The notes below the pieces were generated by a model, which made no database searches, was not told where the DNA came from, and worked only from the letters and a program-made list of their open reading frames with translations. This document shows positions 1 through 39,692 of a stretch of 39,692 nt of DNA, one piece after another. The stretch spans positions 1-39,692 of IMG/VR virus record IMGVR_UViG_3300045118_000413. One strand, given 5' to 3'. This stretch comes from a virus. A program made the translations under genes and the position numbers. Position 1 is the first letter of the stretch. Each line of letters starts with the position of its first letter.

Positions 1-144
1 GACCAGGACAGGCTACAGGACCAGGACAGGCTACAGGACCAGGACAGGCTACAGGACCAGGACAGGCTACAGGACCAGGACAGGCTACAGGACCAGGACA
101 GGCTACAGGACCAGGACAGGCTACAGGACCAGGACAGGCTACAG
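1..144. repeat. 18-bp tandem repeat array, 8 perfect copies
   Basis: Eight identical head-to-tail copies of GACCAGGACAGGCTACAG start at the first base, followed by a partial unit to about 152. The unit is 61% GC, far above the AT-rich surroundings. It is a multiple of three and open in all three forward frames (one reads Pro-Gly-Gln-Ala-Thr-Gly over and over), so it could be the tail of a repetitive protein cut by the window edge. That frame, however, runs through the hairpin at 167-209 and stops at 228-230. The array may continue to the left. Function unknown. Confidence 0.95.
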
Positions 145-166
145 GCTACAGGACTATAGGCAATAA

Positions 167-209
167 AAAACCCTTGCCTAATCGGTATATACTATCAGAC
201 AAGGGTTTT
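167..209 (-). terminator. Terminator hairpin of the leftward operon
   Basis: AAAACCCTTG (167-176) and CAAGGGTTTT (200-209) form a perfect 10-bp stem with a 23-base loop. Read leftward, the stem runs into TTTTTT and then ATTG, a proper U-tract, so it terminates the leftward operon that ends at 216. Rightward it could work weakly. Confidence 0.7.
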
Positions 210-215
210 AAGGGT

Positions 216-380
216 TTAGCTATTGATTAGTTGCTTTTCCTTGATTAGGTTTTCTTGGAGCCAAAGGAAGAAGGATATGTCTTGTTTGCTTACAGCAATT
301 ACCCTCTCAATCCCCTTTATCCGTTTTTCCAGGTCCGCTTTGACCTTGATTAATTTGGACTCTAAACTTTTGTTTGACAT
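216..380 (-). CDS. Small hypothetical protein, last gene of the leftward operon
   Basis: A 54-residue charged, helix-prone protein (begins MSNKSLESKLIKVK, ends EKQLINS) with a heptad-like Leu/Ile/Val pattern over residues 6-30 that suggests a short coiled coil. No family recognised. The ATG at 380 follows a purine-rich GGAGGGGAGGGAAG ribosome site on the minus strand. The gene lies 20 bases downstream of the 142-residue gene and just before the terminator at 167-209, so it closes a three-gene operon. The overlapping rightward frame here has no ribosome site. Confidence 0.6.
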   Translation of the reverse strand: MSNKSLESKLIKVKADLEKRIKGIERVIAVSKQDISFFLWLQENLIKEKQLINS

Positions 381-400
381 GGTATCTTCCCTCCCCTCCC

Positions 401-829
401 CTATACAAGCTTTTTGAGAGAGAAGATCTTATTAACCTCAATAACCATATACCCTACCCATTTCTCCGGCCAATAAGGAGCGTATTTACTCCCTTTGAAA
501 CTCTGGTTTTTAAGATCGCTTAATTCTGTTTTTGTGGTACTCGGTTTAATGGGGTATACCGAAGACACCAAGGAAGCAAGGTCGTTGCGGGTATATTCTC
601 CCTTCGCAATTTTATCAAAAAGATATCCGATCCTCTCTTTTTTGGTGTCCCCCACGACCTTTGGTGGAGCATATTCCTGGGACACCCGTTTTTCCTTAAC
701 CCTTGTTTCGTGATCTATGTTTTTCATCTCCCACACGGGGACCACCTGCACAGGTTTTTCCCCTTGGATAAGTTGGATAATTTCTTTTTGGGTATAGTCC
801 ATTTTAATAACCTCTGTTTTCTTCATCAT
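401..829 (-). CDS. Putative regulator sharing a C-terminal domain with two other proteins here
   Basis: 142 residues from the ATG at 829, chosen because AAGGAAGGAAAAGACC precedes it; the frame opens 33 codons further upstream without a comparable site. The last ~65 residues (RIGYLFDKIAKGEYTR ... DLKN ... YAP) match in pattern the C-termini of the proteins at 5894-6400 and 19528-20187: a helix, G-x-YTR, a second helix, P-x-T, then D-x-KN. The family is not named; the layout resembles a small winged-helix or HTH-like domain, so a DNA-binding role is an inference. It is the middle gene of the leftward operon facing the palindrome-rich control region, which fits a regulator. The N-terminal ~70 residues are unlike the other two proteins. 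Confidence 0.75.
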   Translation of the reverse strand: MMKKTEVIKMDYTQKEIIQLIQGEKPVQVVPVWEMKNIDHETRVKEKRVSQEYAPPKVVGDTKKERIGYLFDKIAKGEYTRNDLASLVSSVYPIKPSTTKTELSDLKNQSFKGSKYAPYWPEKWVGYMVIEVNKIFSLKKLV

Positions 830-928
830 GGTCTTTTCCTTCCTTTTTGATGGTATATACCAATTATCAAGGGTTGGAGCCCTAATCCCTTTCCGGTATG
901 GGATTAACCTAACATGGGTTAAAATCAA

Positions 929-1060
929 TTATCGAAAGCAAGCAAGGATTTTGCTTCTAATGATAGATGGTAAAGTATCAACTATCAGATAAGCTGTATG
1001 TGGGGAAATTCCAATTTTCTTAATATATACCGAGACTCTCACGCAATAGTACATTTCCAT
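929..1060 (-). CDS. Small hypothetical protein, first gene of the leftward operon
   Basis: 43 residues (begins MEMYYCVRVSVYIKKIG), basic, with short hydrophobic segments; family not recognised. Support comes from a consensus AAGGAG (1069-1074 on the complement) 8 bases before the ATG and from the promoter-like boxes at 1102-1131 just upstream. The length is too short for frame statistics, so the call rests on the initiation signals and operon position. Confidence 0.55.
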   Translation of the reverse strand: MEMYYCVRVSVYIKKIGISPHTAYLIVDTLPSIIRSKILACFR

Positions 1061-1101
1061 TTTTTATACTCCTTAATTTTGAGTTTTGAGTTTTTAGTTT
1101 C

Positions 1102-1131
1102 AACATATATTCTTTTCATAGACTTTGTCAA
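1102..1131 (-). promoter_or_regulatory. Leftward sigma70-type promoter
   Basis: On the minus strand TTGACA (1131-1126) is followed 18 bases later by TATGTT (1107-1102), or 16 bases later by TATATG. Transcription would start about 30 bases upstream of the first leftward gene and read through 929-1060, 401-829 and 216-380 to the terminator. Confidence 0.55.
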
Positions 1132-1401
1132 GCTTTTTTTTATCATTTATATATTTTTTTTACTTCATTAGTCTATCTATGCCTTAACTTGTTTTTATCA
1201 TTAGTATTTTAATCATTATTCCATATTTACAATATGAGACATTATCTTTTTTTGTTAGGGTTATAATCAAGGGTATATACAATCTATTGATTTTATTATA
1301 TCAGGTTTTTCCCCTTGACTTTCTTATATCCGTTTTATTTGCTTTATCTATACTTGGTATAGAACTTGCATATAGCAATTTTAGGGCCAATTTTTTCTTA
1401 C

Positions 1402-1468
1402 TACAATTTTGTAATTTGGCATATAGATTGCATAGCAGTTTTATAGCCTTTGACTATACAATTTTGTA
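1402..1468. repeat. 67-bp direct repeat, copy 1
   Basis: Starts and ends with the 12-base inverted repeat TACAATTTTGTA (arms TACAA/TTGTA) and is repeated as a unit at 1491-1557. Inside is TTTGGCATATAGATTGC followed by TAGCAGTTTTATAGCC. Confidence 0.85.
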
Positions 1469-1469
1469 G

Positions 1470-1486
1470 TGTGAACTTAGTTCACA
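1470..1486. promoter_or_regulatory. Palindrome between the 67-bp repeats
   Basis: TGTGAAC-TTA-GTTCACA, perfect 7-bp arms. A near copy with 9-bp arms (one mismatch) lies at 1576-1596. The spacing and symmetry suit binding of a dimeric protein. Confidence 0.5.
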
Positions 1487-1490
1487 GTTT

Positions 1491-1557
1491 TACAATTTTG
1501 TAATTTGGCATATAGATTGCATAGCAGTTTTATAGCCTTTGACTATACAATTTTGTA
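1491..1557. repeat. 67-bp direct repeat, copy 2
   Basis: Copy of 1402-1468, bounded by the same TACAATTTTGTA motif. A fifth isolated copy of that motif lies at 1562-1573. Confidence 0.85.
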
Positions 1558-1575
1558 ATCTTACAATTTTGTAAT

Positions 1576-1596
1576 ACTGTGAACTTAGTTTACAGT
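1576..1596. promoter_or_regulatory. Second copy of the ACTGTGAAC palindrome
   Basis: ACTGTGAAC-TTA-GTTTACAGT; the arms differ from a perfect palindrome by one base. Related to the site at 1470-1486, the two being about 105 bases apart, close to the spacing of the 67-bp repeats. Confidence 0.45.
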
Positions 1597-1629
1597 ATGC
1601 AAAGTATATACCAAATTTTGATTTTAAGC

Positions 1630-1658
1630 TTGACTTTTTTCTGTCTTTATGCTATACT
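1630..1658 (+). promoter_or_regulatory. Rightward sigma70-type promoter with extended -10
   Basis: TTGACT (1630-1635), 17-base spacer, TATACT (1653-1658) preceded by TGC. The start point would be near 1665, immediately before the iterons, giving a leader of about 250 bases before the gene at 1914. Alternatively it could make a primer RNA for an origin. Confidence 0.6.
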
Positions 1659-1687
1659 ACTGCTATTCTTTTGATAGCAGTTGACTT

Positions 1688-1782
1688 GTAAACAATCTTT
1701 ACTGTCATTTATTTGACTGTAAACATTTTTTACACGTGTAAACATTTTTTACATTGCTCTTTGACTTGTAAATATTTTTTAC
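1688..1782. repeat. Four 15-bp iterons GTAAACATTTTTTAC
   Basis: Copies at 1688-1702 (GTAAACAATCTTTAC), 1719-1733 and 1738-1752 (both GTAAACATTTTTTAC) and 1768-1782 (GTAAATATTTTTTAC). The outer GTAAA/TTTAC arms are inverted repeats. Two copies are preceded by TTGACTT. Candidate binding sites for a replication initiator or repressor. Confidence 0.75.
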
Positions 1783-1793
1783 TGTCAATTTTT

Positions 1794-1819
1794 TGACATG
1801 TCATTTTTTTGACATGTCA
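1794..1819. promoter_or_regulatory. Two tandem TGACATGTCA operator-like palindromes
   Basis: Perfect 10-bp palindromes at 1794-1803 and 1810-1819, centre to centre 16 bases, each preceded by a T-run. They sit immediately upstream of the TTGACA at 1825-1830, where a bound protein could control the promoter for the gene at 1914. Confidence 0.6.
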
Positions 1820-1824
1820 AGATT

Positions 1825-1852
1825 TTGACAGTTTGAGAGACTTTTCTACAAA
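1825..1852 (+). promoter_or_regulatory. Possible promoter for the first rightward gene
   Basis: TTGACA (1825-1830) followed after 16 bases by the weak -10 TACAAA (1847-1852). The consensus -35 with a poor -10 and flanking operator palindromes suggests a regulated promoter. Confidence 0.4.
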
Positions 1853-1913
1853 AAGTGATTTTTAACAATTTTGCGGGAGATTTCTTCCAAAACCCAAAGA
1901 AAGGAGCGTTCTT

Positions 1914-2141
1914 ATGAAAGTTAAAACTGTGGCAGGATGGAGTAGAGAGCTTGACTCCATCTTCAAAGATGATGATGGCAAGATGTTTAGACTCCATCAT
2001 TCATCTGTTGATGGGTTTGTCAACGAGCAGTCCGTGGTACTCGAATCTGCTCTTGGCACTTGTGAGAAAGCAATCTTTTATCCCTGCACTTTCGAAAAAG
2101 CTTATGAGATCAATGGCACTGACTTTTACCAAATAAAATGA
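1914..2141 (+). CDS. Hypothetical 75-residue protein
   Basis: First rightward gene, ATG preceded by AAAGGAGCGTTCTT. The protein is small and acidic, soluble in appearance, with no transmembrane segment or recognised motif; it holds a DDD stretch at residues 19-21 and two Cys. The stop overlaps a potential ATG (ATGA at 2138), and the next gene starts 15 bases later with a near-identical AAAGGAGCGTTTCAC ribosome site, so the pair is probably co-translated. Confidence 0.7.
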   Translation: MKVKTVAGWSRELDSIFKDDDGKMFRLHHSSVDGFVNEQSVVLESALGTCEKAIFYPCTFEKAYEINGTDFYQIK

Positions 2142-2155
2142 AAGGAGCGTTTCAC

Positions 2156-2506
2156 ATGTTTTTCAACATTTCCAATCATCCAACTTCTCAGTGGGGCAAA
2201 AAGCAACTGGAAGAAGCTCAGAAGTTTGGGGAAGTGGTAGATGTACCTTTCCCAAACGTTGATCCCCACATTAACGATGTAGAAATGGAGAATCTGGCGA
2301 AGACATTCTGCCAATCTAATCCAGAAATCATAAATGCGTCTGCCGAAGATGTGTTTCACGTGATGGGAGAGACTGGCTTTATCTTCGCTTTAGTAGTTCT
2401 CTTGGGAAGGCAAAGATGTGTCCATTCCACTACACAACGAAAATCTTTAGAGAAAGATGGCGTAAAGACTTCCATCTTTGAGTTTGTCCAGTTTAGAAGA
2501 TTCTAA
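2156..2506 (+). CDS. Hypothetical protein, possibly a Rossmann-like ring-nuclease-type fold
   Basis: 116 residues from the ATG at 2156, chosen for AAAGGAGCGTTTCAC in front; an ATG at 2138 in the same frame lacks a site. Visible segments: N-terminal strand with FNISNHPTSQW, a mid-protein FPNVDPH, then HVMGETGFIFALVVLL followed by CVHSTTQRK, and a final strand ending FVQFRRF. A strand - NHP - W start, a glycine-rich GE loop leading into a helix, and a T-x-R near the end recall small CRISPR-associated CARF/ring-nuclease families (Csx16-type). That comparison is from memory of family layout only. If true, it would degrade cyclic oligoadenylate and blunt type III CRISPR; the safe call is conserved hypothetical. 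Confidence 0.7.
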   Translation: MFFNISNHPTSQWGKKQLEEAQKFGEVVDVPFPNVDPHINDVEMENLAKTFCQSNPEIINASAEDVFHVMGETGFIFALVVLLGRQRCVHSTTQRKSLEKDGVKTSIFEFVQFRRF

Positions 2507-2542
2507 AAACCGAAAAAATAATTTCTGGAACATAATTTTCTA

Positions 2543-2571
2543 TTGACATTATCTATATAATGTGATATAAT
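2543..2571 (+). promoter_or_regulatory. Sigma70-type promoter, extended -10
   Basis: TTGACA (2543-2548), 17-base spacer, TATAAT (2566-2571) preceded by TGA. Same TTGACATTATCTAT start as the promoters at 4538 and 5826. Drives the gene cluster from 2619 on. Confidence 0.85.
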
Positions 2572-2618
2572 ACTACTATGAAAATCGAAAAATTCCAAAA
2601 AAAGAAAGTGAGATCACG

Positions 2619-2873
2619 ATGTTTTACTTCCAAGCAGAAATTAGTTCCAAGCGTTTATTCAGATACAACAAGCCAAATCATCAAAGAAACTTAATCCCAC
2701 CACCAAATTTCAAGTCTAAAGAAAAACCAAGAATGTCTAAATTCCATTACATAAAAGATGCACCATTCAATGAGAGCAAATGGGATGATGAGTTGATCTC
2801 AATGCTCCAAAAATACTGCAACTATAATCCCATTCAAGCTGTTATGCTCGTAAAGTATGGGGCAAAGAAATGA
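2619..2873 (+). CDS. Hypothetical 84-residue protein
   Basis: Basic N-terminal half with a proline stretch (LIPPPNFKSK), then an acidic WDDELISMLQKY helix and a hydrophobic C-terminal helix. The ribosome site before the ATG at 2619 is weak (AAAGAAAGTGAG). An internal Met at residue 39 (MSKFHYIK) is an alternative start without a better site. First gene after the 2543 promoter. Family not recognised. Confidence 0.55.
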   Translation: MFYFQAEISSKRLFRYNKPNHQRNLIPPPNFKSKEKPRMSKFHYIKDAPFNESKWDDELISMLQKYCNYNPIQAVMLVKYGAKK

Positions 2874-2905
2874 TATGCAGATCAATAACAGAAAGGAACT
2901 AAACT

Positions 2906-3232
2906 ATGGGAACAAGATTTAAAGCAGAATCATACATTGGCAAAGATTACGGATTCGGGTACTTTAAAGGCGTACAAATCGTGGCGTTTGATGAAGTAAC
3001 AGGAAAAAGGAAATACTATTTTGACTTTGGACCAAATCTCATTTTCACAGAAGATGGTGATTTTATAGAACATCCCACAAGACCAAGAAGAAAAACACCA
3101 TGCTTGAAACTATGGAGTTCTTTCTATCATTACAAGACAGGATTCAATAAGAAGGATCGGGAAACGTTCGAGAGAATGATGGAGAGTGCTAAAATTCGGG
3201 AAATCATGATGAATAATGGAGGAGAACTATGA
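2906..3232 (+). CDS. Hypothetical 108-residue protein
   Basis: Start ATG follows AGAAAGGAACTAAACT. The first ~55 residues alternate Gly/aromatic/charged residues in a beta-strand pattern (GFGYFKGVQIVAFDE), then a basic RPRRK patch and a C-terminal helix with FERMMESAK. No family recognised. Ends in ATGA overlapping the next start at 3229, so it is translationally coupled to the 61-residue gene. Confidence 0.7.
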   Translation: MGTRFKAESYIGKDYGFGYFKGVQIVAFDEVTGKRKYYFDFGPNLIFTEDGDFIEHPTRPRRKTPCLKLWSSFYHYKTGFNKKDRETFERMMESAKIREIMMNNGGEL

Positions 3233-3414
3233 TTCCAAATTTAGAAGATAAGATCAAAGAGAAGTTCCCGCAAGAGTACAAGAAGTGGGATGAGTGGAAT
3301 TACAAAATTTATTCGCCTTTATCTTTTGATGATTGGGCACAGGTAGAAGTCCACTTAATCAATAAGAATGGAATAAGGCAGAAACTAATCTTTCCATTAG
3401 GAGGAAAAGTATGA
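3229..3414 (+). CDS. Hypothetical 61-residue protein
   Basis: Starts within ATGA of the previous gene and ends within ATGA of the next (3411). Ribosome site GGAGGAGAACT lies inside the upstream gene. Rich in Lys and Trp (KKWDEWNYK, FDDWAQVEVHL). No recognised domain. Its last codons carry the 28-bp repeat that also serves as ribosome site for the next gene. Confidence 0.65.
   Translation: MIPNLEDKIKEKFPQEYKKWDEWNYKIYSPLSFDDWAQVEVHLINKNGIRQKLIFPLGGKV
3387..3414 (+). repeat. 28-bp direct repeat with ribosome site, copy 1
   Basis: Contains TTTCCATTAGGAGGAAAAGT and the start ATGA of the gene at 3411. An identical 28-base block occurs at 3683-3710 before the gene at 3707. Confidence 0.9.
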
Positions 3415-3680
3415 AACCAAACTTTAAGCATGCCTGCACCAGATGTATTCTCCACTCAAAGTTAGGGAGAATGGCGGACATTTATACTTGTGAATGTGGA
3501 GATAGTATAACGGTTTTATTTAGAACTGGAAACAAGGATTACAAATACTCATCTTTCGCCTATAACAAGGAAGAGTTGGAAAAAGATCTTTATTTTCACA
3601 AAATAGGAGTAAGAGATAGAGCAGTGCTTAAATTCTTGGGATCATCTTCTGTTTGGAATCTGTTAAAACTTAACAGATAG
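3411..3680 (+). CDS. Zinc-motif hypothetical protein
   Basis: 89 residues with Cys at 9 and 12 (CTRC) and at 27 and 29 (CEC), a possible zinc-binding knuckle with nearby His, followed by a basic region (FRTGNKDYKYSSF) and a C-terminal helix. Consensus AGGAGGAAAAGT ribosome site, part of the duplicated 28-bp block. One of many small Cys-rich proteins in this part of the window. Function unknown. Confidence 0.7.
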   Translation: MKPNFKHACTRCILHSKLGRMADIYTCECGDSITVLFRTGNKDYKYSSFAYNKEELEKDLYFHKIGVRDRAVLKFLGSSSVWNLLKLNR

Positions 3681-3682
3681 AG

Positions 3683-3710
3683 AATCTTTCCATTAGGAGG
3701 AAAAGTATGA
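3683..3710 (+). repeat. 28-bp direct repeat with ribosome site, copy 2
   Basis: Exact copy of 3387-3414, supplying the ribosome site and start codon of the gene at 3707. The coding sequences on either side are not obviously related. Confidence 0.9.
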
Positions 3711-3931
3711 TAAAAATAATTCAGGAGAAAAAGACAGAAAATCCGACTATCTGGAGACTGTACGAAACTACTTGGGACAGGTCAAAAGCTTTGAAATTCT
3801 ATCTGAGGAAAGGCTACAAGTATTTTGTAACTTGGAAAGATGTAAACGGATGGGGTTTAGAATGTGTTTGGAGAGCAGCTTGGCAAGATGATGATTCTTA
3901 CTCTTATATCGACCAAAGGAGGAAGATATGA
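3707..3931 (+). CDS. Hypothetical 74-residue protein
   Basis: Small Trp- and Tyr-rich protein (six Trp) with LRKGYKYFVTWKDVNGWGLE in the middle, predicted beta-rich. No family recognised. The start is fixed by the duplicated AGGAGGAAAAGT site; the stop overlaps the next start (ATGA at 3928). Confidence 0.7.
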   Translation: MIKIIQEKKTENPTIWRLYETTWDRSKALKFYLRKGYKYFVTWKDVNGWGLECVWRAAWQDDDSYSYIDQRRKI

Positions 3932-4143
3932 AAACTTGTTTTAAATGTAACCAAAAAATTGATTATGTGAATGAATTCGATCAAGGGTGGAAACACTTCA
4001 GAATGTATGTAGGAGAAGATGGGGAAATCCAATATGATGAAGTGGATTTCTCAGTAGAAGGGAATATAGAAATCGCATGTCCAAAATGTCATCAGACCCT
4101 TTTTACCAATGAAGAAGAAGCACAGAAGTGGTTGCTAAGTTAG
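3928..4143 (+). CDS. Zinc-ribbon protein
   Basis: 71 residues with two CxxC pairs, CFKC (4-7) and CPKC (about 51-54), separated by an acidic beta-rich stretch: a classic small zinc ribbon, probably binding nucleic acid or protein. Ribosome site AAAGGAGGAAGAT. The stop codon TAG lies inside the 24-bp hairpin stem at 4140-4196. Confidence 0.75.
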   Translation: MKTCFKCNQKIDYVNEFDQGWKHFRMYVGEDGEIQYDEVDFSVEGNIEIACPKCHQTLFTNEEEAQKWLLS

Positions 4144-4196
4144 TCTTTTAACTTGGAGCAGAAACTTATAGCTTCTGCTCCAAGTTAAAAGACTAA
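4140..4196 (+). other. 24-bp perfect hairpin without U-tract
   Basis: Arms 4140-4163 and 4173-4196 are perfectly complementary over 24 bp, with a 9-base loop (ACTTATAGC). The stem begins at the upstream gene's stop codon and ends 6 bases before the AAAGGAG of the gene at 4216. No T-run follows, so it does not look like an intrinsic terminator; an RNase III processing site or mRNA-stability element is more likely. Confidence 0.85.
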
Positions 4197-4215
4197 AAGA
4201 AAGGAGTAAGGAACA

Positions 4216-4509
4216 ATGGCCGACATTATTATAAAAACAGATCGCAAGTGGAAGAACTTCAAGTATGGGTATGAATTGCCCAAAAAGTGGAGGAAAGAAT
4301 TTGACTGGATGAATGATGAAGAGTATGAGGTAGGATGTTTCCTAATTTATAGAAACTGGGCTTATTCCCTATTAGATTTTTTACGGGTTGAACATAACTC
4401 CGATTTAAAAGGGTGGCATGGTTATTCTTCGGATACTTATTTTTCTGGAGTAGTTATCAGACTGTCCGAGGATGGAGAACAGTACATGATAGGAACTTAT
4501 TTCTCCTAA
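4216..4509 (+). CDS. Hypothetical 97-residue protein
   Basis: ATG after AAAGGAGTAAGGAACA. Mixed alpha/beta protein with WRKEFDWMNDEEYE near residue 30, an aromatic-rich core (IYRNWAYSLLDFLRV) and Gly/Ser-rich C-terminal strands. No known domain. It follows the 24-bp hairpin and precedes the 4538 promoter, so it is the last gene of its transcription unit. Confidence 0.7.
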   Translation: MADIIIKTDRKWKNFKYGYELPKKWRKEFDWMNDEEYEVGCFLIYRNWAYSLLDFLRVEHNSDLKGWHGYSSDTYFSGVVIRLSEDGEQYMIGTYFS

Positions 4510-4530
4510 ACTATTTTTATGGAATGAAGT

Positions 4531-4585
4531 TTTTCTCTTGACATTATCTATCGGTTGTGATATAATGTTTTTATAAAATCAAAAA
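4531..4585 (+). repeat. 55-bp duplicated promoter block, copy 1
   Basis: Identical to 5819-5873. Covers the whole promoter, start point and early leader. The flanking bases differ, which marks a precise block duplication. Confidence 0.95.
4538..4566 (+). promoter_or_regulatory. Sigma70-type promoter, extended -10
   Basis: TTGACA (4538-4543), 17-base spacer, TATAAT (4561-4566) preceded by TGA. Perfect -35 and -10 hexamers; drives the cluster from 4597. Confidence 0.9.
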
Positions 4586-4596
4586 AGGAGGAGAAG

Positions 4597-4806
4597 ATGC
4601 TTAAACTTTGTCCTAAATGCTTAGATGTGGTAATGGATGAAGATGAGTATCAATGCCCATTTTGTCAACGAAAAAGAAAAGCCCATTTACTATTATTAAT
4701 AAGGAGGAAAAGGAATGAAAGACTTAACTTTCAGATGGATATGTTGGCCGATCATTTGGATTTCCCTCTTTGCTTTTTGGGGGATTGTGATCGAATTAGC
4801 TTATAG
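4597..4806 (+). CDS. Zinc-ribbon protein overlapping a membrane-peptide gene
   Basis: 69 residues with CPKC (5-8) and CPFC (20-23), a compact zinc knuckle. The last ~30 residues overlap, in another frame, the well-signalled gene at 4715, so the C-terminal part may simply be run-on. ATG preceded by AAAAAGGAGGAGAAG. First gene after the 4538 promoter. Function unknown. Confidence 0.6.
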   Translation: MLKLCPKCLDVVMDEDEYQCPFCQRKRKAHLLLLIRRKRNERLNFQMDMLADHLDFPLCFLGDCDRISL

Positions 4807-4819
4807 AGCTATTCCATAG
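4715..4819 (+). CDS. Small membrane peptide
   Basis: 34 residues with one hydrophobic segment (about residues 8-28, WICWPIIWISLFAFWGIVIE), so a predicted single-pass membrane protein. Start supported by AAGGAGGAAAAGGA. It overlaps out of frame with the end of the zinc-ribbon gene at 4597; the strong ribosome site and clean hydrophobic profile suggest it is real. Role unknown. Confidence 0.6.
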   Translation: MKDLTFRWICWPIIWISLFAFWGIVIELAYRAIP

Positions 4820-4916
4820 GAGGATTAGGATTAAAAATAGCGATAACGGGAAATTTCGGAAAAAGGCAAGACATTAAGGAATATCTTTATGATATTCTAC
4901 AATAAGGAGAATAGTA

Positions 4917-5156
4917 ATGCCTATGCTTTTTAGAGAAGGAAAACCAGGCAAAAAAATAAAAAATTTGGGATGGTTATTAAGACACACAGAGGAAGTGATC
5001 AAAATTCATATTTCCCAAAGATCATATGGAAGAGGGGCTATGGTTGTTTATCTAGAAAACGGGACTTTTATGGTAGATTGGGAAAGTTATGAATTGTTAA
5101 AAATTTGGTTAAGGAGACCTTCAATGAAAGGAATTCCCATTCATGAAGTAACATAA
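4917..5156 (+). CDS. Hypothetical 79-residue protein
   Basis: ATG after AATAAGGAGAATAGTA. Basic N-terminus (REGKPGKKIKNLGWLL), then alternating strands (AMVVYLENGTFMVDW) and a C-terminal LLKIWLRRPS. Its pattern of a beta-hairpin ending in a helix resembles the next gene's layout, so the two may be distant relatives, but this is weak. No known family. Confidence 0.65.
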   Translation: MPMLFREGKPGKKIKNLGWLLRHTEEVIKIHISQRSYGRGAMVVYLENGTFMVDWESYELLKIWLRRPSMKGIPIHEVT

Positions 5157-5170
5157 AGAAAGGAGAAAAA

Positions 5171-5365
5171 ATGTCCGAAAGATTACTTGAAATAACAGAA
5201 AGGTATGGGGAACGGGAAAGGAATTTGTATGTAACCTCATTCTATGGTGGAAAAATCAATGGAAAAATGATACAACTTTTCACACCTGAAACTGACCATA
5301 TTTCCTTAACATACGATCAGGTGGACATTCTTTTCCGAGTTTTAAGGGATTGGTTAAGAAAATAA
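5171..5365 (+). CDS. Hypothetical 64-residue protein
   Basis: ATG after AAAGGAGAAAAA. A short beta stretch (NLYVTSFYGGKINGKMIQLF) is followed by a C-terminal helix (YDQVDILFRVLRDWLRK). Not recognised. Tightly packed between genes with strong ribosome sites. Confidence 0.65.
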   Translation: MSERLLEITERYGERERNLYVTSFYGGKINGKMIQLFTPETDHISLTYDQVDILFRVLRDWLRK

Positions 5366-5380
5366 AGAAAGGAGAAACCT

Positions 5381-5782
5381 ATGTTTTATAAAGTGGTAAA
5401 TTCCTGTCGCGGGAGAGAGGACAAACAAAAGTATTTTAGTGCCTTTGCTTATAAAGGAAATTACTCTGATGATGCAAATTATACCCTATGGTATGAAAAA
5501 GGAAAAATAACCAAAGCAAAACCCTGGACTTTAGGAGTATTCTGCTTCAATAGCCTAGAAGGAGCTTTAATTTTCATGCGGTCTGGAAGAGGGGATAGAG
5601 TATTTAAGGTAAAAGGATATGATAGGAAAATATTGCCCAATTTTGTTCCTTCAAGAATTGATGATTTTAAGGATTTCTATGAAGGCAAACATAAACCTTT
5701 TTACAAACCCCCAAGAGGGACAGTATTGTTTGGAAGCATAAAATTAGAAAAATTGGTGAGATGGAGAAACATAAAAACATGA
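5381..5782 (+). CDS. Hypothetical 133-residue protein
   Basis: ATG after AAAGGAGAAACCT. Begins MFYKVVNSCRG; mostly beta with many aromatics and a basic C-terminal third (YEGKHKPFYKPPRGTVLFG). The order (short N-terminal strand, W-x-LGVFCF, then S-x-x-GA-x-x-F) looks like a domain seen in other phage small proteins, but I cannot name it. Last gene before the duplicated promoter at 5826. Confidence 0.65.
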   Translation: MFYKVVNSCRGREDKQKYFSAFAYKGNYSDDANYTLWYEKGKITKAKPWTLGVFCFNSLEGALIFMRSGRGDRVFKVKGYDRKILPNFVPSRIDDFKDFYEGKHKPFYKPPRGTVLFGSIKLEKLVRWRNIKT

Positions 5783-5818
5783 TAAAAACATACCTTAAAA
5801 AAATGCACTGGAGCATAA

Positions 5819-5873
5819 TTTTCTCTTGACATTATCTATCGGTTGTGATATAATGTTTTTATAAAATCAAAAA
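5819..5873 (+). repeat. 55-bp duplicated promoter block, copy 2
   Basis: Exact copy of 4531-4585, 1.29 kb downstream. Confidence 0.95.
5826..5854 (+). promoter_or_regulatory. Sigma70-type promoter, extended -10
   Basis: TTGACA (5826-5831), 17-base spacer, TATAAT (5849-5854). Identical to the promoter at 4538. Serves the gene at 5894 and those after it. Confidence 0.9.
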
Positions 5874-5893
5874 GAAAAGAAAGGAGAATTACC

Positions 5894-6400
5894 ATGAGTA
5901 AAAAGAAACATCAAACTGAAACCCCCGTTGAAGAACCCACCAAAGAAGAAATCCACGTTGAAGAAGCCTCTAAAGAATGTCCCGCTGAAGCTTGCGAAGA
6001 ACTGCGGGCTTTATGGACAAAAGGAATCTACGGCTGTTTTGATCCTAATTCGGATTCTTGTAATTCCTGTTGCGAAGATTTTCCTGAACTAGGGGAAATC
6101 TGCAAATCAGGAACTACGAGCAAAGCAGCAAGGAGAGAGGCAAAGAAAACCGCAGAGATAAGAACAAAAGTTCCAGGGAAAAAAGGGGAAAAGATCAGAT
6201 ACATGGAAAATTTGATCGAGGAAGGATGTTATACAAGAGATCAGATTGTGGACATGTATGTAGAGAAGTGGGGAGGATCTCCTCTAACTCCTAAAACTCT
6301 GCTATCTGATGGAAAGAATCCTAAACAATTAGGAACTCGTTACAATCCCTTCGGCAGAGTCATTGTTCAAACGGGTAAAGTTTTAGGATTTGCCTCATGA
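5894..6400 (+). CDS. Cys-motif protein with the shared C-terminal domain
   Basis: 168 residues in three parts: an acidic low-complexity N-terminus (about 1-35), a Cys-rich segment GCFDPNSDSCNSCC (C48, C56, C59, C60, C70), and a C-terminal ~65-residue domain (GCYTRDQIVDMYVEKWGG, TPKTLLSDGKNPKQLGTRY) shared with the proteins at 401-829 and 19528-20187. The CFDP-x-S-x-x-C-x-x-C motif recurs at the start of the next gene. Zinc binding and a DNA-binding C-terminal domain are inferences. ATG after AAAGGAGAATTACC; the stop overlaps the next start in ATGA. Confidence 0.75.
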   Translation: MSKKKHQTETPVEEPTKEEIHVEEASKECPAEACEELRALWTKGIYGCFDPNSDSCNSCCEDFPELGEICKSGTTSKAARREAKKTAEIRTKVPGKKGEKIRYMENLIEEGCYTRDQIVDMYVEKWGGSPLTPKTLLSDGKNPKQLGTRYNPFGRVIVQTGKVLGFAS

Positions 6401-6591
6401 GGGACTGCTTTGACCCCCAATCATCTATTTGTCGGGCATGTGTCCTCACAGATAATCCAGATGAGATAGTTATGTTTCACCTATCTCATCTGGAGGTAGA
6501 TCACGGTATAAAAGTGATTGAGGATGAACAAGGTATAATAAAAGTAGATCCTTTAGAATTTGAACAAAAAGGAGGATACCATGGAAGATAA
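6397..6591 (+). CDS. Small protein with CFDP...CxxC motif
   Basis: 64 residues beginning with CFDPQSSICRAC (C4, C12, C15), the same motif as in the upstream neighbour, followed by an acidic strand-rich tail. Probably a duplicated zinc-knuckle module split off from the larger protein. The start overlaps the upstream stop (ATGA). A 13-bp perfect hairpin (6457-6493) is embedded in the coding sequence. Confidence 0.6.
   Translation: MRDCFDPQSSICRACVLTDNPDEIVMFHLSHLEVDHGIKVIEDEQGIIKVDPLEFEQKGGYHGR
6457..6493 (+). other. 13-bp perfect hairpin inside a coding sequence
   Basis: CCAGATGAGATAG (6457-6469) pairs perfectly with CTATCTCATCTGG (6481-6493) around an 11-base loop. No T-run follows. Similar in kind to the hairpins at 4140-4196 and 9126-9157. 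Confidence 0.8.
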
Positions 6592-7312
6592 ACTTGACAA
6601 AAATTCCTTGATCGAAAAAATCCAAAAGCTGATGAACCTCAGCAATGGAACTAGCTTTGGTCCTGAAGCTGATGCGGCAAAAAGAAAAGTGGCAAAGCTG
6701 ATGGGGGACTATGCTATCTCCATGAGTGAAGTCCTTAATTTTGAAGTACCTGATGAAGTCTTTATCAGGATGGATGTAAAAGGCATGACTTTTGAAGATT
6801 GGGAAGGAACTTTAGCTCAAAGTATTGCTTTTTGCTTTGATTCCAGAGTAGTTGTATCACAAACAAAAGGACTGATCATTCATGGAGTAAAATTATCTGA
6901 AAGAGCCCAAACTTTCTTCTTTGTCGGAACTAAATCTGATCTGGAGTTGTCCACTCACTTCTTTAAATTCCTTCGCAGAACTGTAGGAAAAAAAGCTGAT
7001 TCGGCTTTTATGAGAAAGGATGATAGAACGACTTACGCCATGAGTATGAGCATAGAATTAGGAAAGAGGTTAGAGGAACTGTACAAACTCAGGAATGAAA
7101 ATGCCTCTGCTGAAATAAAAGCTTTGGTTATTGTGAAGAAGAATGGAGCAGAGGATATGCTGAAGAAACTGTTTCCTGATGCAAAATCCCGTGATATAAA
7201 ATTAGGGGGTTCAAGAGAAGCATGGTTTAAGGGGCACGAAGATGCAAAGAGTATCTCTTTGCTAAGACCAATTGCTGACAAGGGCACAAGAGCGGCCCAG
7301 ATCGAGGGGTAA
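6581..7312 (+). CDS. DUF2786-type protein
   Basis: 243 residues from the ATG at 6581, chosen for AAAGGAGGATACC; the frame extends 7 codons further without a site. The N-terminal ~45 residues (LIEKIQKLMNLS ... GPEADAAKRKVAKLM) match the DUF2786 pattern: a helix, a short Asn/Gly loop, then an E-A-x-x-A-x-x-x-A helix. The middle carries a region with an Arg/Lys-rich helix, and the C-terminus GHEDAKSISLLRPI resembles the basic tail seen in phage members. Function is unknown, though members are frequent in phages near recombination genes. Followed 3 bases later by the next gene. Confidence 0.75.
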   Translation: MEDKLDKNSLIEKIQKLMNLSNGTSFGPEADAAKRKVAKLMGDYAISMSEVLNFEVPDEVFIRMDVKGMTFEDWEGTLAQSIAFCFDSRVVVSQTKGLIIHGVKLSERAQTFFFVGTKSDLELSTHFFKFLRRTVGKKADSAFMRKDDRTTYAMSMSIELGKRLEELYKLRNENASAEIKALVIVKKNGAEDMLKKLFPDAKSRDIKLGGSREAWFKGHEDAKSISLLRPIADKGTRAAQIEG

Positions 7313-7315
7313 AAA

Positions 7316-7504
7316 ATGACAGGAAAAGAGTATCAAAGATTGAACGACTTGGTTGAGGAACTTGAAATATCAGCCAGGAGAAATTTGGCTGCTGTTGATG
7401 GTACCGATTCCAAAGAGTACAAGGCCATGTACGATACTAGGGCAAAAGCTTATCAAGATTGTGCCGAAGCCCTTAGAAAGGTTTTGAGATCCTTAAACGA
7501 ATAG
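7316..7504 (+). CDS. Hypothetical 62-residue helical protein
   Basis: Almost entirely helical and charged (RLNDLVEELEISARRNLAAV, then AYQDCAEALRKVLRSL), suggesting a helical hairpin. Start follows GAGGGGTAAAA within the end of the upstream gene. No family recognised. Confidence 0.6.
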   Translation: MTGKEYQRLNDLVEELEISARRNLAAVDGTDSKEYKAMYDTRAKAYQDCAEALRKVLRSLNE

Positions 7505-7517
7505 ATTGAGAGGTAAA

Positions 7518-7598
7518 ATGGATTTTTATTTATTTAGGGAATTTATTCTCATGATTTGGATGGTCCTTGTAACAATATGGATAATCCGTCATAAATAA
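7518..7598 (+). CDS. Tiny membrane peptide
   Basis: 26 residues, hydrophobic throughout from residue 8 (FILMIWMVLVTIWIIR) with a positive tail: a single-pass membrane peptide. ATG preceded by TTGAGAGGTAAA. Followed 9 bases later by the next gene. Comparable to the membrane peptide at 4715. Confidence 0.5.
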   Translation: MDFYLFREFILMIWMVLVTIWIIRHK

Positions 7599-7607
7599 GG
7601 AGGGAGT

Positions 7608-7763
7608 ATGCAAACACAATCCGAAATTCGGAAATTGTACAGATTGAATTACTGGGAAACTGCAACCTGCCCCACTTGTGGGGTAATTCTGCTGACCCAG
7701 TTTTTTGATGAAAGAGGATGGATATTCTATTGCTTCACTTGTGAAAAGGAAGTGAGGGGATAA
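7608..7763 (+). CDS. Zinc-ribbon protein
   Basis: 51 residues with CPTCG (about 23-27) and CFTC (about 43-46) flanking a beta hairpin (FFDERGWIFYC), a textbook minimal zinc ribbon. ATG after AAGGAGGGAGT. Function unknown. Confidence 0.7.
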   Translation: MQTQSEIRKLYRLNYWETATCPTCGVILLTQFFDERGWIFYCFTCEKEVRG

Positions 7764-7778
7764 AGGAGAAAAAAACAA

Positions 7779-7967
7779 ATGTCCAAGAAGAAAGACCTCT
7801 ATTGTAAATGTAATTCGGAGTGGCTTAACGCATGGAGAAAATTTGAGATAAGGTATAAAACAAAAATAGAAATGCACGATTATTGCCCCAAGTGCCGTTT
7901 TTATAAATGGGCTTTAACTCCAAGGCAAAAAGTGAACTGGGACACGATGGTAAAAAAATTATCTTGA
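7779..7967 (+). CDS. Zinc-motif protein
   Basis: 62 residues with CKC (9-11) and CPKC (36-39), basic N-terminus (MSKKKDLY) and Trp-rich core. ATG after AAAGGAGAAAAAAACAA. The promoter at 7964 overlaps its last codon, so it ends a transcription unit. Confidence 0.65.
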   Translation: MSKKKDLYCKCNSEWLNAWRKFEIRYKTKIEMHDYCPKCRFYKWALTPRQKVNWDTMVKKLS

Positions 7968-7992
7968 CAAATTATATAAAAAGTGATATAAT
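7964..7992 (+). promoter_or_regulatory. Sigma70-type promoter, extended -10
   Basis: TTGACA (7964-7969), 17-base spacer, TATAAT (7987-7992) preceded by TGA. Lies across the stop codon of the upstream gene and drives the DUF932 gene. Confidence 0.85.
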
Positions 7993-8027
7993 TGTATTAT
8001 CAAAAATCAAAAAGAAAGGATAGAGTT

Positions 8028-8855
8028 ATGGAAAAAGAAGAAAGACTAGAGATTCAGAGCAGGTATCCCAAGTTAGATTTCCCTGATCCTGTTCTGGAAC
8101 CGGTGTGGAAGGGGAAACGGCCTACTGAATTAATCAGTGGTCGTTATGCAATTTATAACCAAAAGGATAACTCTTTTTACTCCTTCTGTACAGATCAGTA
8201 CAAATTGGTCCATCATGAGGAGATTGTGAAAATGGTTGAGGAGACTGTTAAAAAGTTTCCTGAATATGGTGAAGCAATCATAACCCCAAGACTGTACAAA
8301 GATGGGGCCAGGATTGCAGTAAAAGCAACCTTTCCTGATGTAGAGTTTGAAGTTAGGAAGGGAGACATTTTAAATCCTACAATGGATGCCTTCAGTTCTG
8401 TTGACTGTGGGAAGAAGTTGCTTTCTAGGCAGGGAGTTTTTAGGGTTATTTGCAGCAACGGAGCTATGATCGGGGAGATTTTGTCCAAGTATTCAAAAAG
8501 ACACCTGCTTTCCGTTGATCTTGAGGAAATGGAAGAATCTTTGAAAGTGGGTATGACTATGTTTTCAGAACAGCAAGGACTTTGGAAACGATGGGTTGAG
8601 ACAAAAGTTTCCTTAGAGAAATATGAGAAAATCTGGGAAGTTCTTCCCTTCTCTACTGCTGAGAGGGAGAAAATCGAAAAGCTTCCCGAAACACAAACCC
8701 GCCTATTGCTTCCTGATGCAGTTCAGAAGGACAATCTGAGTGTATGGGACCTGAACAATGTACTTACCCAGTTTGTGACCCATGAATTGAAGTCCGAAGA
8801 AAGAAGAATCAACATCGCTCCAAAAATTGCAAGAGTTATGGAGACCATACATTAA
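8028..8855 (+). CDS. DUF932-type phage/plasmid protein
   Basis: 275 residues from the ATG at 8028, chosen for AAAGGATAGAGTT; the frame is open 12 codons further but across the promoter. The core GRYAIYNQKDNSFYSFCTDQYKLVHHEE, then long helices and VICSNGAMIGE followed by the SKRH region, match the DUF932 layout known from phages and plasmids. Members often sit near ssDNA-annealing and recombination genes; no activity is established. Ends TAATG, coupling to the next gene. Confidence 0.8.
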   Translation: MEKEERLEIQSRYPKLDFPDPVLEPVWKGKRPTELISGRYAIYNQKDNSFYSFCTDQYKLVHHEEIVKMVEETVKKFPEYGEAIITPRLYKDGARIAVKATFPDVEFEVRKGDILNPTMDAFSSVDCGKKLLSRQGVFRVICSNGAMIGEILSKYSKRHLLSVDLEEMEESLKVGMTMFSEQQGLWKRWVETKVSLEKYEKIWEVLPFSTAEREKIEKLPETQTRLLLPDAVQKDNLSVWDLNNVLTQFVTHELKSEERRINIAPKIARVMETIH

Positions 8856-9052
8856 TGCTGATAAAAACAAAAGTGCCTTTATTCTCACATGTTTCCAGTA
8901 GAAACATAAAAATAGGAACCGAGGGAGAAGTATTAGGAACAAGGCTTCTAAAAGAAGATCCTTGCAGAATGTATTTGGTAAAATTCAAAGGGGTGAGTTG
9001 GCCTGAATCAGTAAGGGAAGATGAGGTAGAAATATATGTTCCCAACAGATGA
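8855..9052 (+). CDS. Hypothetical 65-residue protein
   Basis: Predicted all-beta small barrel: GTEGEVLGTRLL, RMYLVKFKGVSWPESV, VEIYVPNR. The pattern resembles SH3-like small proteins, but no family is certain. Start overlaps the upstream stop (TAATG). Overlaps the next gene start at 9036 in another frame. Confidence 0.65.
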   Translation: MLIKTKVPLFSHVSSRNIKIGTEGEVLGTRLLKEDPCRMYLVKFKGVSWPESVREDEVEIYVPNR

Positions 9053-9194
9053 AATAGCAGAATACTGGGCTAGGTCTGTTTCTTTGGAACGGCAGATAGA
9101 AATATGTAAAATGTTCAACATCCAAACTTTAGGGTCAATCTTGTTTGACCCTAAAGTGAGGGAATATCTACGAAAGGAGAAGGAAAATGAGTAA
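9036..9194 (+). CDS. Hypothetical 52-residue protein
   Basis: Charged helical protein (begins MFPTDEIAEYWARS, ends RKEKENE). ATG preceded by GATGAGGTAGAAATAT. It overlaps its upstream neighbour by 17 bases and the ribbon-helix-helix gene at 9187 by 8 bases. A 13-bp perfect hairpin lies inside it (9126-9157). Not recognised. Confidence 0.5.
   Translation: MFPTDEIAEYWARSVSLERQIEICKMFNIQTLGSILFDPKVREYLRKEKENE
9126..9157 (+). other. 13-bp perfect hairpin inside a coding sequence
   Basis: ACTTTAGGGTCAA (9126-9138) and TTGACCCTAAAGT (9145-9157) pair perfectly around a 6-base loop. No U-tract follows; the AAAGGAG site of the next gene lies 14 bases after it. Could also be a protein-binding palindrome, being symmetrical in DNA. 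Confidence 0.8.
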
Positions 9195-9369
9195 AAAGGA
9201 CACCGCATTTTATATCAAGATGGATTCGGATTTGAGGGAGAGGATGCAAATCCAATCTGATAGGCACCAAATTAGTCAAAGTGCTTTGGTAAGGATGGCT
9301 CTTAATGACTTATTGGAGAAGTTTGAAAAAACCCAAAAACAGAGGAATTCACTTGAAGAAGATTCCTAG
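9187..9369 (+). CDS. Ribbon-helix-helix (Arc/CopG-like) regulator
   Basis: 60 residues: an N-terminal strand (TAFYIKMDSDL), helix 1 (RERMQIQSDRH), the turn QISQSAL and helix 2 (VRMALNDLLEKF). This is the ribbon-helix-helix plan, which dimerises and inserts the strand pair into the DNA major groove. A short acidic tail follows. ATG after CGAAAGGAGAAGGAAA. It is the clearest transcription-factor candidate in the left half; the palindromes at 1794-1819 and 9126-9157 are possible targets, but this is only inference. Confidence 0.75.
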   Translation: MSKKDTAFYIKMDSDLRERMQIQSDRHQISQSALVRMALNDLLEKFEKTQKQRNSLEEDS

Positions 9370-9381
9370 AAAGGAGAAAAT

Positions 9382-9630
9382 ATGGTCTGTCCAATTTGTG
9401 GGGTTATCCTGACAAATCCACAAAAAGTTTTAGGTTTAAAAAATCAGGAAATGAGAAGTCTACATCTACAATTTGCCCACTTTAAACCCCTTCTAGTGGA
9501 TCTTTATAACTACCTAATCTTAAAACAAAAAGATCCAAAAGCACAAGACTTGTTATCTATTTGGAACTGTTTAATCGGAGCAGAGAACAGAGAATGGGAG
9601 GGAGAAGAACAAAAAAATGGGAACCTGTGA
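9382..9630 (+). CDS. Zinc-finger-like hypothetical protein
   Basis: 82 residues; CPIC (3-6) followed by HLQFAH (28-33) gives a possible C2H2-type site, then a helical region to the C-terminus. ATG after AAAGGAGAAAAT. Overlaps the next gene by 14 bases. Function unknown. Confidence 0.65.
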   Translation: MVCPICGVILTNPQKVLGLKNQEMRSLHLQFAHFKPLLVDLYNYLILKQKDPKAQDLLSIWNCLIGAENREWEGEEQKNGNL

Positions 9631-9949
9631 ATATTGCTCCTACTATATCAATTCCTCAAAGAGAATCTTTCTTGAAGAAAATGATAAGATAAAAAGTAGA
9701 TGGTGTAGTATGATGGGGGAACTTGTAAAAAATAATACCAATTCTTGTAACAGATTCGCTCTAAACAGATACCAATGGTGTAAAAAAGAAGTAAGGTGGG
9801 TAGTATTAGAAGTTTGCTCCTACAAAAGAGTAACAGACCAAAATAGTTGTAAAAGATGTAGGCAAGGAGCAATTATATCGGAACTAAGAAAATCCCGAAA
9901 CAGGGAAAAACCAATTTTGGTAGCAAGGAGAAAAGAACAGAATATCTAA
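9617..9949 (+). CDS. Cys-rich hypothetical protein
   Basis: 110 residues with nine Cys: CEYC (4-7), C30, C44, C55, C67, and CKRC near 78-81. They form about two zinc sites in a basic protein. ATG preceded by GGGAGGGAGAAGAACAAAAA within the upstream gene. Ends 25 bases before the next gene. No known family. Confidence 0.65.
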   Translation: MGTCEYCSYYINSSKRIFLEENDKIKSRWCSMMGELVKNNTNSCNRFALNRYQWCKKEVRWVVLEVCSYKRVTDQNSCKRCRQGAIISELRKSRNREKPILVARRKEQNI

Positions 9950-9974
9950 CTTGGTTAAAACAAAGGGAGGATAA

Positions 9975-10232
9975 ATGAAAACAATAGAAGAATTGAATAA
10001 AATGTCCGAAAAGGAATATATTAATTTCTTACAAGACCATTTAGAGGAAGTTCCTACAGAAGAACTCCAAATATTAATAGCACAAGGCTGTTTAGAACTG
10101 ATAAAAATAATGAAAATGGGGGACAGTTTCAGACAAGAGATAGAAAGATTTTCCCAAGAAATAGAAAGAAGGAAAAATCCTTTAAAGTTCAATCTGTCCG
10201 AATTCGTGGGAAAAAAGGTTACTGTCCAATGA
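9975..10232 (+). CDS. Hypothetical 85-residue helical protein
   Basis: Helix-rich acidic protein (MKTIEELNKMSEKEYINFLQ onwards) ending in a basic strand, EFVGKKVTVQ. ATG after AAAGGGAGGATAA. Stop overlaps the next start (ATGA at 10229). No family recognised. Confidence 0.65.
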   Translation: MKTIEELNKMSEKEYINFLQDHLEEVPTEELQILIAQGCLELIKIMKMGDSFRQEIERFSQEIERRKNPLKFNLSEFVGKKVTVQ

Positions 10233-10525
10233 AAGAGGACATTGAAAGTGCGGCGGCTGTTTTATGGGGAGATTGGAAAACTTGGGAAGATGATATAATT
10301 GAAGAAGAAAATCCTGAATCTTTTGCAATAGCACAGGATTGGCTAGATCATCTTTCCAAGGAAGCCAAACAACTATTAGAATTAGTCTTAAAACTACCTG
10401 ATGAAATGTTCACCACTTCAGGTAAAATAAAGAAGAATGAGTTGGTGAAAGTTTTACGGGAAGAATTCAAATGGAAGTTCGAGACTATAAAACTAACTTG
10501 GAAAGAATTGCAGGAATGGTTGTAA
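10229..10525 (+). CDS. Putative HTH-like small protein
   Basis: 98 residues; the C-terminal ~55 (SKEAKQLLELVLKLPDEM, then KKNELVKVLREEF and FETIKLTWKELQEWL) show three helices resembling the sigma-region-4/HTH-like domain of several phage small proteins, a possible transcription role. The N-terminal part is acidic. This rests on pattern memory only. Last gene before the promoter at 10532. Confidence 0.6.
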   Translation: MKEDIESAAAVLWGDWKTWEDDIIEEENPESFAIAQDWLDHLSKEAKQLLELVLKLPDEMFTTSGKIKKNELVKVLREEFKWKFETIKLTWKELQEWL

Positions 10526-10531
10526 AATAAT

Positions 10532-10560
10532 TTTCAGTTTTTTGAAAAGTATGATATAAT
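10532..10560 (+). promoter_or_regulatory. Second-class promoter (TTTCAG -35)
   Basis: TTTCAG (10532-10537), 17-base spacer, TATAAT (10555-10560) preceded by TGA. The spacer starts with a T-run then TGAAAAG, a block shared with 19447 and 30559. TTTTCA and TGAAAA form an inverted repeat here. The -35 is not consensus, suggesting an activator or a different sigma. Confidence 0.65.
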
Positions 10561-10569
10561 ATAAGCATA

Positions 10570-11913
10570 ATGTTGATAAAAATAATAGATCCAGTAGAAA
10601 GTGTAGTCTCGGCTAGAGATGCAGGAATAATAAGACCGATCCTATCTTTTCCAGCAGTATTCTACAGAGATGGTTTGTACAAAAAGGAGAGAGTAGAATA
10701 CCAAAAATCTACTATGACCAAATCAAAAGATGGGTCAATTTATTATTTCTACACAGGATTTTTGGACAGGATTAAAAGTGTACTAGCAAGTAGAGGAATT
10801 CCTTGTTTTATAGAAGGGACAATTCCTAAACTTCCTGTTTATCCTCAACCCATCACTCTTAGGGGTGATCAAGTCAGACTTGTACAGTCCATTTTAGATG
10901 GGCAAAGAGGGACAATACAAGCAGCTACGGGAACAGGAAAAACAGTTTTAGCAGCGTCCATAATCCATTCATTCAGAAAACCTACAATTTTCATTGTTCA
11001 CACCCTAACTTTGGTTAGACAAACTGCGGAAGAATTCAAAAGGTTTGGGCTGAAAAACATTACTTCCTACACAGGTGAGGAGAAAGATTTATCAGGTGAC
11101 ATTGTAGTAGGTACAATACAATCCTTTCACAAAGTACCACACCTACTATCAAAATTTGATGTTGCGGTAGTTGATGAATGTCACCATATAAGCACCTTCA
11201 CAGGAACTTATGCTAGGGTCCTAAGAAGATTACCTTGTACAGTAAGAATAGGACTTACTGCAACTTTACCGACAACTGAGGAAGCAAAAATGACAATAGA
11301 GGGATTGCTTGGACCTAACCTTGATACCTTCACTTTAGAAGAAGGTATCAGTCAAGGGGTTTTAGCTAAACCAATCATAAAATTAATAAAGATTCCGATT
11401 AATTACAGAGTAAAGGAATTGACAAGATACCAAGATGTTTATGATGCTGGAGTTGTTAATAACAGATTAAGGAATGAAACTGTAATTAATACGGTAAAAC
11501 CTTACATTGATGAGGGAAAAACTGTCCTGATTTTACTAACCAGAATAGAACATGGGGAAAACCTGAAAAGAATAGCTAGAGAAAAAGGCCTACAGCCTTA
11601 TTTTGTTCAAGGGTCTACCGAATCAGAACAAAGAGAGGATATAAAATCAGCCTTTAAAAACAAGGATATTAAACTTGTAATTGCTACTGTGGTATTTAAA
11701 GAGGGAGTAAACATTCCTTCCTTAAATGTAATATGTAATGCCGCAGGAGGAAAGTCTGAAATTGCTACCCTGCAAAGCATAGGGAGAGGATTAAGGACAA
11801 CTCAGGATAAAAAAGAGGTTATCCTGATAGATTTCTTTGATCCTAGCCATTATTACCTCGTAGATCATTTTGGTACCCGATTATGTCTTTATTTCGAGGA
11901 AGGATGGTTATGA
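10570..11913 (+). CDS. SF2 DNA helicase, UvsW-like
   Basis: 447 residues. Helicase motifs in order: Walker A ATGTGKT (119-125), DEAH-type box DECH (202-205), GLTAT (motif III, 228-232), and in the second RecA lobe VIATVVFKEGVNIPS (IV-V region) and QSIGRGLRT (motif VI). The N-terminal ~90 residues form an extra domain as in T4 UvsW-type helicases, which remodel recombination forks and R-loops. It heads the replication block. Odd: the ATG is only 9 bases after the -10 and no ribosome site is visible, so the message may be leaderless; the next Met (residue 49) would cut into the N-terminal domain. Confidence 0.9.
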   Translation: MLIKIIDPVESVVSARDAGIIRPILSFPAVFYRDGLYKKERVEYQKSTMTKSKDGSIYYFYTGFLDRIKSVLASRGIPCFIEGTIPKLPVYPQPITLRGDQVRLVQSILDGQRGTIQAATGTGKTVLAASIIHSFRKPTIFIVHTLTLVRQTAEEFKRFGLKNITSYTGEEKDLSGDIVVGTIQSFHKVPHLLSKFDVAVVDECHHISTFTGTYARVLRRLPCTVRIGLTATLPTTEEAKMTIEGLLGPNLDTFTLEEGISQGVLAKPIIKLIKIPINYRVKELTRYQDVYDAGVVNNRLRNETVINTVKPYIDEGKTVLILLTRIEHGENLKRIAREKGLQPYFVQGSTESEQREDIKSAFKNKDIKLVIATVVFKEGVNIPSLNVICNAAGGKSEIATLQSIGRGLRTTQDKKEVILIDFFDPSHYYLVDHFGTRLCLYFEEGWL

Positions 11914-11952
11914 ACCTCTTATTATCTGGATCTTTATACAAGGTGAAAAATC

Positions 11953-12567
11953 ATGAGAAAAATAAAAAAATGTCAAATAGAAAACTGTCAAATTCCTCAC
12001 TTAGCAAAAGGATATTGTCACAGACATTATTTTCAAATGAGAAATCAAGGAAGAATAAAAAATAGAATAATAAAGGAAAAGAATGAAATAATTTTTGGTA
12101 GATTTTTCTGCATTATGAAACTCTATAATATAGAAGGGGAAGAAGTGGGAGAAACTTATTTTGATTTTGAGGATTATGAGAAGGTGAAAGACATAGTGTG
12201 GTGGAAAGATTATAAAGGTTACACAATATCTTATAACAAAGGTATGGATATGGCCCGTTATTTATTGGAAATACCCGCAAATAAGTTTCCTGATCATAAA
12301 AATAGAAAACCTTGGGATAATAGGAGAAAAAATATAAGGGAATCTACCTATTCAGAAAATAATAGAAATAGGAAAGTCCCGTCAAACAACACTTCTGGGC
12401 ATAAAGGAGTAGGACTTAATAAGAGAACGAATAAATGGACAGCTTGTTTATGGAAAAACAAGAAACATATTCATTTAGGATATTTTAACTCTAAGGAAGA
12501 AGCTATAAAAGCAAGGATAATCGGGGAAAAAGAGCAATATGGTAAGTTTTCCACTACAAAATTTTGA
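11953..12567 (+). CDS. HNH homing endonuclease with AP2 domain (copy 1)
   Basis: 204 residues: N-terminal zinc-like CQIENC ... GYCHRHY, a middle beta region, the HNH segment DHKNRKPWDNRRKNIRE, and a C-terminal AP2-type DNA-binding domain (SGHKGVGLNKRTNKWTACLW). Free-standing homing endonuclease related to those at 15699-16325 and 25459-26085. It lies between the helicase and primase genes, and its last 29 bases overlap the primase start in another frame. The upstream spacer is 39 bases with GGTGAAAAATC as a weak ribosome site. Confidence 0.9.
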   Translation: MRKIKKCQIENCQIPHLAKGYCHRHYFQMRNQGRIKNRIIKEKNEIIFGRFFCIMKLYNIEGEEVGETYFDFEDYEKVKDIVWWKDYKGYTISYNKGMDMARYLLEIPANKFPDHKNRKPWDNRRKNIRESTYSENNRNRKVPSNNTSGHKGVGLNKRTNKWTACLWKNKKHIHLGYFNSKEEAIKARIIGEKEQYGKFSTTKF

Positions 12568-13426
12568 TATAATAAGATATTTAGAGGATAAAAGGATAGA
12601 CTATCAAACAGAGGGGAAAAACACAACACTAGGATGGGTCGAAGTTAACTGTCCATTTTGTCCAGATCCTTCCCGACACCTGGGCATTTCTCCGGATAAA
12701 TTAATATCTTGTTGGAAATGTTCCGTTAAGGGAACAGTTCTAAAATACATCCAAGAGGTTGAGAAATGTTCCTATAATTATGCTCAAAAAATTGTAGATA
12801 AATACCAAGATAGGAACATAAAAGTACCGAAAGAAAGAAGAACCTCTGATCTTGTAAAGTTACCAAGCCTAGCAACACCTTTACAATCAATGCACAGAAA
12901 TTATCTGATAAAAAGAAAATTTGATCCAGATTACCTAGAAAAGAAATATGATTTGCTTGGTTGTGCAGAGGTTGGAGATTACAAATTTAGAATAATAGTA
13001 CCTGTTTATCTTCACAATAGATTGGTAACTTTCTTAGCAAGGTCTATTTTTGAAGGATTAAAAGAACCTTATAAAAATGCACCTGTGGAAGAATCAGTAA
13101 TACCCATAAAGTCAGCAGTTTATAACCTAGATTCGGTAAGAAACAATGTGGTTATTGTTGAAGGTGTTACTGATGTATGGAGAATAGGAGAGGGTGCAGT
13201 AGCTACATTTGGTAAAAAGTACACAAAAAATCAGTTGGTACATTTTTCTGGAATAAAAAGAGCCTTTATCCTTTATGATAGTGATGCCCAAAAAGAAGCT
13301 GATAAATTGGCTTATGATCTTTCAGCCATTGTAAAAGAGGTAGAAATTTTAACTTTGTCGGAAGGTGATCCTGCTGATTTGTCTGAGGAAGATGTAAAAA
13401 AACTCAGATCGGATTTGTTTTTGTGA
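12539..13426 (+). CDS. DnaG-type DNA primase
   Basis: 295 residues: an N-terminal CHC2-like zinc finger (C38, C41, H47, C58, C61), a basic linker, then a TOPRIM catalytic domain with VVIVEGVTD (metal-binding Glu), ILYDSDAQKEA (DxD) and EGDPADLS. Makes RNA primers for the lagging strand with the DnaB at 16322. Shorter than bacterial DnaG, without a separate helicase-binding domain, as usual in phages. The start at 12539 lies in the HNH gene and has a poor ribosome site (GGGGAAAAAG, far upstream), possibly because the insertion displaced the original. Confidence 0.88.
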   Translation: MVSFPLQNFDIIRYLEDKRIDYQTEGKNTTLGWVEVNCPFCPDPSRHLGISPDKLISCWKCSVKGTVLKYIQEVEKCSYNYAQKIVDKYQDRNIKVPKERRTSDLVKLPSLATPLQSMHRNYLIKRKFDPDYLEKKYDLLGCAEVGDYKFRIIVPVYLHNRLVTFLARSIFEGLKEPYKNAPVEESVIPIKSAVYNLDSVRNNVVIVEGVTDVWRIGEGAVATFGKKYTKNQLVHFSGIKRAFILYDSDAQKEADKLAYDLSAIVKEVEILTLSEGDPADLSEEDVKKLRSDLFL

Positions 13427-13477
13427 TTTTTAATTAATCTCTACTCTAACCATAGCAGAAATTAAAAAGGTTTGCTG

Positions 13478-13579
13478 ATGGATTTAAACGATCTTCAAAA
13501 AGACATAGTTTCTATCACGTTTTTAAAAGAATTGCTCATATTGCAAAATAGATGCATGGTTTTCTATAAAAAATTTTAG
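13478..13579 (+). CDS. Possible 33-residue peptide
   Basis: Begins MDLNDLQKDIV and has a hydrophobic middle (TFLKELLIL). ATG preceded by AAAAAGG at good spacing. Short and unsupported by family; may be chance in an otherwise non-coding stretch. Confidence 0.3.
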   Translation: MDLNDLQKDIVSITFLKELLILQNRCMVFYKKF

Positions 13580-13589
13580 AAAATTTCTC

Positions 13590-13618
13590 TTGACAAAAAA
13601 TCAGAATCATGAGATACT
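13590..13618 (+). promoter_or_regulatory. Promoter of a small-RNA candidate
   Basis: TTGACA (13590-13595), 17-base spacer, GATACT (13613-13618). Consensus -35, acceptable -10. Confidence 0.6.
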
Positions 13619-13624
13619 ATAAAC

Positions 13625-13728
13625 AATCTGCCGTGTGTCACTCCTTTAACCAATCTTGCTTTTCAGAGCAAGTAACAGGGAGCAAGTTTCCTTCCTTTCT
13701 TTTCTTGCTCCCTGTTCTTATTTTATTA
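13625..13728 (+). ncRNA. Candidate ~100-base small RNA
   Basis: Bounded by the promoter at 13590-13618 and the terminator hairpin at 13674-13716. No ATG with a ribosome site lies inside. Predicted structure: hairpin CTTGCT/AGCAAG (13655-13672), then the 13-bp terminator stem. The arms share CTTGC/GCAAG, so the two hairpins could exchange partners, as in an attenuator. The 5' part (CTGCCGTGTGTCACTCC) is unpaired and could base-pair with a target. Confidence 0.5.
13674..13728 (+). terminator. Intrinsic terminator hairpin
   Basis: AACAGGGAGCAAG (13674-13686) pairs perfectly with CTTGCTCCCTGTT (13704-13716) around a pyrimidine loop, followed by CTTATTTTATT. A strong stem with a moderate U-tract. 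Confidence 0.65.
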
Positions 13729-13849
13729 GGTAAAAGGTGATGAGGTTAGTATCTATGGTAGCTTCTCAAGGTAAAAGAAAGTAACACAAAGAAAAAATTG
13801 ATAGCAAGGTTCAACACAAAAATTATAACGTTTCACCTCAAGGTTCTTT

Positions 13850-13874
13850 ATCTCTTATACGTAGTATAAGAGAT
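13850..13874. promoter_or_regulatory. Perfect 11-bp-arm palindrome
   Basis: ATCTCTTATAC-GTA-GTATAAGAGAT. It lies about 20 bases before TATAAT at 13896-13901, where the -35 of a rightward promoter would fall, so it may be an operator or activator site for the operon at 13967. The TATAAT itself has no good -35. Confidence 0.5.
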
Positions 13875-13925
13875 GTAAAAACCATGATGTTGCACTATAA
13901 TATTTTATGTTTCACCATGCTATTA

Positions 13926-13947
13926 GTCTTCACCTAAAGGTGAAGAC
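13926..13947 (+). promoter_or_regulatory. Leader hairpin before the 13967 gene
   Basis: GTCTTCACC-TAAA-GGTGAAGAC, perfect 9-bp stem with a tetraloop, ending 5 bases before the AAAGGA ribosome site. Could modulate translation or bind a protein. Confidence 0.5.
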
Positions 13948-13966
13948 AGTCTGAAAGGAAAAACCA

Positions 13967-14770
13967 TTGGATTTAGTAAAAAGGGACAAAACAAAACCCT
14001 TGTTTATTAGAATCAGGCGTCCTTTACCTTCCCCAACATTTGATAGAAGCCTTTACAAAATAAAACCACCTGAATATGAAGCTCCCGCTCACATTCAGGA
14101 TATTTTTGATTTTTGGTACAGTCTAAATCTAAAAAAACTTCCTAGTAAAACCTCAGTATCTTACAAAAATGCCATACAGTCTGTGGAGAAAATTCTAAAA
14201 GGAGAATTCTTTACAGGTAAAATAGCGGATTATCCTGAATGGGCTAATCATAAATTTCCTAAAGAAGATATGTTTTTATCCATAGAAAGATTTGCAATAT
14301 CAACCAATGATCCAGATTATTATCCTGTGGATAAATCTTACCACAAAAGTATTACTCTTAATTACTTCCTTTACAATCCCTATTCAAAATTCCAAAAAAG
14401 TCTGTTTATCTATTACCTTCAAAATGAACCTACATTAAGGGTTATGGACAATAATCCTACACTAACAAGTTACCTTATAACGATCTATAAAAAGGAGGTG
14501 ACTTCCGAAACTGTTACTGATCTAAGCAGCAATAACAAGGACAAATTTATCCAAGCCTCATCACAATTAAAAACCTTTTTTATCAAAAATGTTAGTAGGT
14601 TGCGGATGGGAATATCTATTACAGAAATGAAGATGGCTAGATGGTTATATGAGGCTATTTTAGCAGATGTAAAAGATGCCTACAAAATAAAACCGGGATT
14701 CTTTTGCAGTAAAGAAACCTTTGAGGTAAGATTGCCACTTTATCTTAACTCCCAAGGAGTATTGAAATGA
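13967..14770 (+). CDS. Unknown protein upstream of DnaB; possible helicase loader or initiator
   Basis: 267 residues, TTG start supported by CTGAAAGGAAAAACC. The N-terminus is basic and proline-rich (IRRPLPSPTF), the middle and C-terminus mixed helical (IFDFWYSLNLKKLPSK, SITEMKMARWLYEAILADV). No ATPase motif is visible, so it is not a DnaC/DnaI-type AAA loader. Position directly ahead of the DnaB operon is typical for an initiator or non-AAA loader, but this is inference from context. The stop overlaps the next start (ATGA). Confidence 0.8.
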   Translation: MDLVKRDKTKPLFIRIRRPLPSPTFDRSLYKIKPPEYEAPAHIQDIFDFWYSLNLKKLPSKTSVSYKNAIQSVEKILKGEFFTGKIADYPEWANHKFPKEDMFLSIERFAISTNDPDYYPVDKSYHKSITLNYFLYNPYSKFQKSLFIYYLQNEPTLRVMDNNPTLTSYLITIYKKEVTSETVTDLSSNNKDKFIQASSQLKTFFIKNVSRLRMGISITEMKMARWLYEAILADVKDAYKIKPGFFCSKETFEVRLPLYLNSQGVLK

Positions 14771-14922
14771 AAAAAATATGTGGTAATTGTAAACATTACC
14801 GAAAGTCTGTTAGATATGAAAAAGGGTACTGTTTCGTTACCACAACCTCAAAAGGGATAATGTTGACAAGGACAGAAGAGGAATCATGTAAATATCTTTA
14901 TAAACCTAAGGAAAAAAAATGA
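14767..14922 (+). CDS. Small Cys-motif protein
   Basis: 51 residues: CGNCKHY (5-11), a single Cys near 23 (GYCFV) and CKYLY near 42. This is the C-x-x-C-x-H-x-x-C-x-x-C zinc pattern found in many small phage proteins. It overlaps both neighbours by ATGA, so it is strongly coupled within the DnaB operon. Confidence 0.7.
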   Translation: MKKICGNCKHYRKSVRYEKGYCFVTTTSKGIMLTRTEEESCKYLYKPKEKK

Positions 14923-15314
14923 AGGATGAATGTAACATTTCTTTGGATCTAGTAAGTAATTATGAAGGATGTAAACTAATATCCAGACAACATAGAATGG
15001 CAGTAAAAACACACAAATGTGAGGAATGTGGTGAAGATATTTTACCTGGAGAAAATTATGAAAAGATAGTGGGTAAAATAGATGGTCAACTTTTTACTGT
15101 AAAAACCTGCTCTTCATGTTTATCAATGAGGAATACTTTCTTTGATTCCTATTATTACCACATGATATGGGATGATTTGGAAAATGAAATCGAGGAAACA
15201 TATGGGAATGTTTCTGAAGCCTGTATGGTAAAATTAGATAAAAAGGCTAGGGAAAAGGTTTGCGAAATAATTGAGAGATATTGGGAAAAACACTATGATG
15301 AGGAGGAGGAATGA
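14919..15314 (+). CDS. Zinc-motif protein
   Basis: 131 residues; KTHKCEECGEDILPGENYEK followed 20 residues on by CSSCL gives two CxxC pairs, a LIM/zinc-ribbon-like fold seen in phage hypothetical proteins. The C-terminal third is an acidic helix ending DEEEE. Starts in ATGA of the previous gene and ends overlapping the next ATG. Role unknown. Confidence 0.75.
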   Translation: MKDECNISLDLVSNYEGCKLISRQHRMAVKTHKCEECGEDILPGENYEKIVGKIDGQLFTVKTCSSCLSMRNTFFDSYYYHMIWDDLENEIEETYGNVSEACMVKLDKKAREKVCEIIERYWEKHYDEEEE

Positions 15315-15469
15315 TGGAACTATCAAAAGCACGGCTTTGCCTAGACTGTGAATGGGTAGATGTTTATCAAGATTGTCCTAAATGTGGCTCAAAAGCTACT
15401 CATCTTTTAGTGAATTTTCTAAGCGAGGAAAGGTTATTTGTTGCTAAAGAGGAGGAAAAAGGTGAATGA
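15314..15469 (+). CDS. Zinc-ribbon protein
   Basis: 51 residues with CLDC (9-12) and CPKCG (21-25), a minimal ribbon, then a hydrophobic-acidic tail. The ribosome site GAGGAGGAATG lies in the upstream gene. The last codons contain GAGGAGGAAAAAGG, the ribosome site for the dnaB fragment at 15466, with which it overlaps in ATGA. Confidence 0.65.
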   Translation: MELSKARLCLDCEWVDVYQDCPKCGSKATHLLVNFLSEERLFVAKEEEKGE

Positions 15470-15669
15470 CAATATTAGCAAAAAGGAATATTGATATTAC
15501 CATTGAAAAGAAAATTGCTACTGCGGCCATTATATCCAAAAAATTCTTACAGGAGATAAAACCGGTTTATGACTCCAACTATATTAAAGGTATACCTTTT
15601 AAGATTATATTACTTAGGATTATTAATAATTATAAAAGCTTCTATAAAACTCCTAACCTTTGTTTCTAA
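15466..15669 (+). pseudogene. Truncated copy of the dnaB 5' end
   Basis: 67 codons; by my count 32 of the first 41 residues match the intact DnaB at 16322 (both begin MTILAKR, share EKKIATA and KFLQEI). Similarity fades to K-x-P near residue 62 and the frame stops. The copies differ enough that this is not a recent tandem duplication. An HNH endonuclease gene follows at once, then the full dnaB. Most likely a leftover of homing or recombination between two dnaB alleles. The ribosome site is intact, so a short peptide of the DnaB N-terminal domain may still be made. Confidence 0.85.
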
Positions 15670-15698
15670 AACCTATTCCTGTATAAGAGGTAGAAAAT

Positions 15699-16325
15699 AT
15701 GAAAATTTGCTCCATTGAAGGGTGTAATAACAAATTTTATGCAAAAGGATTGTGTGTAAACCATTATATGCAAATTAATAGATGTGGAAAAATTCTTAAA
15801 AGGACAAGATTTGATCCTAATGAAATTATCATTGATAATAACCATTGTAGGATGAAGCTTTATAATAGGAAAGGTGAAGAAATTGCAGAAACTATATTTG
15901 ATTTGGAAGATTATAATAAGGTTAAAAATATAAAATGGCACAGAATAAATACAGGATATGTAATGTCAAACAAAGAAATAGGACCTGTTTCATTTACAAA
16001 ATTCATTCTGAATCTCCACAAAGAAAAGGAAACAACAGTGGATCATAAAAATAGAAATAAATTGGATAACAGAAAAGAAAATTTAAGAATTTGCACTCAA
16101 ATGGAAAATATAAAAAATAGAGGTATTTCAAAGAATAATACATCAGGGTTTAAGGGAGTTTCCTTTTGCAAAGATATAAAAAAATGGGGAGCTTTTATAA
16201 TGTGTGATTATATCCCTATTTTTATAGGGACATTTTCTACTAAAGAAGAAGCCGCTTTAGCTTACAATGAAAAGGCTAAGGAATTACATGGAGAATTTGC
16301 TGTATTGAATGAGGTAACCATATGA
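15699..16325 (+). CDS. HNH homing endonuclease with AP2 domain (copy 2)
   Basis: 208 residues: zinc-like CSIEGCNNKFYAKGLCVNHY at the N-terminus, HNH segment DHKNRNKLDNRKENLR, C-terminal AP2 domain (TSGFKGVSFCKDIKKWGAF). Same architecture as 11953-12567 and 25459-26085. Sits between the dnaB fragment and intact dnaB and overlaps the latter by 4 bases (ATGA). Ribosome site AGAGGTAGAAAAT. Confidence 0.9.
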   Translation: MKICSIEGCNNKFYAKGLCVNHYMQINRCGKILKRTRFDPNEIIIDNNHCRMKLYNRKGEEIAETIFDLEDYNKVKNIKWHRINTGYVMSNKEIGPVSFTKFILNLHKEKETTVDHKNRNKLDNRKENLRICTQMENIKNRGISKNNTSGFKGVSFCKDIKKWGAFIMCDYIPIFIGTFSTKEEAALAYNEKAKELHGEFAVLNEVTI

Positions 16326-17836
16326 CAATATTAGCAAAGAGGGATTTAGATGTCACCGTAGAAAAAAAGATAGCCACTGCTTCTATTATTTCTGAAAAAT
16401 TTTTACAGGAGATATTACCAATCTATGATCCTAATTACATAAAAAACAGTTTTGTAAAAATAATCTGTCATTGGTGTTTACAATACTTTGAGGAATATGG
16501 AAAATCTCCTAAAACAAACATAAAAAATATTTTTGACCTTGAAAAAGGTGAACTTTCTCAGGAAGAAACAGACATCATAGAGGCTTTCCTTGTTCACTTA
16601 TCAGAACAGTATGAGGAAGATCAAGGAATAAATGAAGATTATATTTTAGATTCCGCACTAAAATATTTCAAAAAAAGAGAACTTGAAATAATTGCGGATA
16701 ATATTGCCAAATTATTATCAATAGGTAAAGTTGATGAGGCTGAGGAGCAAATAAGGAACTACAAAAAAGTAGAAAAACTTACCACAGGATGGTATGATGT
16801 ATTTGATGAAAAACAAGTTAGGACTGTTTTTGATGCTAATCCAGAGGGACTGTTAAGATTTCCGGGGGAACTGGGCAGAATGATAGGCCCTATGGAAAGA
16901 GGTTGGGTTATAGGGGTGATGGGGGCCTTCAAAAGGGGGAAAACCTGGGTTCTGATAGAACTTGCTACTTTAGCTTTATTCCAGAGATTGAAAGTAGTAT
17001 TTATATCCCTTGAAATGAATAAGGAAACAATGAACGCAAGATTTTATAAAAGATTGACAGCTTTTGGAGAAGGGGCAACTAAATGGATTTACCCTGTGTT
17101 TGATTGTCATTTCAACCAAGTAGGGGAATGTGGTGATCCTAGAAGAAAAAACAGAGAGAGGTTAATAGGAGAGAGTGGAGAAATTCCCCCTTATTCTGAA
17201 GATTTAGCCTACAGACCTTGTACTGAGTGCAGAGGTACAGTAAATTACAGGGTAGCTACATGGTTTCAGGCTGTAGAAAGACCTCAATTTACTATGGCAA
17301 ATACTGTAAATCACATTAAATCCTTCAAATATCAATATGGTTCAAATATCAGAGCTATGAGTTACCCTAAATTTTCTGCAAATATAGAAGACATAAAAAG
17401 GGACTTGGATCTTTTAGAGCAAAATGATGAATTTATTCCAGATGTTATTGTAATTGACTATGCTGGTATTTTGAGACCAGAAAATCCAAAAATGCAGAAA
17501 AGAGAACAAATTGATGATACTTGGAAGATTCTTGGTCAATTAGCTTCAGAAAGGAACTGTTTAGTAGTTAGTGCATGGCAGGCTAACAGAGGAGCTTTGT
17601 ACAAGAAACAGATGGATCAAGAAGGTGTGTCTGAGTGGATAGGTATTTTAGGTCATGTTGATGTTTTCTTAGCAATAAACCAAACAAAGGAGGAAAAAAG
17701 ACATCATTTGGTCAGAATAGGATTATTAGGTCACAGACACAAGGAATTTAATGAGGAAGAAAACTGCATAGTATTACAACAACTTAGCTTGGGTCAAGTT
17801 AATTTAGACTCAGAAAGGACATGGGACTTTACATAA
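16322..17836 (+). CDS. dnaB: DnaB-type replicative helicase
   Basis: 504 residues. N-terminal helical domain (about 1-150), then a RecA-type ATPase core: Walker A GAFKRGKT (201-208), Walker B DVIVIDYAGIL, and the later SAWQANRGA and GLLGHRHKEFNEEE segments typical of DnaB. Between the first strands of the core lies a Cys-containing insert (C262, C270, C300, C303) that may bind zinc, which bacterial DnaB lacks. Unwinds the fork and recruits the primase at 12539. Its 5' end is duplicated upstream at 15466. The ribosome site lies in the HNH gene. Confidence 0.92.
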   Translation: MTILAKRDLDVTVEKKIATASIISEKFLQEILPIYDPNYIKNSFVKIICHWCLQYFEEYGKSPKTNIKNIFDLEKGELSQEETDIIEAFLVHLSEQYEEDQGINEDYILDSALKYFKKRELEIIADNIAKLLSIGKVDEAEEQIRNYKKVEKLTTGWYDVFDEKQVRTVFDANPEGLLRFPGELGRMIGPMERGWVIGVMGAFKRGKTWVLIELATLALFQRLKVVFISLEMNKETMNARFYKRLTAFGEGATKWIYPVFDCHFNQVGECGDPRRKNRERLIGESGEIPPYSEDLAYRPCTECRGTVNYRVATWFQAVERPQFTMANTVNHIKSFKYQYGSNIRAMSYPKFSANIEDIKRDLDLLEQNDEFIPDVIVIDYAGILRPENPKMQKREQIDDTWKILGQLASERNCLVVSAWQANRGALYKKQMDQEGVSEWIGILGHVDVFLAINQTKEEKRHHLVRIGLLGHRHKEFNEEENCIVLQQLSLGQVNLDSERTWDFT

Positions 17837-18027
17837 TGGAGATAAGAGACTTAGTGGACGTAAAAGACCTAATTATTAATGGAGTTATTATTCATAATAA
17901 AGTGATTGAAAGGATAACTAATTACAAATATTCTGATGGTCTTTGGTTCTTTTTTGACAAAAATGGTAATGCTATTATTTTAGCAACAGGGCAAATATCA
18001 ATCCTAACAAAGGAAGGAGAAAAATAA
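17836..18027 (+). CDS. Hypothetical 63-residue protein
   Basis: ATG at 17836 overlaps the DnaB stop (TAATG); an in-frame ATG at 17821 lies inside dnaB. Beta-rich (GLWFFFDKNGNAIILATGQI). Looks like a small SH3/beta-barrel-type protein; not identified. Its stop overlaps the next start (TAATG). Confidence 0.65.
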   Translation: MEIRDLVDVKDLIINGVIIHNKVIERITNYKYSDGLWFFFDKNGNAIILATGQISILTKEGEK

Positions 18028-18227
18028 TGGGGGATATGGCAGATTGGATAAATGAAGATTTTGATTGGGATGATTTCAACAGTCCGGATCATGATACCTT
18101 CTGTAAATACTGCCATAGAGGTCCTTTTGACTGGAAACTAACTGATAAAGGTTGGCGTTTATTTACCCAGGAGAGAGAAATTATTCATTCATGTAAGGCT
18201 TATTCTAAAAAAAGGAGAGGAAAATGA
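18027..18227 (+). CDS. Zinc-motif hypothetical protein
   Basis: 66 residues; strongly acidic N-terminus (INEDFDWDDFNSPDHD), then CKYCH (26-30) and a later HSC, a possible C3H zinc site, and a basic end (KKRRGK). Translationally coupled on both sides. Function unknown. Confidence 0.65.
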   Translation: MGDMADWINEDFDWDDFNSPDHDTFCKYCHRGPFDWKLTDKGWRLFTQEREIIHSCKAYSKKRRGK

Positions 18228-18412
18228 AAGAATTTTGTGAAGGTGAAATTGTCAGAGTAAAATTGACAAAAGAGAAGGTAATAGTTTTAGATAAACCTTC
18301 TTGTTATTCAGGACATAAAACTTATAAAGTTAGAGATACCAGAAATATTACCCGATATTTTTTTCCTTTTGAACTTGAAAATATACCAAAAAAGAAAGGG
18401 GTAAAGAAGTGA
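18224..18412 (+). CDS. Hypothetical 62-residue beta-rich protein
   Basis: GEIVRVKLTKEKVIVLDKPS then HKTYKVRDTRNITRYF: alternating strands like a small SH3/hypervirulence-type barrel. Starts in ATGA of the upstream gene and overlaps the GTG start of queD. Not identified. Confidence 0.65.
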   Translation: MKEFCEGEIVRVKLTKEKVIVLDKPSCYSGHKTYKVRDTRNITRYFFPFELENIPKKKGVKK

Positions 18413-18756
18413 TCATAGCTAAAACTTTTTATTTTGATTCAGCACATAAATTGCCGAATTATGAAGGTAAATGTAGATTTTTACATGGTCATAGATTCCG
18501 ATTAGATGTTGTTGTAGAGGGACATGTTAATCCTTTAACAGGAATGGTTATGGATTTCTCATACCTGAAAGAAGTAGTAAATAGTAGGATAATTCAATTA
18601 TTAGACCATTGTTTGTTAAATGAAATCCTAGAAAACCCTACAGCAGAAAACTTATTATTTTGGATAGCTGATGATCTTAAAAACCTACTACCTGATCTAA
18701 AAAGGCTTAGGTTGTATGAAACACCCGATTCTTATGCTGAATTGGAGGTAAAATGA
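18409..18756 (+). CDS. queD: 6-carboxytetrahydropterin synthase QueD
   Basis: 115 residues, GTG start in GTGA overlapping the upstream stop. Family hallmarks: zinc ligands H13 (FDSAHKL) and H26, H28 (RFLHGHRF), catalytic Cys22 (KCRFLHGH), VMDFSYLK, the LDHCLLN segment and a C-terminal Glu (LRLYETPDSYAEL). Converts dihydroneopterin triphosphate to 6-carboxytetrahydropterin, the second step to preQ0. Directly followed by queE (ATGA). Confidence 0.95.
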   Translation: MIIAKTFYFDSAHKLPNYEGKCRFLHGHRFRLDVVVEGHVNPLTGMVMDFSYLKEVVNSRIIQLLDHCLLNEILENPTAENLLFWIADDLKNLLPDLKRLRLYETPDSYAELEVK

Positions 18757-19409
18757 AAATTTTCAGTATTTTCCACTCAATAGATGGGGAATGTAATCTA
18801 TGGGGACAGGGAACATTCAGCACTTTCATACGTTTTTCAAATTGTAATTTAAGGTGCTGGTACTGTGACACAAAATATGCCCAAGAAGAAAGTTCTGGAA
18901 AGGACATGAGTGTAGAGGAAATTTTTAGACAAGTAGAATTTTATGGCTGTAAAAAAATCACAATAACTGGAGGAGAGCCTTTACTGCAAGAAAGGGCAGT
19001 ATACACCTTAATTGATAGATTTTCCGCAGCTAAATACAAAATAAGTGTGGAAACTAATGGAACTCAACCTATACCTACTATATTCAGATGGTTTAAGGAT
19101 TTATGTTGGGTTGTGGATTATAAATTAGATTACCAAAATAAGATGAATTATTGGTCTTTTGCTAATTTAACAAAAGATGATTTTGTAAAAATTCCGGTGG
19201 AAGATTTTAAACAGTTGGCTGAGGCTGTATTGGTGAGGAAGAGTTTGATAGATTATGGGTGTAGAGCCAGATTTTTCCTAAGTGCAGTTAAACCTAAATA
19301 TTCAGATCAAGCTCTAGTTGAGGATGCAATAAAAATAAAAATGTTTGATTTTGGAATAAATGTTCCATTACACAAGTATCTTTGGTCAGGTTCTAAACAT
19401 GAGAGATAA
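18753..19409 (+). CDS. queE: 7-carboxy-7-deazaguanine synthase QueE
   Basis: 218 residues, radical-SAM enzyme. Iron-sulfur motif C31-x3-C35-x2-C38 (CNLRCWYC), preceded by FSIFHSIDGEC, the usual QueE start. Then the SAM-binding KITITGGEPLLQ and SVETNGTQP. Converts carboxytetrahydropterin to 7-carboxy-7-deazaguanine. Coupled to queD by ATGA. Slightly compact for the family but all motifs are present. Confidence 0.95.
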   Translation: MKIFSIFHSIDGECNLWGQGTFSTFIRFSNCNLRCWYCDTKYAQEESSGKDMSVEEIFRQVEFYGCKKITITGGEPLLQERAVYTLIDRFSAAKYKISVETNGTQPIPTIFRWFKDLCWVVDYKLDYQNKMNYWSFANLTKDDFVKIPVEDFKQLAEAVLVRKSLIDYGCRARFFLSAVKPKYSDQALVEDAIKIKMFDFGINVPLHKYLWSGSKHER

Positions 19410-19446
19410 GGGAAAAAAATTTTTTGAATTTCCGAGGAAAAATAAT

Positions 19447-19475
19447 TTTCGGTTTTTCAAAAAATATGCTATATT
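19447..19475 (+). promoter_or_regulatory. Second-class promoter (TTTCGG -35)
   Basis: TTTCGG (19447-19452), 17-base spacer with GTTTTTCAAAAAA, TATATT (19470-19475) preceded by TGC. Same block as at 10532 and 30559. Serves the 19528-folE-Gat-queC-dpdA operon. Confidence 0.6.
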
Positions 19476-19527
19476 AGTAGTAGAATAAAAAAATGTCCTT
19501 AGAGACAAAAAAAATCAAGGAGGCTTT

Positions 19528-20187
19528 ATGAAAGAAATTGGTTTAATTGACTTAACAAAGTTGAAAGAGGCAATCAAATCCCTAAACGATTCCGGTCTTA
19601 TTGATCCTAAAATCAAGAGTGTAGGGAAAACTAAGGAACAACTAATCGAAGACTTCACCAACAAGATGGATGACTTGATTGAAAATCATCCAGACAAGAC
19701 AGACAAAATTCCTCAAATGGTAGCTGATATGTGGAATTTTATGTATGGTACAGATGATGCTCCTCCATCTACTCCTGCGGAACCTAAAGAAAAAGTAGAA
19801 GCTGCGGAACCTCAAGAAAAGGTAGAAGCTGAAGCTCCGAAAAAGGAAAAGAAAGCTAAAGAACCTAAACCTCCGAAAGAGCCCAAGGAAAAGAAAGAGA
19901 GAGGTCCTGGAGAAAGGATAATTTGGCTAAAAAACAAAATTGCTGAAGCTAAGTACACCAAGAAAGAATTGGTGGAAATGTATCTTGAACAATGGGGAGG
20001 ATCTAAACTTACTCCAGCTACTGCTTTAGCAGATGGAAAAAACCCCAATCAGTTAGGAACTAAATATGACAGGTTCAAGAAACTTATCCTTGTCAATGGG
20101 GATGGAGTTATGAGTTTCGATACATTGGCTCCTGTTAAACCTAAACCTGTTGAAGCTCCTGCTGAAGCTCCTGCTGAGGCTCAATAA
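19528..20187 (+). CDS. Lys/Glu/Pro-linker protein with the shared C-terminal domain
   Basis: 219 residues: N-terminal helical domain (1-~75), a low-complexity Glu/Lys/Pro/Ala linker (about 78-130, repeated AEPKEKVEA and PKEPKEKKE), the shared domain (AKYTKKELVEMYLEQWGG, TPATALADGKNPNQLGTKY; about 135-195), and a Pro/Ala tail (EAPAEAPAEAQ). The domain matches those at 5894-6400 and 401-829. ATG after AAGGAGGCTTT. It heads the deazaguanine operon after its own promoter; the function is unknown, and a DNA-binding regulator or an abundant nucleoid-type protein both fit. The linker repeats suggest slippage growth. Confidence 0.8.
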   Translation: MKEIGLIDLTKLKEAIKSLNDSGLIDPKIKSVGKTKEQLIEDFTNKMDDLIENHPDKTDKIPQMVADMWNFMYGTDDAPPSTPAEPKEKVEAAEPQEKVEAEAPKKEKKAKEPKPPKEPKEKKERGPGERIIWLKNKIAEAKYTKKELVEMYLEQWGGSKLTPATALADGKNPNQLGTKYDRFKKLILVNGDGVMSFDTLAPVKPKPVEAPAEAPAEAQ

Positions 20188-20756
20188 TGAACAAAAATGC
20201 CTTGGTGGTAATATTTGCCGGTTTTCTTAAGGAAATTGGTGAGGATCTGAACAGGAATGGTCTTGTTGATACTCCAAAAAGGATGGCTGAAATGTATGAG
20301 GAACTTTTTTGTGGGTATCAACAGGACAAAAAACCTAGGATCATGACTGTTCCAAATGGAGAAGATGGAATTCTTTATGATGAAATGCTCATAGATCAAG
20401 GTTACTTCTTCTCCCTTTGTGAACACCACATGCTTCCCTTCTTTGGTGAATACTACTATTCTTACATTCCTGACCAATTAGTTTTAGGAGCAAGTAAAAT
20501 AGGAAGAATGGTAGATTATTATTCTGGCAGACTTCAAGTGGCTGAAAGACTTGTGAATCAAATTGTAAATGAATTTGAAGAAGTCTTAAAACCTCAAGGT
20601 CAAATTCTTGTAATGAGTGCCAGACATCTTTGCAAAGAGATGAGAGGATTGAAAAAATTCAATTCCCCCTATGAAGCAATAGCTACCAGAGGTTTGTTTA
20701 GGACTAATGATGGGGGATGTAAAGATGAATTCCTTGCAAGGATCTCGAAAGGATAA
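20187..20756 (+). CDS. folE: GTP cyclohydrolase I
   Basis: 189 residues: LNRNGLVDTPKRMAEMYEEL, zinc/active-site CEHHMLPF (C78, H80, H81), GASKIGRMVDYYSGRLQVAE, SARHLCKEMRG (third zinc Cys) and the end AIATRGLFRTN. All are FolE type I signatures. Makes dihydroneopterin triphosphate from GTP, the entry to the preQ0 pathway. The start overlaps the upstream stop (TAATG). The N-terminal leader is short, as in phage enzymes. Confidence 0.96.
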   Translation: MNKNALVVIFAGFLKEIGEDLNRNGLVDTPKRMAEMYEELFCGYQQDKKPRIMTVPNGEDGILYDEMLIDQGYFFSLCEHHMLPFFGEYYYSYIPDQLVLGASKIGRMVDYYSGRLQVAERLVNQIVNEFEEVLKPQGQILVMSARHLCKEMRGLKKFNSPYEAIATRGLFRTNDGGCKDEFLARISKG

Positions 20757-20759
20757 CTT

Positions 20760-22097
20760 ATGTGTTCTATAAGTGGATGTTTAGTAGATTCCGCAAAAAT
20801 AGATTCCTTTTATTTAAGGGACATTATCAAAAAAGCACAAGAAAGAGGTAGAGATTCTTGCGGTATTTATATTGATGGAACTCTCTATTCCTCTATAGAA
20901 AAAGGTGTTATTCCTAAGATACCGATTAGTATTTATGAAATAGCTATAAATAATAATAGGGCCGAACCTACTACAGAATATGTAGAAAACAAAACTGATA
21001 AAGATGTCCAACCTTTCGTTACAAAGAGATTTGTAGTTGCTCATAATGGTACTATTGCAAATGACAAGGAACTAATTAAAAAATATTCCTTGAAAACAGA
21101 ATCCAAAATTGATTCTGCTGTAATAGCTCCATTATTAGAAAAAATTTGGAACGGTACTGTAGAACATCTTATTGAGGTACTAAGAGATGAGATTGTAGGA
21201 TCCTATGCTATGGCAATATGGGATAAGAAAACTCATACTCTATATTTAGCGGTGAATTACAAACCTTTATTTATAACATTTAAAGGAGATACTATCTATT
21301 TTTCCTCTTTAAGAAAATATCTAAATACCTATGATAACAAAATAGTGCAAGTTCCCCCTTATTCTCTGTTGGTATTGAAAGGAGGACAACTAATTCAACC
21401 CCATTCTCTTTGGAGACCTGCCCCTGAAAAAGATAAAAAGGTATTAGTAATATGTTCAGGTGGATTAGATTCTGTAGTAACTGCAACCTATTTAAAAGAT
21501 CAAGGATATGATGTTACTTTAGTCCATTTTGTTTATGGATGCAGGGCAGAAAAAAAAGAAATTCAAGCTGTAAAAGATGTTTCAGATTACCTTAACATGT
21601 CCTATCTTTTGGTTCCTCTTGACATCTTCAAAACTGTTATCGGACATTCAAGACTTACAAACACAAAAGATCAATTAGCAGATGGAGAGGCTTCCGCTGA
21701 ACTTGCTTGGGAGTGGGTTCCTGCAAGAAATTTAATAATGTATTCCATAGCTACAGCACTTGCAGAATCAAGAGGAGTAACTTACATAGCTTTGGGAAAT
21801 AATCTTGAAGAAAGCGGGGCCTATCCTGATAATGAGATGATCTTTGCTCAAAAATTCAATGACATCCTACCTTATGCTACCAATCTACAAAACAGGGTAG
21901 AAATGTTACAGCCTGTTGGAAACTTAATGAAACATGAGATAGTAAAAATGGGGTTAGAACTTAAGGCTCCTCTACATCTAACTTGGTCTTGTTATGAAGG
22001 TAGAGATTTGCATTGTGGGGTGTGCGGACCTTGCTATATGAGAAAAAAGGCTTTTATAATGAATAAGGTTGAAGATTGCATAAAATATGAAAACTAG
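20760..22097 (+). CDS. queC: Glutamine amidotransferase-QueC fusion (Gat-QueC)
   Basis: 445 residues. Domain 1 (2-~215) is a class II glutamine amidotransferase: N-terminal nucleophile Cys2 after Met removal, VAHNGTIAND around 93-102. Domain 2 (~226-445) is QueC: PP-loop SGGLDS (233-238), ARNLIMYSIATALAE, and a C-terminal zinc cluster C-x7-C-x2-C-x2-C (near CYEGRDLHCGVCGPC). QueC turns 7-carboxy-7-deazaguanine into preQ0. The fused amidotransferase is known from phages such as Enterobacteria phage 9g, where DNA carries deoxyarchaeosine, so an amidated preQ0 product is expected. ATG after CGAAAGGATAACTT. Confidence 0.94.
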   Translation: MCSISGCLVDSAKIDSFYLRDIIKKAQERGRDSCGIYIDGTLYSSIEKGVIPKIPISIYEIAINNNRAEPTTEYVENKTDKDVQPFVTKRFVVAHNGTIANDKELIKKYSLKTESKIDSAVIAPLLEKIWNGTVEHLIEVLRDEIVGSYAMAIWDKKTHTLYLAVNYKPLFITFKGDTIYFSSLRKYLNTYDNKIVQVPPYSLLVLKGGQLIQPHSLWRPAPEKDKKVLVICSGGLDSVVTATYLKDQGYDVTLVHFVYGCRAEKKEIQAVKDVSDYLNMSYLLVPLDIFKTVIGHSRLTNTKDQLADGEASAELAWEWVPARNLIMYSIATALAESRGVTYIALGNNLEESGAYPDNEMIFAQKFNDILPYATNLQNRVEMLQPVGNLMKHEIVKMGLELKAPLHLTWSCYEGRDLHCGVCGPCYMRKKAFIMNKVEDCIKYEN

Positions 22098-23904
22098 GAT
22101 CTTTTTAGATTCTGGAGCTTATACAGCCTTAACCAAAAACACAACTATTAATCTAACCGATTACATAAGATTTATCAAGGCTAATTTAGAATATTTAGAA
22201 GTTTATACCAATCTTGATTGTATTGGTAACGCCGAAGAAACTCTGATCAATCAAAAAGTTATGGAAGATTGTGGATTAAAACCTCTTCCTTGCTATCATT
22301 ACAATGAAGATGAAAAGTATTTAAGATATTACCTTGATAATTATGAGTATGTAGCTTTAGGGGGAATGGTAGGGGGAAGAAAAGAATCCTTACTCTCTTG
22401 GTTAGATCAATGTTGGAGAGTTATCTGTAAAGCTCCTGACTTTATCCCTAAAAATAAGATACATGGATTTGGTTTGACTTCTCCTGAGTTGATAGCAAGA
22501 TACCCTTGGTATTGTATGACAGAAGAAGACCATTCAATATTGACTAGATCAGGATGGAACAATTTATCAAATTTAAAAGTAGGAGATGAAATTCTGACTT
22601 TCAATTACGGGAAAACAGAATGGCAGAAAATAGAAGAAATTCCTATATTTGAAGTTCATAATGAAAAGTTATACAAATTATATAATAGGAATTTTAAAAC
22701 CATTGTTAGTGAAAACCATCGTTGGGTAGTGTCTCATTGGCAACATAGAGATGAAGAATATAAATGGAGAACAACAAAAACCCTTTCATTTAATGATTGT
22801 ATTAACCGTGTAGGAATGGATTACAATTTTCCCACAGAATCTAACATATCAAATGAACAAGTGATCATTTTATCTTGGTTTTGGACAGATGGTACTATAA
22901 ACAAAAGAAAAAGATATACCAAAAATAATGTAGTAATATATCAATCAGAAAAAGCGAATCCTGAAAAGTGTAAAATAATAAGGGAAGCCCTTATAAGGAG
23001 CGGAGAAATATTTTGTGAAAGTATAACTGAAAATATTATTTCCTTTGAATTGTACGGGGAAATGTCGGATTGGTTATTATCTATTGCACCTAATAAAAAA
23101 CTACCCGTTGATTTACCCTATAAATTAACAAAAGAACAAACGGAATTATTTATTAATAATTCCGTTTTAGCAGATGGGACTATTTCAGGTCTAAAAAGAA
23201 TAAAAGGGTTTGAGATTAAAGTCAAAAAGGAAATTAAAAAGGAAAATTTAGAAGTAATAAGGATAATGTGTTTATTGTTAGGTATACCCACCTCTGTTTA
23301 TGAATACAATAATTATAAAGGATTAAGGTCTTCTTCTATAAAACATATCTATGTAAATAAACTAAAAAAGGAAGAACAAATTTATTCAGGAAAACTATGG
23401 TGTGTGAAAGTCCCTTCTGAAGCATTTTTTGTAAAATGTAATAACCATATTTATGTTACAGGTAATTCAGTTGATTCTAGTTCATGGGTTCAATATGGAA
23501 AATATGGAATGGTCTTGATTCCTAGAGGTTCTTTCTCTGTGCCCCCATGGAGATTATTTATGTCAACTAGAAGTTCCAAGATAGGTAAAGATGGAGAGAT
23601 ACACTTTGATAATTTGACTAAACACTATAAAGCTTTAGCTTTAAACTACATTTCCTCTAAAGGATTCAGCTTGGGATCATCTGAATTTAAGAGAGTTCAC
23701 AATCTTTATAGACTGAAAGATAACGAAGCTTGGGCTGATATTAAAGAAAAAATTGTGGAGATCATTTTAGAAAAAGGATTGAGGAACAGTCATGAGTTAA
23801 GGGATCAATTCAATACCTGTTTCTTCCTTGATCTGCAAAATAGTGTACCTGAATGGCCCTGGCCTTGGAAGAAAGGAAGAAATGATTCTCTACTTTGCAG
23901 GTAA
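22087..23904 (+). CDS. dpdA: DNA 7-deazaguanine transglycosylase DpdA, interrupted by an intein
   Basis: 605 residues as encoded; after removing the intein (residues 143-460) about 287 remain. N-extein (1-142): TGT-like barrel start MKTRIFLDSGAYTALTK, YTNLDCIGN, VALGGMVGG and GFGLTSPELIARYPWY. C-extein (461-605): SVDSSSWVQYGKYG, carrying the conserved Asp-Ser-x-x-Trp of the tRNA-guanine-transglycosylase-like DpdA group, then IPRGS and a helical C-terminus. DpdA swaps guanine in DNA for a 7-deazaguanine made by FolE-QueD-QueE-QueC encoded just upstream. The start overlaps the end of Gat-queC by 11 bases; the end overlaps the gene at 23882. The protein is active only after splicing. Confidence 0.93.
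   Translation: MKTRIFLDSGAYTALTKNTTINLTDYIRFIKANLEYLEVYTNLDCIGNAEETLINQKVMEDCGLKPLPCYHYNEDEKYLRYYLDNYEYVALGGMVGGRKESLLSWLDQCWRVICKAPDFIPKNKIHGFGLTSPELIARYPWYCMTEEDHSILTRSGWNNLSNLKVGDEILTFNYGKTEWQKIEEIPIFEVHNEKLYKLYNRNFKTIVSENHRWVVSHWQHRDEEYKWRTTKTLSFNDCINRVGMDYNFPTESNISNEQVIILSWFWTDGTINKRKRYTKNNVVIYQSEKANPEKCKIIREALIRSGEIFCESITENIISFELYGEMSDWLLSIAPNKKLPVDLPYKLTKEQTELFINNSVLADGTISGLKRIKGFEIKVKKEIKKENLEVIRIMCLLLGIPTSVYEYNNYKGLRSSSIKHIYVNKLKKEEQIYSGKLWCVKVPSEAFFVKCNNHIYVTGNSVDSSSWVQYGKYGMVLIPRGSFSVPPWRLFMSTRSSKIGKDGEIHFDNLTKHYKALALNYISSKGFSLGSSEFKRVHNLYRLKDNEAWADIKEKIVEIILEKGLRNSHELRDQFNTCFFLDLQNSVPEWPWPWKKGRNDSLLCR
22513..23466 (+). mobile_element. Intein with LAGLIDADG homing endonuclease inside DpdA
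   Basis: 318 codons. Block A: Cys1 with CMTEEDHSILTRSGW and LKVGDEILTFN. Block B: VSENHRWVV, with its His. Homing endonuclease of the dodecapeptide type, motifs LSWFWTDGTI and FINNSVLADGTI. C-terminal blocks: LWCVKVPSEAFFVKCNN and HIYVTGN, followed by Ser+1 of the C-extein. The penultimate residue is Gly, not the usual His, a known variant. Insertion is just before the SVDSSSW catalytic motif, typical of inteins that target conserved active-site codons. Confidence 0.92.
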
Positions 23905-24103
23905 TTTCCCACAGTTATCAGACATCAAAAAGGAAAAAGAGTTCAAGGAAAGATTGCCGGAGTACAATAGATTGATTTCCTTTTATTATCTAAATGAATG
24001 TGAAACGGTACTTAAACTTGTAAAAGAGAAGGAGGAATATTTTGCGGAGGAAATCATAGAACCCGAATTTAAGAAAACAAAACAGAAAGGATTTAAAATA
24101 TAA
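23882..24103 (+). CDS. Conserved hypothetical, FAGNFPQ-type
   Basis: 73 residues from the ATG at 23882 (AAGAAAGGAAGAA in front); the frame extends further up inside dpdA. Begins MILYFAGNFPQLSDIKKEKE, then YNRLISFYYLNEC, a start I associate with a family of uncharacterised phage proteins lying near dpdA-type genes; not named with certainty. The C-terminal EFKKTKQKGFKI is encoded by the first copy of the 32-bp direct repeat. Compared with longer relatives it may be truncated. Confidence 0.65.
   Translation: MILYFAGNFPQLSDIKKEKEFKERLPEYNRLISFYYLNECETVLKLVKEKEEYFAEEIIEPEFKKTKQKGFKI
24068..24099 (+). repeat. 32-bp direct repeat, copy 1
   Basis: Identical to 24229-24260. Contains AACAGAAAGGATTTAAAAT, which includes a ribosome site. 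Copy 1 codes for the last residues of the upstream gene. Confidence 0.95.
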
Positions 24104-24231
24104 AAAGAGGGTAAGAAAAGTAAAAGGAGGATGGGATATAAATAGAATCTCTTGATGCAACAAGGGTAAATAACATTGACCTGAGACTTTGTTATAAATT
24201 TTATTTATAGGATACCCCACCTGCCCTCTTT
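24104..24231 (+). ncRNA. Candidate structured RNA or hairpin insertion between direct repeats
   Basis: The ~130 bases between the repeats contain no gene. AAAGAGGG (24104-24111) pairs with CCCTCTTT (24224-24231). Inside, GGATGGGATATAAATA can pair with the TATTTATAGGATACCCC segment near 24206-24222, apart from a small bulge. Inner hairpins CTTG/CAAG and GGT/ACC are possible. The nested pairing suggests a folded RNA or an inserted hairpin element; no known class is recognised. Confidence 0.5.
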
Positions 24232-24260
24232 AAGAAAACAAAACAGAAAGGATTTAAAAT
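24229..24260 (+). repeat. 32-bp direct repeat, copy 2
   Basis: Exact copy of 24068-24099, ending directly before the TTG start at 24261 and providing its ribosome site. Confidence 0.95.
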
Positions 24261-24434
24261 TTGAAAGCCTATAAATGTGATGTTTGCCGAGAACTCTTTT
24301 TGGGAGAACCTTTTTCTAAAGCAAAAATCCAACAGATTTTGTCCTCTCCTTCTCCTGCAGCAAAAGAATATGTACTTGACTTATGTAAAAGATGTTTTGA
24401 AGAATTAATAATACCAAAGGAGGTAGACCATTGA
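24261..24434 (+). CDS. Zinc-motif hypothetical protein
   Basis: 57 residues with CDVC (6-9) and CKRC (about 42-45) separated by a helical loop. TTG start with AGAAAGGATTTAAAAT, supplied by direct-repeat copy 2. Its stop overlaps the TTG start of the clamp gene, so both are co-translated. Function unknown. Confidence 0.65.
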   Translation: MKAYKCDVCRELFLGEPFSKAKIQQILSSPSPAAKEYVLDLCKRCFEELIIPKEVDH

Positions 24435-25459
24435 GAATCATAAGAGATCAACTTGTTAATATCCTAGCTTCACTAAAACCTGGGTTGGCTAAAAAAGATT
24501 TAATCCAACAAATGTCCCATTTTATCTTTACAGGACATGACATCTGTACCTACAATGATAGAACCTGTATAATTTATCCTTACGAAACAGATTTCAAATG
24601 CTCTGTAAAAGGTGAGGAACTTTATAAGGTTCTCTATGGTGTAAGTGAAGATGAAGTGGACATGATTGTAGAAAATAATTACCTAAAAATAGGTTCTAAA
24701 AAACTGAAGGCAGGACTTTCTACCTTGATTGATGAAAAAGAAAAAGTGGAACCTATGATCAATTCAATAAAAAGGAGTTTAAAGAAATTAGAATTTGAAC
24801 CTTTGCCTACAAACTTCCTAGATGGTTCATTTCTCTGTATGTTTAGTACAGCTAAGGACATGACAAAAGGAGTTCTGAATTGTGTTTGTTACCATGATGA
24901 AAATATATTTTCAACCGATTCTTTAAGGGTAAGTCATTTTAAGATGAACAGACCTGTAAAATTCTCCTTGATCCATTTCAAAAATGTAATTGATATGGTA
25001 AAATTTCCTATAGTTGAGACAGCACTCGGAACATCTTGGATACATTTCAAAACATCTGATGGTGTCTTGTTTAATTGCAGAGTTTTACTTGAGGAATATC
25101 CTGAACATATTGAAAATTATTTCAATGTAACAGGTAAAAAGATTTCCTTGCCTAAGAAACTAAAAGAAGTAATTGAAACTGTTACTGTTTTAGCAGAAGG
25201 AGAAATTGATACCGAAAGAGTTATAAAGGTAGAAATTGCTAACAACGAAATAAAATGTACTGCAAAAAAGGAAAGAGGATGGATTGAGAATTCTACAGAA
25301 ATTGAATATAAGGACAAACTTATAACCTTTTATATCAATCCTATATTCTTTGCTCAAATTTTAGATAGGGCAACAGACATGGTTGTGGAACAAAATACAG
25401 CCTTGTTTGTGACTGAAACCTTTAAACATGTTATTTCTTTATTACCCATGGAGGAATGA
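24431..25459 (+). CDS. dnaN: DNA polymerase sliding clamp (beta-type)
   Basis: 342 residues with the length and rhythm of DnaN: three repeats of strand-rich domain. Signals include KPGLAKKDLI, NNYLKIGSKKLKAGL (compare the beta-clamp R-F-x-L-P-x strand), FSTDSLRVSHF in domain 2, and the end segment FYINPIFFAQILDR then ALFVTETFKHVISLLPM, equivalent to the last domain and C-terminal M-P-x of beta clamps. Encircles DNA and tethers the polymerase at 26054. TTG start with CAAAGGAGGTAGACCA. No single motif is diagnostic; the family call rests on layout and context. Confidence 0.78.
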   Translation: MRIIRDQLVNILASLKPGLAKKDLIQQMSHFIFTGHDICTYNDRTCIIYPYETDFKCSVKGEELYKVLYGVSEDEVDMIVENNYLKIGSKKLKAGLSTLIDEKEKVEPMINSIKRSLKKLEFEPLPTNFLDGSFLCMFSTAKDMTKGVLNCVCYHDENIFSTDSLRVSHFKMNRPVKFSLIHFKNVIDMVKFPIVETALGTSWIHFKTSDGVLFNCRVLLEEYPEHIENYFNVTGKKISLPKKLKEVIETVTVLAEGEIDTERVIKVEIANNEIKCTAKKERGWIENSTEIEYKDKLITFYINPIFFAQILDRATDMVVEQNTALFVTETFKHVISLLPMEE

Positions 25460-26085
25460 TGAAGGTTTGTTCAGTAGAGGGATGCAATAGAAAACATCAT
25501 GCAAAAGGATTATGTGAAAAACATTATATGCAAATAAGGTTATATGGAAAAATTTTAGAGAGGACAATGTTTGACAAAAATGAGATAATCTTTGGTAAGT
25601 TTTTCTGTATTATGAAATTGTATAATTCAAAGGGAATAGAAATAGGGGAAACCTATTTTGATTTTGAGGATTATGAAAGAATAAAAAAGTACAAGTGGTG
25701 TATTAATTCTAATGGGTACGTGGTGTCTTATATGAAAGGCAAAATAATATACCTAACCAAATTTTTACTTAATCCTTTAAAAGGTGTACAAATTGATCAC
25801 AAAAATAGGAATAAGTTAGATAATAGAAGGAGAAATTTAAGATTAGCAACTCATCAACAGAATCAAATAAACAAAAACCTATCAAAATTTAATAAATCAG
25901 GGTATTCGGGTATATTTATTTCTCATGGAAAATGGGTAGCACAAATAAAGATAAATAAAAAGACAACACATATTGGTACTTTTGCTTCAAAAGAAGAAGC
26001 TGTATTAGCTAGAATAAATAAAGCTTCAGAAATATATGGAGAGTTTATTCCTTATGAAAATAAAAGGATTTTTTCCATCAGATGA
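25459..26085 (+). CDS. HNH homing endonuclease with AP2 domain (copy 3)
   Basis: 208 residues from the second of two ATGs (ATGATG at 25456), GGAGGAATG in front. Zinc-like CSVEGCNRKHHAKGLCEKHY, HNH segment DHKNRNKLDNRRRNLR, C-terminal AP2-type domain (SGYSGIFISHGKWVAQI). Related to the copies at 11953 and 15699. Sits between clamp and polymerase genes; its last 32 bases overlap the polymerase gene start, and the polymerase ribosome site lies in its coding sequence. Confidence 0.9.
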   Translation: MKVCSVEGCNRKHHAKGLCEKHYMQIRLYGKILERTMFDKNEIIFGKFFCIMKLYNSKGIEIGETYFDFEDYERIKKYKWCINSNGYVVSYMKGKIIYLTKFLLNPLKGVQIDHKNRNKLDNRRRNLRLATHQQNQINKNLSKFNKSGYSGIFISHGKWVAQIKINKKTTHIGTFASKEEAVLARINKASEIYGEFIPYENKRIFSIR

Positions 26086-28618
26086 TTTTACTAAATTAAG
26101 AGTAGATTCTTCTCCTTGTTCTCTTTGCAAGTTATTTAAAGGATGTGATTCCCCTAAAATGCAACCTTCAGGAGAAGGTAGAAAGAAAATTTTAGTTATT
26201 GGAGAAGAACCAGGAGAGGAAGAAGATAAGCAAGGGATACAATTTGTAGGCGAAACAGGTAGATTTCTTAGAAGAAGTTTAGGAAACCTGGGTGTTGATC
26301 TTGATCTTGATTGTTGGAAAGACAATGCTATAAGATGCAGAAAACCTGGAAATGAAACACCTAATAAAAAAGAAATACAATGTTGTAAAGAACATCTTGA
26401 TAGAACAATCAGAGAACTACAACCAGAACATATATGGTTGTTTGGAGGTAGTGCAGTACAATCCTATTTCATGAACAGGTTCACTAACACATCAATAACT
26501 TTATGGAGAGGATTAAGATTCCCCGATCACAGAATAGGGGCCTGGGTGATGCCTACATTTCATCCAAGCTTTATCAAAAGAAAAGAGGATGATAAAATTG
26601 TACAAAATGTTTTCAAATCTGATCTTCTGGAAATGGCACACAATCTAACAATAGAACCATTAGAAAAAAGAGTAAATGTTTCAGAGTATTATCCCAATGT
26701 TATAAAACTAAAAACCTTTGATGAAATCATAGCAGTTTTGAATGATGTTTTAAACAAAGACCGCTTAATCACCTTTGATTATGAAACAAATTGCCTTAAA
26801 CCTTTTGATAGTAGGGCTAAAATAGCTTCCATAGCCTTTGCTGTTTCTGAATTTAATTCCTACGCTTTCCCTTATGAATACAGAGACTATTGGAAACCTA
26901 GAGAACTAGATTATTTAAAAATGAAATGGGTTCAGGTGCTAACTCATCCAATGAAAAAAGTAGCACAAAATATACCTTATGAAAATATGTGGTCTATTAT
27001 GAAGTTTGGAGTAAATGTTGAATCATGGCATTCCTGTACTATGAATACTACTCATTTACTTGATAACAGAAAGGGATTTACAGGATTAAAGTTTCAATCT
27101 GCTGTTAGGTATGGCGCAGATGATTATGATAAATCTGTAAAACATCTGTTAGAATCGAAAGAAGGCAAATTTAATAGAGTAATGGACATACCTTTAGATG
27201 ATCTGTTACTTTACAATGGATTAGATGCTATCTTTACTAATTGGTTATTTTTAGACCAACAAGAAGAGATCGGAGATGATAAGAAATTAAAATACACCCA
27301 TGATTTCATTGTGGAAGGCTTAAAAGCTCTATCAGATATACAAATCAACGGTATAAACATAGATACAGAATACTATCTAAAGGAATATAAAGAGATTGAA
27401 AGTAAGGTAAAACAATTAGAAAAGGAGATAAAAAGTATAGAAGAAATAAAAACCTTTGAAAATAATAAAAAAAGGTTAATCAATTTAGATTCCGACTTTG
27501 ACAAAAGAGAGTTATTCTTCAAACAGATGAAATTACCCTCAATTAAAAAGACAGTCGGTAATTTAGATTCTGTAGATAATTCAGTTATTTCTAACATAGA
27601 TCATCCTATAGCTAAAAAGATGTTGGAGAGAGATAAGTTAGAGAAAACTAGAGGTACTTATCTTGCTCAATTTATGAGGGAAGTTGAAGAAGATGGTAGG
27701 ATGCACCCATTCTTCAACCTTCATACGGTAAAAACAAACAGGTCTAGTTCAGATAGACCTAATTTTCAAAACATACCTGTAAGAGATGAAGAAGCTAAGA
27801 GGTACACAAGGAGTGGAATAATACCCTCGCTAGGAAATCAAATACTTGATTGTGATTATGGATCACAGGAAGTTAGAATTTTAGCTTGTTATACAAAAGA
27901 CCCTGCATTGATAGAATACATAAATGATCCCACTTCTGATATGCACAGAGATCAAGCTATGGAAATATTTCTACTTGAAAAAAGTGAGGTAGATAAAAAA
28001 ATAAGATTTTATGCTAAGAATAACCTAGTGTTCCCTCTTTTCTATGGCAGTTATTACATTTCTTGTGCTAAAGATTTATGGAAGAATTGTCTTGATTTAA
28101 AAACAACTGAGGGCGTAAAAATTAAAGATCATCTAGCAAAAAGGGGTATTGTAAGCTATGTTCAGTTTGAAAATCACATAAAAAAGGTGGAGGAGAAATT
28201 CTGGAAAAAATTGCCCAAAGTTAAAGAATGGCAAGAAGAAGTGATAGATTTTTTTGAAAAAAATCAATATATTGGAATGTTTCATGGGTTTAAATATGCA
28301 GGAGGAATTGCTACTAGAAATGAGATAATTAATGCCCCTATTCAAGGTACAGCTTTCCATTGCTTATTGTGGTCTCTTATCGAAATAAATAAAATCATAA
28401 AGGAGGAGAAATTAAAGACAAAAATAATAGGACAGATCCATGATTCTATAGTATTTGATTGCTTCCCCCCTGAAAAAGAGACTATAAAAAAAATAACTGA
28501 ATTTATTGCGACTGAAGAAATAGCAAAAGTTTTTCCTTGGTTGATAGTTCCCTTAATGATCGAATGGGAAGAAACTGAAGTAAACCAATCTTGGTATTAC
28601 AAGAAGGAGGTAAAATGA
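26054..28618 (+). CDS. Uracil-DNA glycosylase / DNA polymerase I fusion
   Basis: 854 residues from the ATG at 26054 (GGAGAG about 10 bases upstream; the ATG at 26036 lacks a site). Domain 1 (1-~195): family 4-type uracil-DNA glycosylase with iron-sulfur Cys (CSLCKLFKGC; CRKPGN and QCC), catalytic-loop GEEPGEEEDKQG, FVGETG and PTFHPSF. Domain 2: 3'-5' exonuclease, LITFDYETN (Exo I), QNIPYEN (Exo II), YNGLDAIF (Exo III). Domain 3: family A polymerase, motif A DCDYGSQEVRI, motif B KNNLVFPLFYGS, motif C IHDSIVFD. All catalytic residues visible. Such fusions are known from phages of the SPO1 kind, as I recall. Confidence 0.93.
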   Translation: MKIKGFFPSDDFTKLRVDSSPCSLCKLFKGCDSPKMQPSGEGRKKILVIGEEPGEEEDKQGIQFVGETGRFLRRSLGNLGVDLDLDCWKDNAIRCRKPGNETPNKKEIQCCKEHLDRTIRELQPEHIWLFGGSAVQSYFMNRFTNTSITLWRGLRFPDHRIGAWVMPTFHPSFIKRKEDDKIVQNVFKSDLLEMAHNLTIEPLEKRVNVSEYYPNVIKLKTFDEIIAVLNDVLNKDRLITFDYETNCLKPFDSRAKIASIAFAVSEFNSYAFPYEYRDYWKPRELDYLKMKWVQVLTHPMKKVAQNIPYENMWSIMKFGVNVESWHSCTMNTTHLLDNRKGFTGLKFQSAVRYGADDYDKSVKHLLESKEGKFNRVMDIPLDDLLLYNGLDAIFTNWLFLDQQEEIGDDKKLKYTHDFIVEGLKALSDIQINGINIDTEYYLKEYKEIESKVKQLEKEIKSIEEIKTFENNKKRLINLDSDFDKRELFFKQMKLPSIKKTVGNLDSVDNSVISNIDHPIAKKMLERDKLEKTRGTYLAQFMREVEEDGRMHPFFNLHTVKTNRSSSDRPNFQNIPVRDEEAKRYTRSGIIPSLGNQILDCDYGSQEVRILACYTKDPALIEYINDPTSDMHRDQAMEIFLLEKSEVDKKIRFYAKNNLVFPLFYGSYYISCAKDLWKNCLDLKTTEGVKIKDHLAKRGIVSYVQFENHIKKVEEKFWKKLPKVKEWQEEVIDFFEKNQYIGMFHGFKYAGGIATRNEIINAPIQGTAFHCLLWSLIEINKIIKEEKLKTKIIGQIHDSIVFDCFPPEKETIKKITEFIATEEIAKVFPWLIVPLMIEWEETEVNQSWYYKKEVK

Positions 28619-28836
28619 AAATTAAAGAGATTACAATCAGTAAGGGGTTTAAGATGTCCAAAAACTATAATTCAGTAGATGTATCAGTATCTATGACAGC
28701 CCTTTTGGATGAAACCGATAAGGAGATAGATGTTTATGATGAATTATCTGAAATAGTTGATCAAAATTTAGAAATTGAAATCAATGACCAAATTACTAAA
28801 TTAGCTAAGTTGGCTAAGGAACGAAAATTTGAATGA
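28615..28836 (+). CDS. Hypothetical 73-residue protein
   Basis: ATG at 28615 after AAGAAGGAGGTAAA; overlaps the polymerase stop by ATGA. N-terminal strands (MKIKEITISKGFKM, SVDVSVSMTAL) then a helix-rich acidic-to-basic half (DELSEIVDQNLEIEINDQI ... KLAKERKFE). Small phage proteins with this strand-helix layout occur near polymerases; function not established. Confidence 0.7.
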   Translation: MKIKEITISKGFKMSKNYNSVDVSVSMTALLDETDKEIDVYDELSEIVDQNLEIEINDQITKLAKLAKERKFE

Positions 28837-29002
28837 TAAAATAGAATATAACCAAAAAAAATTTAATCACCTAAAGAAAAAGTATTGGGCTAATTTAGGA
28901 GAAGGGTTCATAGAATGTAAGAAACACGAAACCCTTTTTAAAGAAAACGGAGAATTTTGTCAATATTGTTTAGATAAAACAAAAAAAAAAAAGGAGAACT
29001 AA
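28829..29002 (+). CDS. Small Cys/His protein
   Basis: 57 residues, TTG start overlapping the end of the previous gene, with AAGGAACG 7 bases before. ECKKH ... FCQYC gives a C/H/C/C zinc pattern. The tail is poly-lysine (KTKKKKEN), coded within a run of 12 A. The stop is directly before the tRNA-like element at 29004. Confidence 0.55.
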   Translation: MNDKIEYNQKKFNHLKKKYWANLGEGFIECKKHETLFKENGEFCQYCLDKTKKKKEN

Positions 29003-29003
29003 T

Positions 29004-29111
29004 GCCCCTGCGGTGTGGAAGGACACACTTGAGCACAGACATAGCACTGGCTACTCAGTTAAAGAAGTGAGTCAGAATGCCAGCAAGCAGGTTTCGAGTC
29101 CTGCCAGGGGC
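29004..29111 (+). ncRNA. tRNA-like structured RNA element, copy A
   Basis: 108 bases, GC-rich. Ends pair as a 7-bp acceptor-like stem (GCCCCTG/CAGGGGC). Then CG, a D-arm-like GTGT-GGAAGG-ACAC, a long hairpin (CTGGC ... GCCAG with inner ACTCA/TGAGT) where the anticodon or variable arm would be, and a T-arm-like GCAGG ... CCTGC with loop TTTCGAGT (8 rather than 7 bases). No anticodon stem-loop and no CCA end is present, so it is not a functional canonical tRNA. The 5' part resembles Leu-type class II tRNAs. Starts two bases after a stop codon. Confidence 0.6.
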
Positions 29112-29132
29112 AATAACAACTAAAGGAGGGGT

Positions 29133-29270
29133 ATGTTAAAGGATAGAATGATGAATAAACTTTTATGTTATTTGTTTCATGGAAAATATAAAAAACTAAT
29201 AGCAGATCATTACTACTACTATGTATATTGGTGTTCAAAATGCAAAAAAGAGAGACCGACTTGGATATGA
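29133..29270 (+). CDS. Hypothetical 45-residue protein
   Basis: Basic, Tyr-rich (HYYYYVYWCSKCKKERPTWI) with a single CSKC pair, starting at an ATG after AAAGGAGGGGT. It lies between the tRNA-like element and the repeat remnant at 29273. Not recognised. Confidence 0.5.
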   Translation: MLKDRMMNKLLCYLFHGKYKKLIADHYYYYVYWCSKCKKERPTWI

Positions 29271-29272
29271 GA

Positions 29273-29293
29273 GAGTCCTGCCAGGGACAATAA
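29273..29293 (+). repeat. 3' remnant of the tRNA-like element (1)
   Basis: GAGTCCTGCCAGGGACAATA matches the 3' end of copies A and B with one change in the acceptor-like stem (GGGA for GGGG). No 5' half is nearby. It is 17 bases before the dnaX start. Confidence 0.8.
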
Positions 29294-29309
29294 AAGAAAG
29301 GGAGAACTA

Positions 29310-30233
29310 ATGCCTCTAGCTATTGATTATCGCCCAAAAACTATTGAGGAAGTTATCGGTAATGATTCCATAAAAGACAGTTTAAGGTCAGTATTCTCTA
29401 GGGAAAAAGATTTTCCTCATGCCTTCTTGTTTCACGGATCTTCAGGAACCGGAAAGACTACCTTTGCTAGGATAATAGGAAGTCTTCTCGGATGTAATGG
29501 ACAAGATTTCATGGAATATAATACCGCTGAAGCAAGGGGTATTGATACAGTAAGAGAAATAGATCAAAATTGTAGATATGCTCCTTTAGATGGAAAATTT
29601 AAGATTTATCTGTTAGATGAAGTACATAGAGGAACCCTAGATTTTCAATCTTCTTTATTGAAACTCCTAGAAGATGCTCCCTCACATGTTATCTTCATTT
29701 TATGTACCACAGAACCGGAAAAAGTTTTAAGGACAATAAGAACAAGGTGTATGATGTTCCAAACTAAGGGGTTACTAATGCACCAAATGACTGACTTATT
29801 GAAATCAGTATTAAAAAGTGAAGGATTAGAAGGCTATCCTAACTCTATCATAGAAGAAATTGTAAAGTGTTCTGAAGGATGTCCTAGACAAGCCTTAGTT
29901 TTACTTGATTCGGTAATAGATATTCTGGATGAGGAAAAAGCCTTAGAAGCTGTTACAAGTTTTAAAACTCAGGAAGCTTCAGTTATTGATATTTGCAGAT
30001 TACTGATTGCTAATGAGAAAGGTAAATGGAAGAAGATGAAAGAACTCATCAAGGTAATTGATGAGGAACCCGAATCAATAAGGTATGCTATCTTAGGATA
30101 TTTTACTAAGGTTCTTTTAGATGGAGCAAATGATAAGGTTGCAACAATAATGGAGATATTTTTTGAAAATTGGATGTATTCTAAAAAGGCAGGCATGACT
30201 TGGGCTTTGTACCAAGCTTGCAAATTTAATTAA
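29310..30233 (+). CDS. dnaX: Clamp-loader ATPase, DnaX-like
   Basis: 307 residues: Walker A HGSSGTGKTTF, Walker B with YLLDEVHR, sensor 1 VIFILCTTEPEKV, and TIRTRC (arginine-finger region, the SRC-like motif), then helical domains II-III (CPRQALVLLDSV). Loads the clamp at 24431 with ATP. No DnaX zinc Cys motif between Walker A and B. ATG after AAAGGGAGAACTA. Flanked on both sides by copies of the tRNA-like element. No separate small subunit is visible, so it may act as a homo-oligomer or with another subunit elsewhere. Confidence 0.9.
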   Translation: MPLAIDYRPKTIEEVIGNDSIKDSLRSVFSREKDFPHAFLFHGSSGTGKTTFARIIGSLLGCNGQDFMEYNTAEARGIDTVREIDQNCRYAPLDGKFKIYLLDEVHRGTLDFQSSLLKLLEDAPSHVIFILCTTEPEKVLRTIRTRCMMFQTKGLLMHQMTDLLKSVLKSEGLEGYPNSIIEEIVKCSEGCPRQALVLLDSVIDILDEEKALEAVTSFKTQEASVIDICRLLIANEKGKWKKMKELIKVIDEEPESIRYAILGYFTKVLLDGANDKVATIMEIFFENWMYSKKAGMTWALYQACKFN

Positions 30234-30238
30234 CTCTT

Positions 30239-30364
30239 GCCCCTGCGGTGTGGATGGACACGCATGGACTGCCTAATATGCCCCATTCAGTGGGAGAGCA
30301 TTCCAACCGTTCGATTGACGTTAGGCGGGCAGACGGTTAGCAGGTATTGAGTCCTGCCAGGGGC
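30239..30364 (+). ncRNA. tRNA-like structured RNA element, copy B
   Basis: 126 bases starting 5 bases after the dnaX stop. Same ends as copy A (GCCCCTG/CAGGGGC), same D-arm-like GTGT-GGATGG-ACAC and same T-arm-like GCAGG/CCTGC with loop TATTGAGT. The centre is different and longer: CTGCCTAA pairs with TTAGGCGGGCAG (two-base bulge), enclosing ATTCAGTGGGAGAGC, itself like a tRNA D-arm. Conserved frame and divergent middle argue for a maintained structure rather than chance. Confidence 0.6.
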
Positions 30365-30379
30365 AATAGAGGAAAAACA

Positions 30380-30547
30380 ATGAAACCATATAATGAGCTA
30401 AAGAAAAGAGTAGAAGATATAATTTGGTCTTTTAGGTTTGTATCTACTTCTGGAGTAGTACCCATATATTTGGTAAGGGAATTACTTGAAGAAATAAAGG
30501 ATAGGGATAAACAAATAGAAGACCTAAAGTCCTGCCAGGAGCAATAA
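30380..30547 (+). CDS. Hypothetical 55-residue coiled-coil protein
   Basis: From the ATG at 30380 (GAGGAAAAACA in front). MKPYNELKKRVEDIIW, then a C-terminal heptad helix (LVRELLEEIKDRDKQIEDLK). The final codons lie in repeat remnant 2, so the C-terminal CQEQ may be acquired sequence. Not recognised. Confidence 0.55.
   Translation: MKPYNELKKRVEDIIWSFRFVSTSGVVPIYLVRELLEEIKDRDKQIEDLKSCQEQ
30527..30546 (+). repeat. 3' remnant of the tRNA-like element (2)
   Basis: AAGTCCTGCCAGGAGCAATA, two changes from copies A/B. It forms the last codons of the gene at 30380 and lies just upstream of the promoter at 30559. Confidence 0.75.
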
Positions 30548-30558
30548 AAAAACAAAAT

Positions 30559-30587
30559 TTTCAGTTTTTTCAAAAATATGCTATAAT
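30559..30587 (+). promoter_or_regulatory. Second-class promoter (TTTCAG -35)
   Basis: TTTCAG (30559-30564), 17-base spacer with TTTTTTCAAAAATATGC, TATAAT (30582-30587). Matches the blocks at 10532 and 19447. Drives the recombination operon. Confidence 0.65.
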
Positions 30588-30609
30588 ATAAATAAGAAAG
30601 GAGTAGACA

Positions 30610-31086
30610 ATGAGTAATGACTTAATAAAAGATACCAAGCTTGACTTAGGCAATTTAGATGAAAATGCTTTAGAACAAGCCTCACTTTGTGCTGAATGGT
30701 CTACGAGATGGGCTACAGCTTGTTTGAAAAGAGATCAATTAAAAGAAAAACTTACAGTATTAAGAGCCACTTTAGATGATAAAATAAGGAAGGAAGCAGG
30801 TTCAGAAAAACCTACAGAAAATAAGATAAATCAAACCATATTACTGAATGAGGAACATCAACAGGTGTCCCAAGAATTGATTGAGGCTCAATATGAAGTG
30901 AATCTGTACCTAGCAGCGAGAGAATCTATGGATCACAGAAGAAAAGCTATTGATGCTTTGGTAGAATTATTTAAAGCAAACTACTATGCAGGAAAACAAC
31001 CTTACAAGGAAATGTCTGAAAAAAAGTCAGAGGAGGTACAAAATGAATCCTTAAAAACTAGTTCAAGATTAGTGAGGAGGGCTTAG
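30610..31086 (+). CDS. UvsY-like recombination mediator (putative)
   Basis: 158 residues, helical and charged: ALEQASLCAEWSTRWATA, a coupled KLTVLRATLDDK helix, a central NKINQTILLNEEHQQV, and RESMDHRRKAIDALVELF. The sequence of helix types and position two genes before RecA/UvsX and one before the ssDNA-binding protein match T4 UvsY, which loads UvsX on SSB-coated DNA. Sequence similarity is weak and the call is contextual. ATG after AAAGGAGTAGACA. The C-terminal tail is flexible (EKKSEEVQNES) with basic ending. Confidence 0.65.
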   Translation: MSNDLIKDTKLDLGNLDENALEQASLCAEWSTRWATACLKRDQLKEKLTVLRATLDDKIRKEAGSEKPTENKINQTILLNEEHQQVSQELIEAQYEVNLYLAARESMDHRRKAIDALVELFKANYYAGKQPYKEMSEKKSEEVQNESLKTSSRLVRRA

Positions 31087-31229
31087 TGGAAACTTTTTTA
31101 TTTTATTTAAAAATAGGTATACTTATAATGTTAGGTGTCCCTTTGTTGTATTTTATTATAAGAATAATAAGTTCCGCTGTTTTCAAATCTTATTATCAAG
31201 AAAAGAAAGATTCTGAGAAAGGAAAATAA
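31086..31229 (+). CDS. Small membrane protein
   Basis: 47 residues, GTG start overlapping the upstream stop, with GTGAGGAGGGCTTA in front. One hydrophobic segment (about 4-34, KIGILIMLGVPLLYFIIRII) and a charged C-terminal tail (QEKKDSEKGK): single-pass, tail presumably cytoplasmic. Role unknown; an odd membrane gene inside a recombination operon. Confidence 0.6.
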   Translation: METFLFYLKIGILIMLGVPLLYFIIRIISSAVFKSYYQEKKDSEKGK

Positions 31230-31232
31230 ATT

Positions 31233-32321
31233 ATGCCATTTGATAGAAAAAGCATAAACTGGAAAGATGAGCTAGAAAAAAGACAGAAGGAAGCTTATAG
31301 AAGCAAAGATGATTCAGGCAGGTTCAAGCCTGTATTGAAAGCTCTGCCTGATGGATATGAAATCTGGAAGTGTACTGAAGGAGAACATTTAATAGATGTA
31401 ATTCCTTATCTTGCTTCAGAAAATAATCCTAATAACACACCTGTAGGAAATCCCTCTTTTAAAGCTGATATTTGGGTACATTCTAAAATAGGACCTAATG
31501 AGGACAATTATGTTTGCCTAGCTAGGACTTTAAAGAAAGACTGTCCCATCTGTCAACACAAAAATTATATCAAAGAATCTCAAGGATTAGATGAAAAAGA
31601 TCCTATGGTAAAATCTTTGAACCCTAGCAGAAGAATTTTCTACAATGTTTGGGTTCATGACAACGAAAAAGAAGAAACAAAGGGACCTCAAGTATGGGAA
31701 GTGTCACAGTTTTTGTTTGAGCAACCTCTAATCAACCAGGCACAAATTCCTAAAATTGCAGGAGTTAGCGTAGGGGGATCAGAAAACTACACTAACCCTG
31801 ACACAGGCAAAATGATCTCTTTTACTAGGAAGGGTAAAACTCAACTATCTACAGAGTATGTTTCCTTCCATTTTATTGCCAGACCTAAACCTATCCCTGA
31901 TGAAATTCTTATGAAGTCTTTATGTTTAGATGATTTCATAACTATCCCTACTTATGAAGAAGTCTACAAAGCCTATCATTCGGAGCAAGATCAACAGGAT
32001 GAGGCAGAAGCAACAGAGAAATATGAACCACCTGCAAAAACTGAAGAAAAAGACATCCCTGACTTTCCTATAAATGAAAGAGAAGCTAGGAGACAAGCGA
32101 GATTAGCCTCAAGAGAAACCCAAGCTCCTCTAAATCCTTGTCCTCATGGTCATAAATTCGGTAATGACATTGATGCCTATGATGAATGTGTAGAATGTAC
32201 CAGGGTAGAAGATTGTGAAAAGGAAGCTGATATTATCAAGATGAAACAAGAGGAAGAACTAAAACAAGAAATTAAAAAAGAGGAACCTAAGAGACCTCTA
32301 TCAAGGAGATTAGGAAGGTGA
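31233..32321 (+). CDS. Single-stranded DNA-binding protein, gp32-like
   Basis: 362 residues. OB-fold region (about 35-235) with YVCLARTLKKDCPICQHK, a zinc-ligand Cys set resembling gp32, RRIFYNVWVHD and a strand-rich STEYVSFHFIARP. The C-terminal third is acidic and low-complexity (EQDQQDEAEATEKYEPP), then a Cys cluster CPHGHKFG ... CVEC ... C, and a basic end (KRPLSRRLGR). Coats ssDNA and recruits recombination proteins. Unusual for gp32: a second C-terminal Cys-rich segment and a basic rather than acidic tip. Stop overlaps the RecA GTG. Confidence 0.8.
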   Translation: MPFDRKSINWKDELEKRQKEAYRSKDDSGRFKPVLKALPDGYEIWKCTEGEHLIDVIPYLASENNPNNTPVGNPSFKADIWVHSKIGPNEDNYVCLARTLKKDCPICQHKNYIKESQGLDEKDPMVKSLNPSRRIFYNVWVHDNEKEETKGPQVWEVSQFLFEQPLINQAQIPKIAGVSVGGSENYTNPDTGKMISFTRKGKTQLSTEYVSFHFIARPKPIPDEILMKSLCLDDFITIPTYEEVYKAYHSEQDQQDEAEATEKYEPPAKTEEKDIPDFPINEREARRQARLASRETQAPLNPCPHGHKFGNDIDAYDECVECTRVEDCEKEADIIKMKQEEELKQEIKKEEPKRPLSRRLGR

Positions 32322-33376
32322 GCTTAGTAAAAAGGAACAAAGAAACCCAAAGCATAATAGATAATGCACAACAATCCGAAATAGAGGCTGATCTTTCTAT
32401 CATAAACAGAAAGATCAGCACCGAAAGGGTTGTTTCAACCGGCTCCACCTTACTTGATTTAGCAATATCAGGTAAGGTGAGGGTCGGTGGGGGAGTTCCT
32501 GGGGGAATTATCGTAGAAATTTATGGTCCTTCAGGGTCAGGAAAAACAGCTATCTTAGCAGAATTATGTGCCTCTGCTCAAAACCTAGGGGGAGAGGCTT
32601 TATTTGTAGACCCTGAAGCTAGATTAAATCAAGAGTATGCTAAGATTTATGGTATAAGTCTAGAGGAATCACAATTTGATTATAAACAACCTGACACTGT
32701 AACAGAACTGTTCAATGAAATCATCTTCACCTGGAAACCTAAAAATGATAAGGTTATCAATATAATAGCTTCGGATTCTCTAGCCGCTCTGTCTACCAAA
32801 CTAGAAATGGAAGATGAAGATAAGATGGGCATGAGGAGAGCTAAAGAATTCTCTCAAGGACTTAGAAAAACTTGTAGGATCATAATGAATAATCATTGGT
32901 TAGTAGCTTGTACCAATCAAATAAGACAGGGAGATGGGGGAGAGACTACACCTGGAGGGGAGGCTGTTAAGTTTTATTCCTCTCTAAGAATAAGAATAGG
33001 ACCTTCTTTTAAAGGTTCTAAAATTATAAAGAAAACTAAGGTAGATGGGTATGCTAAAGAGGTTGAAAAGGTTGTAGGAATTGTAAGTAATTGCAAAATA
33101 ACTAAAAGTTCTGTAGATGATCCCTTCAGAGAAGTATCTATTTACATCCTTTTTGGGTACGGAATTGATGATATTAGAGGTAATTTACAATATGTAAAAG
33201 ATATGACAGGTGCATCTATGTATGATTGCTTTACCAAAGAATGGAAATCTATGGACAATGCTATCAAATACATAGAAGAAGGAGGATTAGAACAAAAATT
33301 GAAAGAAAGAGTTTATGAGATATGGGACAAAGTTGAATCTTCTTTTGTTATACAAAGAAAGAGAAAGGAAAGATAA
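32318..33376 (+). CDS. recA: RecA/UvsX recombinase
   Basis: 352 residues, GTG start after AAGGAGATTAGGAAG. STGSTLLDLAISG, Walker A GPSGSGKTA, EALFVDPEARLNQEYAKIYG, Walker B IIASDSLAAL, NHWLVACTNQIRQGDGGETTPGGEAVKFY (L2 region). Catalyses strand exchange for recombination-dependent replication. The N-terminal stretch to residue ~30 carries the oligomerisation helix. The C-terminal domain is short, as in UvsX. Neighbours: SSB upstream, a small helical protein at the stop (TAATG). Confidence 0.93.
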   Translation: MSLVKRNKETQSIIDNAQQSEIEADLSIINRKISTERVVSTGSTLLDLAISGKVRVGGGVPGGIIVEIYGPSGSGKTAILAELCASAQNLGGEALFVDPEARLNQEYAKIYGISLEESQFDYKQPDTVTELFNEIIFTWKPKNDKVINIIASDSLAALSTKLEMEDEDKMGMRRAKEFSQGLRKTCRIIMNNHWLVACTNQIRQGDGGETTPGGEAVKFYSSLRIRIGPSFKGSKIIKKTKVDGYAKEVEKVVGIVSNCKITKSSVDDPFREVSIYILFGYGIDDIRGNLQYVKDMTGASMYDCFTKEWKSMDNAIKYIEEGGLEQKLKERVYEIWDKVESSFVIQRKRKER

Positions 33377-33651
33377 TGACAACTTTGGTAAAAAAAAATG
33401 ATGATGAAAGCGTAGAAACTTTAATAGAAAGAGCTAGGAAATTTGAAGTTAAAAGAAAGTCAAAGAAAGACATAAATGAAGAAGATATAGAAGTAGCAAA
33501 AGAATGGATAAAGGATAAAATTTCCTTCAATCAAATAGTTGGAGCCTACAATTCCACTAACGCCTTAAACAGAGTAGCCAGGTCATTAAAAGTATTATAC
33601 CAAAAAGGTGAACTAATAATAATTGAAGTAGGGGAGAGTGATGGAAGATAA
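33376..33651 (+). CDS. Hypothetical 91-residue protein
   Basis: Starts at the RecA stop (TAATG). Highly charged N-terminus (KKNDDESVETLIERARKFEVKRKSKKD), then an AKEWIKDKISFNQIVGAYNS and RVARSLKVLYQKGEL region suggesting a winged-helix-type DNA-binding fold (helix, turn, helix, strand). Inference from pattern only. Confidence 0.65.
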   Translation: MTTLVKKNDDESVETLIERARKFEVKRKSKKDINEEDIEVAKEWIKDKISFNQIVGAYNSTNALNRVARSLKVLYQKGELIIIEVGESDGR

Positions 33652-33814
33652 AACGGCTCTTATGATACTAAAAAATGAAGGTTGGTTAGAAAAAGATAAG
33701 TTACGAAATCTTACACCCTATATTTATGTACGTAGTAAAAACAAAGTACAATTAGATGGAGACTTTACCCCAAATGAACTCAGAGCTATAGCTTGGTGGG
33801 TAGAAAACAAATGA
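33641..33814 (+). CDS. Hypothetical 57-residue protein
   Basis: MEDKTALMILKNEGWLEKDK, then a strand region with VRSKNKVQLDGDFT and a helix NELRAIAWWVENK. Ribosome site GTAGGGGAGAGTG. Overlaps the upstream gene end by 11 bases. Looks like a small sensor- or HTH-like domain; not recognised. Confidence 0.55.
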   Translation: MEDKTALMILKNEGWLEKDKLRNLTPYIYVRSKNKVQLDGDFTPNELRAIAWWVENK

Positions 33815-33844
33815 GACCCTTAATCCTAGAGAAAGGAAAGATAA

Positions 33845-34192
33845 ATGAAAATAAAACATTATGCAGTGGGTGTATCACTTTTATTTTTAGTAGGATGTGC
33901 TGGATTTAGTAGGTCGTGTTCATCTTTTAGTGCGGGAACCTTCGGATCAAATTGGATAATAGTTCAATATGATTATAAAGGGAACCCGATTAATTGTTGG
34001 AAGCTACAAAACGTTAGTGTGAGCAACGAAAGAAATAGTGATGGAATATATTGGAAAGATTCCTCAGGACATTTAGTTCATATTTCAGGTTGGTACAATA
34101 GAATCCAGGTAGAAGGAGACAGGTATGAAGAGGCTGCAAAATTAGTAGGGGTAGAACTTTCAAAAATAACAAACGGCAAATACGGGAAATAA
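33845..34192 (+). CDS. Putative lipoprotein
   Basis: 115 residues with a type II signal peptide: KIKHY basic start, VGVSLLFLVG hydrophobic core, lipobox LVGC (15-18), mature Cys18. The mature part is small and beta-rich (NWIIVQYDYKGNPINCWKL) with further Cys. Presumably exported and lipid-anchored in the host envelope; in phages such moron lipoproteins often block superinfection or receptor access, but the target here is unknown. ATG after AGAAAGGAAAGATAA. Not a recombination gene, though embedded among them. Confidence 0.7.
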   Translation: MKIKHYAVGVSLLFLVGCAGFSRSCSSFSAGTFGSNWIIVQYDYKGNPINCWKLQNVSVSNERNSDGIYWKDSSGHLVHISGWYNRIQVEGDRYEEAAKLVGVELSKITNGKYGK

Positions 34193-34195
34193 AAG

Positions 34196-34369
34196 ATGAA
34201 ACATTTAAAAAAATTAATGGAAGAAATCGTTGAACAAAGAGAAGAAATATTAAAAGCTTTTATATCCAAATATGATTGCCAACCTAATGAATGTGAACAA
34301 ATAGTAGAATATAATGGTAATACAATGATATTTTATGTTAGAAAAAGGAAAGATAATGAAATGTCCTGA
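34196..34369 (+). CDS. Hypothetical 57-residue helical protein
   Basis: MKHLKKLMEEIVEQREEILK is a charged amphipathic helix; then FISKYDCQPNECEQ and a short strand. ATG 4 bases after the lipoprotein stop, with only a weak ribosome site. Function unknown; the end overlaps the next gene (34356). Confidence 0.5.
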   Translation: MKHLKKLMEEIVEQREEILKAFISKYDCQPNECEQIVEYNGNTMIFYVRKRKDNEMS

Positions 34370-34448
34370 ATGTGGTTATGATGGGATATATTATGATCCA
34401 AAGTTAAGACTTTGGAGATGTAGAAATTGCGGATGGGCCAATGAATAA
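34356..34448 (+). CDS. Minimal zinc ribbon
   Basis: 30 residues, MKCPECGYDG ... WRCRNCGWANE: two CxxC pairs, a rubredoxin-type minimal zinc ribbon. ATG after AAAAAGGAAAGATA, overlapping the upstream gene by 14 bases and the exonuclease gene by 8. Confidence 0.6.
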   Translation: MKCPECGYDGIYYDPKLRLWRCRNCGWANE

Positions 34449-35310
34449 ACCGTTAATCCTAGTAGACAGTAACTACATCTGCCATGTAGTTAAACATACT
34501 ATGGGACATCTGACTCATGAAGAAATGCAAGTGGGTATTATTTTTGGTTTCTTCAAACAGATCCTATCTTTAGCCAAACAATTTAACTCAAATCAGTTTG
34601 TGTTTGTTTGGGATTCTACTTATTCAAAAAGAAAAGAAATCTACTCTGAATACAAGAACAATAGGAAGAGGAAGCTGACTGAAGAAGAAAAGAAATTGAA
34701 CGGGTACGCTTATAATCAATTTGACTTGCTTAAAAATGAATTGTTAAACAGGGTAGGTTTCACAAATAATTATTGCTTTACGGGGTATGAGGGAGATGAT
34801 TTAATAGCTTCCATATTAAATTGGAACTTCAAATTAGAAAATATCATAGTTTCTTCCGATAATGACCTTTATCAGTTATTAAAATCAGGAATTAGAATCA
34901 TAAGCACCTATTCTATCACTAAAAAACATCTTTATACCTTTGCAGATTTTGTAGAGGAGTGGAATATTTTTCCTAATTTATGGCCTACGGTAAAAGCTAT
35001 TACAGGATGTTTAGGTGACAATGTTAAAGGATTGCCTGGAGTAGGAGAAAAAACTGCTATCAAATATCTGACAGGTAAACTGGCTAGTGGCAAAACTAAA
35101 TCCCTGATATTTGCTAGAGAGAATGATATATTACATAGAAACATGCCTATAGTAGAACTTCCTTTTACAGGAACACCTAAAATACATTTAAAAAATTTTG
35201 ATACCTTATATCTGAAAAACTTTTTGGAAGTTTTTGATAAGTATAATTTCCAATCCCTAACCACCAAAGAGGCTATGAATCAATGGAAGAAGCACCTGGA
35301 ATTAGAATAA
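34441..35310 (+). CDS. 5'-3' exonuclease / flap endonuclease (T5 D15 / T4 RNase H type)
   Basis: 289 residues. ILVDSNYICH (first metal Asp), SEYKNNRKR (arch region), TGYEGDDLIAS and SSDNDLYQLL (metal site acids), then helix-hairpin-helix with GCLGDNVKGLPGVGEKTAIKYL. Removes RNA primers and 5' flaps on the lagging strand. Start overlaps the zinc-ribbon gene by 8 bases. Complements the polymerase at 26054, which lacks its own 5' nuclease domain. Confidence 0.92.
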   Translation: MNKPLILVDSNYICHVVKHTMGHLTHEEMQVGIIFGFFKQILSLAKQFNSNQFVFVWDSTYSKRKEIYSEYKNNRKRKLTEEEKKLNGYAYNQFDLLKNELLNRVGFTNNYCFTGYEGDDLIASILNWNFKLENIIVSSDNDLYQLLKSGIRIISTYSITKKHLYTFADFVEEWNIFPNLWPTVKAITGCLGDNVKGLPGVGEKTAIKYLTGKLASGKTKSLIFARENDILHRNMPIVELPFTGTPKIHLKNFDTLYLKNFLEVFDKYNFQSLTTKEAMNQWKKHLELE

Positions 35311-35456
35311 TTGCTAAAGAGTTATTAGATCAATACAAAATCTATGAAGGAACTAAAAGCAAGATCAGAAGGTCCGATGAAGGGAAAAGGTTAGATAAAT
35401 TATTCAAGAAATTGGAAAAGGTACTAAATAGAGATGAAACAATCTATCAAATATGA
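35283..35456 (+). CDS. Hypothetical 57-residue protein
   Basis: Helical, basic (APGIRIIAKELLDQYKI, SKIRRSDEGKRLDKLFKKLE). ATG overlaps the exonuclease gene by 28 bases, with GAGG about 10 bases upstream. Not recognised. 10 bases before the DUF3820 gene. Confidence 0.5.
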   Translation: MEEAPGIRIIAKELLDQYKIYEGTKSKIRRSDEGKRLDKLFKKLEKVLNRDETIYQI

Positions 35457-35466
35457 GGAGAAATAA

Positions 35467-35658
35467 ATGGCTGATGGAGAGACTAAAATAACTTTTGGTA
35501 AGTTTAAAGGAAAGACTGTAGAGGAAATACCTTCTAGCTATTTAAAATGGTTAGCAGAGCAAGACTTTATGGATAAACCTAGCAATTACAATCTGTTAGA
35601 AGAAGTGGAGCAAGAGTTAGAATGGAGAAGTGCTTTTGATAAACATTTTGAGGAATAA
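35467..35658 (+). CDS. DUF3820-type protein
   Basis: 63 residues. FGKFKGKTVEEIPSSYLKWL is the classic DUF3820 core, a motif of about 20 residues found in phage and bacterial small proteins; then FMDKPSNYNLLEEVEQELEW. Some exonuclease-linked domains share the F-G-K-F-K-G-K-T motif, so it may have a nucleic acid role in this cluster; the activity is unproven. ATG after GAGGAGAAATA. Confidence 0.8.
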   Translation: MADGETKITFGKFKGKTVEEIPSSYLKWLAEQDFMDKPSNYNLLEEVEQELEWRSAFDKHFEE

Positions 35659-35660
35659 AA

Positions 35661-36029
35661 ATGGTAGAATTGGTTATCAGAAATAAAAGACAAGGCAGAG
35701 CAATACAAAGCAAACTCGCCAAAATGACAGGAGGAAAATCGGTTGGTACGATAGAAGGACAAGATATTTCGTACCTTAATAAGCCTTGGTCTGTAGAAGC
35801 AAAACACAGAAAGACCTTTATTGGCAACAAGTTTATGGAGCAAGCAGAGAAAAACGCTCCAAAGGAAAAGACTCCTATAGTAATCGTTCACACCAAAAAT
35901 CAAAGAATGATGAAGTCTTTAGTTCTCATCAGATTAGGAGATTGGATTGACTGGTACGGAAAACTTGAGGGAGAAGGAGATTCCAATACAAGTAATACAG
36001 AAGATCAGGCAAATGATGATAGAGTTTAA
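35661..36029 (+). CDS. Putative PD-(D/E)XK nuclease (Holliday-junction resolvase-like)
   Basis: 122 residues: basic N-terminal helix (RNKRQGRAIQSKLAKMTGGK), EGQDISYLNKPWSVEAKHRK (Asp then ExK, the PD-(D/E)XK acid and lysine arrangement), FMEQAEKNAPKEKTPIVIVH, KNQRMMKSLVLIRLGDW (last strand). Matches the compact resolvase-type nucleases of phages in layout. Sits in the recombination block between exonuclease and SbcC genes, fitting debranching of recombination intermediates. ATG 2 bases after the previous stop. Confidence 0.65.
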   Translation: MVELVIRNKRQGRAIQSKLAKMTGGKSVGTIEGQDISYLNKPWSVEAKHRKTFIGNKFMEQAEKNAPKEKTPIVIVHTKNQRMMKSLVLIRLGDWIDWYGKLEGEGDSNTSNTEDQANDDRV

Positions 36030-36087
36030 ATTAACCTTAGCTGACATGGCAAGAATTTTAGCTATTATAGATAAGGATAAAAAATGA
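36013..36087 (+). CDS. Possible 24-residue peptide
   Basis: MMIEFKLTLADMARILAIID..., amphipathic. Overlaps the end of the nuclease gene by 17 bases and the SbcC start by 4 (ATGA). The ribosome site is weak (GATCAGGCAA). May only serve to couple translation. Confidence 0.3.
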   Translation: MMIEFKLTLADMARILAIIDKDKK

Positions 36088-37205
36088 TAAATTCCCTAGA
36101 AATTGAAAATTTTCAATCCCACAAAGATAGTGTCATAGAATTTAATAAAGGCCTAAACATTATAACAGGTGCCAGCGATTCTGGTAAATCTGCTATAATT
36201 AGAGCTTTGCTTTGGGTTATCAACAATAAACCACTTGGAGATGATTTTAAAAATTGGGATAATCCTGAAGCAATAACTAGGGTTGGTATTGAGTTTGATG
36301 ATGGTGAGTTGTCTAAAGAGAGAGGTAAGAGTAACGTTTACATTACACAATCGGGAAACTTAGAAGCTTTTAGGTCTGAGATTCCTGAAGAAGTTCAAGA
36401 AATAACCAAGATAACTGACTACAATATCCAAACTCAACACCAACCCTACTTTCTATTACAAGATTCCCCAGGAGAAGTAGCTAGAAAACTGAATGAACTA
36501 GTTGGGCTGGATGTAATTGACAAATTATATAAAAATATTAACACCAAAATTACTTCTACCAAATCAAGCATAGAACACACAAAAAGTATCATTTCTGACC
36601 TTGAGAGTGACCTTGAAAAATATGCTCATATAGAGCTTATTTCTGCTTTGATAGAAAAACTTGATGTATCAGTCAAGAAAAAAGAGATCGTTGAAATCCA
36701 GCGTGTTTCTGTTCGTGGTTTGTGTGTTTCTGTAGCTGATTTGAACTCTAAAATTGAAAATCAGAAAAAGATTTTAAAAGCTGAAGCAAAAATGAAGGTA
36801 TTAAAAGAAAAACTGGTGAAACAGGTTCAATTAAAGTATCATTACTTTTCCCTACATAAAATAATTTCTGACCTAGAAGAGATAAAAACCAAAACAAAGA
36901 ATGAGAGAGAATGGTTGACTGTTGAACCCCTTTACAAATCTCTAGGTGAGAAATTGGATAAAAAAACGGAACTAGGGTATAAAGCAGATGAACTTGAAAA
37001 TTGGAAAAACAACCTAAATTTGGTTAATGCAAGTATAGAATATAACAAAAAGGATTTAAAAACCTACCAAACCGAATACATAAAACTGTTAAAGGAACAT
37101 AAAATTTGTCCAATCTGTCTATCCCCAATAGATAATGAAACTTTAAATAGAATAACATTTGAAGGATACCTAGATGAAAATAATATTATTTCTGATTATA
37201 CTTAG
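36084..37205 (+). CDS. sbcC: SbcC/Rad50-type ATPase, N-terminal half
   Basis: 373 residues. N-terminal ATPase lobe: LEIENFQSHKDS, Walker A GASDSGKS (29-36), IRALLW, and a Q-loop-like NIQTQHQPYFLL. Long coiled-coil arm (about 150-335). Ends right after CPIC (342-345), the zinc-hook half motif, followed by about 28 extra residues. Walker B and signature are absent; they are in the gene at 38819-39424. Complete SbcC/Rad50 proteins are one chain, so here the ATPase is split at the hook. Overlaps RlpA-like gene start by 32 bases. Confidence 0.88.
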   Translation: MINSLEIENFQSHKDSVIEFNKGLNIITGASDSGKSAIIRALLWVINNKPLGDDFKNWDNPEAITRVGIEFDDGELSKERGKSNVYITQSGNLEAFRSEIPEEVQEITKITDYNIQTQHQPYFLLQDSPGEVARKLNELVGLDVIDKLYKNINTKITSTKSSIEHTKSIISDLESDLEKYAHIELISALIEKLDVSVKKKEIVEIQRVSVRGLCVSVADLNSKIENQKKILKAEAKMKVLKEKLVKQVQLKYHYFSLHKIISDLEEIKTKTKNEREWLTVEPLYKSLGEKLDKKTELGYKADELENWKNNLNLVNASIEYNKKDLKTYQTEYIKLLKEHKICPICLSPIDNETLNRITFEGYLDENNIISDYT

Positions 37206-37548
37206 TCTTACCCCCCTTAATACGATAAGTTCTACCTCATCCAAAAAGATAGTAAAAATAGAATATAAAGGAATTGCTAGTTGGTATGGTACTAAATTCC
37301 ATGGAAAAAAAAGGGCTGATGGTAAAATTTATAACATGCACAATATATCAGTAGCCCACAAAACGCTACCTTTAGGAACTGTGTTAAGAATAACTAATCT
37401 AAATAACAACGAAACCATATTAGCGAGAGTGAATGATAGAGGTCCTTACATAAAAGGTAGAATGATTGACTTGTCTTTAGGTGCAGCTAAAAGATTAAAT
37501 GCAGTAAAATTAGGATTAATTCCTGTAACGATAAGGATACTTTCATGA
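37174..37548 (+). CDS. rlpA: RlpA-like double-psi beta-barrel protein
   Basis: 124 residues: signal-peptide-like start (KIILFLIILSLTPLNTISS), then the RlpA barrel: GIASWYGTKFHGKKRADG, AHKTLPLGTVLRITN, ARVNDRGPYIKGRMIDLS (catalytic-type Asp in NDRGP), AAKRL. RlpA proteins are secreted lytic transglycosylases or septal-ring proteins acting on denuded glycan. Start lies inside the SbcC-N end; stop overlaps the SbcD start (ATGA). A cell-wall protein between recombination genes is a likely moron or an insertion that split sbcC from sbcD. Confidence 0.85.
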   Translation: MKIILFLIILSLTPLNTISSTSSKKIVKIEYKGIASWYGTKFHGKKRADGKIYNMHNISVAHKTLPLGTVLRITNLNNNETILARVNDRGPYIKGRMIDLSLGAAKRLNAVKLGLIPVTIRILS

Positions 37549-38405
37549 TCATATTATGTACTGGAGATTGGCACATAAGAGCAAATAGGCCAGAAAATAG
37601 GATTGATAATTACAAGAAATCTCTGTTTAAAAAATTAGAATGGATATTAAATCAGGAGTTTACAGTCCTCCAACCTGGTGATTTTTTTGATTCCCCTATG
37701 GCTCCTTATTCCTTAACCTTAGAAACAACGCAATTTCTAAAAACATTTTGCTATACACCTATTTATACAGTTTTTGGACAACATGATCTAAGATACCACA
37801 CTTCAAAAGAAAACTCCCCATTAGCTCTCTTGAATGAAGTAGAACAAGTAGAAGTGATAGGAATAAAAAATATTATGGATATTTCAATTTATGGATGTTC
37901 ATGGGGAGAAGAAATCCCGAAGATAACTACCAATAGCAGAATAAACATTCTTTTGATCCATAAGATGATAGTAGATGAAAAACTATGGGCAGAGCAAGAA
38001 GGACACACTTGGGCTAATCACATTTTAGCTAATAATAACTTTGACTTAATAGTTTCAGGAGACAATCACAAATCCTTTATTGTAGAATGGGGTGACAAAA
38101 TCTTGGTTAATTGTGGGTCATTAATGAGATCAAGAATAGATCAAAAAGACCACAAGCCTATGATTGTTACTTATGACACAGATACAAAAGAAGTTGAATA
38201 CCAATACATTCCCGTTAAACCTATTGAGGAAGTTATGGATTTGAAGGAAAAAGAGAAGGAAAGAAATGAGGAACTAGAAGCTTTCGTAAAAGGATTATCA
38301 CAGCAAAAAGAGATGGGATTAAATTTTGTGGAATCTTTGTTCCAATTTATAGAAGATAACAAAATTGATAACTCAATCAAAACTTATATTGAGGAGAGTT
38401 TGTAA
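37545..38405 (+). CDS. sbcD: SbcD/Mre11-type nuclease
   Basis: 286 residues. Metallophosphoesterase motifs: CTGDWHIRA (I), QPGDFFDSP (II), VFGQHDLRYH (III, GQHD for GNHD), LLIHKMIVD (IV), SGDNHKSFI (V). C-terminal capping domain is acidic-helical (DLKEKEKERNEELEAF). Partner of the SbcC halves; processes DNA ends. Start overlaps RlpA stop (ATGA), stop overlaps next start (TAATG). Confidence 0.92.
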   Translation: MIILCTGDWHIRANRPENRIDNYKKSLFKKLEWILNQEFTVLQPGDFFDSPMAPYSLTLETTQFLKTFCYTPIYTVFGQHDLRYHTSKENSPLALLNEVEQVEVIGIKNIMDISIYGCSWGEEIPKITTNSRINILLIHKMIVDEKLWAEQEGHTWANHILANNNFDLIVSGDNHKSFIVEWGDKILVNCGSLMRSRIDQKDHKPMIVTYDTDTKEVEYQYIPVKPIEEVMDLKEKEKERNEELEAFVKGLSQQKEMGLNFVESLFQFIEDNKIDNSIKTYIEESL

Positions 38406-38644
38406 TGGCCTATGACATTGTTAAAGAACTAGATTCTTTGTCTAAGGAAATAGATAAGGCAAAAAGTAATATTGCACAATTTGAGGGACAAAAAATCCAA
38501 TTAATGAAACAATTAAAAGACTTAGGGTATTCTTCAGTTGAAGAAGCAGGAAAAGATTTGACCAAAATGGATAACCAATTAATAGCATTAGGTGAAGAAA
38601 TAGAAAAGGGGTTTAAAGAATTAAAGGAAAATTATGAATGGTGA
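38405..38644 (+). CDS. Coiled-coil protein between SbcD and SbcC-C
   Basis: 79 residues, heptad pattern throughout: IVKELDSLSKEIDKAKSNIA, KIQLMKQLKDLG, QLIALGEEIEKGFKELKE. Could substitute for part of the SbcC arm or bridge the two halves, which is inference. Starts at the SbcD stop. Confidence 0.65.
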   Translation: MAYDIVKELDSLSKEIDKAKSNIAQFEGQKIQLMKQLKDLGYSSVEEAGKDLTKMDNQLIALGEEIEKGFKELKENYEW

Positions 38645-38835
38645 TCTTCAAAGAAAGAAAAAAGTGTGATTATTGTTGGCAATTTGTTTACTCTGAAGAC
38701 CTAAAAAAGATAATTTTAAGAATACCTTTTAAAGGTTTCCCTTTTGAAAACCATTATGAAACGAAATCTATAAATGTTTGCAGTAAATGTAGAGGAACTC
38801 TAACGGGATTATGGAAATATGATAGAGGAATATAA
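38638..38835 (+). CDS. Zinc-motif protein
   Basis: 65 residues with CDYC (10-13) and CSKC (about 48-51) separated by a basic beta region (IILRIPFKGFPFENHYE). Overlaps both neighbours by 7-17 bases. Ribosome site AAAGGAAAATTATGA. A second zinc module lying next to the SbcC C-terminal half, possibly relevant to the split hook; function unknown. Confidence 0.65.
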   Translation: MVIFKERKKCDYCWQFVYSEDLKKIILRIPFKGFPFENHYETKSINVCSKCRGTLTGLWKYDRGI

Positions 38836-39424
38836 AAAAAGATTGGCAAAGGAAATTGCTCAAAGGGATTTACTGAAAGAGCATATCATTAAAGAAAAAG
38901 CTAACTTAGAGAAATATGAAGAGGATCTAAAAACGGGAACTAAGGCAAGGGCTATTGTACAGACCGTGGCAGAACAAGTGCAAAAGAAACTAGAATACCA
39001 TATTTCAAACTTAGTATCAATGGCACTCGCTTCTGTATGGGAAGATCCTTACAAATTCTCTATAAATTTTGTCCAGAGAAGAAACAAAACTGAGTGCGAT
39101 TTAATCTTTTCCAAAAATGGAAAAGAGACTGATGATATTGTAAATTCAGGAGGTGGAGGGGTTTGTGACATAGTTTCAAACATAGCTTTACCTGTTGCTT
39201 TATGGTCCATCAAAAAATCTAGGAATGTGATGATATGGGATGAACCTACAAAGTTTCTACACAATCCTACTTACCAAGAAAAAGCTTCGGAAATGATAAA
39301 GAAACTATCTGAAGAGCTTAGACTTCAAATTATAATGGTAACCGATCAACAAAATCTACTAAATGCCGCAGATAAAGTAATAACTGTAGAACAGAAAAAC
39401 GGGGAATCTAAAGTTTCTCCCTAA
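38819..39424 (+). CDS. sbcC: SbcC/Rad50-type ATPase, C-terminal half
   Basis: 201 residues: coiled coil (EEYKKRLAKEIAQRDLLKEH, about 1-60), then the C-terminal ATPase lobe with ABC signature-like NSGGGGVCDIVSNIALPVAL, Walker B VMIWDEPTKFL, and the H-loop position in IIMVTDQQNL (Asp in place of the usual His). No CxxC hook at its start. Together with 36084-37205 it rebuilds a small Rad50-like ATPase. The order SbcC-N, RlpA, SbcD, two small genes, SbcC-C is unusual. Confidence 0.85.
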   Translation: MIEEYKKRLAKEIAQRDLLKEHIIKEKANLEKYEEDLKTGTKARAIVQTVAEQVQKKLEYHISNLVSMALASVWEDPYKFSINFVQRRNKTECDLIFSKNGKETDDIVNSGGGGVCDIVSNIALPVALWSIKKSRNVMIWDEPTKFLHNPTYQEKASEMIKKLSEELRLQIIMVTDQQNLLNAADKVITVEQKNGESKVSP

Positions 39425-39638
39425 GTAATTGTATCAATTCATTAACTGATTGGGTTAATTTTTGGATTTCATTATCAGCAGGTTGTAAACTCAATATCCT
39501 ACTCTGATCATCTCTCCCTCCAGAATACATGGTGTTATAACAAATACAAGAATGATCGGTTGACCTATCAATAGTTTTAATTTCATTAGGAGTTCCTTCC
39601 AAATAACACATGTTGTTACAAATGCAAGACTTATTCAT
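39408..39638 (-). CDS. Leftward Cys-motif hypothetical protein
   Basis: 76 residues on the minus strand. Two related Cys segments, CICNNMCYLEGT near the N-terminus and CICYNTMYSGG about 25 residues on, then a helical C-terminus (LTQSVNELIQLLREKL). ATG at 39638 with AAAAGGTACGAAT in front. Tail-to-tail with sbcC-C, overlapping by 17 bases. The internal repeat and ribosome site support a real gene. It is the first leftward gene since 1060, so a transcription boundary. Function unknown. Confidence 0.55.
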   Translation of the reverse strand: MNKSCICNNMCYLEGTPNEIKTIDRSTDHSCICYNTMYSGGRDDQSRILSLQPADNEIQKLTQSVNELIQLLREKL

Positions 39639-39692
39639 ATTCGTACCTTTTATTGGTAGTTTATTGTGTATAAGTTGATTATAATAGTATTG

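Follow-up and report, generated by a model that had tools for sequence, protein, structure and literature searches.

The DNA examined here, referred to as the window, is the whole 39,692-nucleotide viral record IMGVR_UViG_3300045118_000413 of IMG/VR. Its forward strand carries a deazaguanine cluster in the order queD-queE-folE-gat-queC-dpdA, in which QueD (18409-18756), QueE (18753-19409), FolE (20187-20756) and GAT-QueC (20760-22097) were each recognised by Pfam and NCBIfam matches; these genes span 18409..22097 upstream of dpdA, with an uncharacterised ORF of 219 residues (19528-20187) between QueE and FolE. The dpdA frame itself (22087-23904, forward strand; 605 residues) has no internal stop and is interrupted in frame by an intein. 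The DpdA N-extein (22087..22512; 142 codons) contains a DSGA motif and ends in YPWY, the intein from Cys1 to Asn318 occupies codons 143-460 of the 605-codon frame (22513-23466; 318 codons), and the C-extein (23467..23904; 145 codons plus stop) begins with Ser+1, Val+2 and Asp+3 (D463). The junctions read RYPWY/CMTEEDH and IYVTGN/SVDSSSW, and the masses computed from the sequence are 70.9 kDa for the precursor, 37.5 kDa for the intein and 33.5 kDa for spliced DpdA. The original prediction of an intein interrupting DpdA between YPWY and SVDSSSW is borne out by the translation, by matches of a precursor model to homing-endonuclease inteins and by same-site homologues, and the predicted boundaries proved correct to the base.

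The predicted identity of the host protein as DpdA also held. The N-extein matches PHROG 887, labelled 'queuine tRNA-ribosyltransferase', at E 2.9e-38, and an uninterrupted relative, L009, does so at E 9.3e-44; the C-extein alone gave no PHROG match. When the exteins are joined, all 60 listed matches to named-phage proteins, from 229 records matched, align unbroken across the junction. The TGT fold was tested on L009, standing in for the window's own spliced chain (model pLDDT 90.0): in VIA, the 50 matches listed are all TGT-family (Z 11.2-11.7), and 7ui4, 'DNA preQ0 insertase DpdA', was matched at Z 11.5. TGT topped the fold matches of this model only with the second-look aligner, there being no TGT among the 50 matches listed by Foldseek (best E 0.025). 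Sequence searches gave little: PF01702 had no match in the window's record, a joined-extein profile found nothing among PDB sequences up to E 1, a further DpdA profile found no TGT there (a single unrelated hit, E 0.78), and the only local similarity between the DpdA profile and E. coli Tgt was a weak one at LGG/GGLAVGE (E 0.024, probability 2%).

How close does the intein lie to the active site? S461 (Ser+1) and D463 (Asp+3) are unchanged across all 39 rows of alignment A4, so that the insertion falls two residues before an invariant aspartate, consistent with its predicted position beside the active site. D463 is probably the TGT nucleophile, an assignment drawn from this invariance and the end-to-end fold match rather than from a residue map, the E. 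coli Tgt and PDB searches being weak or empty; the literature on the DpdA active site, PMC8306585 included, likewise yielded no usable residue assignment. In Zymomonas TGT, Asp102 is catalytic. VIA alignments place residue 1 of the L009 model opposite Zymomonas residue 98, which would bring the DSGA Asp of L009 (residue 5) to position 102 assuming no gap, and Asp8 in the DSGA motif of the window's N-extein may correspond to Asp102 if the alignment is ungapped. Judging from its gene neighbourhood and from PMC6884629, the window's DpdA would insert a 7-deazaguanine base into DNA, and it can soundly be inferred that active base modification would require splicing of the intein.

The residues expected of a splicing domain and of a homing endonuclease are present as predicted. 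In an alignment of 11 same-site intein rows, of which two are identical, Cys1, His69, Trp71, Asp221, Cys297, Thr316, Gly317 and Asn318 are each unchanged in 11/11, and Asp126 is Asp in nine and Glu in two. On the forward strand, block A starts with Cys1 (A:1; 22513..22515), a candidate first nucleophile; block B, which aligns with HRM of the AceL NrdHF intein, provides His69 (B:10) and Trp71 (B:12) at 22717..22725; Cys297 of block F (F:4; 23401..23403) is a possible alternative first nucleophile; and block G ends in Thr316, the penultimate Gly317 and the terminal Asn318 (23458..23466). Between blocks B and F lie LAGLIDADG motif 1 (LSWFWTDG; 22870..22893) with putative catalytic Asp126 and motif 2 (INNSVLADG; 23152..23178) with putative catalytic Asp221. 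The Pfam LAGLIDADG_3 family scores 22.0 bits (E 1.9e-4), slightly under its cut-off of 22.5. In an AlphaFold2 model of the precursor (pLDDT 86.9), residues 143-460 match homing-endonuclease inteins (TliVMA, Z 21.7; PI-PfuI and PI-SceI, Z about 18-19) and several mini-inteins (Z 11-15), as expected of a HINT fold, and residues 252-421 match I-DmoI (Z about 14), as expected of a LAGLIDADG fold. By sequence, the insert thus has the hallmarks of an intein, with blocks A, B, F and G, the B:10 histidine, a terminal Asn and Ser or Cys at +1, and the acidic residue in each helix together with the modelled fold argues for a two-motif LAGLIDADG homing endonuclease.

The search for further inteins in DpdA proteins that the original prediction had suggested yielded nine more distinct viral genes with an intein at the same site, which makes ten with the window's own; the +1 residue is Ser or Cys in each of them (Cys in L118). 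The best 80 DpdA loci kept comprise 79 uninterrupted genes and L008, almost a duplicate of the window's gene, which was left out, and Ser is native at the insertion point in all 79 uninterrupted homologues read (77, and two by eye). Precise empty sites therefore exist beside occupied homologues with the same boundaries, including close occupied/empty pairs (L090 with L048, L051 and L056; L092 with L063; L095 with L068 and L032). A junction pattern for further alleles ending in His-Asn, which allowed only TCN codons for two serines and was not exhaustive, found none. Beyond these genes, a genome scan confirmed one of 35 candidate stretches, a distant intein in Herbidospora (24%), and a plasmid search returned nine distant records, all from Streptomyces. 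No described intein in the DpdA family was found among open-licence papers, which is consistent with the original remark that none was known. The intein is of an ordinary kind, and its host enzyme appears to be unreported for inteins.

How did the intein come to be distributed in this way? On a DpdA tree from which identical rows had been removed (89 reduced to 84), the ten intein rows need nine changes, at least seven of them forced, and their union into one DpdA clade is rejected (p-AU 5.7e-33). In 37 of 45 pairs the inteins are more alike than the exteins, and the two identities show no correlation, the pairs not being independent; the inteins of L089 and L090 are 85% identical and their exteins 63%. 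When tested on the intein data, the DpdA-based grouping is rejected (p 1.9e-6). This scatter among diverse phages, the disagreement between intein and host relationships, the invariant splicing residues and the mosaic look of the window's DpdA described below fit a homing intein that is selected to splice. Conceivably, a single old insertion in a DpdA ancestor was instead inherited vertically and lost repeatedly, homing having contributed little or nothing in recent times. Part of the scatter could arise in this way, the intein grouping survives a test on the extein data (p 0.155; ten rows only), and the occupied loci have common gene neighbourhoods, though the compared empty loci do likewise. 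Moreover, the most similar distinct inteins differ by a near-saturated dS of 1.28, so that their divergence, for one, is not recent. Such a history would nevertheless have to accommodate the forced changes, the rejected host grouping and the excess of intein over extein identity in L089 and L090, and each loss would have to be exact; we consider it improbable. Another alternative is that the insert is a degenerate intein that no longer splices, leaving DpdA inactive or working as split halves. Splicing is here a prediction from sequence and model, which leaves some room for this view, but the frame is intact, the splicing residues persist even where intein identity falls to about 40%, and intein dN/dS is 0.07 for L089/L090 and ranges from 0.07 to 0.16 (rough estimates, with dS of 1.3-2.9). 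Since exteins are also read on both sides in ten distinct genes, each with Ser or Cys at +1, a dead insert seems extremely unlikely.

The window's DpdA also looks mosaic around the insertion point. Its N-terminal half is 57-58% identical to L014, L017 and L092 and 43% to L009, whereas its C-terminal half is 58% identical to L009 and 36% to L017 and L092, and its N/C concordance is the lowest among the 84 rows. The signal is post hoc, however: the N data reject a pairing of the window with L009 only at p 0.042 (quick tree), the C data support this pairing at 87, which falls short of what a well-supported branch requires, and the intein-free L075, L059, L009 and L087 are almost as discordant. 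Across all rows, N/C discordance in the intein group was not significantly above that in the empty group (p 0.19).

We regard it as very probable that the insert is a full-length, mobile, self-splicing homing intein at the conserved active-site motif PWY/SVD of a phage DpdA. Sequence and model supply the boundaries, residues, fold, same-site copies and scatter, and from these we infer splicing, cutting and modification. We envision that the precursor is made as one chain of 71 kDa, that Cys1, or possibly the block F Cys297, starts splicing and the N-extein is transferred to Ser+1, and that cyclisation of Asn318 then sets free the intein-endonuclease (37.5 kDa) and DpdA (33.5 kDa). Supplied by QueD, QueE, FolE and GAT-QueC, the mature enzyme would exchange guanine for a 7-deazaguanine in phage DNA. 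The LAGLIDADG domain would act on co-infecting phages whose dpdA has no intein, cutting the gene at the PWY/SVD motif; repair of the cut gene would copy the intein in, sometimes with flanking dpdA sequence. A bolder scenario, to which we attach little probability, is that splicing acts as a self-limiting switch between homing and DNA protection. The homing endonuclease and DpdA, whose activities oppose each other, would both be freed by a single splicing event, and if 7-deazaguanine covered the dpdA target and blocked the endonuclease, homing would be limited to early co-infection with unmodified DNA. Within this scenario, the invariant Cys1 and the block F Cys of the WCT triplet may permit splicing to start from either cysteine, a flexibility that the phage progenitor proposed for class 3 inteins should have had.

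Which cysteine acts first, and how fast? All three residues of the class 3 WCT triplet (B:12, F:4 and G:5; here W71, C297 and T316) are present in 11/11 rows and coexist with Cys1, so that the first nucleophile may be Cys1 or possibly Cys297. Class 3 definitions in PMC7891396 and PMC3196547 demand that an N-terminal Cys be absent, and Cys1, invariant in the same 11 rows, rules out filing the intein in that class. A class 1 intein needs a Cys, Ser or Thr at position 1 in order to splice, a role for which Cys1 would be the candidate. The mechanism of the DpdA intein might still be that of class 3, with Cys297 attacking the N-terminal junction first and Cys1 dispensable, in resemblance to a phage progenitor proposed to have lost its N-terminal nucleophile (PMC3196547). 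The complete triplet would agree with this, as would the spacings of H69/W71 and C297/T316, which equal those reported for MchDnaB1 (19 between Cys297 and Thr316, as between its Cys124 and Thr143), and the class 3 AceL NrdHF intein gives the best PDB sequence-profile match (E 0.0057) and, among small inteins, the top fold score (Z 14.7). Nonetheless, Cys1 is equally invariant, Cys is the second commonest F:4 residue in inteins generally (PMC4031507), and the 14 other related inteins examined all combine an F:4 Cys with one in the first position or close to it, only eight of them having the full WCT; in AceL NrdHF itself, B:12 is occupied by Met in place of Trp (PMC7891396). We therefore hold a class 3 mechanism to be somewhat unlikely. 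The original prediction further took the penultimate Gly and Ser+1 to imply conditional or slow splicing, by which the intein would delay DpdA activation and so time DNA modification. There is no penultimate His, an insertion adjoining the invariant Asp would leave the precursor without activity, and the intein contains seven Cys, an oxidative-stress-sensor intein having been described (PMC6195587). Ser+1, however, is merely the native DpdA residue, and a Gly-Asn terminus is the rule in this phage group, being found in 25/25 related intein rows: the 11 DpdA rows, two of them identical, and 14 others surveyed after setting aside L098, whose frame ends inside the insert, and L101, L102, L103 and L108, whose junctions match, or almost match, those of L100 and L104. 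An RDF intein from a mycobacteriophage, apparently of a related family, also has Gly in the penultimate position, yet was fully spliced at time zero and became slow upon a Gly-to-His change (PMC5050341), and AceL NrdHF, which has neither C-terminal histidine, splices within minutes (PMC7891396). The features of this intein being normal for its group, slow or conditional splicing is unsupported, and a regulatory role of this kind is highly improbable. To read slow splicing from nothing more than the absence of a penultimate His in a phage intein is an easy mistake, and one that these comparisons correct.

These findings add a DNA-base-modification transglycosylase to the proteins occupied by inteins. 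With ten distinct same-site viral alleles and matched empty sites, homing could be followed in a gene that encodes a possible protector of DNA against nucleases, and a conserved Cys1 alongside WCT offers a natural test of the origin of class 3 inteins from phage class 1 inteins.

Among known systems, Enterobacteria phage 9g, of the complete-pathway DpdA subgroup (PMC6884629), has the same queD-queE-folE-gat-queC-dpdA set, and the window's N-extein is 42% identical to its DpdA, which differs in aligning unbroken across the site, with no insert there. AceL NrdHF (6zgq) and MchDnaB1 share the HINT fold and the C and T of WCT with the DpdA intein, and MchDnaB1 also the W, but they lack the N-terminal nucleophile that is invariant here. 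The mycobacteriophage RDF (metallophosphoesterase) inteins of the Bethlehem gp51 type, as described in PMC5050341, resemble the DpdA intein in their LAGLIDADG domain, similar length, F:4 Cys, TGN end and Ser+1. In tblastn, the 'phosphoesterase' intein of Ichabod, a type tied to Bethlehem RDF by annotation and not by direct comparison, matched over 97% of the DpdA intein (24% identity, E 2e-9); it differs in having Val for Trp at B:12, in this low identity and in its host, a recombination directionality factor. The best-ranked named-phage matches, the gp135 intein of Mycobacterium phage Pinkcreek (27.1%, E 4e-27) and the TerL and portal inteins of Gordonia phages, share the starting Cys, W-C-T and GN end, but reside in other host proteins and sites at no more than 27% identity. 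A DNA-modification enzyme as host, which the original prediction set against the polymerases and helicases that inteins usually enter, is not exceptional: 11 DNMT inteins are enumerated in PMC5050341, and phage DNA methyltransferases (for example StressBall gp53, DRBy19 gp70 and contigs L105-L107) contain, by annotation or likeness, homologous LAGLIDADG inteins, which are 21-24% identical to the DpdA intein and, where the position was read (L105-L107), precede SGFPKS of a methyltransferase-like protein.

The window spans an entire viral record of 39,692 bases. Its reading frame at 22087-23904 encodes 605 residues, of which residues 143-460 (22513-23466) constitute an intein that begins with CMTEEDH, ends with IYVTGN, and is preceded by YPWY and succeeded by SVDSSSW; translation of the frame bears out the coordinates of the original prediction exactly. 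In a structural model of the DpdA precursor (pLDDT 86.9, pTM 0.56), residues 143-460 are predicted to fold as a homing-endonuclease intein (TliVMA, Z 21.7; PI-PfuI, 18.8; PI-SceI, 18.6), with a putative endonuclease part at 252-421 that matches I-DmoI (Z about 14). At the loops that carry the splice sites (142-147 and 461-465) pLDDT falls below 50, and the modelled junction geometry is therefore unreliable.

The host protein belongs to a deazaguanine cluster, whose genes 5' of dpdA match QueD, QueE, FolE and a GAT-QueC fusion. PHROG 887, 'queuine tRNA-ribosyltransferase', is matched by the N-extein and, over residues 2-252 of 304, by the uninterrupted homologue from L009, a phage with an empty dpdA site. 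An AlphaFold2 model of this homologue (pLDDT 90.0, pTM 0.82) retrieved the tRNA-guanine transglycosylase family in 50 of 50 among the VIA matches listed; one of them is 7ui4, a solved DpdA structure (Z 11.5, 215 residues at 3.5 A). Foldseek with the same model gave no such enzyme among the 50 matches listed; these were unrelated proteins and other TIM barrels, with a best E of 0.025. According to PMC6884629, the DpdA of phage 9g together with Gat-QueC inserts dG+ into plasmid DNA, and Gat-QueC in place of QueC is said to give dG+; by analogy with this pair, dG+ is predicted in the DNA of the window's phage. The fusion lies at 20760-22097, and tblastn matches in three other occupied loci (L004, L005, L093) span just 216-256 residues, which suggests plain QueC there and perhaps a different final base. 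Also inside the cluster, a 219-residue frame (19528-20187) is rich in Lys, Glu and Pro, with a 76-residue match in L009 (64% identical).

How widespread is the insertion? A whole-ORF scan found 6 loci, including one copy of the window's virus, and an intein profile search found 22, of which 10 (L088-L097) carry the insert at the same place in DpdA and the other 12 hold distant inteins in different proteins. A junction pattern search returned seven stretches, six from contigs already found; the new one (L118:7498-9468) is a divergent DpdA with a same-site intein and Cys rather than Ser at +1, the sole such case among the DpdA junctions read. With L088, L002 and L120 merged with the window as copies, and L094 with L097 (99.6% identity across 12,954 aligned bases), 10 distinct occupied DpdA genes remain, the window's included. 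A DpdA profile search confirmed at least 547 relatives; the best 80, a ranking that favours uninterrupted genes, comprise 79 uninterrupted at the site (two, L037 and L087, with junctions read by eye) and one near copy of the window's gene. The joined exteins match 229 named-phage records (231 places; two records may hold a second place), and among the 60 matches listed each is one piece spanning the junction by at least 5 residues. The exact empty site occurs in L048, L051 and L056, uninterrupted close kin of the occupied L090. Occupation of the site looks to be of low frequency. Among the distant homologues, those in viral DNA methyltransferase-like genes (L105, L106, L107) stand before an SGFPKS motif; PMC5050341 lists DNMT inteins and describes insertion beside conserved motifs as a recurring theme. 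As far as the open-licence papers searched (DpdA, deazaguanine and queuine with phage) could be consulted, they hold no DpdA intein, in agreement with the original prediction, which knew of none.

In a phylogeny of 84 DpdA rows, 10 of them with the intein, its distribution requires 9 gains or losses, of which well-supported branches force at least 7; clustering does not exceed that of shuffled labels (as few changes in 176 of 500 shufflings), and a single clade of intein-bearing DpdA is rejected. Across 45 non-independent pairs from 10 rows that include the near copies L094 and L097, intein identity exceeds host identity in 37 and the two are uncorrelated (rho 0.06). The intein data are at odds with the host grouping that DpdA suggests, which they reject at p 1.9e-6; in 10 rows, the DpdA data fail to reject the grouping of the inteins (p 0.155). 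Judged from codon substitutions, the intein is under purifying selection, with rough dN/dS values of 0.07 for L089/L090 (dS 1.28) and, when the window is paired with L089 and L090, of 0.16 and 0.10 (dS 1.70 and 2.94).

The surroundings of the insertion point look mosaic. In a comparison with 13 loci of other viruses, L009 has the nearest counterparts of the window's DnaN-like protein (83%) and UDG-polymerase (54%). The C-extein, too, is closest to L009 (58%, next 48%). The N-extein shares just 43% identity with L009 and 57-58% with a different DpdA group, to which the intein-bearing L092 belongs. The nucleotide match to L009 restarts at 23467, the first base of the C-extein (45 bases, 89%). 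Agreement between N- and C-terminal halves is lowest for the window among the 84 rows (rho -0.20), with the intein-free L075 near it (-0.18); in quick trees, N-half data reject the window-L009 pair (p 0.042) and the C-half places the two together with support 87, below the well-supported mark. Occupied genes as a class show no greater discordance than empty ones (p 0.19). Read post hoc, the pattern fits an intein that arrived with its N-side flank, as expected under homing with co-conversion.

By its gene content, the window's phage is rich in putative homing-type nucleases: three free-standing HNH endonuclease genes (11953-12567, 15699-16325, 25456-26085) each have PHROG 99 as best match, and one overlaps the start of a DNA polymerase gene. 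A family-4 uracil-DNA glycosylase domain is fused to a family A DNA polymerase at 26036-28618; matches to this fusion lie near dpdA in several loci, occupied and empty. Just 3' of the dpdA region is a 38-nt direct repeat (24068-24105 and 24229-24266, 95% identical), the first copy at the end of a small frame; the roughly 123 nt between the copies can fold as RNA (z -2.15, 24100-24262). Among the loci compared, the repeat region matches 72 nt in L009, 33 nt in L013 and no others.

Slow or conditional splicing had been proposed from the penultimate Gly and Ser+1. This runs in the wrong direction for the group, because the window intein is homologous (24%) to named-phage 'phosphoesterase'/'RDF' inteins and, in PMC5050341, the RDF intein, whose penultimate residue is Gly, has spliced completely by time zero, its Gly-to-His variant takes more than 5 h until about half spliced, and class 1 inteins of mycobacteriophages conserve the penultimate His poorly. 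Since the same source proposes a possible role of the penultimate residue in tuning splicing, regulation of splicing may still occur.

Which residue initiates splicing? Cys1, His69, Trp71, Asp221, Cys297, Thr316, Gly317 and Asn318 are invariant in 11 of 11 aligned intein rows (two identical), and position 126 is Asp in nine and Glu in two of them. All 79 uninterrupted DpdA genes have Ser at +1, as do 9 of the 10 distinct occupied genes; this residue is hence inherited from DpdA. We think that Cys1 is the likelier first nucleophile and that Cys297 is a real alternative. Cys at F:4 is widespread among inteins (PMC4031507). It occupies that position in each of 14 other related inteins, taken from 8 contigs and 6 named phages; each of these also ends in GN and has Cys at or close to its start (that of Ichabod assigned by eye). 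G:5 is Thr in 11 of them and Ser in 3, and B:12 is Trp in 8; eight thus have both a starting Cys and a complete Trp-Cys-Thr triplet, a combination that therefore marks a wider phage group. This triplet, present in the window's intein as Trp71 (B:12), Cys297 (F:4) and Thr316 (G:5), is a hallmark of class 3, and a class 3 assignment was dropped because Cys1 is invariant and the definition, as given in PMC3196547 and PMC7891396, demands an absent N-terminal nucleophile. The His/Trp/Cys/Thr spacing equals that of MchDnaB1 (His65, Trp67, Cys124, Thr143; PMC7664689). In the PDB, the top match by sequence is the class 3 AceL NrdHF intein (E 0.0057), although the latter has Met where the window intein has Trp (PMC7891396).

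What the first reader, a model, noticed from the sequence alone, without database searches (positions are those of the whole stretch)
36084..39424. SbcC/Rad50 split at the zinc hook, with SbcD and RlpA in between
The N-terminal half has Walker A and ends at CPIC; the C-terminal half has signature and Walker B with no hook. Between them are RlpA-like, SbcD, a coiled-coil protein and a two-CxxC protein. The split at the natural hinge suggests that the two halves assemble as a heteromer, and the small Zn protein could replace the second hook half.
Basis: partly seen in the sequence, partly recalled or inferred. Interest (0 to 1): 0.65.

Follow-up and report, generated by a model that had tools for sequence, protein, structure and literature searches.

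The report
Phage SbcC/Rad50 encoded in three pieces
Many uncultured phages, and a few cultured ones, make the DNA-repair clamp protein SbcC/Rad50 not as one chain but as separate proteins cut at its zinc-binding tip, encoded beside its nuclease partner SbcD; the cut is kept across distant phages, so it is probably a working design and not a broken gene.

Summary
An N-half (36084-37205: lobe I, Walker A, long helix, CPIC hook) and a C-half (38819-39424: signature, Walker B) of an SbcC/Rad50-type ATPase lie apart, with RlpA-like, SbcD-like, 79-aa coiled-coil and 65-aa two-CxxC genes between them. It is not a remnant or intron: among 100 loci with distinct C-halves, 99 show the order N - SbcD - ~80-aa coil - C on one strand, catalytic motifs are intact, and no intact SbcC was found in the large contigs checked. 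The hook ends the N-half in 97 of 98 (median 7 residues before the stop). The overlooked conserved third part is the coil; coil plus C-half matches the hook-to-Walker-B length of intact T4 gp46 and T5 D13. Most likely this is a working SbcCD (gp46/47-type) complex whose SbcC assembles from separate chains, the coil supplying part of the returning arm (inferred). I found no description of it in the papers searched. New variant of a known kind.

The parts
36084..37205 (+). N-half of SbcC/Rad50: lobe I with Walker A, ascending arm (helices 144-179 and 183-339 in the model), zinc hook CPIC at residues 342-345 near the C-terminus
37174..37548 (+). RlpA-like/DPBB protein, overlapping the N-half by 32 nt; passenger, not found in any other locus of the module
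37545..38405 (+). SbcD/Mre11-like phosphoesterase nuclease subunit; conserved member of the module
38405..38644 (+). 79-aa coiled-coil protein (two helices, 2-39 and 45-76), conserved third part; proposed missing stretch of the returning arm
38638..38835 (+). 65-aa two-CxxC protein, found only in this window; passenger
38819..39424 (+). C-half of SbcC/Rad50: short coil, lobe II with signature SGGGG and Walker B WDEP; Asp in place of the H-loop His

Best explanation
This is a working phage SbcCD (Mre11-Rad50, T4 gp46/gp47 type) DNA-end-processing complex whose SbcC/Rad50 subunit is made from separate polypeptides. The N-half gives lobe I (Walker A, Q-loop), the full ascending arm and the zinc hook. 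The C-half gives lobe II (signature, Walker B) and the head-proximal end of the returning arm. The ~80-aa coil gives most of the missing middle of the returning arm. Two such assemblies would join through their two CxxC motifs around one Zn at the apex and through ATP between the heads, with SbcD bound at the base, and process DNA ends for the phage's recombination-dependent replication. Shown: the split, its conservation, the motif integrity, the linkage with SbcD. Inferred: physical assembly, the coil's place in the arm (about 0.6 on its own), the enzymatic activity.
For: Order N-SbcD-coil-C on one strand in 99 of 100 loci with distinct C-halves, the 100th (Bacillus phage vB_BboS-125) being N-coil-C-SbcD. 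No ORF over 500 aa matches either half, and the gp46-family profile finds no intact copy in 14 large contigs; where it matches the module it matches the halves separately. Hook at the end of the N-half in 97/98, median 7 residues after it; CxxC in 0/96 C-halves and 0/100 coils. Invariant in the alignments: Walker A G/G/K and hook Cys 92/92, Q-loop Gln 92/92, Walker B D and E 84/84, signature Gly 84/84. Nuclease motifs of SbcD kept. Length: Walker A to hook median 315; coil (80) plus C-half start to Walker B (139) = 220, against hook to Walker B 213 in T4 gp46 and 245 in T5 D13. AlphaFold model of the N-half: globular lobe, ~195-residue arm, hook turn; nearest folds Pfu Rad50. The Pfu Rad50 head was crystallised as two separate chains, and these are the best PDB matches of the two halves. 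Distances of the four proteins co-vary (r 0.59-0.75, permutation maximum 0.17). RecA-like recombinase in 133 loci. Microcystis phage Mvi-JY20 has the same four genes side by side.
Against: No experiment shows assembly or activity. The coil has no significant direct sequence match to the returning arm of intact proteins; the ASRP match (26 of 92 members, best 2.6e-4) is weak and coiled coils match promiscuously. Coil plus C-half still pairs with fewer residues than the ascending arm offers. Only the best 80 of 159 and 230 relatives were kept, so rarer intact relatives could have been missed. The window's C-half lacks the H-loop His.
Confidence: 0.75

Rival explanations
1. Two-part SbcC only: N-half and C-half form the ATPase, and the coil is an accessory subunit that binds SbcD or clamps the base of the arms rather than continuing the returning arm.
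For: The coil gene is next to SbcD in many loci (44 of 99 within 20 nt); the modelled coil has two helices with a short break that could be a hairpin; no direct sequence match to an arm.
Against: The length budget fits a returning arm; the window coil matches ASRP 360-429 and Rad50 548-598, both between hook and lobe II, though weakly; clear heptad pattern.
Confidence: 0.3
2. Decaying remnant of an intact sbcC broken by gene insertion.
For: Passenger genes (RlpA, two-CxxC) lie inside the module in this window.
Against: Same break in very distant phages, intact motifs, no intact relatives found.
Confidence: 0.03
3. One gene joined by intron splicing, trans-splicing, intein or programmed frameshift.
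For: None found beyond the split itself.
Against: The gap holds conserved co-directional genes incl. sbcD; each piece has its own start and stop; order is N-coil-C-SbcD in vB_BboS-125 and SbcD-N-coil-C in the Alkaliphilus plasmid; in Magritte the halves are far apart in the record.
Confidence: 0.02
4. An SMC-like ATPase for another task (defence such as Lamassu LmuB, or chromosome handling as ASRP), not end processing.
For: The N-half also matches LmuB 5e-16 and ASRP 2.6e-9.
Against: Constant company of an SbcD-type nuclease and, in most loci, a RecA-like recombinase; no PADLOC match of the nuclease.
Confidence: 0.08

Closest known systems
T4 gp46/gp47 and T5 D13/D12 (phage SbcCD)
   Same: Rad50-like ATPase with one CxxC at the apex, partnered by an SbcD-type nuclease; similar total arm length; phage recombination setting
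   Different: gp46 and D13 are single chains of 560 and 612 aa; here the chain is split at the hook into N-half, coil and C-half
Bacterial SbcCD / archaeal and eukaryotic Mre11-Rad50
   Same: Same motifs and hook logic; N- and C-halves match Rad50 families and structures
   Different: Much shorter arms, separate polypeptides, SbcD gene between the pieces
P. furiosus Rad50 catalytic domain crystals (1f2t, 1ii8, 3qkr)
   Same: Lobe I and lobe II as two chains that form one ATPase; best PDB matches here
   Different: Engineered truncation without arm and hook, not a natural split
PHROG families phrog_16465 (exonuclease) and phrog_15167 (ATPase)
   Same: Match all 92 N-halves and all 84 C-halves scanned
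   Different: Listed as separate proteins; not recorded there as parts of one split SbcC
Mimivirus R555-type Mre11/Rad50 fusions (PMC3175470)
   Same: Unusual polypeptide layout of the same complex
   Different: Fusion of the two subunits instead of a split; that paper notes one P-loop segment missing in Bacillus phage 0305phi8-36, whose record was not available here
ASRP / ClsN (archaea-specific SMC-related proteins, PMC9389158)
   Same: Short Rad50-like protein with zinc hook; weak match of the coil between hook and lobe II
   Different: Single chain of about 590 aa, no Mre11 partner mentioned

Membership tests
SbcC/Rad50 | ABC/SMC-type ATPase with Walker A in the N-part and signature plus Walker B in the C-part | tested here: met
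   but on separate chains
SbcC/Rad50 | Zinc hook CxxC at the apex between the two arms | tested here: met
   97 of 98 N-halves; Cys invariant in 92; hook turn in the model
SbcC/Rad50 | Single polypeptide with both arms | tested here: not met
   no ORF over 500 aa for either half; separate genes in 100 loci
SbcC/Rad50 | Antiparallel arm of matched length | tested here: inconclusive
   length budget fits only if the coil is part of the arm
SbcCD complex | SbcD/Mre11 nuclease partner with phosphoesterase motifs | tested here: met
   motifs I-IV kept; motif V is GDNH in 82 of 100 in place of GHxH
SbcCD complex | Physical complex with ATP- and metal-dependent nuclease activity | not testable with these tools
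   needs protein expression
Lamassu LmuB | Single-chain SMC protein with Lamassu partner LmuA/LmuC | tested here: not met
   N-half matches LmuB, but it is split and its partner is SbcD-like with no PADLOC match

The most novel reading that the evidence does not exclude
The split is functional in its own right: the two hook-bearing N-chains stay joined by zinc at the apex while the coil and C-chains can dissociate and re-enter, giving a Rad50 ring that opens in its arms or is assembled in stages on DNA, which a single chain cannot do.
Probability: 0.12. Interest if true: 0.85.

Novelty: new variant of a known kind. Interest (0 to 1): 0.6.

Why it matters
Rad50 is universal and thought of as one continuous chain that folds back on itself at the zinc hook. 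A naturally split version, kept across distant phages, shows that the fold-back connection is dispensable and makes the roles of arm continuity and hook separately testable with natural parts. It also explains a set of phage proteins now listed as unrelated exonuclease, ATPase and hypothetical proteins, and corrects annotations in cultured phages (Microcystis phage Mvi-JY20, Bacillus phage vB_BboS-125).

Tried and rejected
Zn protein as second hook half: rejected (one CxxC per Rad50 protomer; gene private to the window). RlpA as part of the system: rejected (private). Remnant, intron, frameshift: rejected. Fused coil in longer ORFs as a Rosetta stone: none found. Direct profile match of the coil to T4 gp46, T5 D13, archaeal relatives and one ASRP: no significant match. 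Fold search of the coil model: no PDB match. Fetching more ASRPs from archaeal genomes gave one sequence only. Bacillus phage 0305phi8-36 record not held. Scan of bacterial and archaeal genomes: only 10 MAG contigs. Literature searches for a split SbcC/Rad50/gp46: nothing describing it; the jumbo-phage survey reports split RNAP and PolIII but no split SbcC in the passages found.

Full report
What is there. The window is an IMG/VR virus record of 39,692 bases. The N-half (373 aa) carries Walker A and ends shortly after a CPIC motif; the C-half (201 aa) carries an SGGGG signature and Walker B. Both match Rad50/SbcC families. Between them lie RlpA-like, SbcD-like, 79-aa coiled-coil and 65-aa two-CxxC genes.

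Is the split real and conserved. Profile scans of viral contigs found 159 relatives of the C-half and 230 of the N-half, of which the best 80 each were kept. In these loci no ORF above 500 aa matches either half; N-halves are mostly 300-420 aa, C-halves about 205, coils about 80, SbcD about 300. Of 100 loci with distinct C-halves and all four genes, 99 have the order N - SbcD - coil - C on one strand. The exception is the cultured Bacillus phage vB_BboS-125, N - coil - C - SbcD with an AP2-domain gene after N. The cultured Microcystis phage Mvi-JY20 has the four genes contiguous, all annotated as hypothetical, and its N-half ends at CSQC. A 436-kb Alkaliphilus plasmid has SbcD - N - coil - C with CPLC in the N-half. 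A 485-kb metagenomic phage has N (CPVC near the end), SbcD and C in the same order. Microbacterium phage Magritte has N and C far apart in the record, and its N-half lacks the hook. In 14 large contigs of the family the gp46-family profile found no intact copy.

Not a remnant. Walker A G/G/K, Q-loop Gln and both hook Cys are invariant in 92 N-halves; Walker B D/E and a signature Gly are invariant in 84 C-halves. The SbcD nuclease motifs are kept. Pairwise distances of the four proteins co-vary well above permutation, as expected for a unit inherited together, though shared phage ancestry alone also gives this. The intervening genes, each with its own start and stop, and the changed gene order in three genomes speak against splicing.

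Anatomy. The AlphaFold model of the N-half (mean pLDDT 88.8) shows lobe I, a helical arm 144-339, and a hook turn at 340-350; the nearest folds are P. furiosus Rad50 chains. The hook is near the C-terminus in 97 of 98, with a median of 7 residues after it; this window has the longest tail, 28. Intact Rad50 has one CxxC per chain and two chains share a Zn (PMC6969161), so two N-halves suffice for a full hook. From hook to Walker B, T4 gp46 has 213 and T5 D13 245 residues; the C-half start to Walker B is 139 here, leaving 74-106 missing, and the coil is 80. The coil model has two helices, 2-39 and 45-76 (mean pLDDT 95), with heptad periodicity. Its best curated-family match across members is ASRP, a single-chain Rad50-like protein with a zinc hook (26 of 92 members, next best 8; PMC9389158), in the window at ASRP 360-429, between hook and lobe II. 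These matches are weak (E about 1e-3) and direct profile tests were negative, so the coil's role is an inference.

The passengers. RlpA and the 65-aa two-CxxC gene were found in no other locus. Two-CxxC small ORFs occur in the coil-C gap in 3 of 99 loci and at a similar low rate elsewhere. They sit where other phages of the family carry other unrelated genes.

Mechanism. Established knowledge: Rad50 lobes I and II form an ATPase when supplied as two chains (the P. furiosus Rad50 crystals, the best PDB matches of both halves). So N-half plus C-half can plausibly form the head, N-halves dimerise by the hook, and SbcD binds the base. The genes lie beside a RecA/UvsX-like gene (133 loci), a 5'-3' exonuclease and a RusA-like resolvase, which fits end processing for recombination as in T4. 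This is inferred, not shown.

Known or new. Searches of the open-access library found no description of a split SbcC/Rad50/gp46; subscription journals and preprints are not covered. The halves exist as separate PHROG families. I rate it a new variant of a known kind.

Limits. Relatives were ranked by similarity to the halves, so rare intact relatives may be missed; contigs are mostly fragments; no complex prediction could be run.

Noticed in passing
38819-39424 (C-half residue 176): The H-loop His of the ATPase is Asp here (VTDQ) and in 17 of 84 C-halves; the rest have His.
   Followed up: partly
37545-38405: SbcD motif V reads GDNH in 82 of 100 members where GHxH is usual.
   Followed up: partly
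18409-24103: A 7-deazaguanine (queuosine/DNA-modification type) gene set: QueE-like, QueC joined to a glutamine-amidotransferase-like part, and a TGT-like 605-aa protein matching only over its first ~144 residues.
   Followed up: no
33845-34192: Small lipoprotein-like protein whose relative (44% identity) lies directly after the split-SbcC C-half in the 485-kb phage LR745208 (L217 11908-12306).
   Followed up: partly
L215 10022-11893: The Alkaliphilus plasmid carries an intact 623-aa Rad50/SbcC-like ATPase about 1.5 kb from its split set.
   Followed up: no
L172 5839-6891: The N-half of Microbacterium phage Magritte has no CxxC hook at all.
   Followed up: no
38638-38644: The coil's last codons (GAA TGG TGA) overlap the next start codon; coil and C-half genes overlap or lie within 20 nt in 59 of 99 loci, suggesting translational coupling.
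   Followed up: partly
L003 and L089: A second contig from another sample encodes an N-half identical over 219 residues, so the same phage was found twice.
   Followed up: no
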